A stretch of 43,545 nucleotides of DNA from an uncultured Actinomycetes bacterium (GTDB lineage: Bacteria; Actinomycetota; Acidimicrobiia; IMCC26256; PALSA-555). The position numbers and the translations under genes were made by a program. Shown piece after piece: positions 1 to 43,545 of the stretch. Numbering within the stretch: position 1 is the first letter of the stretch; every line of letters begins with the position of its first letter. The stretch covers positions 1 through 43,545 of the forward strand of contig CAIUKV010000185.1 in NCBI GenBank assembly GCA_903899845.1. The letters are read 5' to 3'. The notes under the pieces were generated by a model. That model did no database searches. It saw only the letters and a list, made by a program, of their open reading frames with translations, and was not told where the DNA came from.

Positions 1-1
1 C

Positions 2-703
2 CGGGCCGGGGCGGCGCGGGCCCGCGACCGCGCCGCGGCCGCAGCCGCAGCGGTGGCCCGGGCCGAGAAGGACGTCGCCCGGCTCGAGCGCCGGATCCGG
101 ACCCGGGGTTCCAGTCTGACCCGACAGTTCGACCAGGTCCTGGCCCTGCTGGAGTCGTGGGGCTACCTCGAGGAGTGGGACCTCACCGTGGCCGGGACCC
201 TGCTGGCCCGGCTGTCGACCGAGCAGGACCTGCTCGTCGCCGAGGCCCTCCGGGAGGGGTGGCTGGCCGGTCTGGGACCCCCCGAGCTCGCCGCGGTCGC
301 CTCCTGCTGCACCTACGAGCGCCGGGGTCCCGACGCCGGGAGGCCGGGACCGCCGCTGCGGTGGCCGTCGTCGCGCGTGGCCGACGCCGCCCGCCGACTC
401 GAGCGCCGGTGGCGGGACCTCGCCGCGGCCGAGGACGACCTGCACCTGCCCGGCACCCGGCCCCCCGACCCGGGTCTGACCCCGGCGGTGTTCGAGTGGG
501 CCTCGGGCGACCGCCTCGCCGACGTGCTCGGCGACGAGCTCACCGCCGGCGACTTCGTCCGTCACGTCAAGCAGCTCATCGACGTGCTCCGCCAGATCGG
601 GGAGGTCAGCCCCGACCCGGGGGTCCGGGACGCGGCCCGGGCGGCGGTGACCGCCTGCCACCGGGGCGTCGTGGCCACCGCGAGCCGGGTGGGGTCCGCG
701 TGA
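2..703 (+). CDS. helY: HelY-type DEAD/DEAH RNA helicase, C-terminal part (5' truncated by window edge)
   Basis: The reading frame is open from the left edge, so the GTG listed at 53 is internal and only the last ~233 residues are present. These match the DSHCT domain that ends Ski2/Mtr4/HelY superfamily II helicases: a RQFDQVLALLESWGYL segment, an LxxEALREGWLAGL segment, then ASCCTYERR, and near the end AGDFVRHVKQLIDVLRQIG. The helicase motor domains lie outside the window. Members unwind structured RNA in an ATP-dependent manner; HelY is the actinobacterial form. An alanine/arginine-rich stretch at the left edge fits the linker before DSHCT. The stop overlaps the GTG start of the next gene, so the two are probably translationally coupled. 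Confidence 0.8.
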   Translation, partial: RAGAARARDRAAAAAAAVARAEKDVARLERRIRTRGSSLTRQFDQVLALLESWGYLEEWDLTVAGTLLARLSTEQDLLVAEALREGWLAGLGPPELAAVASCCTYERRGPDAGRPGPPLRWPSSRVADAARRLERRWRDLAAAEDDLHLPGTRPPDPGLTPAVFEWASGDRLADVLGDELTAGDFVRHVKQLIDVLRQIGEVSPDPGVRDAARAAVTACHRGVVATASRVGSA

Positions 704-1395
704 TCCGACCGGGGGCCGCGTGGGGCGGCGCGGTGCCCGCCGGGACCCCGGTCAGGGAGGTCACCGGCGACGACGCGGCGCTCGCCGCCGCGGCGGTGCC
801 CGGGGTGGTGCTGCGCCTCGGCACCGGGTCCACCGCCGAGCTGGCCCGGGCCCTCGGCCTCGCCCGCCCGGGGGCCGGTCCGGGCACCACCGTCGTCGAC
901 TGCGACCTGATCGATCTCGCACCCCCGGCGCCCGACGCCGCCGACGCCGCCCCGATCGCCGCGGTGGCGGCCAACGCGGCGGCCAACGCGGTGGTGCTGG
1001 GGATCCCGCCCGACGCCCTGCGGGCCTGGCACCGACGCCGCCCCGTGACCGTCACGGTGGACGGCCGCGCCCTGTTCGCCGGCCCGGCGACGACCGTCGT
1101 GGTCGCGAACGGCCAGTTCCTCCGGGGCGCCGACCTCGTGCCCCGGGGCCATCCCGGCGACGGCCGGCTGGAGGTCCAGGTCTACGGCCTCGCCCCGGGG
1201 GAGCGGGGCCCGATGCGCCGCCGCCTGGGCGGGGGCGACCACGTGCCCCACCCGCGGATCGCCCAGGGCCAGGGCCGCCGGATCGACGTGCGCTGGGCCC
1301 GGCCCGCGGTGCTCGAGGTCGACGGACGCCGCCGGGACCGGGTGGCCGGGCTCGTCGCACGGGTCCGGCCCGGGGCCCTGAGGGTGCTCGTCTGA
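700..1395 (+). CDS. Diacylglycerol-kinase-like protein lacking the N-terminal nucleotide-binding half
   Basis: 231 residues from a GTG that overlaps the helicase stop (GTGA). The sequence aligns by eye with the middle and end of lipid kinases of the DAGK/YegS family: GTGSTAELARALGL matches the usual GTGNDFARALG, and later come TVDGRALFAG, VVVANGQFLRGADLVPRG, DGRLEVQVYG and a final LEVDGRR. Family members are ~300 residues and begin with an NPxSG strand and a GGDGT nucleotide-binding loop. Here the start lies just before the GTG motif and only TGDDAALAAAA stands where GGDGT would be. It may be a degenerate kinase or a lipid-binding derivative. Family assignment is fairly firm; catalytic activity is doubtful. 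Confidence 0.65.
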   Translation: MIRPGAAWGGAVPAGTPVREVTGDDAALAAAAVPGVVLRLGTGSTAELARALGLARPGAGPGTTVVDCDLIDLAPPAPDAADAAPIAAVAANAAANAVVLGIPPDALRAWHRRRPVTVTVDGRALFAGPATTVVVANGQFLRGADLVPRGHPGDGRLEVQVYGLAPGERGPMRRRLGGGDHVPHPRIAQGQGRRIDVRWARPAVLEVDGRRRDRVAGLVARVRPGALRVLV

Positions 1396-1465
1396 GGCCG
1401 GACCCGTCGGTACGATCACGTGCCCCGGAACCCCCCGGACCCCCGACCCGCCGCCGAGGTCACCG

Positions 1466-3064
1466 ATGCAGTACGTCGCCGAGCGCTTCAGCGCCGAGGA
1501 AGCCGACGTCCTGCGCCCGTACTTCACCAACCTCGACGGTCCGGTCTTCGCGCTCGTCAACCTCCCCGAGGTGGTCAAGGGCGCGCTCTTCGCCCGCTAC
1601 TCGCGCAGCTCGAAGAGCCTCCGCCGGCTCTTCCTCGACGAGTTCGTCGGGGACCTCGACCTGACCGGCGACCTCGGCGTCGACGCCAGCATCGGCCTGG
1701 CCCGGGCCGAGCAGCTGTACGAGAAGGTGTTCCTCGAGTACGGCGACGACTCGGTCGCCCAGCTCGGGGGCGTGCACCTCGCCTGCGAGCAGGCGTCCAA
1801 CGTCTTGACCAAGATCCTCGAGTGGGGCCGACTGATGGCCTACCTCGAGCAGTCCACCCGCTACATCCCCTACGACACCCGCCTCGGCGGCCGGTACCGC
1901 TTCTACCGTCCGAGCGAGGTGCTCGACTCGCCGCTCGGGGCCCGCTACGTGGCCGACATGGACGCCGGCTTCGACGACTACGCCGTCTGCCTGCAGGGCC
2001 TGCTCGAGTGGGCCCGCGACGCGTTCCCGAAGGCACCCGGCGACTCCGACTTCGTGCACAAGACCGCCCTGAAGGCCAAGGCCTGCGACGCGGCCCGGGG
2101 GATCCTCCCCGCCGCGACCCTGTCGAACGTCGGCATCTACGGCACCGGCCAGGCGTTCGAAGCGCTCCTCCTGCGCATGCGGGCCCACCCGCTCCCCGAG
2201 GCGCGCCGGTACGCGGCGATGATGCTCGAGGAGCTGCGCAAGGTCATCCCGTCGTTCCTCACCCGGGTCGACCGGCCCGATCGGGGCGTCGCCTGGAGCG
2301 AGTACCTCGCCGAGACCCGGACCGACACCGCCGCGCTCGTCGCCCGCCTGTTCCCGAGCGACCCGCCCGACGCGCGGCCGACGGTCGTCCTCAGCGACTT
2401 CGACCCCGACGGCGAGGACAAGGTGCTCGCCGCCGTGTGCTACCCGCACACCGCGCTGCCCGAGGACCGGATCCTCGACCGCGTCCGCCGGCTCGGGACC
2501 GACGACCGCATCGCGCTGATGCGGGCCTACGTGGGGGAGCGCGAGAACCGCCGGCACCGACCGGGCCGGGCGTTCGAGCGCACCGACTACCGCTTCGACG
2601 TGCTCGCCGACTACGGCGCGTTCCGCGACCTGCAGCGCCACCGGATGCTGACGATCGAGTGGCAGCGGCTCTCGCCCCGGCACGGGTACGACGTGCCCCC
2701 CGAGATCACTGCCGCCGGCCTCGACGACACCTTCGTCGAGGCGCTGGAGCGCTCGGGCGCCCTCCACGACACCTTGGCGCTCGACTTCCCCGAGCAGGCC
2801 CCCTACGCGGTGGCGCTCGCCTACCGGGTGCGGTTCGTGATGCAGATGAACGCCCGGGAGGCCATGCACGTCATCGAGCTGCGCACCGCCCCCCAGGGCC
2901 ATCCGACCTACCGCGCCGTCTGCCAGGAGATGCACCGGCTGATCGCCGAGCAGGCCGGGCACCCCGCCATCGCCGCGGCGATGACCCACGTCGACCACGG
3001 GGCCTACGCCCTCGAGCGCCTCGACGCCGAGCGGGCCGCCGAGGCCCGGCGGGCGTCCTCGTGA
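1466..3064 (+). CDS. Tandem ThyX-domain protein (FAD-dependent thymidylate synthase family)
   Basis: 532 residues, about twice the length of a normal ThyX (~220-250). Two ThyX-like domains are visible. Around residues 119-135 is EWGRLMAYLEQSTRYIPYD, which keeps the ExSTRY end of the ThyX signature RHRxxSxNExSxR but has lost the RHR. Around 391-405 is RHRMLTIEWQRLSPRH, which keeps RHR but not the second half. ThyX makes dTMP from dUMP using FAD and methylene-tetrahydrofolate, with active sites formed between subunits, so a pseudo-dimer sharing one composite site is possible (inference). Whether it still makes dTMP cannot be told from sequence. A -10-like TACGAT lies at 1411-1416, giving a leader of ~40 nt. 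The gene stands alone between short intergenic gaps. Confidence 0.75.
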   Translation: MQYVAERFSAEEADVLRPYFTNLDGPVFALVNLPEVVKGALFARYSRSSKSLRRLFLDEFVGDLDLTGDLGVDASIGLARAEQLYEKVFLEYGDDSVAQLGGVHLACEQASNVLTKILEWGRLMAYLEQSTRYIPYDTRLGGRYRFYRPSEVLDSPLGARYVADMDAGFDDYAVCLQGLLEWARDAFPKAPGDSDFVHKTALKAKACDAARGILPAATLSNVGIYGTGQAFEALLLRMRAHPLPEARRYAAMMLEELRKVIPSFLTRVDRPDRGVAWSEYLAETRTDTAALVARLFPSDPPDARPTVVLSDFDPDGEDKVLAAVCYPHTALPEDRILDRVRRLGTDDRIALMRAYVGERENRRHRPGRAFERTDYRFDVLADYGAFRDLQRHRMLTIEWQRLSPRHGYDVPPEITAAGLDDTFVEALERSGALHDTLALDFPEQAPYAVALAYRVRFVMQMNAREAMHVIELRTAPQGHPTYRAVCQEMHRLIAEQAGHPAIAAAMTHVDHGAYALERLDAERAAEARRASS

Positions 3065-3137
3065 GGCGAGTGGGGGAGAGCTCGACCCCCGGTCGGGGAA
3101 TGCCCACGGAATCACCGTCGTTCCGGGGGCGCGGCGT

Positions 3138-3143
3138 TATACT
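3138..3143 (+). promoter_or_regulatory. -10 element (TATACT) upstream of the DUF4193 gene
   Basis: TATACT in a GC-rich 120-bp gap, 42 nt before the ATG at 3186. It matches the actinobacterial TANNNT -10 pattern. No convincing -35 box is visible 16-18 nt upstream. The predicted transcript would have a leader of ~35 nt. Confidence 0.45.
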
Positions 3144-3185
3144 CCCGCCGCCCCGACCGGCCGCCGAGACCAGACGGAACGCATC

Positions 3186-3680
3186 ATGAGCGAGGACGAG
3201 TTCGACGACGTCGGCGACGAGGAGCTCGAGGACCTCGAGGGCGACCTCGACCCCGAGATCGACGGTGAGATCGACGACGAGCTCGACGACGACATCGACA
3301 TCGATCTGGACGAGGACCTCGTCGACGTCGAAGTCGATCCCGACGCCGACAGCATCGCCACCCCCACGCCGGCCAGCACCGCGCCGACCGACGAGGACGA
3401 CGAGGAGGGCGACGTCCTCGACCTCGACGAGGAGCTCCACCCCGACGACGTCGAAGCCCCCCTCGACGCGCTGCTCCAGGAGCGGACGGCGAAGGCCACG
3501 CTCGAGGACGAGGAGGAGGAGGTCGAGGACGAGGAGGGCGACGCCGACGAACGGGGCGAGGGCCCGACGCGCATCGTGCCCCGGCGCCCGGGCGAGTTCC
3601 TGTGCTCGTCGTGCTTCCTGGTCCTGCCCCGCCACCAGCTCGCCGACGAGGCCCGCAACCTCTGCCGCGACTGCGCCTGA
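3186..3680 (+). CDS. DUF4193 acidic protein with C-terminal zinc ribbon
   Basis: 164 residues. The first ~130 are extremely acidic, with many runs of Asp and Glu, and are probably disordered. The end carries the conserved DUF4193 zinc-binding block, LCSSCFLVLPRHQLADEA followed by LCRDCA, i.e. two CxxC pairs. DUF4193 proteins occur in most actinobacteria (Rv2699c in M. tuberculosis) and have no established function. The acidic region is longer than in typical ~100-residue members. Its reverse strand gives a long Ser/Arg ORF that is only a shadow of the GAC/GAG codons. Confidence 0.85.
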   Translation: MSEDEFDDVGDEELEDLEGDLDPEIDGEIDDELDDDIDIDLDEDLVDVEVDPDADSIATPTPASTAPTDEDDEEGDVLDLDEELHPDDVEAPLDALLQERTAKATLEDEEEEVEDEEGDADERGEGPTRIVPRRPGEFLCSSCFLVLPRHQLADEARNLCRDCA

Positions 3681-3691
3681 CCAGGCGCCCG

Positions 3692-3697
3692 TAGACT
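3692..3697 (+). promoter_or_regulatory. -10 element (TAGACT) upstream of the 3724 hypothetical gene
   Basis: TAGACT lies 26 nt before the GTG at 3724, between it and the DUF4193 stop. A Shine-Dalgarno-like GAAGGGAGGG follows just before the start codon, so this transcript would have a short leader with a ribosome binding site. Confidence 0.4.
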
Positions 3698-3723
3698 CCA
3701 CGACCGATCCGAAGGGAGGGTCA

Positions 3724-4302
3724 GTGGCCAACGACGACTCCGGCACCGATCCGGTCGAGCGGGCCCTGCGGGCGCTGGTGTACGGCCCGGTCGGACTCGC
3801 CTGCTACGTCAAGGACAGCGCGCCGACCTTCCTCGGGCTGTTCGTGTCGCGCGGGCAGCGCGAGGTCGCCAACGTCCGGCGCACCGTGGGTGAGCGGCTC
3901 GGCATCGTCACCCCCGAGCCCGCGCCGCCCCGCGCCGACCCCCTCGGGACCATCGGCCGGGCCGCGACCCAGGCCGGGGCCGCCGCGGCCACCACGGTCA
4001 CGCCGGTGGTGAAGGCCGGCATCGACGCCGCGGCGTCGGCCCTGCGCACGGTCACGGGCACGCCGTCGCCCGCGGCCGCCCCGACCCCGACCCCGGCGTC
4101 GGCGGCCGGGACGGACGGGCCGGGGGAGGGGGGCAGCGCCTCCGACCTCCCGATCCCCGGGTACGACGGGCTCTCCGCCTCCCAGGTCATCGAGCGTCTC
4201 GGCGGCCTCCCGGCGTCGGCCCTCGCGCAGATCCGGGCCTACGAGGTCGCCCACCGGGGCCGGCGCACCGTCCTCGCGTCGATCGACCAGCTCACGGACT
4301 GA
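3724..4302 (+). CDS. Hypothetical protein with Ala/Pro-rich linker and helical C-terminus
   Basis: 192 residues. The GTG at 3724 was chosen because GAAGGGAGGG sits immediately upstream; the ORF-track start at 3265 lies inside the DUF4193 gene in another frame. The N-terminal ~70 residues include a moderately hydrophobic stretch (LVYGPVGLACYVKDS, then FLGLFVSRG). An Ala/Thr/Pro-rich linker follows at ~85-145. The last ~50 residues (from IPGYDGLSASQVIERLGGLP) look like a short helical module ending in RRTVLASIDQL. I do not recognise a named family, although similar C-terminal modules occur in other actinobacterial hypotheticals. The N-terminus might associate with the membrane, but no clear transmembrane helix is seen. 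Confidence 0.7.
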   Translation: MANDDSGTDPVERALRALVYGPVGLACYVKDSAPTFLGLFVSRGQREVANVRRTVGERLGIVTPEPAPPRADPLGTIGRAATQAGAAAATTVTPVVKAGIDAAASALRTVTGTPSPAAAPTPTPASAAGTDGPGEGGSASDLPIPGYDGLSASQVIERLGGLPASALAQIRAYEVAHRGRRTVLASIDQLTD

Positions 4303-4322
4303 TCGGCTCGGGGCCCGGCGCG

Positions 4323-4805
4323 GTGGAGTCGGCCCGACCGGCGGACCCGTCCGACGTCGCGCGGATCGTCGAGCTCGCCGGCGCGTTGCGGGCCGAGGTC
4401 GGAGGGCAGCGGGGTGGGACGCTCTGGCAGCGCGCCGTCGGTGGGCCCGGCCCCGATGCCGAGGCGGTGACGGCACTGCTCGCCCGGCCCGCGACCACCG
4501 TCCTCGTGGGGTGCCTCGACGACGCCGTCGTGGGCTACACGGTCGCCCGGATCCGGTCCCTCGACGACGGGGGGCGGCTGGCCGAGGTCCTCGAGCTGTT
4601 CGTGGAGCCGGGGGCCCGGGAGGTCGGCGTGGGAGAGGCACTGGTCGGGGCACTGCTCGTGTGGGCCGCCGCCGAGGCCTGTCTCGGCGTCGACGCCACG
4701 GCGCTGCCCGGGAACCGGGCGGCCAAGAACTTCTTCGAGACCCACGGCTTCGTCGCCCGGGCCCTCACCATGCACCGCCCCCTCGGACCGGATCCGGCGT
4801 CGTGA
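4323..4805 (+). CDS. GNAT-family N-acetyltransferase
   Basis: 160 residues. The pattern is that of an acetyl-CoA-dependent GNAT enzyme: an N-terminal ARPADPSDVARIVELAGALR segment, a strand with VVGYTVARI, then ELFVEPGAREVGVGEALVG as motif A (in place of RxxGxG/A, here REVGVGEA) and a C-terminal LPGNRAAKNFFETHGFVAR, the usual N/R-x-x-A-x-x-F/Y-x-x-x-G-F motif B. The substrate cannot be deduced. It starts 20 nt after the preceding gene and its TGA overlaps the GTG of the Nudix gene, so the two are probably co-expressed. Confidence 0.8.
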   Translation: MESARPADPSDVARIVELAGALRAEVGGQRGGTLWQRAVGGPGPDAEAVTALLARPATTVLVGCLDDAVVGYTVARIRSLDDGGRLAEVLELFVEPGAREVGVGEALVGALLVWAAAEACLGVDATALPGNRAAKNFFETHGFVARALTMHRPLGPDPAS

Positions 4806-5215
4806 GCGCCCGCCCCGAGGTGGCCGTCGGGGCGGTGGCCGTGCACGCCGATCGCCTCCTGTGCATCCGGCGCGGTCACGGGCCCGGCGCGGGTCGGTGG
4901 TCGGTGCCGGGCGGCCGGGTCGAGCCCGGCGAGACCCTGCGTGAGGCCGTGGTCCGGGAGCTGGCCGAGGAGACGGGGTACGAGGGCGTGGTCGACCGGT
5001 TCCTCGGGTACGTCGAGCGGATCGGCGACGACCCCGAGCCGTACCACTACGTCATCATGGACTTCGCGGTCACCGTGCTCGACCCGGAGCGCACGCCGCG
5101 CCCGGGTGACGACGCCGCCGAGGCGGCCTGGGTCCCGTTCGCCGACCTCGGGGATCTCCCGCTGGTCGCGGGACTCCACGACTTCCTCATCGACCACGGG
5201 GTGCTGGGTCCCTGA
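4802..5215 (+). CDS. Nudix hydrolase
   Basis: 137 residues from a GTG overlapping the GNAT stop by 4 nt. The complete Nudix box (Gx5Ex7REUxEExGU) is present as GRVEPGETLREAVVRELAEE followed by TGY at about residues 39-61, so the metal-binding glutamates are intact. An N-terminal VAVGAVAVHADRLLCIRRG and GRWSVPGG match small MutT/ADP-ribose-pyrophosphatase-like members, which hydrolyse nucleoside diphosphates linked to another group. The specific substrate is unknown. The gene converges with the HNH gene, whose stop is 33 bp away. Confidence 0.85.
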   Translation: MSARPEVAVGAVAVHADRLLCIRRGHGPGAGRWSVPGGRVEPGETLREAVVRELAEETGYEGVVDRFLGYVERIGDDPEPYHYVIMDFAVTVLDPERTPRPGDDAAEAAWVPFADLGDLPLVAGLHDFLIDHGVLGP

Positions 5216-5248
5216 TCGCCCGCCCCGAGGGGGCCGAGCCGGCCGACG

Positions 5249-6442
5249 TCAGGACACCTTCCCCCGGGCCGGAGGGTCACCCCGGGCCCCCGATCCGACC
5301 CGACGGAACCGGACGGGGTCGTCCCGGTGGCGCCGCAGGTGGTGGTGGCGGCACCGGAGCTCGGTGTTGGCGGGGTTCGTCGGACCGTGCGCCCACCACG
5401 GCACCACGTGGTGCACGTCGCACCATGTGCCCGGTACGTCGCAGCCGGGTTCCACGCAGGTTCGGTCCCGGACCTCGAGCAGGCGCCGCAGCGCCGGGCT
5501 GACCATTCGGGTCCGCCGACCGAGATCGACCACCTCCGACCGTCCGCGTACCAGCACCCGCCCGATCGCGGCGTCACACGCGAGCGTCCGGGCGAGGTCG
5601 GGGCTGACCGGTCCGAACCCGGCGAGCTCGCAGCATCCGTCGCCCGGGTCGACCGCGACCCGGCCGGCGAGCGTGTCGGCGTCGATGATGACGTCGACCG
5701 CGGCCCGGGGCCGGCGACCGTCGCCGTGCACCAGCCGCAGGAGCGCATCCGCCCGCCGCCGGGCGATGGTCTGCGGCGGCCGGGCTCCGTCGACCGGATC
5801 CGGGGGCTCGAGCGCGTCGAGGCGGGTGAGCAGCGCCCGGTACGACACCGGGTCCAGTCGCCCCTCCAGGTGCCCCGCCCCGCCGAAGGTGGCGGCGGCG
5901 TGCAGCACGTTGCCGTCGGGGTCCTCGTCGCCCCGGTGGCGATCGGTCACGGCGTCGACGCAACCGGCCCAGTGTCGGGCCGCGACCCGGAAGGCGGACG
6001 GATCCAGCCCGTGCGCCACGGCGAGCAGGGCCACCTCGTGCTCGGCGAAGGCCCCGGCCCGGTCCCGGGCCGCCCGGGCGGCGAGCCCCACGTGGGCCGC
6101 GGTCACCGAACCCTCGGCGAGCGCCCCGGCGGTCTCGGGGTGCCGATGCACCAGTCGGGCGGTCCGGACCAGCGTGGCCGCGTCCTGGCGGGTCAGGGGT
6201 GCCCGCTGCGCGAGCCAGGTGACGGGGGAGCGGGCGCCATCGGCCGCCCAGTCCCCGGACGCGTCCCAGACGCCGGCCAGTCCCACGATGGCGGCGTCGA
6301 GCCGCTCCCGGACCGCGAGCAACGCAAGCAGCTCGGCGCTGTGGGCCGAACCCGACCAGCCCGTTCGGTCCCGCCCGAGGAGCCGCCCGATCGCGGCCCC
6401 CAGGTCGTCCAGCCCCGGCACCGCCCCGACCCCGCTGTCCAT
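5249..6442 (-). CDS. DUF222 / HNH endonuclease domain protein
   Basis: 397 residues from the ATG at 6442. The ORF extends to a GTG at 6547, but the added 35 residues are Arg/Ser-rich and look untranslated. Residues ~20-290 correspond to the DUF222 region (the 13E12-repeat family of mycobacteria). The C-terminus has the HNH nuclease core: CVEPGCDVPGTWCDVHHVVP, then GGPTN-like HGPTNPANTELRCRHHHLRRH. Such proteins are often multicopy in actinobacteria. They are presumed DNA endonucleases, perhaps of selfish origin, but no biological role is established. No RBS or -10 is obvious directly before 6442. Confidence 0.8.
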   Translation of the reverse strand: MDSGVGAVPGLDDLGAAIGRLLGRDRTGWSGSAHSAELLALLAVRERLDAAIVGLAGVWDASGDWAADGARSPVTWLAQRAPLTRQDAATLVRTARLVHRHPETAGALAEGSVTAAHVGLAARAARDRAGAFAEHEVALLAVAHGLDPSAFRVAARHWAGCVDAVTDRHRGDEDPDGNVLHAAATFGGAGHLEGRLDPVSYRALLTRLDALEPPDPVDGARPPQTIARRRADALLRLVHGDGRRPRAAVDVIIDADTLAGRVAVDPGDGCCELAGFGPVSPDLARTLACDAAIGRVLVRGRSEVVDLGRRTRMVSPALRRLLEVRDRTCVEPGCDVPGTWCDVHHVVPWWAHGPTNPANTELRCRHHHLRRHRDDPVRFRRVGSGARGDPPARGKVS

Positions 6443-6775
6443 GTCGCACCGCCCCGGGCCTCGGCGACCGCGACACCGAGACCGCCACACGGCGAGCCCT
6501 GGCGACGCAGGCCTTGCATCGAATGGGGAAGCTGACGAGCGCGACACTAGTCGAACATCTGTTCGGCGCCAACGACTTCCTCACCGGCCGCGTCCAGGTC
6601 GCCGGTTCGGGGCTCGAAGCGCCGGCTCGGGATCCCGGGCCCGGCACGGCCCCTCCCGGGTTAATGCCGATAATCCTCGTTATGTCATTATCAGCAGGGA
6701 GCCACCCGAGGAGCCCCGGAACCCCCGCTCCCCGGCGTTCCGGGTGGACGTCCGGGCCCGGGGCCCGGGCTCCGG
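6443..6775. other. 333-bp gap between gcvP and the HNH gene, with an AT-rich dyad
   Basis: No convincing gene. It holds a GC-rich inverted repeat after the gcvP stop (see terminator entry) and an AT-rich island at ~6660-6695. The island contains GATAAT and ATTATC, perfect inverted hexamers separated by 12 nt (6669-6692). AT-rich DNA is rare in this window, so the island probably carries the HNH promoter or an operator. The shadow ORF at 6514-6948 (+) runs antisense into gcvP and is not supported. Confidence 0.5.
6715..6744 (-). terminator. Possible hairpin terminator after gcvP
   Basis: CCCGGAAC (6715-6722) pairs perfectly with GTTCCGGG (6737-6744) around a 14-nt loop, about 32 nt past the gcvP stop. 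No T-run follows, so this would be the U-less hairpin type common in GC-rich actinobacteria. Other GC-rich foldings are possible nearby. Confidence 0.35.
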
Positions 6776-9670
6776 TCAGGCCGTGGTCTCGTACGCCTCG
6801 ACCGGCGGGCAGGAGCAGACCAGGTTCCGGTCGCCGAAGGCCTGGTCGATCCGGCTCACCGGCGGGAAGTACTTGTCGGCCATGGGTCCGCCGGTCGGAT
6901 TGGCCCCGAGGGCCCGGGGGTAGGCCCGGTCCCAGGCGTCGCCGGTGACGTCCTCGGCCGGGTGGGGGGCGTGGCGCAGGGGGCTGTCCTCCACCGCCCA
7001 CTCCCCCCGCTCCACGGCGGCGATCTCGGCCCGGATCCGGATCATGGCGTCGCAGAAGCGGTCGAGCTCGGCCTTGGCCTCCGACTCGGTCGGCTCCACC
7101 ATGAGGGTGCCCGCCACGGGGAACGACATGGTCGGGGCGTGGAAGCCGTAGTCGATGAGGCGCTTGGCCACGTCCTCGGCGCTGACCCCGGTCGACGCGG
7201 TGATGGGCCGGAGGTCGAGGATGCACTCGTGGGCGACCCGCCCGCTCGGTCCGGTGTAGAGGACCGGGTAGTGCCCGGCCAGGCGGGTGGCCACGTAGTT
7301 GGCGTTGCACACGGCGATCTCGGTGGCCCGGCGCAGGCCCTCCCCGCCCATCATGCGGACGTAGGCCCACGAGATGGGCAGGATCCCGGCCGAGCCCCAC
7401 GGCGCCCCCGACACCGGACCGACCCCGCCGGCCGGACCGGCGGCGGGCTGGAGCGGGTGGTTGGGCAGGTGCGGGGCCAGGTGCGCCTTCACCCCGATGG
7501 GTCCCACCCCCGGACCCCCTCCCCCGTGGGGGATGCAGAAGGTCTTGTGGAGGTTGAGGTGGGAGACGTCGGCGCCGAGCCAGCCCGGGCGGGCCAGGCC
7601 GACCAGCGCGTTGAGGTTGGCGCCGTCGAGGTACACCTGGCCGCCCCGCTCGTGGACCACGGCGCAGATCTCCCGGATCTGCTCCTCGTAGACGCCGTGG
7701 GTCGACGGGTACGTCACCATCAGGGCGGCGAGGCGGTCCGCGTGCTCCTCGGCCCGGGCCCGCAGGTCCTCGAGGTCGACGTTGCCCTCGTCGTCGCACT
7801 TCACCACGACCACCCGCATGCCGCACATCGCCGCGCTGGCCGGGTTGGTGCCGTGGGCGCTGGCCGGGATCAGGCAGACGTCGCGGTGCGCGTCCCCGTT
7901 GGCCCGGTGGTAGGCCCGGATCGCGAGGAGGCCCGCGAACTCCCCCTGCGACCCGGCGTTGGGCTGGAGCGACACGGCGTCGTAGCCCGTGACCTCGGCC
8001 AGCCACGCCTCGAGGTCGGCGAAGAGCCGGAGGTATCCCGCAGCCTGGTCGATCGGCGCGAACGGGTGGATGGCGGCGAACGCCGGCCAGGTGATCGGGG
8101 TCATCTCCGCGGTGGCGTTGAGCTTCATCGTGCACGAGCCGAGCGGGATCATCGTGCGGTCGAGCGCGAGGTCGCGGTCGGCGAGGCGGCGCAGGTACCG
8201 CAACATCCCGGTCTCGGAGTGGTACTGCGAGAACACCGGGTGGGTGAGGAACTCGCTGGTGCGCCGGAGCGGCGCCGGGATGCCCTCGGGGGCGTCACGG
8301 TCGAGCGCGGCAACGGCGCCCGCGTCGCCGGGCACGCCGAACCCGCCCCAGACCGCAGCGACCGTCGCGGCGGTCGAGGTCTCGTCGAGGGCCACGACCA
8401 CGGTGTCGGCGTCGACCCGGCGGAGGTTCACCCCGCGGTCGAGGGCGGCGGCGACCACGGCGTCGGCCCGGCCGGGCACCCGCAGGGTGAGCGTGTCGAA
8501 GTGGTCCGGGGTCACGACCTCGACCCCACCGCGACGCAGGCCCTCGGCGAGCACGGCGGTGAGGCGGTGCACCCGGGCGGCGATGCGCCGGAGGCCGTCG
8601 GGCCCGTGGTACATCGCGTACAGCGAGCTGATCACCGACAGCAGGACCTGCGCGGTGCAGATGTTGCTGGTCGCCTTCTCGCGCCGGATGTGCTGCTCGC
8701 GGGTCTGGAGCGCGAGGCGCAGCGCCGGTCGCCCACCGGCGTCGAGCGACACCCCGACGAGGCGCCCGGGCAGGTTGCGGGCGTAGGCCTCACGGGTGCC
8801 GAGGAAGCCGGCGTGCGGACCGCCGAAGCCGAGGGGCACGCCGAAGCGCTGGGCCGAGCCGATCACGACGTCGGCGCCCCACTCCCCCGGCGGGGCGCAG
8901 AGCGTGCAGGCCAGCAGGTCGGTGGCCACGACCACGAGGACCCCGGCGTCGTGCAGCGCGGCGACCGCCGGCGCGAGGTCCCGCAGGGCACCGCCGGTCC
9001 CCGGGTGCTGGAGCAGCGCGCCGAACACGCCGCCCGCCGCGTCGGGGTGCACCTCCCCCACCACCACGGCGATGCCGAGCGGCTCGGCCCGCGTGCGCAG
9101 GACGGCGACCGTGTGCGGGTGGGTCTCGGCGTCGACGAGGAAGGTGTCGCCGGCCTTGCCGTTGACCCGGTGGCAGAGGGCCATCGCCTCGGCCGCCGCG
9201 GTCGGCTCGTCGAGGAGCGACGCGTTGGCGACCTCGGTGCCGGTCAGGTCGGTGATCAGGGTCTGGAAGTTGAGGAGGACCTCGAGGCGGCCCTGGGAGA
9301 TCTCCGGCTGGTACGGGGTGTAGGCGGTGTACCACGCCGGGTTCTCGAGCACGTTGCGCTGGATCACCCCCGGGGTGACGGTCCCGTGGTAGCCGAGGCC
9401 GAGCAGCGACGCCACCACCCGGTTCTCGGCCGCGAGGGCCGCGAGCTCGGCGAGCATCGCCGCCTCCCCCACCGGGGCCGGCAGCGCGAGGTCCGACCGG
9501 TCCCGGATCGTCTCGGGCACCGCCACGTCGACGAGCTCCGCGAGCGACCCGCACCCGAGCGTCGCGAGCATGGCCGCGAGGTCGTCGGCGTCGGGCCCGA
9601 TGTGGCGCCCGGCGAACGCCGTGGCGTCGAGCGCGTCGAGCTCGGACAGGGAGGGCGTCGGGTCGGACAT
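6776..9670 (-). CDS. gcvP: Glycine dehydrogenase (decarboxylating), P-protein of the glycine cleavage system
   Basis: 964 residues, full length for the fused alpha/beta P-protein. It decarboxylates glycine with pyridoxal phosphate and passes the aminomethyl group to lipoylated GcvH. Visible marks: [18 protein letters not shown] at the start, [20 protein letters not shown] in the N-terminal half, [13 protein letters not shown] at mid-protein, and [16 protein letters not shown], in which Lys ~709 is the Schiff-base lysine. The ATG at 9670 is preceded by GAGGAG at 6-nt spacing. A tandem glycine riboswitch and two leader hairpins lie upstream, so expression should respond to glycine. Long opposite-strand ORFs here (e.g. 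6962-9775) are codon shadows. Confidence 0.97.
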
Positions 9671-9695
9671 GCGGGGCTCCTCGACTCGGGGTGCG

Positions 9696-9747
9696 CCGCC
9701 CGGGGTACGGGCGGGCGCGGGGCGGGCAGCCCGGACCGGCGTCCGGG
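9696..9747 (-). promoter_or_regulatory. Leader hairpins between the glycine riboswitch and gcvP (probable expression platform)
   Basis: Two perfect stems lie between aptamer 2 and the gcvP start. CCCGGAC/GTCCGGG (9730-9736 with 9741-9747) closes a 4-nt loop just 5 nt past the aptamer. CCGCCCG/CGGGCGG (9696-9702 with 9708-9714) closes a 5-nt loop 13 nt before the Shine-Dalgarno. Neither has a U-tract. They could form a terminator-like switch or mask translation; the sequence does not decide. Confidence 0.45.
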
Positions 9748-9752
9748 ACCGC

Positions 9753-9957
9753 TCCCCCTCTGTCGTGGGACCTGAGAGATTCGCTCCGGCCGGGGGGCCG
9801 GACCTTTCCCCGTCGGTGAGACGGGCACGCCCGCCTGCTCTCCAGAGTCGCCTCGTCCGGGCGGTTCGTGGGCCTGAGAGTTTCCGGGGAGTGGTTGCTC
9901 CTTCGGCGTCCCCGGCCCTACTGGCCCCGGGGGGCAGCGGTGCCGACGACTCTCCCG
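9753..9957 (-). promoter_or_regulatory. Tandem glycine riboswitch (two aptamers) upstream of gcvP
   Basis: Read on the minus strand, aptamer 1 (~9957-9863) runs from GGGAGAG through GACGCCGAAGGAGCAACC to AACTCTCAGGCCCACGAACC. The linker GCGACTCTGGAGAGCAGG follows. Aptamer 2 (~9845-9753) has CACCGACGGGGAAAGG and AATCTCTCAGGTCCCACGAC, then AGAGGGGG. These are the diagnostic conserved blocks of the two-aptamer glycine riboswitch (as before B. subtilis gcvT), including the inter-aptamer linker. It normally turns on glycine catabolism genes when glycine is high. Here it lies after the gcvT stop and before gcvP. A possible -10 (TACGCT, 9987-9992) sits ~30 nt upstream, which would give gcvP its own transcript. 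Confidence 0.95.
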
Positions 9958-10021
9958 CCCGGCGTCAGCGGCGTATGTCGGTTCGGAGCGTACCCCGGGA
10001 CCCGACCCCCGGCGCGCATCG

Positions 10022-10053
10022 CGCGGTCGCGCGGTCGAGTGGTCGCTCGGTCG
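10022..10053. repeat. Degenerate 8-bp tandem repeat after gcvT
   Basis: About four units of the form CGACCRCG (minus strand) directly follow the gcvT stop at 10064, ending ~65 bp before the riboswitch. Units differ at one to three positions. No protein is supported here. Confidence 0.5.
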
Positions 10054-10063
10054 TGCGGCTGGG

Positions 10064-11152
10064 TCAGCGGGACCAGAACGGCAGGGTGACGACCTCGCCG
10101 GCCAGGGTCCGGCCCCGCACGTCGATGCCGACGGCCGCGCCCACCGCGACCTGCGGCGGCACCAGGGCGAGCGCGATGCCGTGGCCCAGCATCGGCGAGA
10201 AGTTCCCGCTCGTGACCTCGCCCACGGCCGTGCCGTCGACCAGCACCGCGCTCCCCTGCCGCGCGGGCTGGCGTCCCTCCGTCGCGATGCCGACCAGACG
10301 CCGGGCCACGCCCCGCTCCCGCTCGGCGAGCAGCACGTCGCGCCCGCGGAAGTCGCCCTTGTCGAAACGGACGACCCAGGCCAGCCCGGCCTGCAGCGGC
10401 GTGATGCCCGGTCCGAGCTCGTGGCCGTGGAGCGGCAGCCCCGCCTCGAGCCGCAGCGTGTCGCGGCAGCCGAGCCCGGCGGGCACGATGCCGGCGGCGA
10501 GCACCGCGTCCCACACCGCGCGCGCCCCCGCCGCCGGGACGTGCAGCTCGACCCCGTCCTCGCCCGTGTACCCGGTGCCGGCGGCGTACCCCTCGACCGC
10601 CCCGAAGGTCACCGGCGCGACCCCGAACCGGGGGACGGCGGCGGCGGCAGGGAGCACCGGCTCGAGCCGCGCGCGGGCCTGAGGGCCCTGCACCGCCAGC
10701 ACCACCCGGGTCGCGGTGACGTCGACGACCGAGCCGGCACGACCCTCGACCGCCGCCCCGGCGCCGGCGCCCAGCGCCTCGGCGATCCGGTCGGTGTTCG
10801 ACGCGTTCGGCATGACCAGGTAGTCGTCGGCGTCGAGCCACCACACGATGATGTCGTCGACGACGTGCCCGTCGTCGGGGTCGCACAGGTGCGTGTACTG
10901 GGCCCGCCCCGGGGCGATCCGGTCGAGGTCGTTGGTGAGCGCGGCCTGGAGCCGGGCATGGCTTCCCGGCCCCTGCACGCGCAGGGAGCCCAGGTGCGAC
11001 ACGTCGAACACCGCTGCGGCGGTCCGGCAGGCGCGGTGCTCCTCCAGGACGCTCGTGTACTGGATCGGCATGTCCCAGCCGCCGAACTCCACCATGCGCG
11101 CGCCGAGCGCGCGATGGGCCGCGTCGAGTGGGCTGGTGCGCAGCTCGGGGAT
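10064..11152 (-). CDS. gcvT: Aminomethyltransferase, T-protein of the glycine cleavage system
   Basis: GcvT takes the aminomethyl group from GcvH, releases ammonia and forms methylene-tetrahydrofolate. Family marks: MVEFGGWDMPIQY, FDVSHLG, TNDLDRIAPGRAQYTHLC, YTGEDGVELH, GCRDTLRLEAGLPLHGHEL and GEVTSGNFSPMLG. The first ATG (11095) would begin at ARMVEFGGW and cut off the conserved LRTSPLDAAHRALGAR block. That block is in frame upstream with no ATG, GTG or TTG between it and the stop of the MerR gene. The only well-placed start is an ATC at 11152, 7 nt after GAGGGGGG, giving 362 residues. I therefore annotate an AUC start; a sequencing error at this codon is the alternative. Confidence 0.9.
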   Translation of the reverse strand: MPELRTSPLDAAHRALGARMVEFGGWDMPIQYTSVLEEHRACRTAAAVFDVSHLGSLRVQGPGSHARLQAALTNDLDRIAPGRAQYTHLCDPDDGHVVDDIIVWWLDADDYLVMPNASNTDRIAEALGAGAGAAVEGRAGSVVDVTATRVVLAVQGPQARARLEPVLPAAAAVPRFGVAPVTFGAVEGYAAGTGYTGEDGVELHVPAAGARAVWDAVLAAGIVPAGLGCRDTLRLEAGLPLHGHELGPGITPLQAGLAWVVRFDKGDFRGRDVLLAERERGVARRLVGIATEGRQPARQGSAVLVDGTAVGEVTSGNFSPMLGHGIALALVPPQVAVGAAVGIDVRGRTLAGEVVTLPFWSR

Positions 11153-11155
11153 GGC

Positions 11156-11638
11156 TCAGCCCCCCTCGCCGACGGCCCGGCGCGTGGAGCGCCCGACCGG
11201 GGCGGGGGCGTCGACCGGCTCGGGCGCGAGGTCCACGATGGCGGCGTCGATCTCGCCGACCATCGACCCGAGCGGGACGATGTTGAGGACGCCCTGGCCC
11301 CGACGCACGAGGTCGATGAGCGTCTCGCCGTCGCGGGCGAGGACCGATCGGCCACCGTCGAGCACGAGGCTCGCGGTGTCCCAGTCCTCGCCGAGGTCGT
11401 CACGGAGGTACTCGATCGCCTTGCGGGCGGCCTGCAGGGTGACCCCCGAGTCGAGCAGGCTCTTCACCACCTTGAGTCGCACGAGGTCGCGGTAGGAGTA
11501 GCGGCGCTGCGAGCCGCTCCCCCGGGCGTCGGCCAGGGACGGCCGGACCAGGTCGGTCCGGGCCCAGTAGTCCATCTGGCGGTAGGTGATCCCCACGATG
11601 CTGCAGACCTGGGGTCCGCTGAAGCCGTTCTCGGACAC
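11156..11638 (-). CDS. MerR-family transcriptional regulator (Rv1830/ResR-like)
   Basis: 160 residues from the GTG at 11638, chosen for GAGGAGG just upstream. The ORF-track start at 11764 adds 42 low-complexity residues. The N-terminal winged helix-turn-helix reads SGPQVCSIVGITYRQMDYWA, then RPSLADARGSGSQRRYSYRD and VKSLLDSGVTLQAARKAIEY. The rest has an ETLIDLVRRGQGVLNIVPLG segment typical of the Rv1830-like members that lie between the DUF151 nuclease and gcvP in actinobacteria. No metal- or drug-binding effector domain is seen. The stop is 3 nt before the probable gcvT start, so gcvT is translationally coupled. A strong promoter and a 28-bp palindrome lie upstream, suggesting autoregulation. 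Confidence 0.88.
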   Translation of the reverse strand: MSENGFSGPQVCSIVGITYRQMDYWARTDLVRPSLADARGSGSQRRYSYRDLVRLKVVKSLLDSGVTLQAARKAIEYLRDDLGEDWDTASLVLDGGRSVLARDGETLIDLVRRGQGVLNIVPLGSMVGEIDAAIVDLAPEPVDAPAPVGRSTRRAVGEGG

Positions 11639-11724
11639 GGGTGCCTCCTCGGTGGGCCCCTCGCGGGGCGGGGACGGGCCGGACGGGCGAGGGACGGGGG
11701 CCGGGGCGGCTCGGGTCCGTGGAG

Positions 11725-11752
11725 TCACACCGGCGTAACTACGGGCGTGTAA
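11725..11752. promoter_or_regulatory. Imperfect palindrome (candidate MerR operator)
   Basis: Minus strand TTACACGCCCGTAG / TTACGCCGGTGTGA. The symmetric core is TNACAC-N3-CGTA-N2-TACG-N3-GTGTNA, matching at 20 of 28 positions. It abuts the -10 and covers the expected transcription start of the MerR-gcvT transcript, a repressing position. Confidence 0.55.
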
Positions 11753-11780
11753 GGCTAGCCCCACGGTCGAGCGCCGTCAA
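11752..11780 (-). promoter_or_regulatory. Sigma-70-type promoter for the MerR–gcvT transcript
   Basis: TTGACG (-35, 11775-11780) and TAGCCT (-10, 11752-11757) on the minus strand with exactly 17 bp between. The predicted start is near 11745, giving a leader of ~105 nt before the GTG at 11638. It is the best -35/-10 pair I see in the window. Confidence 0.65.
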
Positions 11781-11824
11781 CGTCCGGTCGAGCGTCAGGA
11801 TCGACCTCCGGTGCAGGTCGATGC

Positions 11825-12910
11825 TCAGCCCGCCCGGACCGAGCCCGACCGCAGCCACCGGTCGAGGCCGGCGAGCTGCTCGGGCGTTCCCAGCACCACC
11901 AGGGTGGCCCCGGGGACGAGCGCGGCGTCGTCGCCGGGCCCGAGCGCCACCGGCTCCCCGGGCATTCCTGCGCTGTCGCCCCCGGGCGCCCCGGCCGCGT
12001 CGCCCCCGGCCACGCTCGTGAACTCGCCCCCGGGGCGACGCAGGGCGAGGACCAGCACCCCGGTCGCCTCCCGGAGCCCGCACTCGCCCAGTCGGCGCCC
12101 GAGCACCGGGGACCCGGCGGGGACCACGACCTGCTCGAGCCGGACCGCCTCTCCCGACCCGGGGGCGACCAGGTCGACGAAGTCGGCCACCACCGGCTGG
12201 AGGGCGAAGGTGGCGAGCCGAACCGCCCCGAGCCGGAGCGGGTTCACGACGTGGTCGACCCCCGCCCGCACCAGCTTCGCCTCGCTCGCCTCGGCGTTGG
12301 CCCGGGCGACGATGCGCACGTCGGGGCCGAGGGCGCGGGCCGACAGGACCGCCGAGATCGCGTCGGCGTCGGACTGGAGGCTCACGATGAGCGTGCTCGC
12401 CCGGGCCAGCCCGGCGGCGACGAGGACCTCGTCGTCGGTCGCGTCCCCCTCGACCACGAGGAGGCCCTCGGCCGAGGCGAGGGCGACCCGGTCGGGCTCG
12501 CGGTCCACGACGACGACCGGACTGCGATCGGCCAGCAGGGGCACGATCCCCCGACCGACCCGGCCGTAGCCGCAGATCACGACGTGACCCCGCAGGGCCT
12601 CGATGCGGCGCTCCATGCGCTTCCTCCCCCACCGCCCGAGCTGGTGCTCGAGCACGTCCTCGATCAGTCCGACGATCGCGTACAGGGCGACGCCGACCCC
12701 GACGACCATGAGCGCGATGGCGAAGAGCCGCGCCCGCGTCCCGAGGGGCTCGACCTCGCCGAAGCCGACCGTGGTGACGGTCATGACGGTCTGGTACGCG
12801 GCATCGACCGGGGAGAACCCCTCCACCAACCAGAACCACCCGGTGCCGACCACGGCGACCGCGGTGAGCAGCCCGAGGCCGAGCCGGACCCGACGCCGCC
12901 CGTCGTTCAC
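11825..12910 (-). CDS. Two-helix potassium channel with RCK (TrkA-N/TrkA-C) domain
   Basis: 361 residues. The N-terminus has a hydrophobic helix (~10-28), a pore loop with the selectivity filter TTVGFGE (46-52) and a second helix (LFAIALMVVGVGVALYAIVGL). A cytoplasmic RCK/TrkA-N domain starts at HVVICGYGRVGRG (~109), with the nucleotide-binding GYGRVG and a strand-end VDREPD. A TrkA-C-like module is near the end, interrupted by a Gly/Ala-rich insertion (GGDAAGAPGGDSAGMPG). Such channels conduct K+ and are gated by ligands on the RCK ring. The GTG start lies 13 nt after the DUF151 stop, so it is probably in the same operon, although it is not part of the conserved mycobacterial cluster. Confidence 0.88.
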   Translation of the reverse strand: MNDGRRRVRLGLGLLTAVAVVGTGWFWLVEGFSPVDAAYQTVMTVTTVGFGEVEPLGTRARLFAIALMVVGVGVALYAIVGLIEDVLEHQLGRWGRKRMERRIEALRGHVVICGYGRVGRGIVPLLADRSPVVVVDREPDRVALASAEGLLVVEGDATDDEVLVAAGLARASTLIVSLQSDADAISAVLSARALGPDVRIVARANAEASEAKLVRAGVDHVVNPLRLGAVRLATFALQPVVADFVDLVAPGSGEAVRLEQVVVPAGSPVLGRRLGECGLREATGVLVLALRRPGGEFTSVAGGDAAGAPGGDSAGMPGEPVALGPGDDAALVPGATLVVLGTPEQLAGLDRWLRSGSVRAG

Positions 12911-12923
12911 GACGCGCGCGGTC

Positions 12924-13430
12924 TCAGTCGGCGAAGTCCTCGGGCCGGACCTGCTCGAGGAACTCCCGGAACTCGTCGAGGTCGGGCACCGGGCCCTCGT
13001 CGTCGCTCTCGTCGGCGTCGTCGCCCTCGTACAGCACCCCGGCCTCGTCGAGGACGTCGGTCGCGGCCAGGATGGGCACGGTGTGGTCCATGCGCACGGC
13101 GAGCGCGATGGCGTCCGAGGGCCGGGCCGAGACCCGCCACTGCTCGTCGCCCCGCCGGAGGGCGAGCTCGGCGAAGAAGGTGCCGTCGTGCAGCTCGGTG
13201 ATGGCCACCTGCTCGAGCGTCACGCCCGCGTCGGCCATCACCACGGCGAAGAGGTCATGGGTCATCGGCCGGGGCACGTCGACGCCCTGCAGCGCGTAGC
13301 TGATGGCGGTGGCCTCCGGGATGCCGATGAAGATCGGCAGGTAGCGGGGCCCGCCCTCCTCGCGCAGGAGCACGACCGGCTGGTTGTTGGGCATCTCCAC
13401 CCGGACGCCCAAGAGTGTCATCGGGACCAC
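12924..13430 (-). CDS. DUF151 bifunctional nuclease-family protein (Rv1829-like)
   Basis: 168 residues. The conserved DUF151 core is present: LLGVRVEMPNNQPVVLLRE, LPIFIGIPEATAISYALQG, PRPMTHDLF and SARPSDAIALAVRMD. Plant homologues are reported as bifunctional DNase/RNase enzymes; the bacterial role is unclear. The tail is acidic (GDDADESDDEG). The gene is between the two MerR genes exactly as in mycobacteria. GGAGGTG lies just upstream of the GTG at 13430; the ATG at 13421 is the alternative start. A TACGCT -10 at 13452-13457 suggests its own transcript. Confidence 0.9.
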   Translation of the reverse strand: MVPMTLLGVRVEMPNNQPVVLLREEGGPRYLPIFIGIPEATAISYALQGVDVPRPMTHDLFAVVMADAGVTLEQVAITELHDGTFFAELALRRGDEQWRVSARPSDAIALAVRMDHTVPILAATDVLDEAGVLYEGDDADESDDEGPVPDLDEFREFLEQVRPEDFAD

Positions 13431-13531
13431 GACACCTCCGATTCGCCGCCGAGCGTACCACCGCCCTCCGCCGCCCCTCCCGGGACCTCCGGCCGGACCG
13501 ACCGGGCCGCCGGTCGGTCGGCGCGCCGGTC

Positions 13532-13565
13532 GGGCGGGACTGCCGGCCGGGCGGGACCGCCGGCC
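13532..13565. repeat. Two tandem 17-bp repeats after the FtsR-like gene
   Basis: GGGCGGGACTGCCGGCC is followed immediately by GGGCGGGACCGCCGGCC (one mismatch) in the 142-bp gap after the MerR stop at 13573. The GC-rich, partly self-complementary DNA might terminate transcription before the DUF151 promoter. No gene is seen here. Confidence 0.5.
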
Positions 13566-13572
13566 GGGGCGG

Positions 13573-14517
13573 TCAGTCGCCCAGCGCCTCGTCGACCGCG
13601 CGCCGCAGGAGCACCCCGCGCAGCGTGCGGGCCTCGGCCACCAGCTCGCCGAGGGTGTCGTCGACCTTGCCCCGCGACACCGGGTTCCGCTGTCGCAGGT
13701 ACGGCGCCAGGACCTGCTGGAACAGCGCCGCCTCGCGCTCGGTGAAGTGCACGTACATCTTGAGGTGTCGGGGCTGGATGCCGTGGCGGGCGAGCGCGGT
13801 CGCCGCCTGCACGCACACCAGCGCGTCGCGGTCGAAGAACGCCCGGATCCCGTCGTCGTGGAACGCCTTGATCACCCCGTAGCGCTCGAGCTCGTCGAGC
13901 ACGGCCTCGGTCACGCCGGCGGCGCGCGCGAGCCCGACCCGGTCGTAGCTCTCGGGGCCGGCGTCGTCGCCCACCGGCTCGCCGTCGAGGACGAGCGGCA
14001 GGGTCAGCTCGCGGGTGCGGCGACGCGGCGGCACCGCCGCCGGGGCCGCCGGTGCAGGATCGGTGGCCGCGGCCGGGGTCGGCGCCGGGGTCGGAGTCGG
14101 AGTCGGAGCCGGAGTCGGGGCCACCGCCGGGGTCGGATCGGGAGTCACCGGCGCGGGCGGGGCGGCGGGCGGGGCGGCCACCGGGGCGGCGACGGGCGAG
14201 GCGGCGGGTGCGGGAGCCGGCGCGGCGCCGGGCGTCGGCGCCGGTAGGTCGCCGGTCGTGGGGTCGTGCGCCTCGAGCCGCTCCTTGATGACCTTGAGCG
14301 GCATGTAGGAATCGCGCTGCTCGGTGAGGATCCACCGCAACCGGGCGACGTCGGCCGCCCGGAACTTCCGGTACCCGGACGGCGTGCGCTCGGGATCGAT
14401 GAGCCCCTGACTCTCGAGGAAGCGGATCTTCGACACGGTCGCGTCCGGGAAGTCGGCCTGCAACGCGGCGAGGACCTCCCCGATCGAGAAGTGGGTGGCG
14501 TCGCCGCCGTCGCTCAT
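13573..14517 (-). CDS. ftsR: MerR-family regulator, FtsR (Rv1828)-like
   Basis: 314 residues from the ATG at 14517, which overlaps the FHA stop (ATGA). The N-terminal MerR helix-turn-helix reads FSIGEVLAALQADFPDATVS, KIRFLESQGLIDPERTPSGY, RKFRAADVARLRWIL. The C-terminal half (from RRRTRELTLPL) has a second helical module, VGLARAAGVTEAVLDELERY, then CVQAATALARHGIQPRHLKM, as in FtsR/Rv1828, which regulates cell-division genes in corynebacteria. Between them is an unusually long Pro/Ala/Thr/Val linker (~residues 88-170, PTPAPTPTPTPAPTP), encoded by repetitive GC-rich DNA that varies in length easily. The order FHA–MerR–DUF151 matches garA-Rv1828-Rv1829. Confidence 0.88.
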   Translation of the reverse strand: MSDGGDATHFSIGEVLAALQADFPDATVSKIRFLESQGLIDPERTPSGYRKFRAADVARLRWILTEQRDSYMPLKVIKERLEAHDPTTGDLPAPTPGAAPAPAPAASPVAAPVAAPPAAPPAPVTPDPTPAVAPTPAPTPTPTPAPTPAAATDPAPAAPAAVPPRRRTRELTLPLVLDGEPVGDDAGPESYDRVGLARAAGVTEAVLDELERYGVIKAFHDDGIRAFFDRDALVCVQAATALARHGIQPRHLKMYVHFTEREAALFQQVLAPYLRQRNPVSRGKVDDTLGELVAEARTLRGVLLRRAVDEALGD

Positions 14518-15005
14518 GTCGTCCCCCCGTTCCCCGCGGGCCCGGTCCCCAGGAGGAACGTGAGGACGAAGCGCCCGACCTGGATCTCGTTGCCGTCCTG
14601 GAGGCGGGCCGCATCCACCCGCTCGTGATCGACGTAGGTGCCGTTCAGCGAGCCCACGTCGGTGACCTCGTAGCCCCCGGCGCCCCGGGCGATCTCGGCG
14701 TGGCGGCGCGAGACCGTGACGTCGTCGAGGAACACGTCGGACTCCGGGTGCCGACCGAGTGAGGTGCGGTCGCGATCGAGCCGGATCACCGCCCCCCGGT
14801 CGGGGCCCCGGCGCACCACCAGGACGCCCGTCCCCCGCGGCACGACGGCCAGCTGGGCCCCGAACTCGGCCTCGATCGCCTCCCGGTCCTCGAGCGCAGC
14901 CAACCGCAGCGTGGTCTCGTCCGATTCGCCCGAGATGGCAGCCCCGCACGAGGAGCAGTACTTCGCGCCGAGGTCGTTGCGGTGCCCGCAGTGCCGACAG
15001 TGCAT
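14514..15005 (-). CDS. FHA-domain protein with N-terminal zinc ribbon (GarA/OdhI-like)
   Basis: 163 residues. The N-terminus is a zinc ribbon (CRHCGHRN then CSSCGAAI). An SDETTLRLAALED segment follows, resembling the ETT phospho-acceptor region of GarA. The FHA domain (~70-150) has the phosphothreonine-binding marks SLGRHPESDV, VSRRHAEI and SLNGTYV. GarA/OdhI, phosphorylated by Ser/Thr kinases, switches 2-oxoglutarate dehydrogenase and glutamate enzymes. GarA itself has no zinc ribbon, so this is a variant; function is inferred from the domain and from its place between gcvH and the MerR gene. A TACCCT -10 lies 8 nt before the ATG. Confidence 0.85.
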   Translation of the reverse strand: MHCRHCGHRNDLGAKYCSSCGAAISGESDETTLRLAALEDREAIEAEFGAQLAVVPRGTGVLVVRRGPDRGAVIRLDRDRTSLGRHPESDVFLDDVTVSRRHAEIARGAGGYEVTDVGSLNGTYVDHERVDAARLQDGNEIQVGRFVLTFLLGTGPAGNGGTT

Positions 15006-15013
15006 CGGTTCCG

Positions 15014-15019
15014 AGGGTA
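15014..15019 (-). promoter_or_regulatory. -10 element 8 nt before the FHA gene (leaderless)
   Basis: TACCCT on the minus strand, 8 nt before the ATG at 15005. The predicted transcript begins at or beside the start codon; there is no Shine-Dalgarno. Confidence 0.5.
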
Positions 15020-15068
15020 CCGACCTCGCCGGCGCCGGGCAACGACTCCCGGCCCCCTCCCCCGCCCT

Positions 15069-15770
15069 CTACCTCAGGCTGAGGTCGACGTCGAGGGCCT
15101 CCCGGAACCCCTGGACCAGGGCCGCGAACACCACCGCGGGATCGGTGGGCGCACCCAGCTCGCCCAGGGTGACCGTGGACCGCCGGAGCCGCTCCCGGTC
15201 GCCCCCGCCGGTCACCAGATCGGTCTCGTCGAAGTCGAGCCGCTCGAGGAGGATCGACCCGTGCTGGAGGACCACCCCCCGGCGCCGGACCTGGGCCGAC
15301 CCGCACACCTTGCGGTCCCCCACCCGCAGGTCGGCACCCTGCTGGGTCACGAGGCAGACCGCGCTCCCCGGTCCGATCCCGCAGGCGACCGCCGCCTCGA
15401 CCCCGAGGGCGGCCAGGCCGGCGACGAGGCCGCCGGCGATCCAGCGGTAGGTGGCGTCGACCGTGCCCGCCGCGCCCGCCGGCGGGGGCAGGGCGACCGC
15501 GTAGGTGAGGTCCCCGCCGTGGAGGAGGGCCCGCCCACCGGTCGGTCGCGTCACGACCTCGACCCCCCACCGGGCGCATGCGTCCCGGTCGACGTCGGCC
15601 TCGGACTGGAACCGACCCAGGGTCAGGGCCGGCGGGGTCCAGCGGTAGCCGCGCAGGACCGGCGGGCCCCCGGCGGCCACCGAGTCGGCCAGGGCGAGGT
15701 CGGCCGCCATCTGCCCGGCGGCGTCGCGGCGTGTCCCGAGATCGTCGACCAGTCGCCAGGACGGCGCCAT
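15069..15770 (-). CDS. Lipoate–protein ligase A / octanoyltransferase (LplA/LipM) family
   Basis: 233 residues from the ATG at 15770. The BPL/LplA/LipB catalytic fold is recognisable: PALTLGRFQSEADVD, VTRPTGGRALLHGGDLTYAV (binding loop), GDRKVCGSAQVRR (with the reactive lysine) and VVLQHGSILL. Members attach lipoate or octanoate to the lysine of GcvH and of 2-oxoacid dehydrogenase E2 subunits. The gene starts 8 nt after gcvH, so it most likely loads GcvH. It lacks the C-terminal LplA accessory domain, so LipM-like octanoyl transfer is as likely as ATP-dependent ligation. Confidence 0.87.
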   Translation of the reverse strand: MAPSWRLVDDLGTRRDAAGQMAADLALADSVAAGGPPVLRGYRWTPPALTLGRFQSEADVDRDACARWGVEVVTRPTGGRALLHGGDLTYAVALPPPAGAAGTVDATYRWIAGGLVAGLAALGVEAAVACGIGPGSAVCLVTQQGADLRVGDRKVCGSAQVRRRGVVLQHGSILLERLDFDETDLVTGGGDRERLRRSTVTLGELGAPTDPAVVFAALVQGFREALDVDLSLR

Positions 15771-15778
15771 CGAGAGGG

Positions 15779-16162
15779 TCAGGCCTCCTCGACCATCGTG
15801 CGGTACGCAGACGCGTCCATGAGCGCGTCGAGCTCGGCCGGGTCGCGCAGCTCGACCACGAAGATCCAACCGTCCCCGTAGGGGTCGGCGTTCACCTGCT
15901 CGGGCGCGGTCTCGAGGGCTGCGTTCACCTCCACCACCTCGCCCGACACCGGGGCGTAGATCTCCGACACCGACTTCGTCGACTCGACCTCGGCGCACGA
16001 GGCGTGGGCCACCACCGGCGTCCCGACGGCCGGGAGGCTGACGAACACGACGTCGCCGAGCGCGTCCTGGGCGTAGTCGGTGATGCCGATCCGGGCCCGG
16101 GTGCCGTCGACCGCGACCCACTCGTGCTCGCTCGAGTACTTGAGGTGCTCGGGGTAATCCAT
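15779..16162 (-). CDS. gcvH: Glycine cleavage system H protein
   Basis: 127 residues, the normal length. The lipoylation site EVESTKSVSEIYAP places the modified lysine at residue 63. KYSSEHEWVAVDG, GITDYAQDALGDVVFV and PVSGEVVEVN are standard GcvH blocks. The lipoyl arm carries the aminomethyl group between GcvP and GcvT. It is the first gene of a unit with the lipoate ligase and has a TACGCT -10 6 nt before its ATG. It is ~6 kb away from gcvP with other genes between. Confidence 0.97.
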   Translation of the reverse strand: MDYPEHLKYSSEHEWVAVDGTRARIGITDYAQDALGDVVFVSLPAVGTPVVAHASCAEVESTKSVSEIYAPVSGEVVEVNAALETAPEQVNADPYGDGWIFVVELRDPAELDALMDASAYRTMVEEA

Positions 16163-16168
16163 GCCGGG

Positions 16169-16174
16169 AGCGTA
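16169..16174 (-). promoter_or_regulatory. -10 element 6 nt before gcvH (leaderless)
   Basis: TACGCT on the minus strand with a 6-nt spacer to the ATG at 16162. No Shine-Dalgarno is present, so a leaderless gcvH–lipoate ligase mRNA is predicted. Confidence 0.55.
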
Positions 16175-16190
16175 GCCAGCCCGTCCGCGC

Positions 16191-18680
16191 TCAGCGCAGG
16201 CTCTGGCGGATCCGCCGGGCGTACTCCTCGGCGGCCCGGCGGGCGTCGGCCTCGGTCCCGGCCTCGGCGACGACGTGGGTGGCCGCGTCCTCGGGGTCGG
16301 GCAGCACGAGCACCCAGCCGTCGTCGCGCACGATCTTCACCCCGTCCACGAGCACCAGCTGCTCGGGGGGCACCCGCTCGACCAGCTCCCGCATCACGGC
16401 CCCCTTGCGTTCCCAGGGGGTGGGCACGACCACGTGGGCCATGGCCACCGTCGGGAGCCCCCGGACGATCTCGGAGCAGCGCCGCCCGTCCCGGGCCAGG
16501 AGGTCGAGCAGCTTCGCGAGCGTGGCGCTGGCGTCGTTGGCGGGGAGGAAGTCGGGCCAGAGGCAGCTCCCGTCCGCCGAGGCGGCGAACGCGATCCCAC
16601 CCTCCGACGCGATCTCCTGGAGCCCGGCGGCGCCGGTCGGGGCCCACACGACCTCGGCCCCGTGGGCCTCGGCGATCCGGGCCGCCTGCTCGGTGGTCGA
16701 GATCGAGCAGGCGATCCGGGCCCCCGGGGTGTGGGTCGCCACCAGGGTCACCAGGAGCAGCAACGCCTGGTTGCGGTCGAGCACCGTCCCCTCGTCGTCG
16801 ACGATCACCGCCTCCTCGCCGTGGGGACCGATGACGAACCCGAGGTCGCTCCCCGACGCCCGCACGAGCGGTGCGATCTGCTCCCCGCGGGCGAAGGGGT
16901 CGGGCAGGGCGAGCGCCGGCCCGGTGCTCGCGAACGGGTTGACCGCGAGCACGTCGGCACCGAGCTTCGCCAGCACCGAGGGCATGACCATCGCGGCCGC
17001 GCCGTGGGAGTAGTCGAGCACGACCTTCGGCGCCCGCTCACGGATCGCGCGCACGCCGACGCTGCGCTCGAGCGCGCTCGTGTAGAACTCGATCGACCGG
17101 GGCGGGAACGTGATGTCGCCGATGTCGCCCGCGAAGGCCCGCCGGAAGTCCTCCCGGTTGAGGAGCCGCTCGATCTTGCGCTGCGCGCTCGCGTCGATGT
17201 CGAGCCCGGCGGCGTCGAAGAAGCGCATCTCGACGCTCTCGCTGTCTCCGGGGACGAGGCGCACGGTGACCCCGGCCTGGGCCCGGCTGTTGCGCACCTG
17301 GAAGCGGGTCACCGGGACCGTGGCCAGCTCGATGTCCTCCACGTCGATGCCGGCGAGGTTGAGCCCCCCGATCACGGCGCGCTTGAGCGCCCGGGCCGCC
17401 CGGCTGGTGTCGCGGCTGACCGTCACGACCGATCCCTTGCGCAACGACGTCCCGAGCGCGGCGGCCACCCGGACCGCGACCTCGGTCGTGATGTCGACGT
17501 TGGCGAGGCCGCGCAGACCGCGGGTGCCGAACAGGGTGCGGGCCGCCCGGCTCTCCCACACGATCGACGCGTGCACGACGGCGTCACGCTCCACGGTCTT
17601 GAACGGGTAGATGCGCACGCCGGGGTTCACCACTGCGTGCTCGCCGACGAAGCACTCGTCGCCGACCACCACCCCTTCGTCGAGCCGGGCGTGGGCGCGC
17701 AGGTCGGTGGACCGGCCGATGATCGCGCCCCGGGCGTGGACGTCGGGACCGACGAACACGTGGTCGTGGCAGACCGTGCGCTCGAGCATCGCCTCGGGCC
17801 GCACCACCACGTCGGTCCCGAGCACCGTGTACGGCCGCAGCTCGGCCCCGGCGTCGATCCGGCAGTTGGGGCCGACCACCACCGGCGCGACCAGCCGGGC
17901 GTCGGGGTGGACCTCGGCCCCCTCCCCCAGCCACACCCCGTCGGCGAGCACGAAGCCCGCGACCTCGACGTCGACCCGGCCGTCGAGCACGTCGGCGTGG
18001 GCCCGGAGGTAGGCCTCAGTGGTGCCGACGTCCTCCCAGTACCCCTCGGCGACATGGCCGAGGATCGTGCCTCCGGCGGCGAGCACGGCCGGGAAGACGT
18101 CGCCGGAGAAGTCCACCACCTCGTCGGGCGCGATGTACCGGAAGATCTCGGGCTCGAGCACGTAGATCCCGGTGTTGATCGTGTCGGAGAACACCTCGCC
18201 CCAGGTGGGCTTCTCCAGGAAGCGCTCGATCGATCCGTCGGGACGCGTGATCACGATGCCGAAGTCGAGCGGGTTCTCCACCCGCTTGAGCGCGATCGAC
18301 GCCGTCGCGCCACGGGCCCGGTGCGCGTCGATGAACGCCGTCAGGTCGATGTCGGTCAGCACGTCACCCGAGATCACCAGGAACGTCTCGTCGAGTTCGT
18401 CGGCGGCGTTGCGCACCGACCCGGCGGTGCCGAGCGGCTGGTCCTCGGCCGCGTAGCGCATACGCACCCCGAAGTCGGCGCCGTCGCCGAAGTAGTCCCG
18501 GATCTGGTTGCCGAGGTACGCAATGGTGACGACGATGTCCTCGATGCCGTGCGCCGCGAGCAGCCCGACGATGTGCTCGAGCATCGGCTTGTTCACCAGC
18601 GGCATCATCGGCTTGGGCTGGTTGCTGGTGAGGGGACGCAGGCGGGTGCCCTCACCCCCGGCGAGGATGACCGCCTTCAC
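16191..18680 (-). CDS. Mannose-1-phosphate guanylyltransferase-like protein fused to a mutase-like domain
   Basis: 829 residues from the GTG at 18680, which overlaps the upstream stop. Residues 1-230 form a sugar-1-phosphate nucleotidyltransferase (VKAVILAGGEGTRLRPLTSN, then PLGTAGSVRNA, VISGDVLTDIDL, YWEDVGTTEAYL). Residues ~255-375 are a left-handed beta-helix of hexapeptide repeats (GPNCRID, GVVVGDECFVGEHAVVNPGV). From ~400 on is a phosphoglucomutase/phosphomannomutase-like region (VVTVSRDTSRAARALKRAVI), but the catalytic-serine motif TASHNP is absent; VRLVPGDSESVEMRFFD stands there. Streptomycetes carry similar ~830-residue proteins next to a CDP-alcohol transferase. The mutase part is probably inactive or regulatory. 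Likely role: NDP-sugar supply for glycans. Confidence 0.87.
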   Translation of the reverse strand: MKAVILAGGEGTRLRPLTSNQPKPMMPLVNKPMLEHIVGLLAAHGIEDIVVTIAYLGNQIRDYFGDGADFGVRMRYAAEDQPLGTAGSVRNAADELDETFLVISGDVLTDIDLTAFIDAHRARGATASIALKRVENPLDFGIVITRPDGSIERFLEKPTWGEVFSDTINTGIYVLEPEIFRYIAPDEVVDFSGDVFPAVLAAGGTILGHVAEGYWEDVGTTEAYLRAHADVLDGRVDVEVAGFVLADGVWLGEGAEVHPDARLVAPVVVGPNCRIDAGAELRPYTVLGTDVVVRPEAMLERTVCHDHVFVGPDVHARGAIIGRSTDLRAHARLDEGVVVGDECFVGEHAVVNPGVRIYPFKTVERDAVVHASIVWESRAARTLFGTRGLRGLANVDITTEVAVRVAAALGTSLRKGSVVTVSRDTSRAARALKRAVIGGLNLAGIDVEDIELATVPVTRFQVRNSRAQAGVTVRLVPGDSESVEMRFFDAAGLDIDASAQRKIERLLNREDFRRAFAGDIGDITFPPRSIEFYTSALERSVGVRAIRERAPKVVLDYSHGAAAMVMPSVLAKLGADVLAVNPFASTGPALALPDPFARGEQIAPLVRASGSDLGFVIGPHGEEAVIVDDEGTVLDRNQALLLLVTLVATHTPGARIACSISTTEQAARIAEAHGAEVVWAPTGAAGLQEIASEGGIAFAASADGSCLWPDFLPANDASATLAKLLDLLARDGRRCSEIVRGLPTVAMAHVVVPTPWERKGAVMRELVERVPPEQLVLVDGVKIVRDDGWVLVLPDPEDAATHVVAEAGTEADARRAAEEYARRIRQSLR

Positions 18681-19288
18681 GACCGCTCCCCCGCCGCGGC
18701 CCGGTCGGCCCGCCCCTCCCGCAGGGCCCGGCGGGCCTCGGGCACGTACCGCACCGCCGCGTAGTAGCTGAGCACCAGGGCCGGGATCGCGAACCCGTAG
18801 GCCACGAGCAGGTTGAGGTCGCGGAACCAACCGTCGCTGATCGCGGCACCGAGGAAGGCCGGGAGCGAGAACATGGTGGCGAGGGTCCCGGCCTTGCCCG
18901 CCCACAGCACGTCGATGCGCCGAGCGCCGGCGGCGGCGAGTCCGAGGGTGACGACGGTGATCACCACCTCGCGCGCGAGGATCAGACCGCCGTACCAGAG
19001 CGGCATGCTGCCGTCGATCAGCAGCGCGAGCACGCCCGACAGCAGCAGGATCCGGTCGGCGGTCGGGTCGAGGATCTTGCCCAGCTCGCTCCCCTGGTCG
19101 AACCGCCGGGCGATCCAGCCGTCGATCCAGTCGCTCGCCCCGAGGGCACCGAGGAGGAACGCGGCCGGCCACGGGGCGTCGGCCACGAAGAGCAGCCACC
19201 ACACCACCGGCGCGCAGGCCAGCCGCAGGACCGAGATCAGGTTCGGCCAGGTCCAGACTCGGTCGAAGACTCCGGTCGTGGACGCCAC
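18677..19288 (-). CDS. CDP-alcohol phosphatidyltransferase
   Basis: 203 residues from the GTG at 19288. The ORF track starts at 19414, but that adds only a translation of the 27-bp tandem array and overlaps the SDR gene; a TACGCT -10 lies 7 nt before 19288. The family signature D-x2-DG-x2-AR-x8-G-x3-D-x3-D is intact as DWIDGWIARRFDQGSELGKI plus LDPTADR. Several membrane helices are visible (WPNLISVLRLACAPVVWWLL, VVITVVTLGLAAAG, ALVLSYYAAV). These enzymes swap CMP of a CDP-alcohol for another alcohol to make phospholipids such as phosphatidylglycerol phosphate or phosphatidylinositol phosphate. The acceptor is not determined. It overlaps the nucleotidyltransferase gene by 4 nt. Confidence 0.88.
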   Translation of the reverse strand: MASTTGVFDRVWTWPNLISVLRLACAPVVWWLLFVADAPWPAAFLLGALGASDWIDGWIARRFDQGSELGKILDPTADRILLLSGVLALLIDGSMPLWYGGLILAREVVITVVTLGLAAAGARRIDVLWAGKAGTLATMFSLPAFLGAAISDGWFRDLNLLVAYGFAIPALVLSYYAAVRYVPEARRALREGRADRAAAGERS

Positions 19289-19295
19289 GGCTCCA

Positions 19296-19301
19296 AGCGT
19301 A
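19296..19301 (-). promoter_or_regulatory. -10 element 7 nt before the CDP-alcohol transferase gene
   Basis: TACGCT on the minus strand, 7 nt before the GTG at 19288. It supports that start and a leaderless transcript. Confidence 0.45.
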
Positions 19302-19302
19302 G

Positions 19303-19410
19303 GCGCCGGGTCCGGTGCGGCCGGGGTGGGCGCCGGGTCCGGTGCGGCCGGGGTGGGCGCCGGGTCCGGTGCGGCCGGGGTGGGCGCCGGGTCAGGTGAG
19401 GCCGGGGTAG
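19303..19410. repeat. 27-bp tandem repeat (four copies) seeded on the SDR 3' end
   Basis: Three identical 27-bp copies (19303-19383) and a fourth diverged one (19384-19410). The fourth contains the last codons and TGA stop of the SDR gene (stop at 19392-19394); in the other three the TGA is GGA. In the next gene's frame the array would read APDPAPTPA repeats, but that extension is not supported as protein. Confidence 0.85.
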
Positions 19411-20135
19411 GCACCGCCGTCGACCAGGAGGGCCGTGCCGGTGACGAAGCGGGCCGCGTCGGAGCAGAGGAACGCGGCCACCCGCCCGAAGTCCTCGGGT
19501 CGGCCGAGCTCCCCCACCGGGATCCCGGCGGCGACCGGGGCGAGATCGCCGCCGTACAGCGCGCGCAGCCGGTCCGTGGCGTGGAGGCCGGGCTGGAGCG
19601 TGTTGACGGTCACGCCGTGGGGCGCGACCACGGTGGCCAGGGTCTTGGCGAACCCGGTGACGCCGGCCCGGGAGGTGGCCGAGAGGATGAGGCCGGGCGA
19701 CGACTGGCGCGCCGCGATCGACGTGATCGCGAGCACGCGGCCCCAGCCCCGCTCGCACATCCCGGGCACGGCGGCCTGGCACATGGCGATGGTGGAGGCG
19801 GCGTTGAGGGTGAACGCGTCGGTGTAGGCCTGCACGTCGGGGAAGTCGGCGAAGCCGCCCCCGGGCGGCCCCCCGGCGTTGGCCACCACGATGTCGAGCG
19901 GGCCGACGGCCTCGGTCGCGGCCGCCACGAACGCGGTCGCGCCGGCCGGGGTCCCCACGTCGGCGACGAGGCCCACGAGGCCGGTGCCCTCGACCGCAGC
20001 GCGGACCCGCGCCGGGTCCCGCCCGCAGATCACGACCTCCACGCCCTCGGCCGCGAGCGCCCGGGCCACCCCCAGGCCGAGTCCGGCGCTGGCGGCCGCG
20101 ACCGCGGCCCGCCGACCCCCGATGCCGAGGTCCAC
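19392..20135 (-). CDS. Short-chain dehydrogenase/reductase with atypical catalytic motif
   Basis: 247 residues from the GTG at 20135, 2 nt after the preceding stop. The Rossmann start is degenerate (AVAAASAGLGLGVARALAAE, where TGxxxGxG is usual), followed by CGRD, ADVGTP and VANAGGPPGG. LAITSIAARQS is the catalytic-serine strand. The YxxxK motif is replaced: the region reads LILSATSRAGVTGFAKTLA, as in a divergent FabG-like subgroup where LSxxxRxxVxGxxKTLA stands in. The C-terminus has VNTLQPGL and LLVDGGAYPG. The substrate is unknown. It may form an operon with the secreted protein upstream. Confidence 0.82.
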   Translation of the reverse strand: MDLGIGGRRAAVAAASAGLGLGVARALAAEGVEVVICGRDPARVRAAVEGTGLVGLVADVGTPAGATAFVAAATEAVGPLDIVVANAGGPPGGGFADFPDVQAYTDAFTLNAASTIAMCQAAVPGMCERGWGRVLAITSIAARQSSPGLILSATSRAGVTGFAKTLATVVAPHGVTVNTLQPGLHATDRLRALYGGDLAPVAAGIPVGELGRPEDFGRVAAFLCSDAARFVTGTALLVDGGAYPGLT

Positions 20136-20137
20136 GG

Positions 20138-21034
20138 CTAGCCGGTGAAGGTGACGACCGGTTCGGGCGTCGGAGCCGTCACCAGCGCGAACTGCGCGAC
20201 GTTGTCGGTCGAGGCCTCGTAGAACCACTGGATCGCGTAGACCTCGACGGCGGCGTACACCGCGACGCACCCAGGCTCGCCCTCGGCGTTCTCCTCGTAG
20301 ACGGCGAGGAACGCCGGTTGCAGCGCACCGACCAGTGCGGTGCCGGCCGCCGCCAGGTCGTCGACCGGGGTACCGGTCCCGTCCTCCTCGCAGCCGTCGA
20401 CCGGCCACGGACCGGTGTCGAGGTCGATCAGCGCCTGGATCTGGGGCGCCGTGAGCACCGCTCCGAGGATCGCGGCGAACGCCGCCACCGAATCGCCCGA
20501 GCAGGCCACTCCCCACGGCCAGGGCACGGACGCGGTCGCCGTCGTCACCTCGAGCGACGACGGGGCGCCCACCACCCGCACGGTGGAGGGCCCCGGGTCG
20601 GGGCACTCCTCGGCCTCGGGGTCGGCCGAGAGGAGCACCAGGTTCCCCGGGGGGAGCGGGAGCCCGAAGCTGTCGCCCCACAGGCTGGTGTCCCAGAGCT
20701 CCTGGGTCACCACCTGCGGCCGACACGTCGCGGTGCCGCCCGCGGTGGTCGGGTAGTCGACGACGACCGTCACGTCGGCCGGATAGGTCAGGGGCGGGGC
20801 CGCCGGGGCGCCGTCGACGGTGAACTCGAGCGCGACGATGGTGGGCTTGCCCAGACCGAACGACGGATCGCAGGCCTCGTAGGTGCCGTCGCCGACCGCG
20901 GCGGGATCGAGGTCCCCGGCGTCGCCGTCGGAGCCGCCACCGGGCTCCTCCGCCGCGGACCCGCCGACCGTCCCGGCGATCAGGGCCAGGACCACAACGG
21001 CCGACACGAGCATCATCCGCCACGTCCGCATCAT
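20138..21034 (-). CDS. Secreted hypothetical protein
   Basis: 298 residues. A typical signal peptide is present (MMRTWRMMLVSAVVVLALIAG, likely cleaved near SAAEE). The mature chain begins with an acidic/Gly-rich linker and has paired cysteines (YEACDPSF, ATCRP, EECPDPG, VACSGD, DGCEEDG, PGCVAV), suggesting disulfides outside the cell. No family is recognised. A TAGGAT -10 lies 6 nt before the ATG at 21034, so the mRNA is probably leaderless and may run on into the SDR gene. Confidence 0.75.
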   Translation of the reverse strand: MMRTWRMMLVSAVVVLALIAGTVGGSAAEEPGGGSDGDAGDLDPAAVGDGTYEACDPSFGLGKPTIVALEFTVDGAPAAPPLTYPADVTVVVDYPTTAGGTATCRPQVVTQELWDTSLWGDSFGLPLPPGNLVLLSADPEAEECPDPGPSTVRVVGAPSSLEVTTATASVPWPWGVACSGDSVAAFAAILGAVLTAPQIQALIDLDTGPWPVDGCEEDGTGTPVDDLAAAGTALVGALQPAFLAVYEENAEGEPGCVAVYAAVEVYAIQWFYEASTDNVAQFALVTAPTPEPVVTFTG

Positions 21035-21040
21035 GGCCGT

Positions 21041-21046
21041 ATCCTA
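21041..21046 (-). promoter_or_regulatory. -10 element 6 nt before the secreted protein gene
   Basis: TAGGAT on the minus strand with a 6-nt spacer to the ATG at 21034. No Shine-Dalgarno; leaderless transcript predicted. Confidence 0.5.
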
Positions 21047-21095
21047 CCGACGTCGGGGTCCCGGTGGGCGCACCCACCCGCACCGGAGGTCGGCC

Positions 21096-21707
21096 GTGCC
21101 CAACGCCTGGTACCACCGTCACGGGCGCGACCGGGGATGGTGGCGGGTCGACTGTCGCTTCGACGACCGCTTCCCCGACGGCCACACGGTCGCGGCCGAC
21201 CCCGACCTCGGGGACCTCGGCACCGGCCCCCGGATCTGGTCGGCCACCGTCGACCCCGCGGGCCGGCTCCGGGTCACGGTCGACGACTGGGCCGCGCCGG
21301 GCGCCCTCCCCTGCTGGTACGTGCTGCTGCTCCCCGAGGCGGAGGCCCGGTCGAGCGCCACGCTCGTGGCCTACCCCACCGTGCACCTCGACCCCGGGAC
21401 GGTGGTGTCCGACACCGTGTTCTTCGGGCTCCCCGTGCGCAGCGCCGAGCAGGTCGCCGCCATCCGCTGGTGGCGCGACGACGGCTGCGTCGACCAGGTG
21501 TTCGTCGGACCCGACCACCGCCGCACCCACCTCGCCACCGCGCTCATCTACGCGGCATCGGCCGTCCACCAGGCCCACGGCTGGCCCGGGCGGCTCCACA
21601 GCGACGGGCGCCGCACCGACCTCGGCCAGCGTCTCGTCGCCGGGCTCCGTCACCCCGACCGCATCGCTCCGTGGACGGCGCGCATGCCGTCGATGGACCC
21701 GGACTGA
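21096..21707 (+). CDS. Hypothetical protein (Trp-rich, possible GNAT-like C-terminus)
   Basis: 203 residues from the GTG at 21096, chosen for GGAGGT 5 nt upstream; the longer ORF (from 20883) runs antisense through the secreted protein's signal region. The chain opens with NAWYHRHGRDRGWWRVDC and has VSDTVFFGLPVRSAEQVAAI in the middle. The end, RRTHLATALIYAASAVHQAH, is weakly like the acetyl-CoA-binding helix of GNAT enzymes, with LHSDGRRTDLGQRLV after it. I cannot assign a family with confidence. It is a single + strand gene between minus-strand units. Confidence 0.65.
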   Translation: MPNAWYHRHGRDRGWWRVDCRFDDRFPDGHTVAADPDLGDLGTGPRIWSATVDPAGRLRVTVDDWAAPGALPCWYVLLLPEAEARSSATLVAYPTVHLDPGTVVSDTVFFGLPVRSAEQVAAIRWWRDDGCVDQVFVGPDHRRTHLATALIYAASAVHQAHGWPGRLHSDGRRTDLGQRLVAGLRHPDRIAPWTARMPSMDPD

Positions 21708-21759
21708 GATCCCGACGGCTGGCGGCGGCGCGGACCGGACCCGGCTCCCCCGGTCCGGG

Positions 21760-22569
21760 TCAGGCGCTCGGGCGGTGGATCGGCCCGGCGCCGTCGCGCA
21801 GGTTGGGCACCGCGACCCCGGCCCGCTGGGCGATGATCTCGGCGCAGATGGAGATCGCGGTCTCCTCGGGCGTCCGGGCCCCGATGTCGATCCCGATCGG
21901 CGCCATCACCCGGGCCAGCTCCCCCTCGTGGAGCCCGGCCTCACGGAGCCGCTCGAGCCGGGTCGCGTGGGTGCGCCGCGATCCCATCGCGCCGATGTAC
22001 CCGACCCGGGTGGCCACCGCCCCGACGATCGCGGGCACGTCGAACTTGGCGTCATGGGTGAGCACGCAGACCGCGTCGCGGGGTCCGAGCCGGTCGGCCA
22101 CCCCGGCGAGGTAGCGGTCGGGCCACTCGTTCACGAGCTCGTCGGCCATCGGGAACCGGGCCCGGGTCGCGAACACCGCCCGGGCGTCGCACACCGTGAC
22201 GCGGTAGCCGAGCAGCTTGCCCGCTCGGGCCAGGGCCGCGGTGAAGTCGACCGCGCCGAAGATGACCATGCGGGGCGCCGGCGCGAACGACTCGATGAAG
22301 ACGGTCACCGCACGCTCGCGCGCCTCGCCGCGCGCGCCGTAGTGCCGGGTGGCGGTCAGCCCCGCGTCGAGCTCGGCCAGCGCGTCCCGCCCGACCACGC
22401 GGTCGAGGTCGGGATCGCCGAGCGTCCCGACCACCGGCTCGCCCGGCCGCACCAGCAGCTTGGCCCCGAGCCCGGGGCCCTCGGTGACGGTCGCGAGCGC
22501 CACCGGCCGGTCGTCGCGCAGGGTGGCGCGCAGGACCTCGTACAGCGGCGCGGGGTCGGGGGTGCTCAC
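21760..22569 (-). CDS. XdhC/CoxI family, C-terminal Rossmann domain protein
   Basis: 269 residues from the GTG at 22569. The XdhC Rossmann part is clear: MVIFGAVDFTAALARAGKLL, VTVCDARAVFATRARFP, AVCVLTHDAKFDVPAI, GYIGAMGSRRTHATRLERL and PIGIDIGARTPEETAISI. XdhC-like proteins help insert or sulfurate the molybdenum cofactor of xanthine and CO dehydrogenases. The N-terminal XdhC_CoxI domain is encoded separately just upstream, with overlapping stop and start (GTGA). This is the last gene of the CoxD/CoxE unit. Confidence 0.88.
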   Translation of the reverse strand: MSTPDPAPLYEVLRATLRDDRPVALATVTEGPGLGAKLLVRPGEPVVGTLGDPDLDRVVGRDALAELDAGLTATRHYGARGEARERAVTVFIESFAPAPRMVIFGAVDFTAALARAGKLLGYRVTVCDARAVFATRARFPMADELVNEWPDRYLAGVADRLGPRDAVCVLTHDAKFDVPAIVGAVATRVGYIGAMGSRRTHATRLERLREAGLHEGELARVMAPIGIDIGARTPEETAISICAEIIAQRAGVAVPNLRDGAGPIHRPSA

Positions 22570-22883
22570 CAGTCGAGCGGCTCGAGGTAGAGGTGGATGG
22601 TGCCCCCGCAGGTGAGGCCGACCGCGAAGGCCTCGTCGTCGGAGTAGCCGAAGGAGATCACGCCCCGGGGCCGGGTGCCCTCGAGCACCTCGAGCGCGGC
22701 GCTGACCACCGCGCCCTCCACGCAGCCCCCGGAGACCGAGCCCGCGACCTCGCCGGCGTCGTTGACCACCATGGTCGCCCCGGGGTCGCGCGGGCCGGAG
22801 CCGTCGAGGCCCACGACCCGGGCCACCGCGACCCGGTGCCCCGCGGTCCGCCAACGGTCGATGTCGTCGAGCACCTCTCTCAT
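22566..22883 (-). CDS. XdhC/CoxI N-terminal domain protein (split)
   Basis: 105 residues from the ATG at 22883. It contains the XdhC_CoxI signature GSGPRDPGATMVVNDAGEVA followed by GSVSGGCVEGAVV and ends LTCGGTIHLYLEPL, i.e. the whole domain that usually precedes the Rossmann part in one chain. ATGA overlap with CoxE upstream and GTGA overlap with the C-terminal half downstream imply coupled translation and a two-chain complex. Confidence 0.88.
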   Translation of the reverse strand: MREVLDDIDRWRTAGHRVAVARVVGLDGSGPRDPGATMVVNDAGEVAGSVSGGCVEGAVVSAALEVLEGTRPRGVISFGYSDDEAFAVGLTCGGTIHLYLEPLDW

Positions 22884-24124
22884 CGGGCTCCCTCCCCGGT
22901 CCGTTCCCGGCCGTCCTCCCGCGGCGGCACCCCGGCCCGCGCCCCGGTCCGCCCTCCGGTCTGCCGGCCGGTCCGCCGGCCGTCGCCGTCCCGGGCGATC
23001 ACCGCGACCAGATCCTCCAGCGCCGCGATCGAGTGGCCCTCGACGAACTCGTCCACGAACGGCAACGCTGCGGCCATGCCCCGCGCGAGCGGCGCGTACT
23101 CGGGCGTGGCCTTGAGCGGGTTGACCCAGACCACGCGGTACGCGATCCGGTGCAGGCGGGCCATCTGCTCGGCGAGCAGCGCCGGCTCGCCGCGGTCCCA
23201 GCCGTCGGAGAGGATCACGACCACCGCGCCGCGGGCCATGCCCCGGACGCCCCACCGGTCGTTGAACTCGCGCAGGCCCTCACCGATCCGCGTGCCCCCC
23301 GACCAGTCGGCCACCCGCTGGGCGGCGGCGGCCACGGCGACGTCGGGGTCGCGCGACGACAGCTCACGGGTGATGCGGGTCAGCCGGGTGCCGAGGGCGA
23401 ACGCCTCCACCCGGTTGCGGCCCACCACGGCGGCGTGCAGGAACCGGACGAGGGCGCGGGCGTACGGCTCCATCGAGCCGCTCACGTCGCAGAGCAGCAC
23501 GATCCGTCGAGGTCGCTCGGACGGCCCGACGTGGAGACGCTCCACCGGCTCGCCCCCCGAGCGCAGCGAGCGCCGCACGGTCCGGCGCACGTCGGGACGG
23601 CCCCGGGGCGCGGGCCGGGGGCGGCGGGAGCGTCGCCGCGCCCCCGCGAGGTGGAGGTCGGCCATGAGCCGGCGGGCCTCGGCGTGCTCCTCGGGCGAAT
23701 AGGTCGCGAAGTCGCGGGTGCGCAGCACCTCGACCGGGCTCCACCGCACCGACAGCGTCGGGGTGTCGTCGGCGCCGTCGTCGCCGTCGGGGTCGGGATC
23801 GGGGCCGTCGTCCCGGTCGTCCTCGGCGTCGAGGGCGAGCCGGAGGGTGTGCTGCTCGGTCGTCACCGGGACGAGGCGCTCGATCCGGTCGAAGTAGCGG
23901 GCGAAGACCCGGTCGTACTCGGCGACGTCCTCGGGACGACGGACCAGCGTGGTCCGTCCCGCCCAGTAGACGTCGGTGCGCTGCGAGGGGTCGAGCACCG
24001 CGAGCGCCTCGCCGAACCCGAGGGTGGCCCCCACCGGGACCCGGAGGCCCGCGTCGCGCAGCGCCCGGACGAAGCCGACCACCACCCGCTCGGGCGCCGA
24101 CGCCCCGGAACCCGGCTCAGCCAC
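22880..24124 (-). CDS. CoxE-like VWA-domain protein
   Basis: 414 residues from the GTG at 24124, overlapping the ATPase stop; the ORF-track start (24217) lies inside the ATPase gene. A VWA domain follows ~residue 235 with an intact MIDAS start, LLCDVSGSMEPYAR, and later GGTRIGEGL and VILSDGWDRG. The middle has a very acidic insertion (DDGPDPDPDGDDGADD) and an Arg-rich stretch. The C-terminus is a low-complexity Gly/Arg/Thr tail. CoxE-type proteins work with MoxR/CoxD ATPases in maturing molybdenum hydroxylases such as CO dehydrogenase. Confidence 0.88.
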   Translation of the reverse strand: MAEPGSGASAPERVVVGFVRALRDAGLRVPVGATLGFGEALAVLDPSQRTDVYWAGRTTLVRRPEDVAEYDRVFARYFDRIERLVPVTTEQHTLRLALDAEDDRDDGPDPDPDGDDGADDTPTLSVRWSPVEVLRTRDFATYSPEEHAEARRLMADLHLAGARRRSRRPRPAPRGRPDVRRTVRRSLRSGGEPVERLHVGPSERPRRIVLLCDVSGSMEPYARALVRFLHAAVVGRNRVEAFALGTRLTRITRELSSRDPDVAVAAAAQRVADWSGGTRIGEGLREFNDRWGVRGMARGAVVVILSDGWDRGEPALLAEQMARLHRIAYRVVWVNPLKATPEYAPLARGMAAALPFVDEFVEGHSIAALEDLVAVIARDGDGRRTGRQTGGRTGARAGVPPREDGRERTGEGAR

Positions 24125-25028
24125 GGGCCCGGGCCGCCTCGACCACCCCGGCCAGACCCGCGGCGCGGACCCGCTCCTGGTCCTCGCGGTACTTGAGGAC
24201 GGTCCCCAGGGTCGCATCGGCGGTGTCGGCGTCGAGCGAGGTCCGGTCGAGCACCGCCAGCGCCTCGGCCCAGTCGATGGTCTCGGCCACCCCCGGCGGC
24301 TTGTACAGGTCCAGGGCCCGCAGCGCCTCGACCGCGCCGGCGACCTCGCGGGCCAGCGCCTCGGGCACGTGCGGCACGCGGGCCCGCAGGATGGCGAGCT
24401 CGCGCTCGAAGTCGGGGTGCTCGATCCAGTGGTAGAGGCACCGACGCTTGAGCGCGTCGTGGACGTCGCGGGTGCGGTTCGACGTGAGCACGACCACCGG
24501 CGGGACCTCGGCCCGGAACGTGCCCAGCTCCGGCACGGTCACCGCGTAGTCGGAGAGGATCTCGAGCAGGAACGCCTCGAACTCGTCGTCGGCCCGATCG
24601 ACCTCGTCGACGAGCAGCACCGGCGGCGCGGTCCCGGTCCCGGCGACGGCGCGCAGCAGCGGACGCCGCACGAGGAAGCGCTCCGAGTAGAGGGCGTCCT
24701 CGTCGACCGGCCCCCCGCTCGCCTCGGCCGCCCGCAGGTGCAGGAGCTGGCGCGAGTAGTCCCACTCGTACACCGCCTGGGCGACGTCGATGCCCTCGTA
24801 GCACTGGAGGCGCACCAGCTCGCCGCCGGTCCAGCGGGCGAGGACCTTGGCCACCTCGGTCTTGCCGACCCCGGCCTCCCCCTCGAGCAGGAGGGGGCGC
24901 TGGAGCCGCAGGGCGAGGAAGATCGCGGTGGCGAGCCCGACGTCGGCCACGTAGTCGTGGTCGGCGAGGGCCGCCGCGACCTCGGCCACCGACCGGGGGC
25001 CGCCACCGGACGGGGCTGCGCTGGGCAC
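24117..25028 (-). CDS. MoxR/CoxD-type AAA+ ATPase
   Basis: 303 residues from the GTG at 25028. Walker A is LLLEGEAGVGKTEVAK (~50-65), Walker B is VLLVDEVDRADDEFEAF, and a sensor-1 asparagine is in VVVLTSNRTRDVHDALKRRC. The LQCYEGIDVAQAVYEWDYSR segment is characteristic of CoxD/MoxR members. CoxD acts as a chaperone-like ATPase with CoxE in building the Mo/Cu centre of CO dehydrogenase. No coxL, coxM or coxS gene lies in this window. A TACCAT -10 lies 6 nt before the GTG. Confidence 0.92.
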   Translation of the reverse strand: MPSAAPSGGGPRSVAEVAAALADHDYVADVGLATAIFLALRLQRPLLLEGEAGVGKTEVAKVLARWTGGELVRLQCYEGIDVAQAVYEWDYSRQLLHLRAAEASGGPVDEDALYSERFLVRRPLLRAVAGTGTAPPVLLVDEVDRADDEFEAFLLEILSDYAVTVPELGTFRAEVPPVVVLTSNRTRDVHDALKRRCLYHWIEHPDFERELAILRARVPHVPEALAREVAGAVEALRALDLYKPPGVAETIDWAEALAVLDRTSLDADTADATLGTVLKYREDQERVRAAGLAGVVEAARARG

Positions 25029-25034
25029 GCCGGG

Positions 25035-25040
25035 ATGGTA
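25035..25040 (-). promoter_or_regulatory. -10 element 6 nt before the CoxD-like gene
   Basis: TACCAT on the minus strand, 6-nt spacer to the GTG at 25028, in the 41-bp gap after the gamma-glutamyltransferase stop. It implies a leaderless transcript for the four-gene maturation unit. Confidence 0.45.
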
Positions 25041-25069
25041 CCTGCGGCCCCCCGCGACCCCGGGCGGCC

Positions 25070-26611
25070 TCAATGGCCCCGCGCGGCGCCCTCGGCCCGG
25101 GGGTCGGATCCGGCGTGGTAGCCGTCGGAGCCGAGCCGGATGGCGTGGGCGTGGCCCATCGACGAGTCGAGCGCCGGCGCCGCGGCGACGCGGTGCCCCC
25201 GGGCCCGCAGGCCGTCGCCGATCGCGTCGACCCAGGGCTCCTCCACGTGCAGCCACCAGGTGCCGGGATCCACCCGCCAGCGCGGCGCGGCGATCGCGGT
25301 GGCCGGGTCGACCCCGTCGTCGATCATGCGCGTGAGCAGCTGCACGTGGATCTGGACCTGCGCGTCGCCACCCATCGTGCCGAAGACGGTCCAGGGCGCG
25401 CCGTCGCGCAACGCGAGCCCCGGGATCAGCGTGTGCAGCGGCCGCTTGCCCGGCGCGAACACGTTGGCCCGGGTGGGGTCGAGCGAGAACGACGCACCGC
25501 GGTTGTGCAGGTTGATCCCCCACTCGGGCACGAAGACCCCCGAGCCGAACCCGGCGAAGTTCGACTGGATCAGGCTCACGAGCAGTCCGTCGGCGTCGGC
25601 CGCGCAGAGGTAGGCGGTGCCGCCCCGTTGTGGCGACCCCGGCGGCGGGTCGATCGCGTGCAGCGGGTCGATCGCGGCACGCCGGTCGGCGACGTACCCG
25701 GGGTCGAGCAGCGCGTTCGCAGGAAACGCCATCGTGTCCGGGTCGGTCACGTGGGCGTCACGGTCCGCGAGCGCGATCTTCACCACCTCCACGAGCAGGT
25801 GCTGGCGCGCCACCGGGTCGGCCGGGACCTCGAGTCCGTCGAGGATGGCCAGGGCCTCGAGCACGCTGACCCCCTGGGTCGGCGGCGGCAGCTCCGCGAT
25901 CTCGATCCCGCGGTACGGGCGCACGAGCGGGTCCGCCCACTCGCCCGCGTGGGCGGCGAGGTCGTCGGGGGTCAGCCCGCCCCCGGCGTCGGCCACCGCC
26001 GCCGCCACCGCCTCGGCGACGGGGCCCCGGTAGAACGCGTCGGGGCCGTCGGCGGCGAGCCGGTCCAGCAGCCGGGCCGTCGCCGGCTGGCGGAACCGGG
26101 TCCCGGCGCCGACCGCGCCGTACTGCGCCTGCCACGGCGCCATCGAGCGGTACCAGTCCCGGGCGGCGGCGAACTCGCGGGCACCGTGCGCGCCGACCGT
26201 GAACCCCTCGGTGGCGAGGGCGCGGGCACCGGCGGCGAGGTCGCCGAAGGCGCGCGTCCCCCAGCGCTCGAGGAGGGTGAACCACCCCGCCACCGCCCCG
26301 GGCACGGTGACGACGTCGCCACCGAAGAACGGCATGCGGCCGTCGTGGCGGCGGGCGACCGCGGCCGCGGTCTCCCCGGCCGGCGCGCGGCCCGCCCCGA
26401 GGTAGCCGTGGAGGCGGCCGTCCCACACGATCGCGAACAGGTCGCCCCCGGGGCCGCAGAAGTACGGTGCGACCACGCCGAGGGCGAGGTTGGCCGCCAC
26501 CGCGGCGTCCATCGCGTTGCCGCCCGCGGCGAGCACCTCGGCCCCCACGGCGCTGGCGAGGTGGTGGGGCGTGGCGACCACCCCGTGGGCGAAGCGGGCG
26601 TCGTGATCCAT
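25070..26611 (-). CDS. Gamma-glutamyltransferase-family Ntn hydrolase
   Basis: 513 residues. Family marks: HHLASAVGAEVLAAGGNAMD, GPGGDLFAIVWDG, VPGAVAGWFTL, PPTQGVSVLEAL, then QRGGTAYLCAADADGLLVS, in which the Thr after GG should be the autocatalytic cleavage nucleophile, and SNFAGFGSGVFVPEWGINLHN. The usual GTTHxSV is GTAYLCA here. No signal peptide is seen, so it is probably cytoplasmic, unlike secreted Ggt. Relatives include oxamate amidohydrolase HpxW of purine breakdown, which fits the XdhC genes downstream, but the substrate is not established. Confidence 0.88.
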   Translation of the reverse strand: MDHDARFAHGVVATPHHLASAVGAEVLAAGGNAMDAAVAANLALGVVAPYFCGPGGDLFAIVWDGRLHGYLGAGRAPAGETAAAVARRHDGRMPFFGGDVVTVPGAVAGWFTLLERWGTRAFGDLAAGARALATEGFTVGAHGAREFAAARDWYRSMAPWQAQYGAVGAGTRFRQPATARLLDRLAADGPDAFYRGPVAEAVAAAVADAGGGLTPDDLAAHAGEWADPLVRPYRGIEIAELPPPTQGVSVLEALAILDGLEVPADPVARQHLLVEVVKIALADRDAHVTDPDTMAFPANALLDPGYVADRRAAIDPLHAIDPPPGSPQRGGTAYLCAADADGLLVSLIQSNFAGFGSGVFVPEWGINLHNRGASFSLDPTRANVFAPGKRPLHTLIPGLALRDGAPWTVFGTMGGDAQVQIHVQLLTRMIDDGVDPATAIAAPRWRVDPGTWWLHVEEPWVDAIGDGLRARGHRVAAAPALDSSMGHAHAIRLGSDGYHAGSDPRAEGAARGH

Positions 26612-26617
26612 CCCCGC

Positions 26618-26623
26618 ACCCTA
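26618..26623 (-). promoter_or_regulatory. -10 element 6 nt before the gamma-glutamyltransferase gene
   Basis: TAGGGT on the minus strand with a 6-nt spacer to the ATG at 26611. Leaderless transcript predicted. Confidence 0.5.
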
Positions 26624-26714
26624 AACCGGAACGATCGGGAACACGTCGGGCGGGCCGGTGGTTGCCGAGCGCAGTCACCGCCGACCAACAGTCAACGCCG
26701 ACCAAGGAGCGTCC

Positions 26715-26906
26715 ATGGCCAGCCCGCCCAACCGTCTCAGGCTCGCGAAGCGCCTCTTCTACCTCGCGGCGGCCGCCTCCCTGGTCCTCTCGGTGGCGCT
26801 GTACTTCATCGCCGAGGACGAGCGGGCCGGGATCTTCGTCGGCCTGTGGGTCCCGTCGATCCTGTCGTTCGCCAACCTCGCGCTCGCCGGGGAGGACCTC
26901 TCGTGA
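26715..26906 (+). CDS. Small membrane protein (63 aa)
   Basis: The ATG at 26715 is preceded by AAGGAG. Two hydrophobic segments are present: LFYLAAAASLVLSVALYFIA (~15-34) and IFVGLWVPSILSFANLALAG (~40-59), so probably two membrane helices with a short charged loop (EDERAG). No family is recognised. Its stop overlaps the GTG of the next small gene; GGGGAGGAC near its 3' end can serve as that gene's ribosome binding site. Confidence 0.7.
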   Translation: MASPPNRLRLAKRLFYLAAAASLVLSVALYFIAEDERAGIFVGLWVPSILSFANLALAGEDLS

Positions 26907-27046
26907 GCAACGCCGTCCTGGCGGCCATCGGCATGGGCGTCACGCTCATCGTCTTCGCCGCGTTCTCGATCCTGCAGCTCGGGCGGGCCGACGTCCGCAC
27001 CGGCGGCGCCGACTCCGAGCCCGACGGGAACCCGCCCGCCTCGTGA
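26903..27046 (+). CDS. Small single-helix membrane protein (47 aa)
   Basis: GTG at 26903 overlapping the previous stop by 4 nt. One N-terminal helix (NAVLAAIGMGVTLIVFAAFS) is followed by a short hydrophilic tail (DVRTGGADSEPDGNPPAS). It overlaps the SDR gene start in the same way. The short length, overlaps and RBS support translation. The function is unknown; it may pair with the 63-residue protein. Confidence 0.65.
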   Translation: MSNAVLAAIGMGVTLIVFAAFSILQLGRADVRTGGADSEPDGNPPAS

Positions 27047-28044
27047 TCGGCTGGCGGTCCGCCGTCGACGTCGCCCTCGAGGCCACCGTCGTCGGCAGCT
27101 TCACCCGGGTGGGCCTCCAGGCCCGCCGGGCCCTGGGCCCCTGGGAGGACCTCGACGGTCACTCCCTCGCCGGGCGGTCGGTGCTCGTGACCGGCGCGAC
27201 CTCCGGCCTGGGGGCGGCCACCGCCGAGCGCCTCGCCCGGATGGGAGCGTCCGTGCGCATCCTCGGACGGGACGCCGCGCGCACCACCGCGGCCCGGGAC
27301 CGCATCGCCGCCGCCACCGGCAACGACGACGTCCGGGTCTACCTCGCCGACATGGCCGACCTGGCTGCGGTCCGGTCGGCGGCCGAGGCGATCCTCGCCG
27401 CCGAAGACCGCCTCGACGTGCTGGTCCACAACGCCGGGGCCCTGCTGGCGACCCAGACCTTCACCCCCCAGGGCCACGAGACCACCGACGCGGCGATGGT
27501 GCTCGGGCCCGCCCTGCTCGCCGAGCGCCTCCGACCCCTCCTCGCCCGCACCGCCGACGCCGCCACCATGCCGCCCCGGCCCGCCCGGGTGATCCTCGTG
27601 GCCTCGGGCGGCATGTACACGACCCGCCTCGACCCCCGGGACCCGGCCGACGCTCCCGGCTACCGGGGCTCGGTGGCCTACGCCCGGGCCAAGCGGGCCC
27701 AGGTCGTGCTCGCCGCCCGGTGGGGTGCCCGCCTCGCCGCCGACGGGATCGTGGTCCACGCGATGCATCCCGGGTGGGCGGCGACCCCGGGCGTCCACGA
27801 GTCGCTCCCCCGCTTCGAGCGGGTGCTCGGGCCGCTCCTGCGCAGCCCCGACGAGGGCGCCGACACCATCGTGTGGCTGGCGGCCGCCGACGAGCCCGCG
27901 GGGTCCACGGGACGGTTCTGGCACGACCGGCGGGCCCGGCCCACCCACTACCTCCCGGGGACCGCCGAGACCCCGGCCGACGTCCAGGCGCTCGAGGCCC
28001 GGGTCGCCCGGGCGATCGGTCCCTTCCTCACCGCGGCCGCCTGA
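27043..28044 (+). CDS. Short-chain dehydrogenase (DHRS12-like)
   Basis: 333 residues from the GTG at 27043. An N-terminal extension of ~45 residues precedes the Rossmann fold. NAD(P)-binding is shown by VLVTGATSGLGAATAERLAR, DMADLAAVRSAAEA and VLVHNAGALL. The catalytic motifs are intact (LVASGGMYT with the serine, and YARAKRAQ as YxxxK). The C-terminus has HPGWAATPGV and FWHDRRARPTHYLPGT, which is typical of the DHRS12-like group. Physiological substrate unknown. Translational coupling to two tiny membrane proteins suggests a membrane-associated role. Confidence 0.85.
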   Translation: MIGWRSAVDVALEATVVGSFTRVGLQARRALGPWEDLDGHSLAGRSVLVTGATSGLGAATAERLARMGASVRILGRDAARTTAARDRIAAATGNDDVRVYLADMADLAAVRSAAEAILAAEDRLDVLVHNAGALLATQTFTPQGHETTDAAMVLGPALLAERLRPLLARTADAATMPPRPARVILVASGGMYTTRLDPRDPADAPGYRGSVAYARAKRAQVVLAARWGARLAADGIVVHAMHPGWAATPGVHESLPRFERVLGPLLRSPDEGADTIVWLAAADEPAGSTGRFWHDRRARPTHYLPGTAETPADVQALEARVARAIGPFLTAAA

Positions 28045-28060
28045 CTCGGCGGCGAGCGCG

Positions 28061-28501
28061 TCAGCCGCCCGATGCGGCGGCGAGCGAGTCGAGCCGGGCC
28101 CGGAGACCCGCGGCGGCCTTGTCGCCGATCCGGTCGAACAGGAGGCCGAGGAGCGGGGCTCCCAGCCGGGCCCAGCCCCGGAGGGTCAGATCGGCGTCGT
28201 AGGTGACCGTCGCCCCGTCGGGGGCGGGCAGCACGGTGATCACGTCGTCCGACCGCAGCGTCGCGGTCTCGGCGACCAGGCGGATGCGCCGTCCCGGGTC
28301 GAGCTCGACCACCTCGTAGACGAGCGGCCCGGTCTTGACCGCGACCCGGAACCGCGACCCCACCGCCACCGGGCCGGCGTCGAGCCGGGTCGCCTCCGAG
28401 ACCCCAGGATCCCACTCGGCGACGTGCTCGAAGTCGGCGAGATAGCCGAAGGCCACCTCGGGCGGTCCGGCGAAGGGTTGCTCGGTGCGGTAGCGGGCCA
28501 T
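28061..28501 (-). CDS. SRPBCC-family (START-like) protein
   Basis: 146 residues. The pattern is that of polyketide cyclase/SRPBCC ligand-binding proteins: RYRTEQPFAGPPEVAFGYLA, FEHVAEWDPGV, VAVGSRFRVAVK and a long C-terminal helix (LLFDRIGDKAAAGLRARLDS). Such proteins bind a hydrophobic ligand in a helix-grip cavity; the ligand is unknown. It starts 58 nt downstream of the tRNA-Pro gene on the same strand, with no visible -10 between, so it may be transcribed with the tRNA. Confidence 0.8.
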   Translation of the reverse strand: MARYRTEQPFAGPPEVAFGYLADFEHVAEWDPGVSEATRLDAGPVAVGSRFRVAVKTGPLVYEVVELDPGRRIRLVAETATLRSDDVITVLPAPDGATVTYDADLTLRGWARLGAPLLGLLFDRIGDKAAAGLRARLDSLAAASGG

Positions 28502-28559
28502 GCCCGGCCAACCCCGGCCGGCCGTGCGGGATTCCGGCACCGCTCGGGCCGTTCGGTTG

Positions 28560-28634
28560 TCGGGCTGCCGGGACTCGAACCCGGGACCTTTGGTCCCCCA
28601 GACCAACGCGCTAACCAAGCTGCGCCACAGCCCG
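28560..28634 (-). tRNA. tRNA-Pro (anticodon GGG)
   Basis: A full cloverleaf is readable on the minus strand: acceptor CGGGCTG/CAGCCCG, D arm GCGC-AGCTTGGTTA-GCGC, anticodon stem TTGGT/ACCAA around CTGGGGG (anticodon GGG, reading CCC and CCU), and T arm CCGGG-TTCGAGT-CCCGG. The discriminator is A; CCA is not encoded. The first acceptor base C is normal for bacterial proline tRNAs. Confidence 0.95.
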
Positions 28635-28682
28635 TCGCCCCTTGCGGAGCCCGGTGATGCTACCCGGGCCGGTGCGACGGTC

Positions 28683-28970
28683 TCAGAACTGCCGGACCAG
28701 CCACTCCACGCCCTGCACCGCCCGCCAGCCGAGGTACAGCGCGAGCGCGCCCGCAAGGAGCTTGAAGTGCCACGGCAGGGGCTCGAGCGGGGCGGCCTCG
28801 GCGTCGGCGTCGCCCGGGACCGCGGCCGCGCCGGGGGCATCGGCAGCACCGGCGGCACCCGGGGCCCGCGCCCGCCCGGGATCGACCGGACTCCCGCAGC
28901 GCGGGCACTCCCCCATGGCCGAGACGGTGGCGGGCGAGAGGAACCGGTCGCATCCTGGGCACCACGGCAT
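28683..28970 (-). CDS. Zinc-ribbon membrane protein (95 aa)
   Basis: MPWCPGCDRF and GECPRCGSPV form a two-CxxC zinc ribbon in the first 27 residues. An Ala/Gly/Pro-rich linker follows, and a C-terminal hydrophobic helix (WHFKLLAGALALYLGWRAV) probably anchors it in the membrane. Similar small ribbon-plus-helix proteins occur in actinobacteria without a known role. It is 49 nt upstream of tRNA-Pro on the same strand. Confidence 0.7.
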   Translation of the reverse strand: MPWCPGCDRFLSPATVSAMGECPRCGSPVDPGRARAPGAAGAADAPGAAAVPGDADAEAAPLEPLPWHFKLLAGALALYLGWRAVQGVEWLVRQF

Positions 28971-29026
28971 CGCCCCATTCCAGCAGGCGACTCAAGGCGG
29001 GCACCGCCCGCGCCGATGACCCCGGG

Positions 29027-29674
29027 ATGGAGCCCCGCCGCGCCCCGGCCCGCCCGGTCCCGCCGGGACGCCCCACCGGACGGGCCTCCGACCGGGGCTC
29101 GGCCATGGTCGAGACCGCCCTGGTCGCCCCGCTGTTCCTCCTCCTGCTGTTCGGCGTGCTCGAGGTGGGCTACGCCTGGCTCGGGCGGACGACGGTCACC
29201 AACATGAGCGTCTCAGGGGCGCGTGCCGCATCCGCGCAGGCCGACGACGTCCTGGCCGACCACGCCGTGCTCCGCGCCGTGCAGGGTGGCGCGACGTCCC
29301 TCGGATCGGCACGGATCACGATGGTCGTGGTGTACCGCGCCACCGGCCCCGACGACCGGGTCCCAGCCGCCTGCCGGAGCGCGTCGGTCACCGACTCGGC
29401 CACCACCCGCGGCTGCAACCGCTACGTCGCCGCCGATCTGCTCCGACCGTCGACCGACCTCGGCTGCGTCGCTCCCCCCGGCCCGGCGTCGAAACCCGAC
29501 CGGTACTGGTGCCCGACCACCCGGAAGACGGCGCTGCAGGGCACCAAGGGGCCACCGGACTACGTGGGGGTCTACGTCGAGGCCACCCACGACCAGCTGG
29601 TCGGCATCGGCTGGCCGACGTTCACCTTCACCCAGGACACCGTGATGCGGATCGAGCCGAGGACGCTGTCGTGA
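29027..29674 (+). CDS. TadE-like pilus assembly protein (first copy)
   Basis: 215 residues. After an Arg/Pro-rich start, the TadE pattern appears: RGSAMVETALVAPLFLLLLF (~23-42), with the glutamate at position +5-like in a prepilin-type hydrophobic helix, then GVLEVGYAWLGRTTVTNMSV. The periplasmic part has several Cys (AACRS, RGCNRY, LGCVAP, YWCPTT) and ends in ATHDQLVGIGWPTF. TadE/F are minor pseudopilins of Flp/Tad pili. Its stop overlaps the next TadE gene. Confidence 0.82.
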   Translation: MEPRRAPARPVPPGRPTGRASDRGSAMVETALVAPLFLLLLFGVLEVGYAWLGRTTVTNMSVSGARAASAQADDVLADHAVLRAVQGGATSLGSARITMVVVYRATGPDDRVPAACRSASVTDSATTRGCNRYVAADLLRPSTDLGCVAPPGPASKPDRYWCPTTRKTALQGTKGPPDYVGVYVEATHDQLVGIGWPTFTFTQDTVMRIEPRTLS

Positions 29675-30255
29675 GCAGTCGGGGCGCCGACCGTGAGCGC
29701 GGTGCCGTCCTGGTGGAGCTGGCGGTCGTGGTCCCGCTGCTCCTGCTCCTCGTCGTGGGCACGATCGAGCTCGGGTCGGCGTGGAGCCAACGCCTCAAGG
29801 TGGAGACCGCGGCCCGGGCCGGCGCCCGGGTCGGCAGCAACCTCGGCACCGACCGGCTGGCGGACTACAACCTGCTCCAGAGCGTGCGCGCCGCGGTCAC
29901 CTCCCTCGGCACCGACCGCATCCGCCACGTCGTCGTGTACCGGTCGACCACCAGCGACGGCGCCGTCCCCCCGACCTGCCGGACCTCGCCGCCGACCTCC
30001 CAGGCCGGGCTGTGCAACGTCTACACCGGCGCCGACCTGACCGCCCTCACCCCCAGCGCGTTCAGCGGCACCACCGCGTGCGGTGCGACCGCCCCGGACC
30101 GCTTCTGGTGCCCCACCTCGCGCCAGAAGGTGCAGCAACTCGGGACGGACTTCCTCGGCGTCTGGATCGTGGCCGAGTCCCCCACCGTGACCGGGCTGTT
30201 CACCGCCCCGCTCGATCTCGGGGCCCGGGCCGTGATGCGGCTGGAGCCGGCGTGA
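29671..30255 (+). CDS. TadE-like pilus assembly protein (second copy)
   Basis: 194 residues from a GTG overlapping the previous stop. RGAVLVELAVVVPLLLLLVV is the TadE helix, followed by GTIELGSAWSQRLKVETAAR. The exterior part parallels the first copy (PTCRT, GLCNVY, TACGAT, FWCPTS), so the two arose by duplication. It overlaps the TadG-like gene by 4 nt, making a tightly coupled three-gene unit. Confidence 0.85.
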   Translation: MSSRGADRERGAVLVELAVVVPLLLLLVVGTIELGSAWSQRLKVETAARAGARVGSNLGTDRLADYNLLQSVRAAVTSLGTDRIRHVVVYRSTTSDGAVPPTCRTSPPTSQAGLCNVYTGADLTALTPSAFSGTTACGATAPDRFWCPTSRQKVQQLGTDFLGVWIVAESPTVTGLFTAPLDLGARAVMRLEPA

Positions 30256-31778
30256 GCCGGGTCCGGTCCGACGCCGACGAGCGGGGGGTGGTCCTCGTCG
30301 TCACCGTCGTCGTCATGACGGTGCTGTGCCTCTTCGCCGGCCTGGCCGTCGACATCGGGTCCTGGTACGTCAGGGCCGCCGAGATCAAGCGGGCCACCGA
30401 CGCCGCCGCGCTGGCCGGGGTGGTGTGGATGCCCGAGCTCGACGCCGCTCGCTCCGCCGCGGTCGCGGCGGCCGCCCGCAACGGGTTCGTGAACGGGGTC
30501 GACGACGTGACCGTCTCGGTCCTGGAGGTGGCCAACGACAACCGGCGGCTCCGGGTGGTGATCTCCGACGGCCGGGTCGACCAGTACTTCTCCCGCATCG
30601 CCGTCAGCCGACAGGCGATCACCCGCAGCTCCGAGGCCGAGTACGTGCTCCCGGTCCCGCTCGGCAGCCCCCGCAACACCTTCGGGACCGAGACCCTGCT
30701 CCCGGGCACGTCCATCGACGAGAACTTCTGGGCCGCGGTCAACGGCTGGTGCGCGGGTCGGGAGAGCGGCGACGACAAGCTGGCCCGCTACGAGTCGTAC
30801 TCGTCCGCCTCGGGCACGACGCAGTGCAACAACGGATCGGCCGCATCCGACCGGTACGACCCGGGCGGGTACCTCTACGCCATCAACCTCCCGACCGGCG
30901 CGACCTCCCTGGCGCTGGAGGTCTACGACCCTGCCTACAACACCAGCTACCCGACCGGGGTCCCCGCGCCCGACCGCGCCGTCGCGAGCGGCAGCCAGCA
31001 GGTCACGACGGTCTTCGAGGTCTACGACCGCAACCCGACCCCGCTCGACCTCACCAACCTGCCCCTCCGGTCGACCACGACCTTCACGACCAACCAGAAC
31101 CAGGCGGCCTACCGCAACCAGTGGGTACGCCTCGCGACCTGGACGAACCCGGCGGCCGGGCAGTACTACCTCCGGGTCCGCACCGAGGCCGGCCAGCTCA
31201 ACAGCCGTGCGATCAACGGCTTCGGCCTGCGCGTCTTCACCGGCTCCACGTTCGCGAGCTGCACCACGATCTCCGGCGCGGCCGACTTCTCGGCGTCGTG
31301 CCCCCAGGTCTCCGGCGTGTACGACATCTCCGTGTACGCGAACGGGCCCAACACCACCTCGGACTTCTACCTGGCCCAGGTCGACCCCGTGCACGCGGGC
31401 AAGACGATGCGGATCACCCTCTTCGATGCCGGGGAGGGGTCCGACTCGCTGCGGGTCATCGACCCCAACGGCAACCCCGCGAGCTTCCGCTGGTCGACCG
31501 CGTGCAACCCGCCCACTCCGCCGACGGGCGCCTGCAGCGGTTCGGGGACGTCGCTGTCGGTGGCGGGCACCGGGCCCCAGCCGTACCCGGGGCTCGTGAG
31601 CACCAGCAGGTACAACGACCGCTACCTCGTGCTCGACATCCCGCTGCCCGCCAACTACGCGACCCTGTACGGGACCAAGCGGTGGTGGAAGATCCGCTAC
31701 CAGGCGGGCACCAACCCGACCGACCGCACGACATGGTCGGTGAACGTGGTCGGTGACCCCGTGCACCTCGTGGAGTGA
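30252..31778 (+). CDS. TadG-like (Flp pilus) protein
   Basis: 508 residues. The N-terminal TadE/G segment is DERGVVLVVTVVVMTVLCLF, then AGLAVDIGSWYVRAAEIKRA and TDAAALAGVVWMP. The long exterior part is rich in Asn, Ser, Thr and Tyr, with motifs such as YLYAINLPTGATSLALEVYD and QYYLRVRTEAGQ that look like beta-sandwich modules. It lacks a recognisable VWA MIDAS. It likely forms or displays a surface structure together with the two TadE proteins. Other tad genes (ATPase, TadB/C, prepilin, peptidase) are not in the window. It converges with der. Confidence 0.85.
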   Translation: MSRVRSDADERGVVLVVTVVVMTVLCLFAGLAVDIGSWYVRAAEIKRATDAAALAGVVWMPELDAARSAAVAAAARNGFVNGVDDVTVSVLEVANDNRRLRVVISDGRVDQYFSRIAVSRQAITRSSEAEYVLPVPLGSPRNTFGTETLLPGTSIDENFWAAVNGWCAGRESGDDKLARYESYSSASGTTQCNNGSAASDRYDPGGYLYAINLPTGATSLALEVYDPAYNTSYPTGVPAPDRAVASGSQQVTTVFEVYDRNPTPLDLTNLPLRSTTTFTTNQNQAAYRNQWVRLATWTNPAAGQYYLRVRTEAGQLNSRAINGFGLRVFTGSTFASCTTISGAADFSASCPQVSGVYDISVYANGPNTTSDFYLAQVDPVHAGKTMRITLFDAGEGSDSLRVIDPNGNPASFRWSTACNPPTPPTGACSGSGTSLSVAGTGPQPYPGLVSTSRYNDRYLVLDIPLPANYATLYGTKRWWKIRYQAGTNPTDRTTWSVNVVGDPVHLVE

Positions 31779-31811
31779 TGACGCGCGCCGGGCGCGCGGC
31801 CCGCTCGCCCC

Positions 31812-33146
31812 TCAGCCCGAGCGGCGACGGACCCGCAGCTTGATCGGCGTCGGACCGAGGGCGAACGCCTCGCGGATCCGGCGCTCGAGGTAGCGCATGT
31901 AGTGCTCGGGCAGGTCGTGACTGGCGAAGATCGTGAACGTCGGCGGGTCGGTGGCACCCTGCGTCGCGTAGAGGATCCGGGGCCGGTGTCGGCGCACCGG
32001 CGGGGGCGGGTGCTGCTGCTGCGCCTCCTGCATGAGCCGGTTGAGGGCGGCCGTGGGGATCCGGGCGTGGTACGCCTCCTCGGCCTGGCGCAACGCGGGC
32101 AGGATCCGCTGCGCGTTCTTGCCGGTCAGCGCCGACACCTTGAGGACCGGCGCATAGCCGAGGAAGGCCAGGCGGTCGGCGACGTCCACGAGCACCCGGG
32201 CCCGCTCGTCGGCGTCGGTCACCAGGTCCCACTTGTTCAGCACGATCACGACGGCGGTCCCGGCGGCGTCGACCCGCTCGGCGAGGCGCTGGTCCTGGTG
32301 GGTGACCCCGTCCGTGGCGTCGATCACGAGGAGCGCGGCGTCGGCCCGGTCGACCGACTCGAGCGCCCGGACCAACCCGTAGTACTCGGTGGGCTCGTCG
32401 ATGCGCGACCGCCGCCGCATCCCGGCGGTGTCGACGAAGCGCAGGGCCCCGTCCTCGGTCTCCACGAGGGTGTCGATGCTGTCGCGGGTCGTGCCCGGGA
32501 GGTCGTGCACGACGCTGCGGTCGTCGCCGACGAGCCGGTTGAACAACGTCGACTTGCCCACGTTGGGCCGGCCCACGATGGCCACCGAGAAGGCCTCGGG
32601 CCCCGGGTCGGGCTCGGCGTCGACGGGCTCGGGCGGCAGGGCGGCGGTGACCGCGTCGAGGAGGTCCCCGCTCCCCCGCCCGTGCAGCGCCGACACCGGG
32701 TAGGGGTCGCCGAGCCCGAGGCGCGCGAACGCCCAGATGTCGGGTTCCCGCCGGGTGTCATCGACCTTGTTGACCGCGACGAGCACCGGGCGCTCGGCCG
32801 TGCGCAGCAGCCGGGCGACCCGGTCGTCCTCCTCGGTGATCCCCACCACGGCGTCGACGACCAGGACGACCACGTCGGCGTTCCGCATGGCCCGCTCGGC
32901 CTGTCGGCTCACCTGGGCGGTCAGGGCGACCGGATCGTCGGTCGGCGTCCCGTCGGGGAGCCAGCCTCCGGTGTCCACCACCGTGAAGGTGCGCCCGTTC
33001 CACTCGCCGACGAGCTCCTTGCGGTCGCGGGTGACGCCGGGCTTCTCCTCGACGATGGCGCGCCGGCCGCCCACGATCCGGTTCACGAGGGTCGACTTGC
33101 CGACGTTGGGCCGGCCGACCACGGCCACGACGGGGGGTGCGCTCAC
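31812..33146 (-). CDS. der: Ribosome-assembly GTPase Der (EngA)
   Basis: 444 residues from the GTG at 33146, overlapping the upstream stop. Two G domains in tandem are typical of Der only: GRPNVGKSTLVNRIVGGRRA near residue 11 and GRPNVGKSTLFNRLVGDDRS near 192, each with DTxG (VVDTGGW, FVDTAGM) and NKxD (AVNKVDD, VLNKWDL). The C-terminal KH-like domain has IPTAALNRLMQEAQQQHPPP, PRILYATQGATDPPTFTIFA and PIKLRVRRR. Der is needed for maturation of the 50S subunit. It has moved from its usual place right after cmk and follows DUF512 instead. Confidence 0.96.
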   Translation of the reverse strand: MSAPPVVAVVGRPNVGKSTLVNRIVGGRRAIVEEKPGVTRDRKELVGEWNGRTFTVVDTGGWLPDGTPTDDPVALTAQVSRQAERAMRNADVVVLVVDAVVGITEEDDRVARLLRTAERPVLVAVNKVDDTRREPDIWAFARLGLGDPYPVSALHGRGSGDLLDAVTAALPPEPVDAEPDPGPEAFSVAIVGRPNVGKSTLFNRLVGDDRSVVHDLPGTTRDSIDTLVETEDGALRFVDTAGMRRRSRIDEPTEYYGLVRALESVDRADAALLVIDATDGVTHQDQRLAERVDAAGTAVVIVLNKWDLVTDADERARVLVDVADRLAFLGYAPVLKVSALTGKNAQRILPALRQAEEAYHARIPTAALNRLMQEAQQQHPPPPVRRHRPRILYATQGATDPPTFTIFASHDLPEHYMRYLERRIREAFALGPTPIKLRVRRRSG

Positions 33147-34528
33147 CGCAACGCCTCCACGAGCGCCGCCCCGTCGGCACGGACGACCTCGACCGGGCGG
33201 GGCAGGTCGGAGACGCGGCCGCCGTCCAGGAAGCGGTCCTCGGAGAGGACCACGTCCGGGAGCAGCACCCGGCAGTCGTCGGGGACGTCGGCCAGGGCCG
33301 CGCCGACGTCGGTGGCGGTCAGCAGGCCGGTGACCCCGATGTTGCCGCCGAAGAACCGGTTGACCACCGGCAGCAGCCGGACCGGCCCCGCCGCGACCTC
33401 CTCGAGCACCGGCAGCAGCGGCGCGAGGACCTGCGCCCCGTACTCGCCCGTCACCACCACGGTCGGCGCGGTGGTCCGGGCCGGTCCCGACCGGGCCGAC
33501 GTGACGTCCGTGCGCGTCCGCGGTGCCCGGTACCCCACCGCCGGGGCACCGTCGACCGCAGCGAAGAAACCCGGCCGGGGCCCGACGCCGGCCACCGCGT
33601 CGCCCCGCGCCGCCCGGTGGACCTCGTCGGCGAAGGTGACGGCCATCCCGATGCCGTTCTCGTGCTGAGGGACGTCGTCGTACTCGCCGAGCGCGGGGAA
33701 CGGCCGTCCGGCCATCAGGTAGTACTCGTCGGCCGCGTACACGAGGCGGCGCCCGAGGGCGCGCCGGAAGCGCGCCTGCCAGTCGGCGACCGTGTCGAGG
33801 ACCGCCTCCGCCTCGGCCCGGGTGTGGACCCGCATCTCGGGCTCGTCGGAGTGGTCGCTCACCCCGAGGGGCACCACGCCCACGGTGGCGAGGCGCGGGA
33901 AGCGGTCGAGGATCCCGAGCATCGTGTCGGCGAGGGCGGGCCCGTCGTTGACGCCCGGACACACCACGATCTGCCCGTGCACCTCCACCCCGGCCTCGAG
34001 CAGCGCGTGCAGCCAGCGCAGGCTCGTGGCCCCTCGGCGGTTGCGGAGCAGCCGGGCCCGCAGGTCGGGATCGGTCGCGTGGATGCTCACGTAGAGAGGC
34101 GACAGGCCCTCGGTGACGACGCGCTCGAGGTCGGCCTCGGTGAAGCGGGTCAGCGTGGTGAAGTTGCCGTAGAGGAACGACAGCCGGTAGTCGTCGTCCT
34201 TCAGCGAGAGGCTGCGGCGCATCCCCGGCGGCAGCTGGTGGATGAAGCAGAACGGGCAGTGGTTGTCGCAGGTGCGGACCCGGTCGAACACCGGACCGCC
34301 GAGCACCAGCCCGAGCGGCACCCCGGCGCCCTTGTCGACGGTCACGAGGCGCTCCATCCCGCCGCGCCGGACCTCGAGCTCCACCCGGGCCTCGTCGGCC
34401 TGGAGCTGGTAGCGGATGACGTCGCGCACCGCCTCGCCGTTCACGGCGAGCAGCTCGTCGCCAGGGCGGAGCCCCACCGCCGCCGCAGGTGAGTCGGGCG
34501 CGACGGCCTCGATCCGGGCCGTCGGCAT
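33143..34528 (-). CDS. DUF512 radical-SAM-type protein with PDZ domain
   Basis: 461 residues. An N-terminal PDZ-like domain (APDSPAAAVGLRPGDELLAV, residues ~10-65) is followed by a radical-SAM-like cluster site CDNHCPFCF (Cys 87, 91, 94) and RLSFLYGNFTTLTRFTEADL. The DUF512 region follows (PVVNRFFGGNIGVTGLLTA and LLPDVVLSEDRFLDGG). The family is widespread in Firmicutes and actinobacteria beside der or other ribosome-related genes, but the reaction is unknown. A TAGACT -10 lies 6 nt before the ATG. It overlaps der, so the two are probably coexpressed. Confidence 0.9.
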   Translation of the reverse strand: MPTARIEAVAPDSPAAAVGLRPGDELLAVNGEAVRDVIRYQLQADEARVELEVRRGGMERLVTVDKGAGVPLGLVLGGPVFDRVRTCDNHCPFCFIHQLPPGMRRSLSLKDDDYRLSFLYGNFTTLTRFTEADLERVVTEGLSPLYVSIHATDPDLRARLLRNRRGATSLRWLHALLEAGVEVHGQIVVCPGVNDGPALADTMLGILDRFPRLATVGVVPLGVSDHSDEPEMRVHTRAEAEAVLDTVADWQARFRRALGRRLVYAADEYYLMAGRPFPALGEYDDVPQHENGIGMAVTFADEVHRAARGDAVAGVGPRPGFFAAVDGAPAVGYRAPRTRTDVTSARSGPARTTAPTVVVTGEYGAQVLAPLLPVLEEVAAGPVRLLPVVNRFFGGNIGVTGLLTATDVGAALADVPDDCRVLLPDVVLSEDRFLDGGRVSDLPRPVEVVRADGAALVEALR

Positions 34529-34534
34529 CGGGGC

Positions 34535-34540
34535 AGTCTA
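34535..34540 (-). promoter_or_regulatory. -10 element 6 nt before the DUF512 gene
   Basis: TAGACT on the minus strand, 6-nt spacer to the ATG at 34528. It shares an 80-bp divergent region with the ispH promoter. Confidence 0.5.
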
Positions 34541-34596
34541 CGAGTCGATCCTCGCCCGACCCGGCCGGACCGGGCCGCGGTCCGACCCGGTCTGGG

Positions 34597-34602
34597 TACC
34601 CT
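34597..34602 (+). promoter_or_regulatory. -10 element 6 nt before ispH
   Basis: TACCCT with a 6-nt spacer to the ATG at 34609. No Shine-Dalgarno; leaderless transcript predicted. Confidence 0.55.
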
Positions 34603-34608
34603 GGGGCG

Positions 34609-35697
34609 ATGGAGCATCTCCGGGTCGAGCGCGTGCTGCTCGCCGAGCCGCGCGGGTTCTGCGCCGGCGTCGAGATGGCGATCAAGGCCCTCGTCTGGAT
34701 GGTGCGGGTGTTCGAGCCGCCCGTGTACTGCTACCACGAGATCGTCCACAACCGCCTGGTGGTCGAGCGGTTCCGGGCCCAGGGCGTGGAGTTCGTGGAC
34801 TCGGTCGACGACGTGCCCCCCGGGGCGCCCCTGATGCTCTCGGCCCACGGCAGCGCCCCGGCCGTCGTGGCCGCGGCCCGGGCCCACGGTCGCTTCGTGG
34901 TCAATGCGGTCTGTCCGCTCGTGACCAAGGTGCACCACGAGGCCAAGGTCCGGGCCCAGAAGGGCTACACCATCCTCTACGTCGGGCACGCGGGCCACGA
35001 CGAGGCCGAGGGGACCCTGGCCGTGGCCCCCGACGCCATGCGCCTGGTCGAGCACGAGGCCGACCTCGACCGGATCCTCCCCGAGGTGGCCGACCGTCCC
35101 GTCGCCGTGCTGGCCCAGACCACGCTGGCCCTGCACGACTGGGAGGGCGTGGTCGAGCGCACCCGGGCCGAGCACCCCGACCTCTGGACCGCGGCGCGGG
35201 GCGACCTGTGCTTCGCGACCACCAACCGTCAGGCCGCCCTCCGGGTCGTGGCCGAACGGGCCGAGGCCATCGTGGTGATCGGCAGCGCGAACTCGTCGAA
35301 CACCCTCGCCCTGGTCGAGGTGGCCCGGACGGCGGGCTGCCCGCGGGTGGTCCGGGTCGACGGACCCGACGAGCTCGACGCCGCCCAGCTCGGGGGTGCC
35401 CGGGTCGTCGGCGTCACCGCCGGAGCGAGCGCCCCCGACGATCTCGTCCGCTCCGTGGTCGCCCGGCTCGACCCCGCCGACGGGATCGAGCCGGTGTTCG
35501 TGACCGACGAGGACGAGTACTTCCCACCGCCACGCGAGCTGCGCGAGCTGCTCCCCGCCCTCGACGGCGCCGCCGCGCTGCTCCTCGGCGGAGATGCCGG
35601 TCGGGCCCGCGCCCTCGGCGGCGCGTTCACCGACGACCGGACGGTCGACGCCTCAGATGCCCTGGCCGGCCTGGTGGGACGCCCGACGACCCGCTGA
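34609..35697 (+). CDS. ispH: 4-hydroxy-3-methylbut-2-enyl diphosphate reductase
   Basis: 362 residues from the ATG at 34609; the ORF-track start lies upstream of the promoter. IspH makes IPP and DMAPP from HMBPP in the last step of the MEP pathway. The three iron-sulfur ligands are visible: Cys18 (RGFCAGV), Cys102 (NAVCPLV) and Cys201 (LCFATTNRQ). HEIVHN, LSAHGSAP, GHAGHDEAEGT and the SANSSNT phosphate-binding motif are intact. The C-terminus extends ~40 residues beyond the core, and the last 45 bp are antisense to plsC. Confidence 0.97.
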   Translation: MEHLRVERVLLAEPRGFCAGVEMAIKALVWMVRVFEPPVYCYHEIVHNRLVVERFRAQGVEFVDSVDDVPPGAPLMLSAHGSAPAVVAAARAHGRFVVNAVCPLVTKVHHEAKVRAQKGYTILYVGHAGHDEAEGTLAVAPDAMRLVEHEADLDRILPEVADRPVAVLAQTTLALHDWEGVVERTRAEHPDLWTAARGDLCFATTNRQAALRVVAERAEAIVVIGSANSSNTLALVEVARTAGCPRVVRVDGPDELDAAQLGGARVVGVTAGASAPDDLVRSVVARLDPADGIEPVFVTDEDEYFPPPRELRELLPALDGAAALLLGGDAGRARALGGAFTDDRTVDASDALAGLVGRPTTR

Positions 35698-36324
35698 CCG
35701 CTGGGCCGACCAGGCCTCGGCCTCGTCGAACACGGCCTGGAGCCGCGTCCGCAGCGTGGCGTCGAGCTCGGTGATGGCCGATCGCCGCACCGCGCCGTCA
35801 ACCCGCTCCACGACGATGGGCGGCCCCACCACCACGGTGACCCGCGACAGCCAGGGCACCCCGCGCCGGCGGACGATCAGGGTCTCGCTCCCGCCGATGC
35901 CGACCGGCACCACCGAGACCCCGGCCTTGAGGGCCACGTACGCGGTCCCCGAGGCGATGGTCCCGAGCTCGGGCCCCCGGTGGCGGGTGCCCTCGGGGAA
36001 GATGACCACCGGCTCACCCTCGAGCAGCGCACCCTCGACCGCCTTGAGCGCCGCCCGGTCGGTGCCGGCCCGGTCCACCGGCACCGCGCCGAGCGCGTGG
36101 AAGATCCAGCTCCAGACCGGGCCGTTGAAGATCTCCTGCTTGGCCATGAAGCGCAGACGCCGCCGGCTGACGGCGGCCGCGAGCGGGATGTCGAGGGTCG
36201 ACCGGTGGGACGGCGCGACGATGTACACGCCGGTGGGAGGCAGGTGCTCGCGGCCCCGCACCTCGGTGCCGAACAGCAGCGCGGCGAGCCCCACCAGGAC
36301 CGTCCGCCAGAACCGGTAGAACAT
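35653..36324 (-). CDS. plsC: 1-acyl-sn-glycerol-3-phosphate acyltransferase family
   Basis: 223 residues. Acyltransferase motifs: APSHRSTLDIPL (H-x4-D), RFMAKQEIFNGP, VPVDRAGTDRAALKAVEGAL and VVIFPEGTRHR, then VPVGIGG. The N-terminal hydrophobic segment (FWRTVLVGLAALLFG) probably attaches it to the membrane. PlsC makes phosphatidic acid; some relatives acylate other lipids, so the exact substrate is open. Its ATG overlaps the cmk stop by one base (TGATG), the last link in the aroA–cmk–plsC chain. Confidence 0.9.
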   Translation of the reverse strand: MFYRFWRTVLVGLAALLFGTEVRGREHLPPTGVYIVAPSHRSTLDIPLAAAVSRRRLRFMAKQEIFNGPVWSWIFHALGAVPVDRAGTDRAALKAVEGALLEGEPVVIFPEGTRHRGPELGTIASGTAYVALKAGVSVVPVGIGGSETLIVRRRGVPWLSRVTVVVGPPIVVERVDGAVRRSAITELDATLRTRLQAVFDEAEAWSAQRSAGRRASHQAGQGI

Positions 36325-36989
36325 CAGGCGTCCGGACCGAGGTGGCGGTGGGCCAGATCCACGACGTGGGCGACGACCTCCTCACGCGTCATCGCCGTCG
36401 TGTCGACCACCACCGCGTCCGCGGCGGCGGTGAGTGGCGACGCCGCCCGGGTCGAGTCCATGCGGTCGCGCCGGGCCAGGTCCGCGGCGACGGTGGCGAC
36501 GTCGGCGGCGCGGTCGGCCGCGGTCTCGTCGCGTTGGCGCCGACGGGCCCGCTCCTCCTCGTCGGCGGTGAGGTAGATCTTGAGCGGCGCGTCGGGGAAC
36601 ACCACCGTCCCGATGTCGCGACCCTCCACCACGCCACCCCCGCGCGTGGTCGCCCACTCCCGCTGCCGGGCGACGAGCACCTCGCGCACGGTGGGGTGCG
36701 CCGACACCCGCGACACCGCGGCGGTCACCTCCGGACCCCGGATCGCGTCGCGCACGTCGCGCCCGTCGAGGCGCACGCCACCGTCGAGGTCCATCGCGGC
36801 CGTGCGGGCCAGGTCTCCCAGGGTGGCACCGTCGTCGAGGTCGACGCCGGCCTCGAGCGCGGCCAACGTGACCACGCGGTACATCGCGCCGGTGTCGAGC
36901 ACCGCGAGGCCGAGGGCGTCGGCGACGGCCCGGGAGACCGTGGACTTGCCGGACCCGGCGGGACCGTCGACGGCCACGACCCGGATCAT
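36324..36989 (-). CDS. cmk: Cytidylate kinase
   Basis: 221 residues from the ATG at 36989. P-loop GPAGSGKSTVSRAVA (9-23), LDTGAMYRVVTLAAL, then SAHPTVREVLVARQREWA, GVVEGRDIGTVVFPDAPLKI and RRRQRDE are diagnostic of Cmk. It phosphorylates CMP and dCMP for nucleotide and lipid precursor supply. It overlaps aroA (ATGA) upstream and plsC downstream. In many actinobacteria der follows cmk; here plsC does. Confidence 0.96.
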   Translation of the reverse strand: MIRVVAVDGPAGSGKSTVSRAVADALGLAVLDTGAMYRVVTLAALEAGVDLDDGATLGDLARTAAMDLDGGVRLDGRDVRDAIRGPEVTAAVSRVSAHPTVREVLVARQREWATTRGGGVVEGRDIGTVVFPDAPLKIYLTADEEERARRRQRDETAADRAADVATVAADLARRDRMDSTRAASPLTAAADAVVVDTTAMTREEVVAHVVDLAHRHLGPDA

Positions 36990-38287
36990 TCGACCACTCC
37001 CCCGAGCCGGGCCAGGTCGGCGGCGAACCCCGGGTACGACACGGCGACCGCGTCCCAGCCGCCGACCTCGGAGCGCCCGGTCCCGGCCGCGGCCGCCACC
37101 GCCGCGGCCATCGCGATCCGGTGGTCCCCGTGGCTCTCGAACGTCGGCGCCACCGCCGGGGTCGCCGCCCGACCGCCGATCACCAGTCCGTCGGGCCGGG
37201 GCTCGACCACCACGCCCAGCCGGGCGAGCTCGGTCGCCAACGTGGCGATCCGGTCGCTCTCCTTCACCCGCAGCTCGGCGGCGTCGACGATCTCGGTGGG
37301 GCCGTCCGCGAACGCGGCGGCCACCGCCAGCACGGGCAGCTCGTCGACGATGCCCTCGTGGCTGCGGATGCGGGTCCCCCGCAACGACCCGGCCGCGACC
37401 TCCACGTCGACGACCGGCTCCCCCGCCCGCTCCCCCCGGTCGTGGACGGTCACCACCGCCCCCATCTCGGCCAGGACGTCGAGGTAGCCGATCCGGCCGG
37501 GGTTGCCCAGCACGCCCTCGAGCACGACGTGCGACCCCGGGACCACCGCCGCCGCCACCGCGAAGAACGCCGCCGACGACGGGTCGCCGGGGACCTCGAG
37601 GTCGAACGCGGTCACGCCCCCGGCCCGGACCCGGGTGGTCCGGGGGTCCACCGACTCCACCGGAGCGCCGAGCGCCCGCAGGAGCCGCTCCGTGTGGTCG
37701 CGGCTCGGTGCCGGCTCCACGATCTCGGTCACCCCGTCGGCCTGCAGCCCTGCGAACACCAGGGCGGTCTTGACCTGGCCACTGGCGACCTCGAGCTCGT
37801 GCCGGACCCCGCGCAACCCGCCGCCCCGGACGACGAGGGGCGCGAACCGTCCGCCGTCGCGCCCGTCGACCTGGGCGCCCATCGCCCGCAGGGGCGCGAC
37901 CACCCGGGCCATCGGCCGCCGGGTCAGGGAGTCGTCGCCGGTCAGGACGCTCAGGAAGCTCCGGCCCGCCGCGAGCCCGGCGACGACCCGCATGGTCGTG
38001 CCCGAGTTCCCGCAGTCGAGCACGCCGGTCGCCTCGCCGAGGCCGTCGGGACCCCGCCCGGCGATCCGGACCCGGCCCGGGCCGGTGTCGGCGACCGCCA
38101 CCCCGAGCGCCCGCAGGACCGCGAGCGTGCGCGCGACGTCCTGGCCCGGCGCGAGGTTCGCGATCTCGCTCGTGCCGTCGGCGAGAGCCGCCGCGACCGC
38201 GGCCCGGTGGGAGACGCCCTTGCACCCGGGCAGGCGCAGCGTGCCCGTGAGCGGCGCGCCGCCCCGGATGCCGATCCGGTCGCTCAC
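36986..38287 (-). CDS. aroA: 3-phosphoshikimate 1-carboxyvinyltransferase (EPSP synthase)
   Basis: 433 residues from a GTG overlapping the tyrA stop (GTGA). It makes EPSP from shikimate-3-phosphate and PEP in the shikimate pathway. Conserved blocks: LDCGNSGTTMRVVAGLAAG, LTGDDSLTRRPMARV, ASGQVKTALVFAGLQA, EVPGDPSSAAFFAVAAA, ELRVKESDRIA and HGDHRIAMAAAV. The N-terminal PGxKSxSxR motif is altered to LPGCKGVSHRA: the lysine and arginine remain, but the residue matching the substrate-contacting Ser after Lys is Gly, and a Cys precedes Lys. Confidence 0.95.
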   Translation of the reverse strand: MSDRIGIRGGAPLTGTLRLPGCKGVSHRAAVAAALADGTSEIANLAPGQDVARTLAVLRALGVAVADTGPGRVRIAGRGPDGLGEATGVLDCGNSGTTMRVVAGLAAGRSFLSVLTGDDSLTRRPMARVVAPLRAMGAQVDGRDGGRFAPLVVRGGGLRGVRHELEVASGQVKTALVFAGLQADGVTEIVEPAPSRDHTERLLRALGAPVESVDPRTTRVRAGGVTAFDLEVPGDPSSAAFFAVAAAVVPGSHVVLEGVLGNPGRIGYLDVLAEMGAVVTVHDRGERAGEPVVDVEVAAGSLRGTRIRSHEGIVDELPVLAVAAAFADGPTEIVDAAELRVKESDRIATLATELARLGVVVEPRPDGLVIGGRAATPAVAPTFESHGDHRIAMAAAVAAAAGTGRSEVGGWDAVAVSYPGFAADLARLGGVVE

Positions 38288-39372
38288 GTCAGCCGCCGCC
38301 GCGCGTGGTGGTAGCCCAGCTCGTCGAGCGCAACCTCGAACCCGGCGACGCTGGCCTCGGGCACCACGAGCACGAGGACGCCGCCCGCCCCCTCACCGGA
38401 GTGGGCGATCTCGAGGTCGACGATGTTGACCCCGAGCACGCCGGCCGCGGTGGTGACCTCGGCCAGCACCCCGGGCCGGTCGGGCACGGGGATGCGCAGC
38501 TCGACCAGCACGGCATCGGTCGGGGTCCCCACGGGCAGGTTGCGCCGGGCCCGTCGACCCCGCTCGAGGAGGTCCAGCAGGCCGGTGCGGTCGGCGTCGG
38601 CGACGAGGGCCCGGACGGCGCCGAGCGCGTCCAGGTAGTCGTCGAGCGCAGCGACGATGGCCGCGCGGTTCGCGACGCAGATGTCGGGCCAGATCGCCGG
38701 ATGGCTCGCGGCGATCCGGGTCATGTCACGGAACCCCCCGGCCGCGAGGCGCAGCAGGGTCGCGTGCTCCTCGCCCCGCCGGGCGGCGACGTCCATCAGC
38801 GTCGTCGCCGCGAGCTGGGGCACGTGACTCACGACCGCCACGAGCGCGTCGTGGTGCCTCGGGCTCACGGCGACGACCTCGGCACCGAGTCCGACGGCGA
38901 AGTCGCGCACCACCTCGAACACCTGCGGGTCGGTCGTCGGCGTCGGGGTCAGCACCCAGGTGGCCCCGGTGAACATGTCGGCGTCGGCCCCGTCGAGCCC
39001 GTCCTGCTCCGAGCCCGCCATCGGGTGCCCCCCGACGAATCGGTCGGCCGCCCCGGGCCGGGTCGCCTCGACCGCCTCGACCACTCCGGCCTTCACCGAC
39101 CCGACGTCGGTGACCACGGGCGCGCCGGCGTCGAAGGCGGCGGTCGCGACCTCGGCCGCCCGCCCCACCGGCACCGCCACCACCACGAGGTCGGACCCGG
39201 CCACCGCCCCGGCCAGGTCGGCCGCGACCGCGTCGACGGCCCCGAGGGCCTGCGCCCGCGCCGCGCGGGCCGGGTCGAGGTCGAACCCGGTGACGTGGTG
39301 CCCGCGGGCGCGCGCGGCGAGCCCGACCGATCCCCCCACCAGCCCCGTCCCGAGGACGGTCACCCGACTCAC
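38284..39372 (-). CDS. tyrA: Prephenate dehydrogenase with C-terminal ACT domain
   Basis: 362 residues from the GTG at 39372. NAD-binding LGTGLVGGSVGLAARARGH is at the N-terminus; VVVAVPVG, VTDVGSVKAGV, GGHPMAGSEQDGLDGADADM and SHVPQLAATTLM are TyrA motifs. A C-terminal ACT domain (VELRIPVPDRPGVLAEVTTA, residues ~280-360) probably senses tyrosine or phenylalanine. TyrA converts prephenate to 4-hydroxyphenylpyruvate. It lies between aroH and aroA, so chorismate-branch enzymes are clustered. Confidence 0.94.
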   Translation of the reverse strand: MSRVTVLGTGLVGGSVGLAARARGHHVTGFDLDPARAARAQALGAVDAVAADLAGAVAGSDLVVVAVPVGRAAEVATAAFDAGAPVVTDVGSVKAGVVEAVEATRPGAADRFVGGHPMAGSEQDGLDGADADMFTGATWVLTPTPTTDPQVFEVVRDFAVGLGAEVVAVSPRHHDALVAVVSHVPQLAATTLMDVAARRGEEHATLLRLAAGGFRDMTRIAASHPAIWPDICVANRAAIVAALDDYLDALGAVRALVADADRTGLLDLLERGRRARRNLPVGTPTDAVLVELRIPVPDRPGVLAEVTTAAGVLGVNIVDLEIAHSGEGAGGVLVLVVPEASVAGFEVALDELGYHHARRRLT

Positions 39373-39385
39373 GCGGTGCGCCGGG

Positions 39386-39748
39386 TCACTCGGGGAGGTC
39401 GGCGCGCAGGGCGCGCGCCCCCTCCAGGTAGACGTGGCGGACCTCGGCGCGCGGCCGCGGGCTGTAGCAGTGGACCAGCACCCGGATGCAGCGGGGCAGG
39501 CCCCCCGGCACCGGCACCTCGAGCGCACCGAGCAGCGGGACGTCCTCGAACCCGAGTGCCCGCACCGCGGCCGACGGGAAGGCGGCGGTCAGGTCGGCGG
39601 TGGACGTCACGATGACGCTCACCAGGTCGTCGTCGGCCACCTCGTTGCGCCGGAGCATCTCCCCGATCAGGCGCTGGGTCTGGGCCTCGATCTCGGCGGC
39701 GCTGTCCTCGGCGCAGGTGATGGCCCCGCGCAGGCCGACGAGTCTCAC
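39386..39748 (-). CDS. aroH: Chorismate mutase, AroH type
   Basis: 120 residues, typical of the small beta/alpha AroH class. VGLRGAITCAEDSAAEIEAQ at the start carries the conserved RGA arginine. VIVTSTADLTAAFPSAAVRA and PLLGALEVPVPGGLPRCIRV are family blocks, and YLEGARALRADL closes the protein. It rearranges chorismate to prephenate for the adjacent TyrA. A TAACCT -10 lies 7 nt before the GTG at 39748 and overlaps the preceding stop codon. Confidence 0.94.
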   Translation of the reverse strand: MRLVGLRGAITCAEDSAAEIEAQTQRLIGEMLRRNEVADDDLVSVIVTSTADLTAAFPSAAVRALGFEDVPLLGALEVPVPGGLPRCIRVLVHCYSPRPRAEVRHVYLEGARALRADLPE

Positions 39749-39755
39749 GGGCTGG

Positions 39756-39761
39756 AGGTTA
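39756..39761 (-). promoter_or_regulatory. -10 element 7 nt before aroH
   Basis: TAACCT on the minus strand; its TAA is also the stop codon of the pseudouridine synthase gene. A 7-nt spacer separates it from the GTG. It suggests a second, leaderless transcript for aroH-tyrA-aroA. Confidence 0.45.
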
Positions 39762-40529
39762 CTGCGGGGTCACCGCCGGTCCCGGGGCACCGGCGGCCTC
39801 GTAGAGCGCCCGGACCTCGGCGACCGTGAGCGCCCGCCACGCACCGGGCGCGAGCCGGGTCTCGCGGACCGGGCCGATCCGGGTGCGGACCAGGCGGCGG
39901 ACCGGATGGCCGACCTCGTCGCACATCCGCCGGACCTGACGGTTCCGCCCCTCGTGGATCGTGACCTCGAGCGCGCTGGTCGCGTGCGGTCCGGTCCCCG
40001 CCTGCACCAGCACCACGCGGGCGGGGGCGGTCGGGCCGTCGTCGAGGGTCACGCCCTCCCGGAGGCGGCGGACCGCGGCCGGGGTGGGGACGCCCACGAC
40101 CTCGGCGAGGTAGGTCTTCTCGACCCCGAAGCGCGGGTGGGTGAGGCGCTGGGCGAGCTCGCCGTCGTTGGTGAGCAGCAACAGCCCTTCGGTCTCGTAG
40201 TCGAGGCGGCCGACCGGGAAGACCCGGGGCTCGGGGGGCACGAGGTCCGTCACCGTGCGCCGTCCCTGGGGATCGGACGCGGTCGTGACCACCCCGGCCG
40301 GCTTGTTCAGCAGGTAGTGCACCAGGCCGGGCGCGGTGGGCACGGGCACACCGTCGACGGCGAGGGCGGCGGCCCCGGGGTCCACCCGGTCCCCGAGGGT
40401 GACAGGCCGGCCGTCGACGGTGACGCGTCCCTCGGCGATGAGGGCCTCGCACGACCGCCGGGATCCGTACCCGGCCCGGGCCAGGACCTTCTGGACCCGC
40501 TCCGCACGTGGGGCGTCGTGCGCCGCCAC
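39759..40529 (-). CDS. RsuA/RluB-family pseudouridine synthase
   Basis: 256 residues. An N-terminal S4 RNA-binding domain (ERVQKVLARAGYGSRRSCEA, LIAEGRVTVDGRPV) is followed by the RsuA/RluB/E/F catalytic core: LLNKPAGVVTTASDPQGRRT, VGRLDYETEGLLLLTNDG with the catalytic aspartate, and EGRNRQVRRMCDEVGHPV. It isomerises a uridine in rRNA, most likely 23S (RluB type), as its position after scpB suggests. It starts 7 nt after scpB. Confidence 0.94.
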   Translation of the reverse strand: MAAHDAPRAERVQKVLARAGYGSRRSCEALIAEGRVTVDGRPVTLGDRVDPGAAALAVDGVPVPTAPGLVHYLLNKPAGVVTTASDPQGRRTVTDLVPPEPRVFPVGRLDYETEGLLLLTNDGELAQRLTHPRFGVEKTYLAEVVGVPTPAAVRRLREGVTLDDGPTAPARVVLVQAGTGPHATSALEVTIHEGRNRQVRRMCDEVGHPVRRLVRTRIGPVRETRLAPGAWRALTVAEVRALYEAAGAPGPAVTPQ

Positions 40530-40536
40530 GGTCGGG

Positions 40537-41294
40537 TCAGGCTCCGGCCGGGTCGCCGGGCTCGGGCGCGCCGGGGCCGGGGCCGTCCGTCGGGGCCTCG
40601 AGGCGGGGATCCTGATCGGCCCGCAGGCCGCGCTCGAGCGCTTCGACCACCTCGGGCCCGGGCACGAAGTCGCCGAGCGCAGGGAGGTCGGCGAGCGAGG
40701 CGAGGCCCAGCCGCTCGAGGAAGTGGGGCGTGGTCCCGTACAGCGAGGCGAGACCGGGCCCGGGGTCGCGGCCGATCTCCTGCACGTAGCCCTTCTGGAC
40801 CAGGGTCTGGAGGGTCGACTCGACGTTCACCCCGCGGATGGCCGACACCTGACCACGGGTGATGGGCTGCTTGTAGGCCACGATCGCGAGCGTCTCGAGC
40901 GCCGGGGCCGACAACCGGACGTGCTGGCCCTCCAGGACGAACTGCTCCACGTAGGGCGCGAGGTCGGGATGGGTCTGGTAGCGGTACCCGCCCGCGACCT
41001 CGGCGAGCACGAAGCCGCGCCCCTCGGCGACGTACTCGTCCGCGAGCTCGCGACACAGCGCCGCCACCAGGTCGACCCCGCACTCGACCAGCTCGGCGAG
41101 GTCGCGGGCCGGCACCGGATCGGTGGCGGCCATCAGCACCGCCTCGATCGCCCGCCGGGCCTCACCCCGCACGTCGCCCCCGGCCGCCGGCCCCACCGCC
41201 CGGCGCACCGGGAACGTGGGCACGCCCGCGTCGGGTCCGACCGGGAACGCGGGCCGTCCGGCCCCGTCGCGCGCGCGGGCGGGCGTCTCGCCGG

Positions 41295-41298
<4 letters not shown>
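40537..41298 (-). CDS. scpB: Segregation and condensation protein B
   Basis: 253 residues. The ScpB winged-helix core is at ~50-215: RRAIEAVLMAATDPVPARDL, GFVLAEVAGGYRYQTHPDLA, LSAPALETLAIVAYKQPITR, AIRGVNVESTLQTLVQKGYV and YGTTPHFLERLGL. The N- and C-termini are Pro/Gly/Ala-rich and less conserved. ScpB dimers bind ScpA in the SMC condensin complex. It is coupled to scpA by an ATGA overlap. Confidence 0.96.
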
Positions 41299-43388
<2,090 letters not shown>

Positions 43389-43404
43389 GCCGCCGCCGTC
43401 CTCC

Positions 43405-43524
43405 TCGTCGGCGGCAGGCGCTCAGTCGTCGTCGGCGGCAGGCGCTCAGTCGTCGTCGGCGGCAGGCGCTCAGTCGTCGTCGGCGGCAGGCGCTCAGTCG
43501 TCGTCGGCGGCAGGCGCTCAGTCG
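43405..43524. repeat. 24-bp tandem repeat, five perfect copies
   Basis: Five identical 24-bp units fill the space between trpS and a gene entering from the right on the minus strand. Because 24 is a multiple of 3, each unit reads in that gene's frame as APAADDD-stop or its permutation, so the array carries five in-frame TGA stops. A sixth partial unit continues into the coding end. It is a candidate length-variable locus. Confidence 0.95.
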
Positions 43525-43545
43525 TCGTCGGCGTCGCGGAGGGCG
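43518..43545 (-). CDS. 3' end of an unidentified gene (truncated by window edge)
   Basis: The minus-strand frame from the right edge reads ALRDADDD and then TGA (43518-43520). With only eight full codons I cannot identify the protein. Support comes from the array, which looks like a duplication of this gene's 3' end including its stop. Confidence 0.35.

Follow-up and report, generated by a model that had tools for sequence, protein, structure and literature searches.

The gene under study (P0001) occupies positions 1466 to 3064 on the forward strand of the window, by which we mean the whole 43,545-nucleotide stretch of DNA that was analysed. Its open reading frame encodes a protein of 532 amino acids with a 98% identical orthologue (L033), and this protein has two halves that each resemble the flavin-dependent thymidylate synthase ThyX. 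The N-terminal half, D1, covers approximately residues 1-295 (1466..2350, +) and the C-terminal half, D2, approximately residues 300-505 (2363..2980, +); from the evidence given below, D1 would be the nucleotide and lid half and D2 the flavin half of what we call the tandem ThyX. The next gene downstream, at 3186-3680 on the same strand, encodes an acidic protein whose C-terminus matches DUF4193 (39 bits).

The Pfam Thy1 model (PF02511) matches the protein over two stretches with 129.7 bits against a cut-off of 24.8, which places it in the ThyX superfamily, and the NCBIfam equivalog TIGR02170, which is the profile of canonical ThyX, gives 55 bits and falls short of its cut-off of 87.9. When compared with canonical ThyX by hhalign, both halves align over nearly the full length (99.3% probability, E 2.4e-19 for D1; 99.35% probability, E 5.5e-20 for D2), with the WGR of D1 paired with R78-H79-R80 of the Thermotoga maritima enzyme, the LEQSTRY of D1 with NExSxRY, and residues 391-393 of D2 again with R78-R80. 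The D1 and D2 profiles did not align directly to each other. Sequence searches of the PDB with the single protein or with a 78-sequence profile returned no ThyX match, and the link to ThyX therefore needed Pfam, hhalign, and a comparison of folds. An AlphaFold2 single-chain model, built from an alignment that included viral relatives, has a pLDDT of 90.2 and a pTM of 0.87; residues 93-129 were poorly modelled when close relatives alone were supplied, and adding the viral relatives cured this. The order of ThyX strands and helices in the model is identical in the two halves, with strands E102-111, E125-128, and E218-227 in D1 and E374-382, E396-399, and E453-462 in D2, and the best 50 Foldseek matches in the PDB are all either ThyX or the ThyX-like methylase PolB. 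The ThyX fold is thus found for both halves by hhalign, AlphaFold2, and Foldseek.

The signature of the family is divided between the halves. Where canonical enzymes read RHR-IAS-YNELSGRY, residues 119-133 of D1 (1820..1864, +) read EWGRLMAYLEQSTRY, in which E119-W-G-R replaces R78 and H79 while E128-Q-S130-T-R132-Y133 keeps the equivalents of E86, S88, R90, and Y91. D2 reads D388-L-Q-R391-H392-R393, the last three residues (2636..2644, +) aligning to R78-H79-R80, and continues with MLTIEWQRLSPR, which lacks E-x-S-x-R. The first-pass annotation had described D1 as retaining E-x-S-T-R-Y with WGR in place of RHR, and D2 as retaining RHR without the N-E-x-S-x-R half; both descriptions hold. To follow the signature, relatives were gathered from whole genomes, GTDB contigs, plasmids, phages, and viral contigs. 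A total of 143 distinct sequences matched the tandem profile over its length; three of these are a fragment and two ThyX of the canonical single-domain kind, and the other 140 are tandem proteins. With the split defined as ExSxRY without RHR in the first half and RHR (or RH-N-R, in Bacillota) without ExSxR in the second, all 140 distinct tandem proteins have it, which is well outside chance expectation; they reach down to ∼22% identity and belong to Actinomycetota, plasmids of Bacillota, and jumbo phages. A contiguous RHR-x-x-S-x-N/E-E/Q-x-S-x-R-Y within one domain is present in the 38 canonical sequences listed and absent from the tandem proteins.

Alignments of 85, 78, and 55 sequences all show the motif residues as invariant. 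In the last of these, in which identity to the window protein ranges from 24 to 98%, the invariant ligand positions of D1 are S46 (T. maritima S30; 1601..1603, +), S96 (T55, Ser71 in Mycobacterium tuberculosis; 1751..1753, +), E128, S130, R132, and Y133 (E86, S88, R90, and Y91), and R211 (R147; 2096..2098, +), the D2 counterpart of which is P446. Those of D2 are R391, H392, and R393 (R78, H79, and R80) and R473 (R174; 2882..2884, +). Each of the 11 ligand positions is invariant exactly once, and none is invariant in both halves. If 11 of the 22 positions were retained at random, full complementarity would have a probability of 0.003 and complementarity by role a probability of 1e-5; both values are rough because the positions are not independent.

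We note that this division follows the roles of the separate chains in canonical ThyX, whose active site lies between three of them. Subunit A supplies RHR and Arg199 (T. maritima R174), subunit B supplies Ser71 (T55) and Arg190 (R165), and subunit C supplies Ser105, Arg107, and Tyr108 (S88, R90, and Y91) together with a backbone contact from Gln103 (E86) (PMC6514825). The equivalents of Ser88 and R174 come from different monomers (PMC3498832), and R174 has a role in the activation of N3 of dUMP (PMC8316439). The A set is exactly retained in D2, from which the C set is lost, and the C set is retained in D1, from which R78 and H79 of the A set are lost. To the C set we add R147, which, going by the ThyX annotation, we take to be a residue with a dUMP role. 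The B set is less clean: the T55 and S30 equivalents are invariant in D1, and the R165 equivalent lies in D2 in Actinomycetota (N462-A463-R464, aligned to N163-A-R165; 2849..2857, +), is variable in phage and Bacillota forms, and lies in D1 in Bacillota, so that the third-chain role is not cleanly assigned to one half. In most Actinomycetota the D1 residue at the position of H53, which stacks on the folate, is D94; H364, in the HRPGR of D2 (residues 364-368; 2555..2569, +), may take its place, although the alignment here was made by eye and is uncertain, the segment being, as judged in the same way, ∼2 residues longer than in canonical ThyX. Most Actinomycetota also retain R122 (R80, the third R of RHR; missing in several phage forms) and R237 (possibly R174) in D1, so the flavin role of this half is not wholly erased. 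The Bacillota plasmid and viral forms (L183-L185, L210-L213) carry one additional residue in the D2 flavin motif, which reads RHNRK as compared to RHR, and their D1 keeps the equivalents of H53, T55 (as S), E58, and R165. The set of FAD and dUMP contact residues for one site is present in the tandem protein as a composite of D1 and D2, with H53 and R165 ambiguous, and the distribution of these residues points to a composite pocket.

A different reading is that one half alone is catalytic, for example D2, building sites with residues recruited from elsewhere, and that its partner survives as a structural or regulatory remnant. D1, which has no flavin motif, looks degenerate when taken alone, and within the tandem protein D2 has the better Pfam score (71.3 vs 57.1 bits). 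However, the D1 equivalents of S88, R90, Y91, E86, and R147 are invariant across the full divergence of the family while D2 has lost every one of them, and canonical ThyX depends critically on S88 and Y91 (PMC11940539). A remnant would not keep such residues invariant, and we regard catalysis by one half as improbable.

The genome to which the window belongs is a 284-contig draft that is 99.6% complete, and no thyA, folA-family DHFR, second thyX, or thymidine kinase was found in it; the separate thyA or thyX that the first-pass annotation had proposed to look for, as a finding that would speak against a shared site, is thus missing from the detected genes. Across the order, a ThyX match is present in 52 of 58 genomes, including 26/26 of good quality, and nearly all of the positive genomes show two matches, as expected of a tandem protein. 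Only one of the 58 contains thyA and folA, both on one contig, and the other 57 have neither gene, with controls that behaved as expected; a one-contig genome in the order (G008) is consistent with the absence of both thyA and a single thyX. Salvage of thymidine as an alternative supply finds little support, as a convincing thymidine kinase was seen in only 3 of the 58 genomes, the window's genome not among them. A single-domain ThyX of 283 amino acids with a diverged signature (SHEIIRNYVGSDRNEEGSPSQESTRF) in another genome (L004; G034 contig C8, 1465-2316, -) was considered as a second enzyme and set aside because its contig carries short phage-type genes; the contig is probably a prophage, or a phage contig in the bin.

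The same pattern extends to the class, which we sampled as 246 genomes that are at least 90% complete, 222 with a ThyX match and 24 without one (20 listed directly and four inferred by their absence from the list). ThyA is present in 22 of the 24 ThyX-less genomes, compared with 3-8 of the 222 ThyX genomes (three strong matches and five more that are weak and partial), giving a Fisher p of 5e-26 to 1e-22, values that overstate independence because related genomes share history. The swap between ThyX and ThyA is seen in several families (f24, f26, f31, f36). Both ThyA and the tandem protein are present in G024, G126, and G271; in the first of these, a 7.2 kb contig (C39, L113-L115) carries thyA in two pieces ∼1 kb apart followed by folA, which could reflect an insertion, an intron, or contamination. 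Five genomes with the tandem ThyX (G100, G192, G243, G272, G275) also show weak, partial matches to the thymidylate synthase model PF00303 of 51-92 bits, perhaps hydroxymethylase-like relatives, and two with neither ThyA nor the tandem protein (G222 and G240) may simply be incomplete. Eight genomes of ∼1 Mb from one genus (L116-L123; G061, G066, G071, G076, G079, G082, G085, G088) lack the tandem gene and encode one ThyX of the canonical kind. Their enzyme is closest to PDB 2cfa/4fzb, the latter of which we take to be the PBCV-1 virus enzyme, which suggests that the tandem ThyX was replaced by a virus-type gene in this genus. Two distinct thymidylate synthases of known kind thus take the place of the tandem protein, which is strong evidence that it performs the same task, and its distribution places it in the thymidylate synthase role in genomes without thyA and often without folA.

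This distribution also bears on the possibility that both domains have changed function, which the first-pass annotation had offered beside a composite site. The protein would then methylate or hydroxymethylate another pyrimidine, in the manner of the UMP/dUMP methylase PolB or of a modified-base enzyme, and would not be a thymidylate synthase. The contiguous ThyX motif is in neither half, the TIGR02170 cut-off is missed, and PolB is among the fold matches, all of which could be expected of such an enzyme; nevertheless, the genome has no other detected thymidylate synthase or thymidine kinase, sister genomes carry ThyA or canonical ThyX instead, and the 11 canonical ligand residues are kept once each. 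We therefore give a changed function little credence and favour the composite site because the kept residues divide by canonical chain, the gene is the only one for a thymidylate synthase that was detected, and it is exchanged for ThyA or canonical ThyX elsewhere. Least probable of all is an accessory role for the tandem protein, as a paralogue of a true thymidylate synthase encoded in an unassembled or undetected part of the genome, since, although the assembly is in 284 contigs and a few relatives hold ThyA and the tandem protein together, thyA and folA are missing from the same 57 of 58 genomes of the order, with controls as expected, and ThyA occurs mainly in genomes that lack the tandem gene.

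Taken together, these results lead us to propose, with a probability of roughly 0.85, that the product of the gene is a flavin-dependent thymidylate synthase in which two subfunctionalised ThyX domains are fused and that this enzyme would be the only de novo route to dTMP in the cell. The two halves probably form one working enzyme together, on which a whole bacterial class relies. In the canonical homotetramer each chain serves four identical sites in three roles, and here these roles would be divided between D1 and D2. D2 would take the flavin role, with its RHR holding the FAD phosphates, the first R of this motif and R473 (the R174 equivalent) contacting the flavin and dUMP, and R473 also polarising the dUMP. 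D1 would take the nucleotide and lid role (E86, S88, R90, Y91, and R147), with S30 and T55 retained: E128, S130, R132, and R211, from the same or the partner chain, would bind dUMP and Y133 would close the site. Two fused chains would then assemble into a pseudo-tetramer resembling ThyX, in which two composite sites are complete and two others are dead. The functional thymidylate synthase is probably a homodimer whose fused chains build two sites from four domains, in place of a homotetramer with four. The subsequent chemistry would be that of canonical ThyX, dependent on methylenetetrahydrofolate, NADPH, and FAD (PMC8316439, PMC11940539). Beyond residue conservation we infer each of these steps, including the stoichiometry, the formation of the site within or between chains, and the cofactor-dependent chemistry.

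In a maximum-likelihood tree of the separated halves, all D1 sequences form one group (98/99) and all D2 sequences another (100/99). The tree is long-branched and weakly rooted, but it fits a single origin of each half, with one duplication and fusion and complementary losses before the actinobacterial, Bacillota, and phage forms split. We lean toward a history in which one ancient fusion turned a homotetramer with four shared sites into an obligate two-site enzyme before Actinomycetota and phages diverged, an enzyme that would now supply all thymidylate in a large class and be mobile on phages and plasmids, taking the place of ThyA. Distant members of the family have neighbours from nucleotide metabolism, which speaks for the thymidylate synthase reading. 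In the phage Tunturi_5 the tandem ThyX gene adjoins those for a dUTPase and a dCMP deaminase, and on a Euzebya plasmid it follows a dCTP deaminase gene by a few genes. In one strain of Parabacteroides distasonis (NZ_OY725790.1; L216:16378-21664), a block of tandem ThyX, an AAA ATPase with weak similarity to IetA, a HIT protein, and a MazG-like pyrophosphohydrolase lies directly upstream of folA and perhaps stands in place of thyA. Four public MAG records titled Bifidobacterium breve (L040, L052, L068, L083) carry a tandem ThyX of the Acidimicrobiia type, and their titles look wrong.

Canonical ThyX (T. maritima TM0449, PDB 1O26/1O27; M. tuberculosis ThyX, PDB 2AF6/3GWC) has the fold seen in both halves of the tandem protein, the tested FAD and dUMP contact residues are found in the fused chain, and, as with canonical ThyX, thyA and folA are absent from the genome. 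In contrast to the ∼220-250 residues of the canonical enzyme, the tandem protein has ∼530, in two diverged domains, with RHR and ExSxRY in separate domains. Thy1 of Thermus thermophilus (PDB 6J61), which is among the fold matches, likewise has extra C-terminal sequence, but its motif is intact (RHRTASVNEISGRY) and its 270-residue chain is too short for a second ThyX domain. The UMP/dUMP methylase PolB of Streptomyces cacaoi (PDB 4P5A/4P5B) is a ThyX-fold pyrimidine methylase as well, but a single-domain chain of 239 residues. PolB belongs to nucleoside-antibiotic synthesis, and it is not known to replace ThyA. RefSeq names such tandem proteins FAD-dependent thymidylate synthase. Valas and Bourne reported in 2009 a ThyX with a duplicated domain, which they called uncharacterised, from Chloroflexi and a small number of further species (PMC3224940); going by the description in the matched passages of that report, it probably has the same architecture as the tandem ThyX, and those passages include no split signature, composite site, or members from Acidimicrobiia or phages. 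No description of either the split signature or the composite site was found in the matched passages of the open-licence literature, within which duplicated ThyX has been known since 2009 while the split site appears to be new.

If this interpretation is true, the tandem ThyX is a natural case of an inter-subunit active site that has come to be shared out over two fused paralogous domains of an essential enzyme, one that has both cellular and viral members, and it provides a testable model for the loss of symmetry in oligomers with shared sites. Mutations can be made in one half at a time, as a homotetramer does not allow, and this could serve to dissect what each chain does in the ThyX mechanism, which is debated. 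The findings also indicate that motif- or equivalog-based searches can overlook the sole thymidylate synthase of whole bacterial classes.

Follow-up and report, generated by a model that had tools for sequence, protein, structure and literature searches.

A 24-bp tandem array that multiplies a gene end with its stop codon, probably a passive minisatellite, next to trpS in an uncultured Actinomycetes bacterium

Gene context and structure of the array

The window analysed in this study, a stretch of 43,545 bp, is an entire contig (C185) of the draft genome G000, which totals 2.89 Mb in 284 contigs. The host lineage is known solely from metagenome assembly. At its right end, the window holds a tandem array in a convergent spacer, with trpS on the left and an HD-domain-like gene on the right. 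The trpS gene, encoding tryptophanyl-tRNA synthetase (Pfam PF00579, E 1.7e-75), lies on the plus strand at 42396..43388, and trpS matches were found in 38 of the 41 genomes searched, own genome counted.

The HD-domain-like gene is represented in the window by its last 8 codons and stop (ALRDADDD-stop, 43518..43545, minus strand), because the contig stops at 43545. Its assignment is by synteny. In relatives, the gene facing trpS encodes a protein of ~176 residues with a weak match to the HD domain PF01966, at 21 bits just below the curated cut-off of 22 bits. This gene is present in 27 of the 29 relative genomes with readable sequence downstream of trpS, and in 22 of those 27 it lies within 131 bp of trpS. 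A preceding reading of the sequence without database searches (hereafter the sequence-only reading) had asked for the right-hand gene to be identified, and a gene on another strand or in another frame would have spoken against it. This mismatch was absent: the convergent orthologue is on the minus strand and ends ADDD-stop in most relatives, with AADDD-stop as the commonest form. Across many families of the order the acidic end is retained, as AADDD or something close to it, in a protein that otherwise diverges. We found no full HD-domain-like gene in the draft genome's own contigs; contig C231 begins with the gene after it, an M50 peptidase. Hence, the HD-domain-like gene falls in an inter-contig gap. 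By comparison with relatives, the missing piece between C185 and C231 would be ~0.6 kb long.

The array itself occupies 43405..43533 and consists of 5.4 copies of the 24-bp unit TCGTCGGCGGCAGGCGCTCAGTCG (TRF score 258, the highest among the arrays of the window). In line with the sequence-only reading, which had described perfect 24-bp repeats at the contig end, TRF returned a period of 24 with 100% match, and the five full units are identical letter for letter. The array is 129 bp long and is followed by 12 further bases before the contig ends. On the minus strand the unit reads GCC GCC GAC GAC GAC TGA GCG CCT. The HD-domain-like gene family usually ends with the first six of these codons, AADDD-stop, as found in the relatives G002, G003 and G006, and the remainder of the unit consists of six spacer bases. 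What has been multiplied is thus a gene end, its stop and a little spacer, and the orthologue ends in congeners bear out the earlier proposal of a copied gene end that includes the stop codon.

Translation of the minus strand from the contig end gives ALRDADDD-stop, four times APAADDD-stop, and then APAADEEDGGG. The stop scan placed TGA stops at 43518, 43494, 43470, 43446 and 43422, all in one common frame. Both results agree with the sequence-only reading, in which the gene ended ALRDADDD-stop and the repeats read APAADDD-stop in the same frame. Its count of one stop for each of five repeats holds for the five stops in frame, but one of these is the gene's own; the gene's last codons, ADDD-stop, themselves belong to the 24-bp array. 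This leaves four extra stops, one per 24 bp (43422..43496, minus strand; complement at 43494, 43470, 43446 and 43422). We also considered a coding repeat in other frames (SSSAAGAQ on the plus strand, PTTTERLP on the minus strand). Open frames are present there, and the candidate was rejected since synteny indicates no gene at this position.

An exact 15-base core of the unit was found at the array locus and once in contig C206, where it lies at the end of another gene. A 19-base core compared with 84,980 species genomes matched 30 stretches, never more than once per stretch. Two of these stretches were inspected, L055 and L070 (G001 contig), of which L070 alone was recognised as the trpS/HD locus.

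The same spacer in related genomes

The congener G001, whose trpS is 95% identical, has the unit twice, in a 25-bp form, in the same trpS/HD spacer. There is no difference between the two copies, but one indel and one substitution separate them from the unit of the window. Copies that are alike within G001 yet unlike the unit of the window are what would be expected of homogenisation within each genome. The trpS/HD spacers of the congeners G002 and G003 contained no array. Copy number among the congeners is therefore 5.4 in the window, 2 in G001 and none in G002 and G003, a comparison of species rather than of strains. In several relatives the spacer measures just -4 to 13 bp. Taken together, the spacer sequences have the appearance of a short duplication that was expanded and homogenised within one lineage.

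In G003 the trpS/HD spacer is occupied by a strong palindrome (G003:C183:15234-15277; ~2512-2555 of L007). Its 17-base half-site occurs 26 times per strand in G003 and zero times in G000, G001 and G002. This palindrome is a lineage-specific REP-like element.

Origin of the array

The array is very probably a passive, VNTR-like minisatellite of the slippage type. It would have begun as a tandem duplication, in the convergent spacer, of a short segment with the last codons of the HD-domain-like gene, its stop and some bases of the spacer. The copies would then have become more numerous and been homogenised through replication slippage or unequal exchange, and such copy-number change may be ongoing. 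The extra copies would be untranslated and nearly neutral, because each of them lies downstream of a functional stop. The sequence-only reading had left the choice between a passive minisatellite, a safeguard against read-through and a transcription-end element. The passive minisatellite fits best, and the safeguard is disfavoured by the comparison with relatives. The array is real and ordinary, and indicates no new mechanism. It offers a clear example of how a gene end can give rise to a minisatellite, and it illustrates that a pattern as striking as serial in-frame stops may be due to a period that is by chance divisible by three.

It is extremely unlikely that the serial stops were selected as a safeguard against ribosomes that read through the first TGA of the HD-domain-like gene, even though the five stops share one frame at intervals of 8 codons. 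The stops recur in frame because the stop sits within a unit with a length divisible by three, and one chance period in three would yield the same pattern. In the closest relative with copies, G001, the period is 25 and the extra stop is therefore out of frame, so that the next in-frame stop past the gene's own comes 64 codons on. Out-of-frame copies also occur in another stop-copying array of the draft genome G000, which has a period of 23 bp and 3.1 copies (G000:C38:3406-3476); its first unit holds the stop of a plus-strand gene, and the later units fall outside that frame. Extra copies are absent altogether from G002, G003 and more distant relatives; in the two of these that were measured, G006 and G003, the following in-frame stop lies 93 and 361 codons away. 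A selected safeguard should have extra stops that are both in frame and conserved, but they are in frame in the window only. Since they are out of frame in G001 and in the C38 array, serial in-frame stops are not conserved; they are a one-in-three by-product of the period.

A role in ending transcription is somewhat less far-fetched, but also unlikely as the explanation of the array. According to this alternative, trpS transcription stops at a hairpin whose 3' arm is the adjacent repeat unit, and additional copies lengthen the structured RNA, which terminates transcription or protects the 3' end. Indeed, a hairpin with the outermost repeat unit as its 3' arm is predicted on the plus strand at 43384..43426. 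The fold of 43383-43430 that contains it reaches -25.1 kcal/mol (z -3.2 versus shuffles), and the array on the trpS strand reaches -87.0 kcal/mol, where shuffles average -67.2 (z -5.6). A GC-rich stem is also predicted in the spacer of G001, though the whole segment has a z of only -1.3, and the strong palindrome in the G003 spacer likewise points in this direction. However, there is no T-run in 43389-43545, and a scan of terminator patterns gave no match. On the strand of the HD-domain-like gene the array folds no better than shuffles (z +1.05), and the very short spacers of several relatives leave no room for such an element. Moreover, the fold of the array depends on identical units that pair with one another with the help of G-U pairs. 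A terminator role for the trpS hairpin is possible but appears superfluous to the explanation. By its overlap with the well-folding 3' end of trpS, the array may have some part in RNA 3' ends.

The array might also be a population-variable switch at a convergent gene pair, in which a fast-changing copy number tunes the ends of the trpS and HD transcripts and the in-frame stops limit read-through. We consider this highly improbable. If copy number does vary in natural populations, strains of this uncultivated lineage could be told apart by the locus.

Contig end and copy number

There is little chance that the assembler generated the number of copies or joined them to the 12 bases on the right. 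Such an artefact might be suspected because the array is located at the end of a contig, because contigs of this assembly overlap by 141 bp, and because 129 bp is near the k-mer sizes typically used; the collapse of a longer array is conceivable as well. Yet G001, a separate metagenome-assembled genome, has two units almost like that of the window in the same spacer, and the gene end runs on as expected in the 12 bases that follow the array. These two observations imply a real array, even though its true copy number may differ from 5.4.

The contig end itself can probably be traced to the assembly. Exact overlaps of 141 bp occur in three contig pairs of the draft assembly, which points to assembly by a de Bruijn graph with k = 141. 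The terminal 141-mer of the contig (43405..43545), equal in length to these overlaps, starts at the first base of the array. In graph simulations, a genome with 5.4 copies alone produced no break at the array. Mixtures of full-length arrays of 5.4 copies with arrays of 6.4 or 7.4 copies were rejected, as their simulated contig end was at 43533 rather than at the observed 43545. The sole case that matched the observed end exactly was 5.4 copies combined with edges from the right side of a longer array. The array probably broke the contig, which makes the true copy number uncertain. Longer arrays are likely present in the sample, judged from assembly behaviour rather than from reads, and as an argument for polymorphism the contig break would be suggestive only.

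The array in the window shares its position near a contig end with others. Five of the nine long arrays in the examined contigs lie at most 160 bases from a contig end (binomial P ~1e-6). Such clustering is expected of any short-read assembly, and is by itself no proof of polymorphism.

Comparison with known repeat systems

Bacterial minisatellites are head-to-tail repeats of high identity with units of ~10-100 bp, and the array in the window, with 5.4 copies of 24 bp at 100% identity, has this structure. Like bacterial VNTR loci, it consists of short perfect direct repeats in an intergenic spacer with clean flanking genes, and its copy number differs among related genomes, across species here rather than across strains. 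It differs from them in that its unit carries the last codons of a gene together with the stop. A literature search at the level of titles and abstracts yielded no matching description of tandem repeats carrying stop codons.

The MIRU-VNTR loci, for example in the rnc-fpg1 spacer, are likewise intergenic tandem repeats of actinobacteria. MIRUs, however, are described as units of 40-100 bp scattered over 41 sites (PMC2734929), whereas the unit in the window measures 24 bp and was found at one site. Hence, the array is not a MIRU. In M. tuberculosis, the length of the tandem repeat upstream of fpg1 was reported to correlate with fpg1 expression (PMC2734929), and bacterial VNTRs as a class may therefore affect expression. 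The repeat in the rnc-fpg1 spacer precedes the affected gene, in contrast to the array in the window, which lies between two gene ends.

With intrinsic (Rho-independent) terminators the locus shares a GC-rich hairpin, here a predicted fold, directly after trpS in a convergent spacer, but the T-run is lacking and several relatives have no comparable space. REP-like palindromes are represented in this very spacer by the dispersed palindrome of G003, but the repeat in the window is neither dispersed nor built from a palindromic unit.

Other arrays in the draft genome

We examined ~0.7 Mb of the draft genome, with contigs under 3 kb read as N. This part contains 35 near-perfect arrays with a period of at least 15, whose units are unrelated; about 20 of the 35 are intergenic according to a rough codon-usage gene finder, on which the intergenic status of these other arrays rests. 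The periods of the other near-perfect intergenic arrays range from 15 to 24 bp. The 24-bp array in the window is the top scorer, yet it is not unique in kind, and G000 has a minisatellite tendency throughout its genome. For instance, a perfect 23-bp array of 4.9 copies with a hairpin-like unit, GGGGGCCTGAGCCCC, is located near the end of a minus-strand gene, at a contig end (G000:C93:1-113). Near-perfect intergenic arrays with unrelated units of 17-23 bp were found at G000:C6:18254-18352, C53:4995-5073 and C91:2968-3102. The window itself contains a further array at 19302-19416, with 4.3 copies of a 27-bp unit at 95% match, which overlaps one end of a predicted minus-strand gene.
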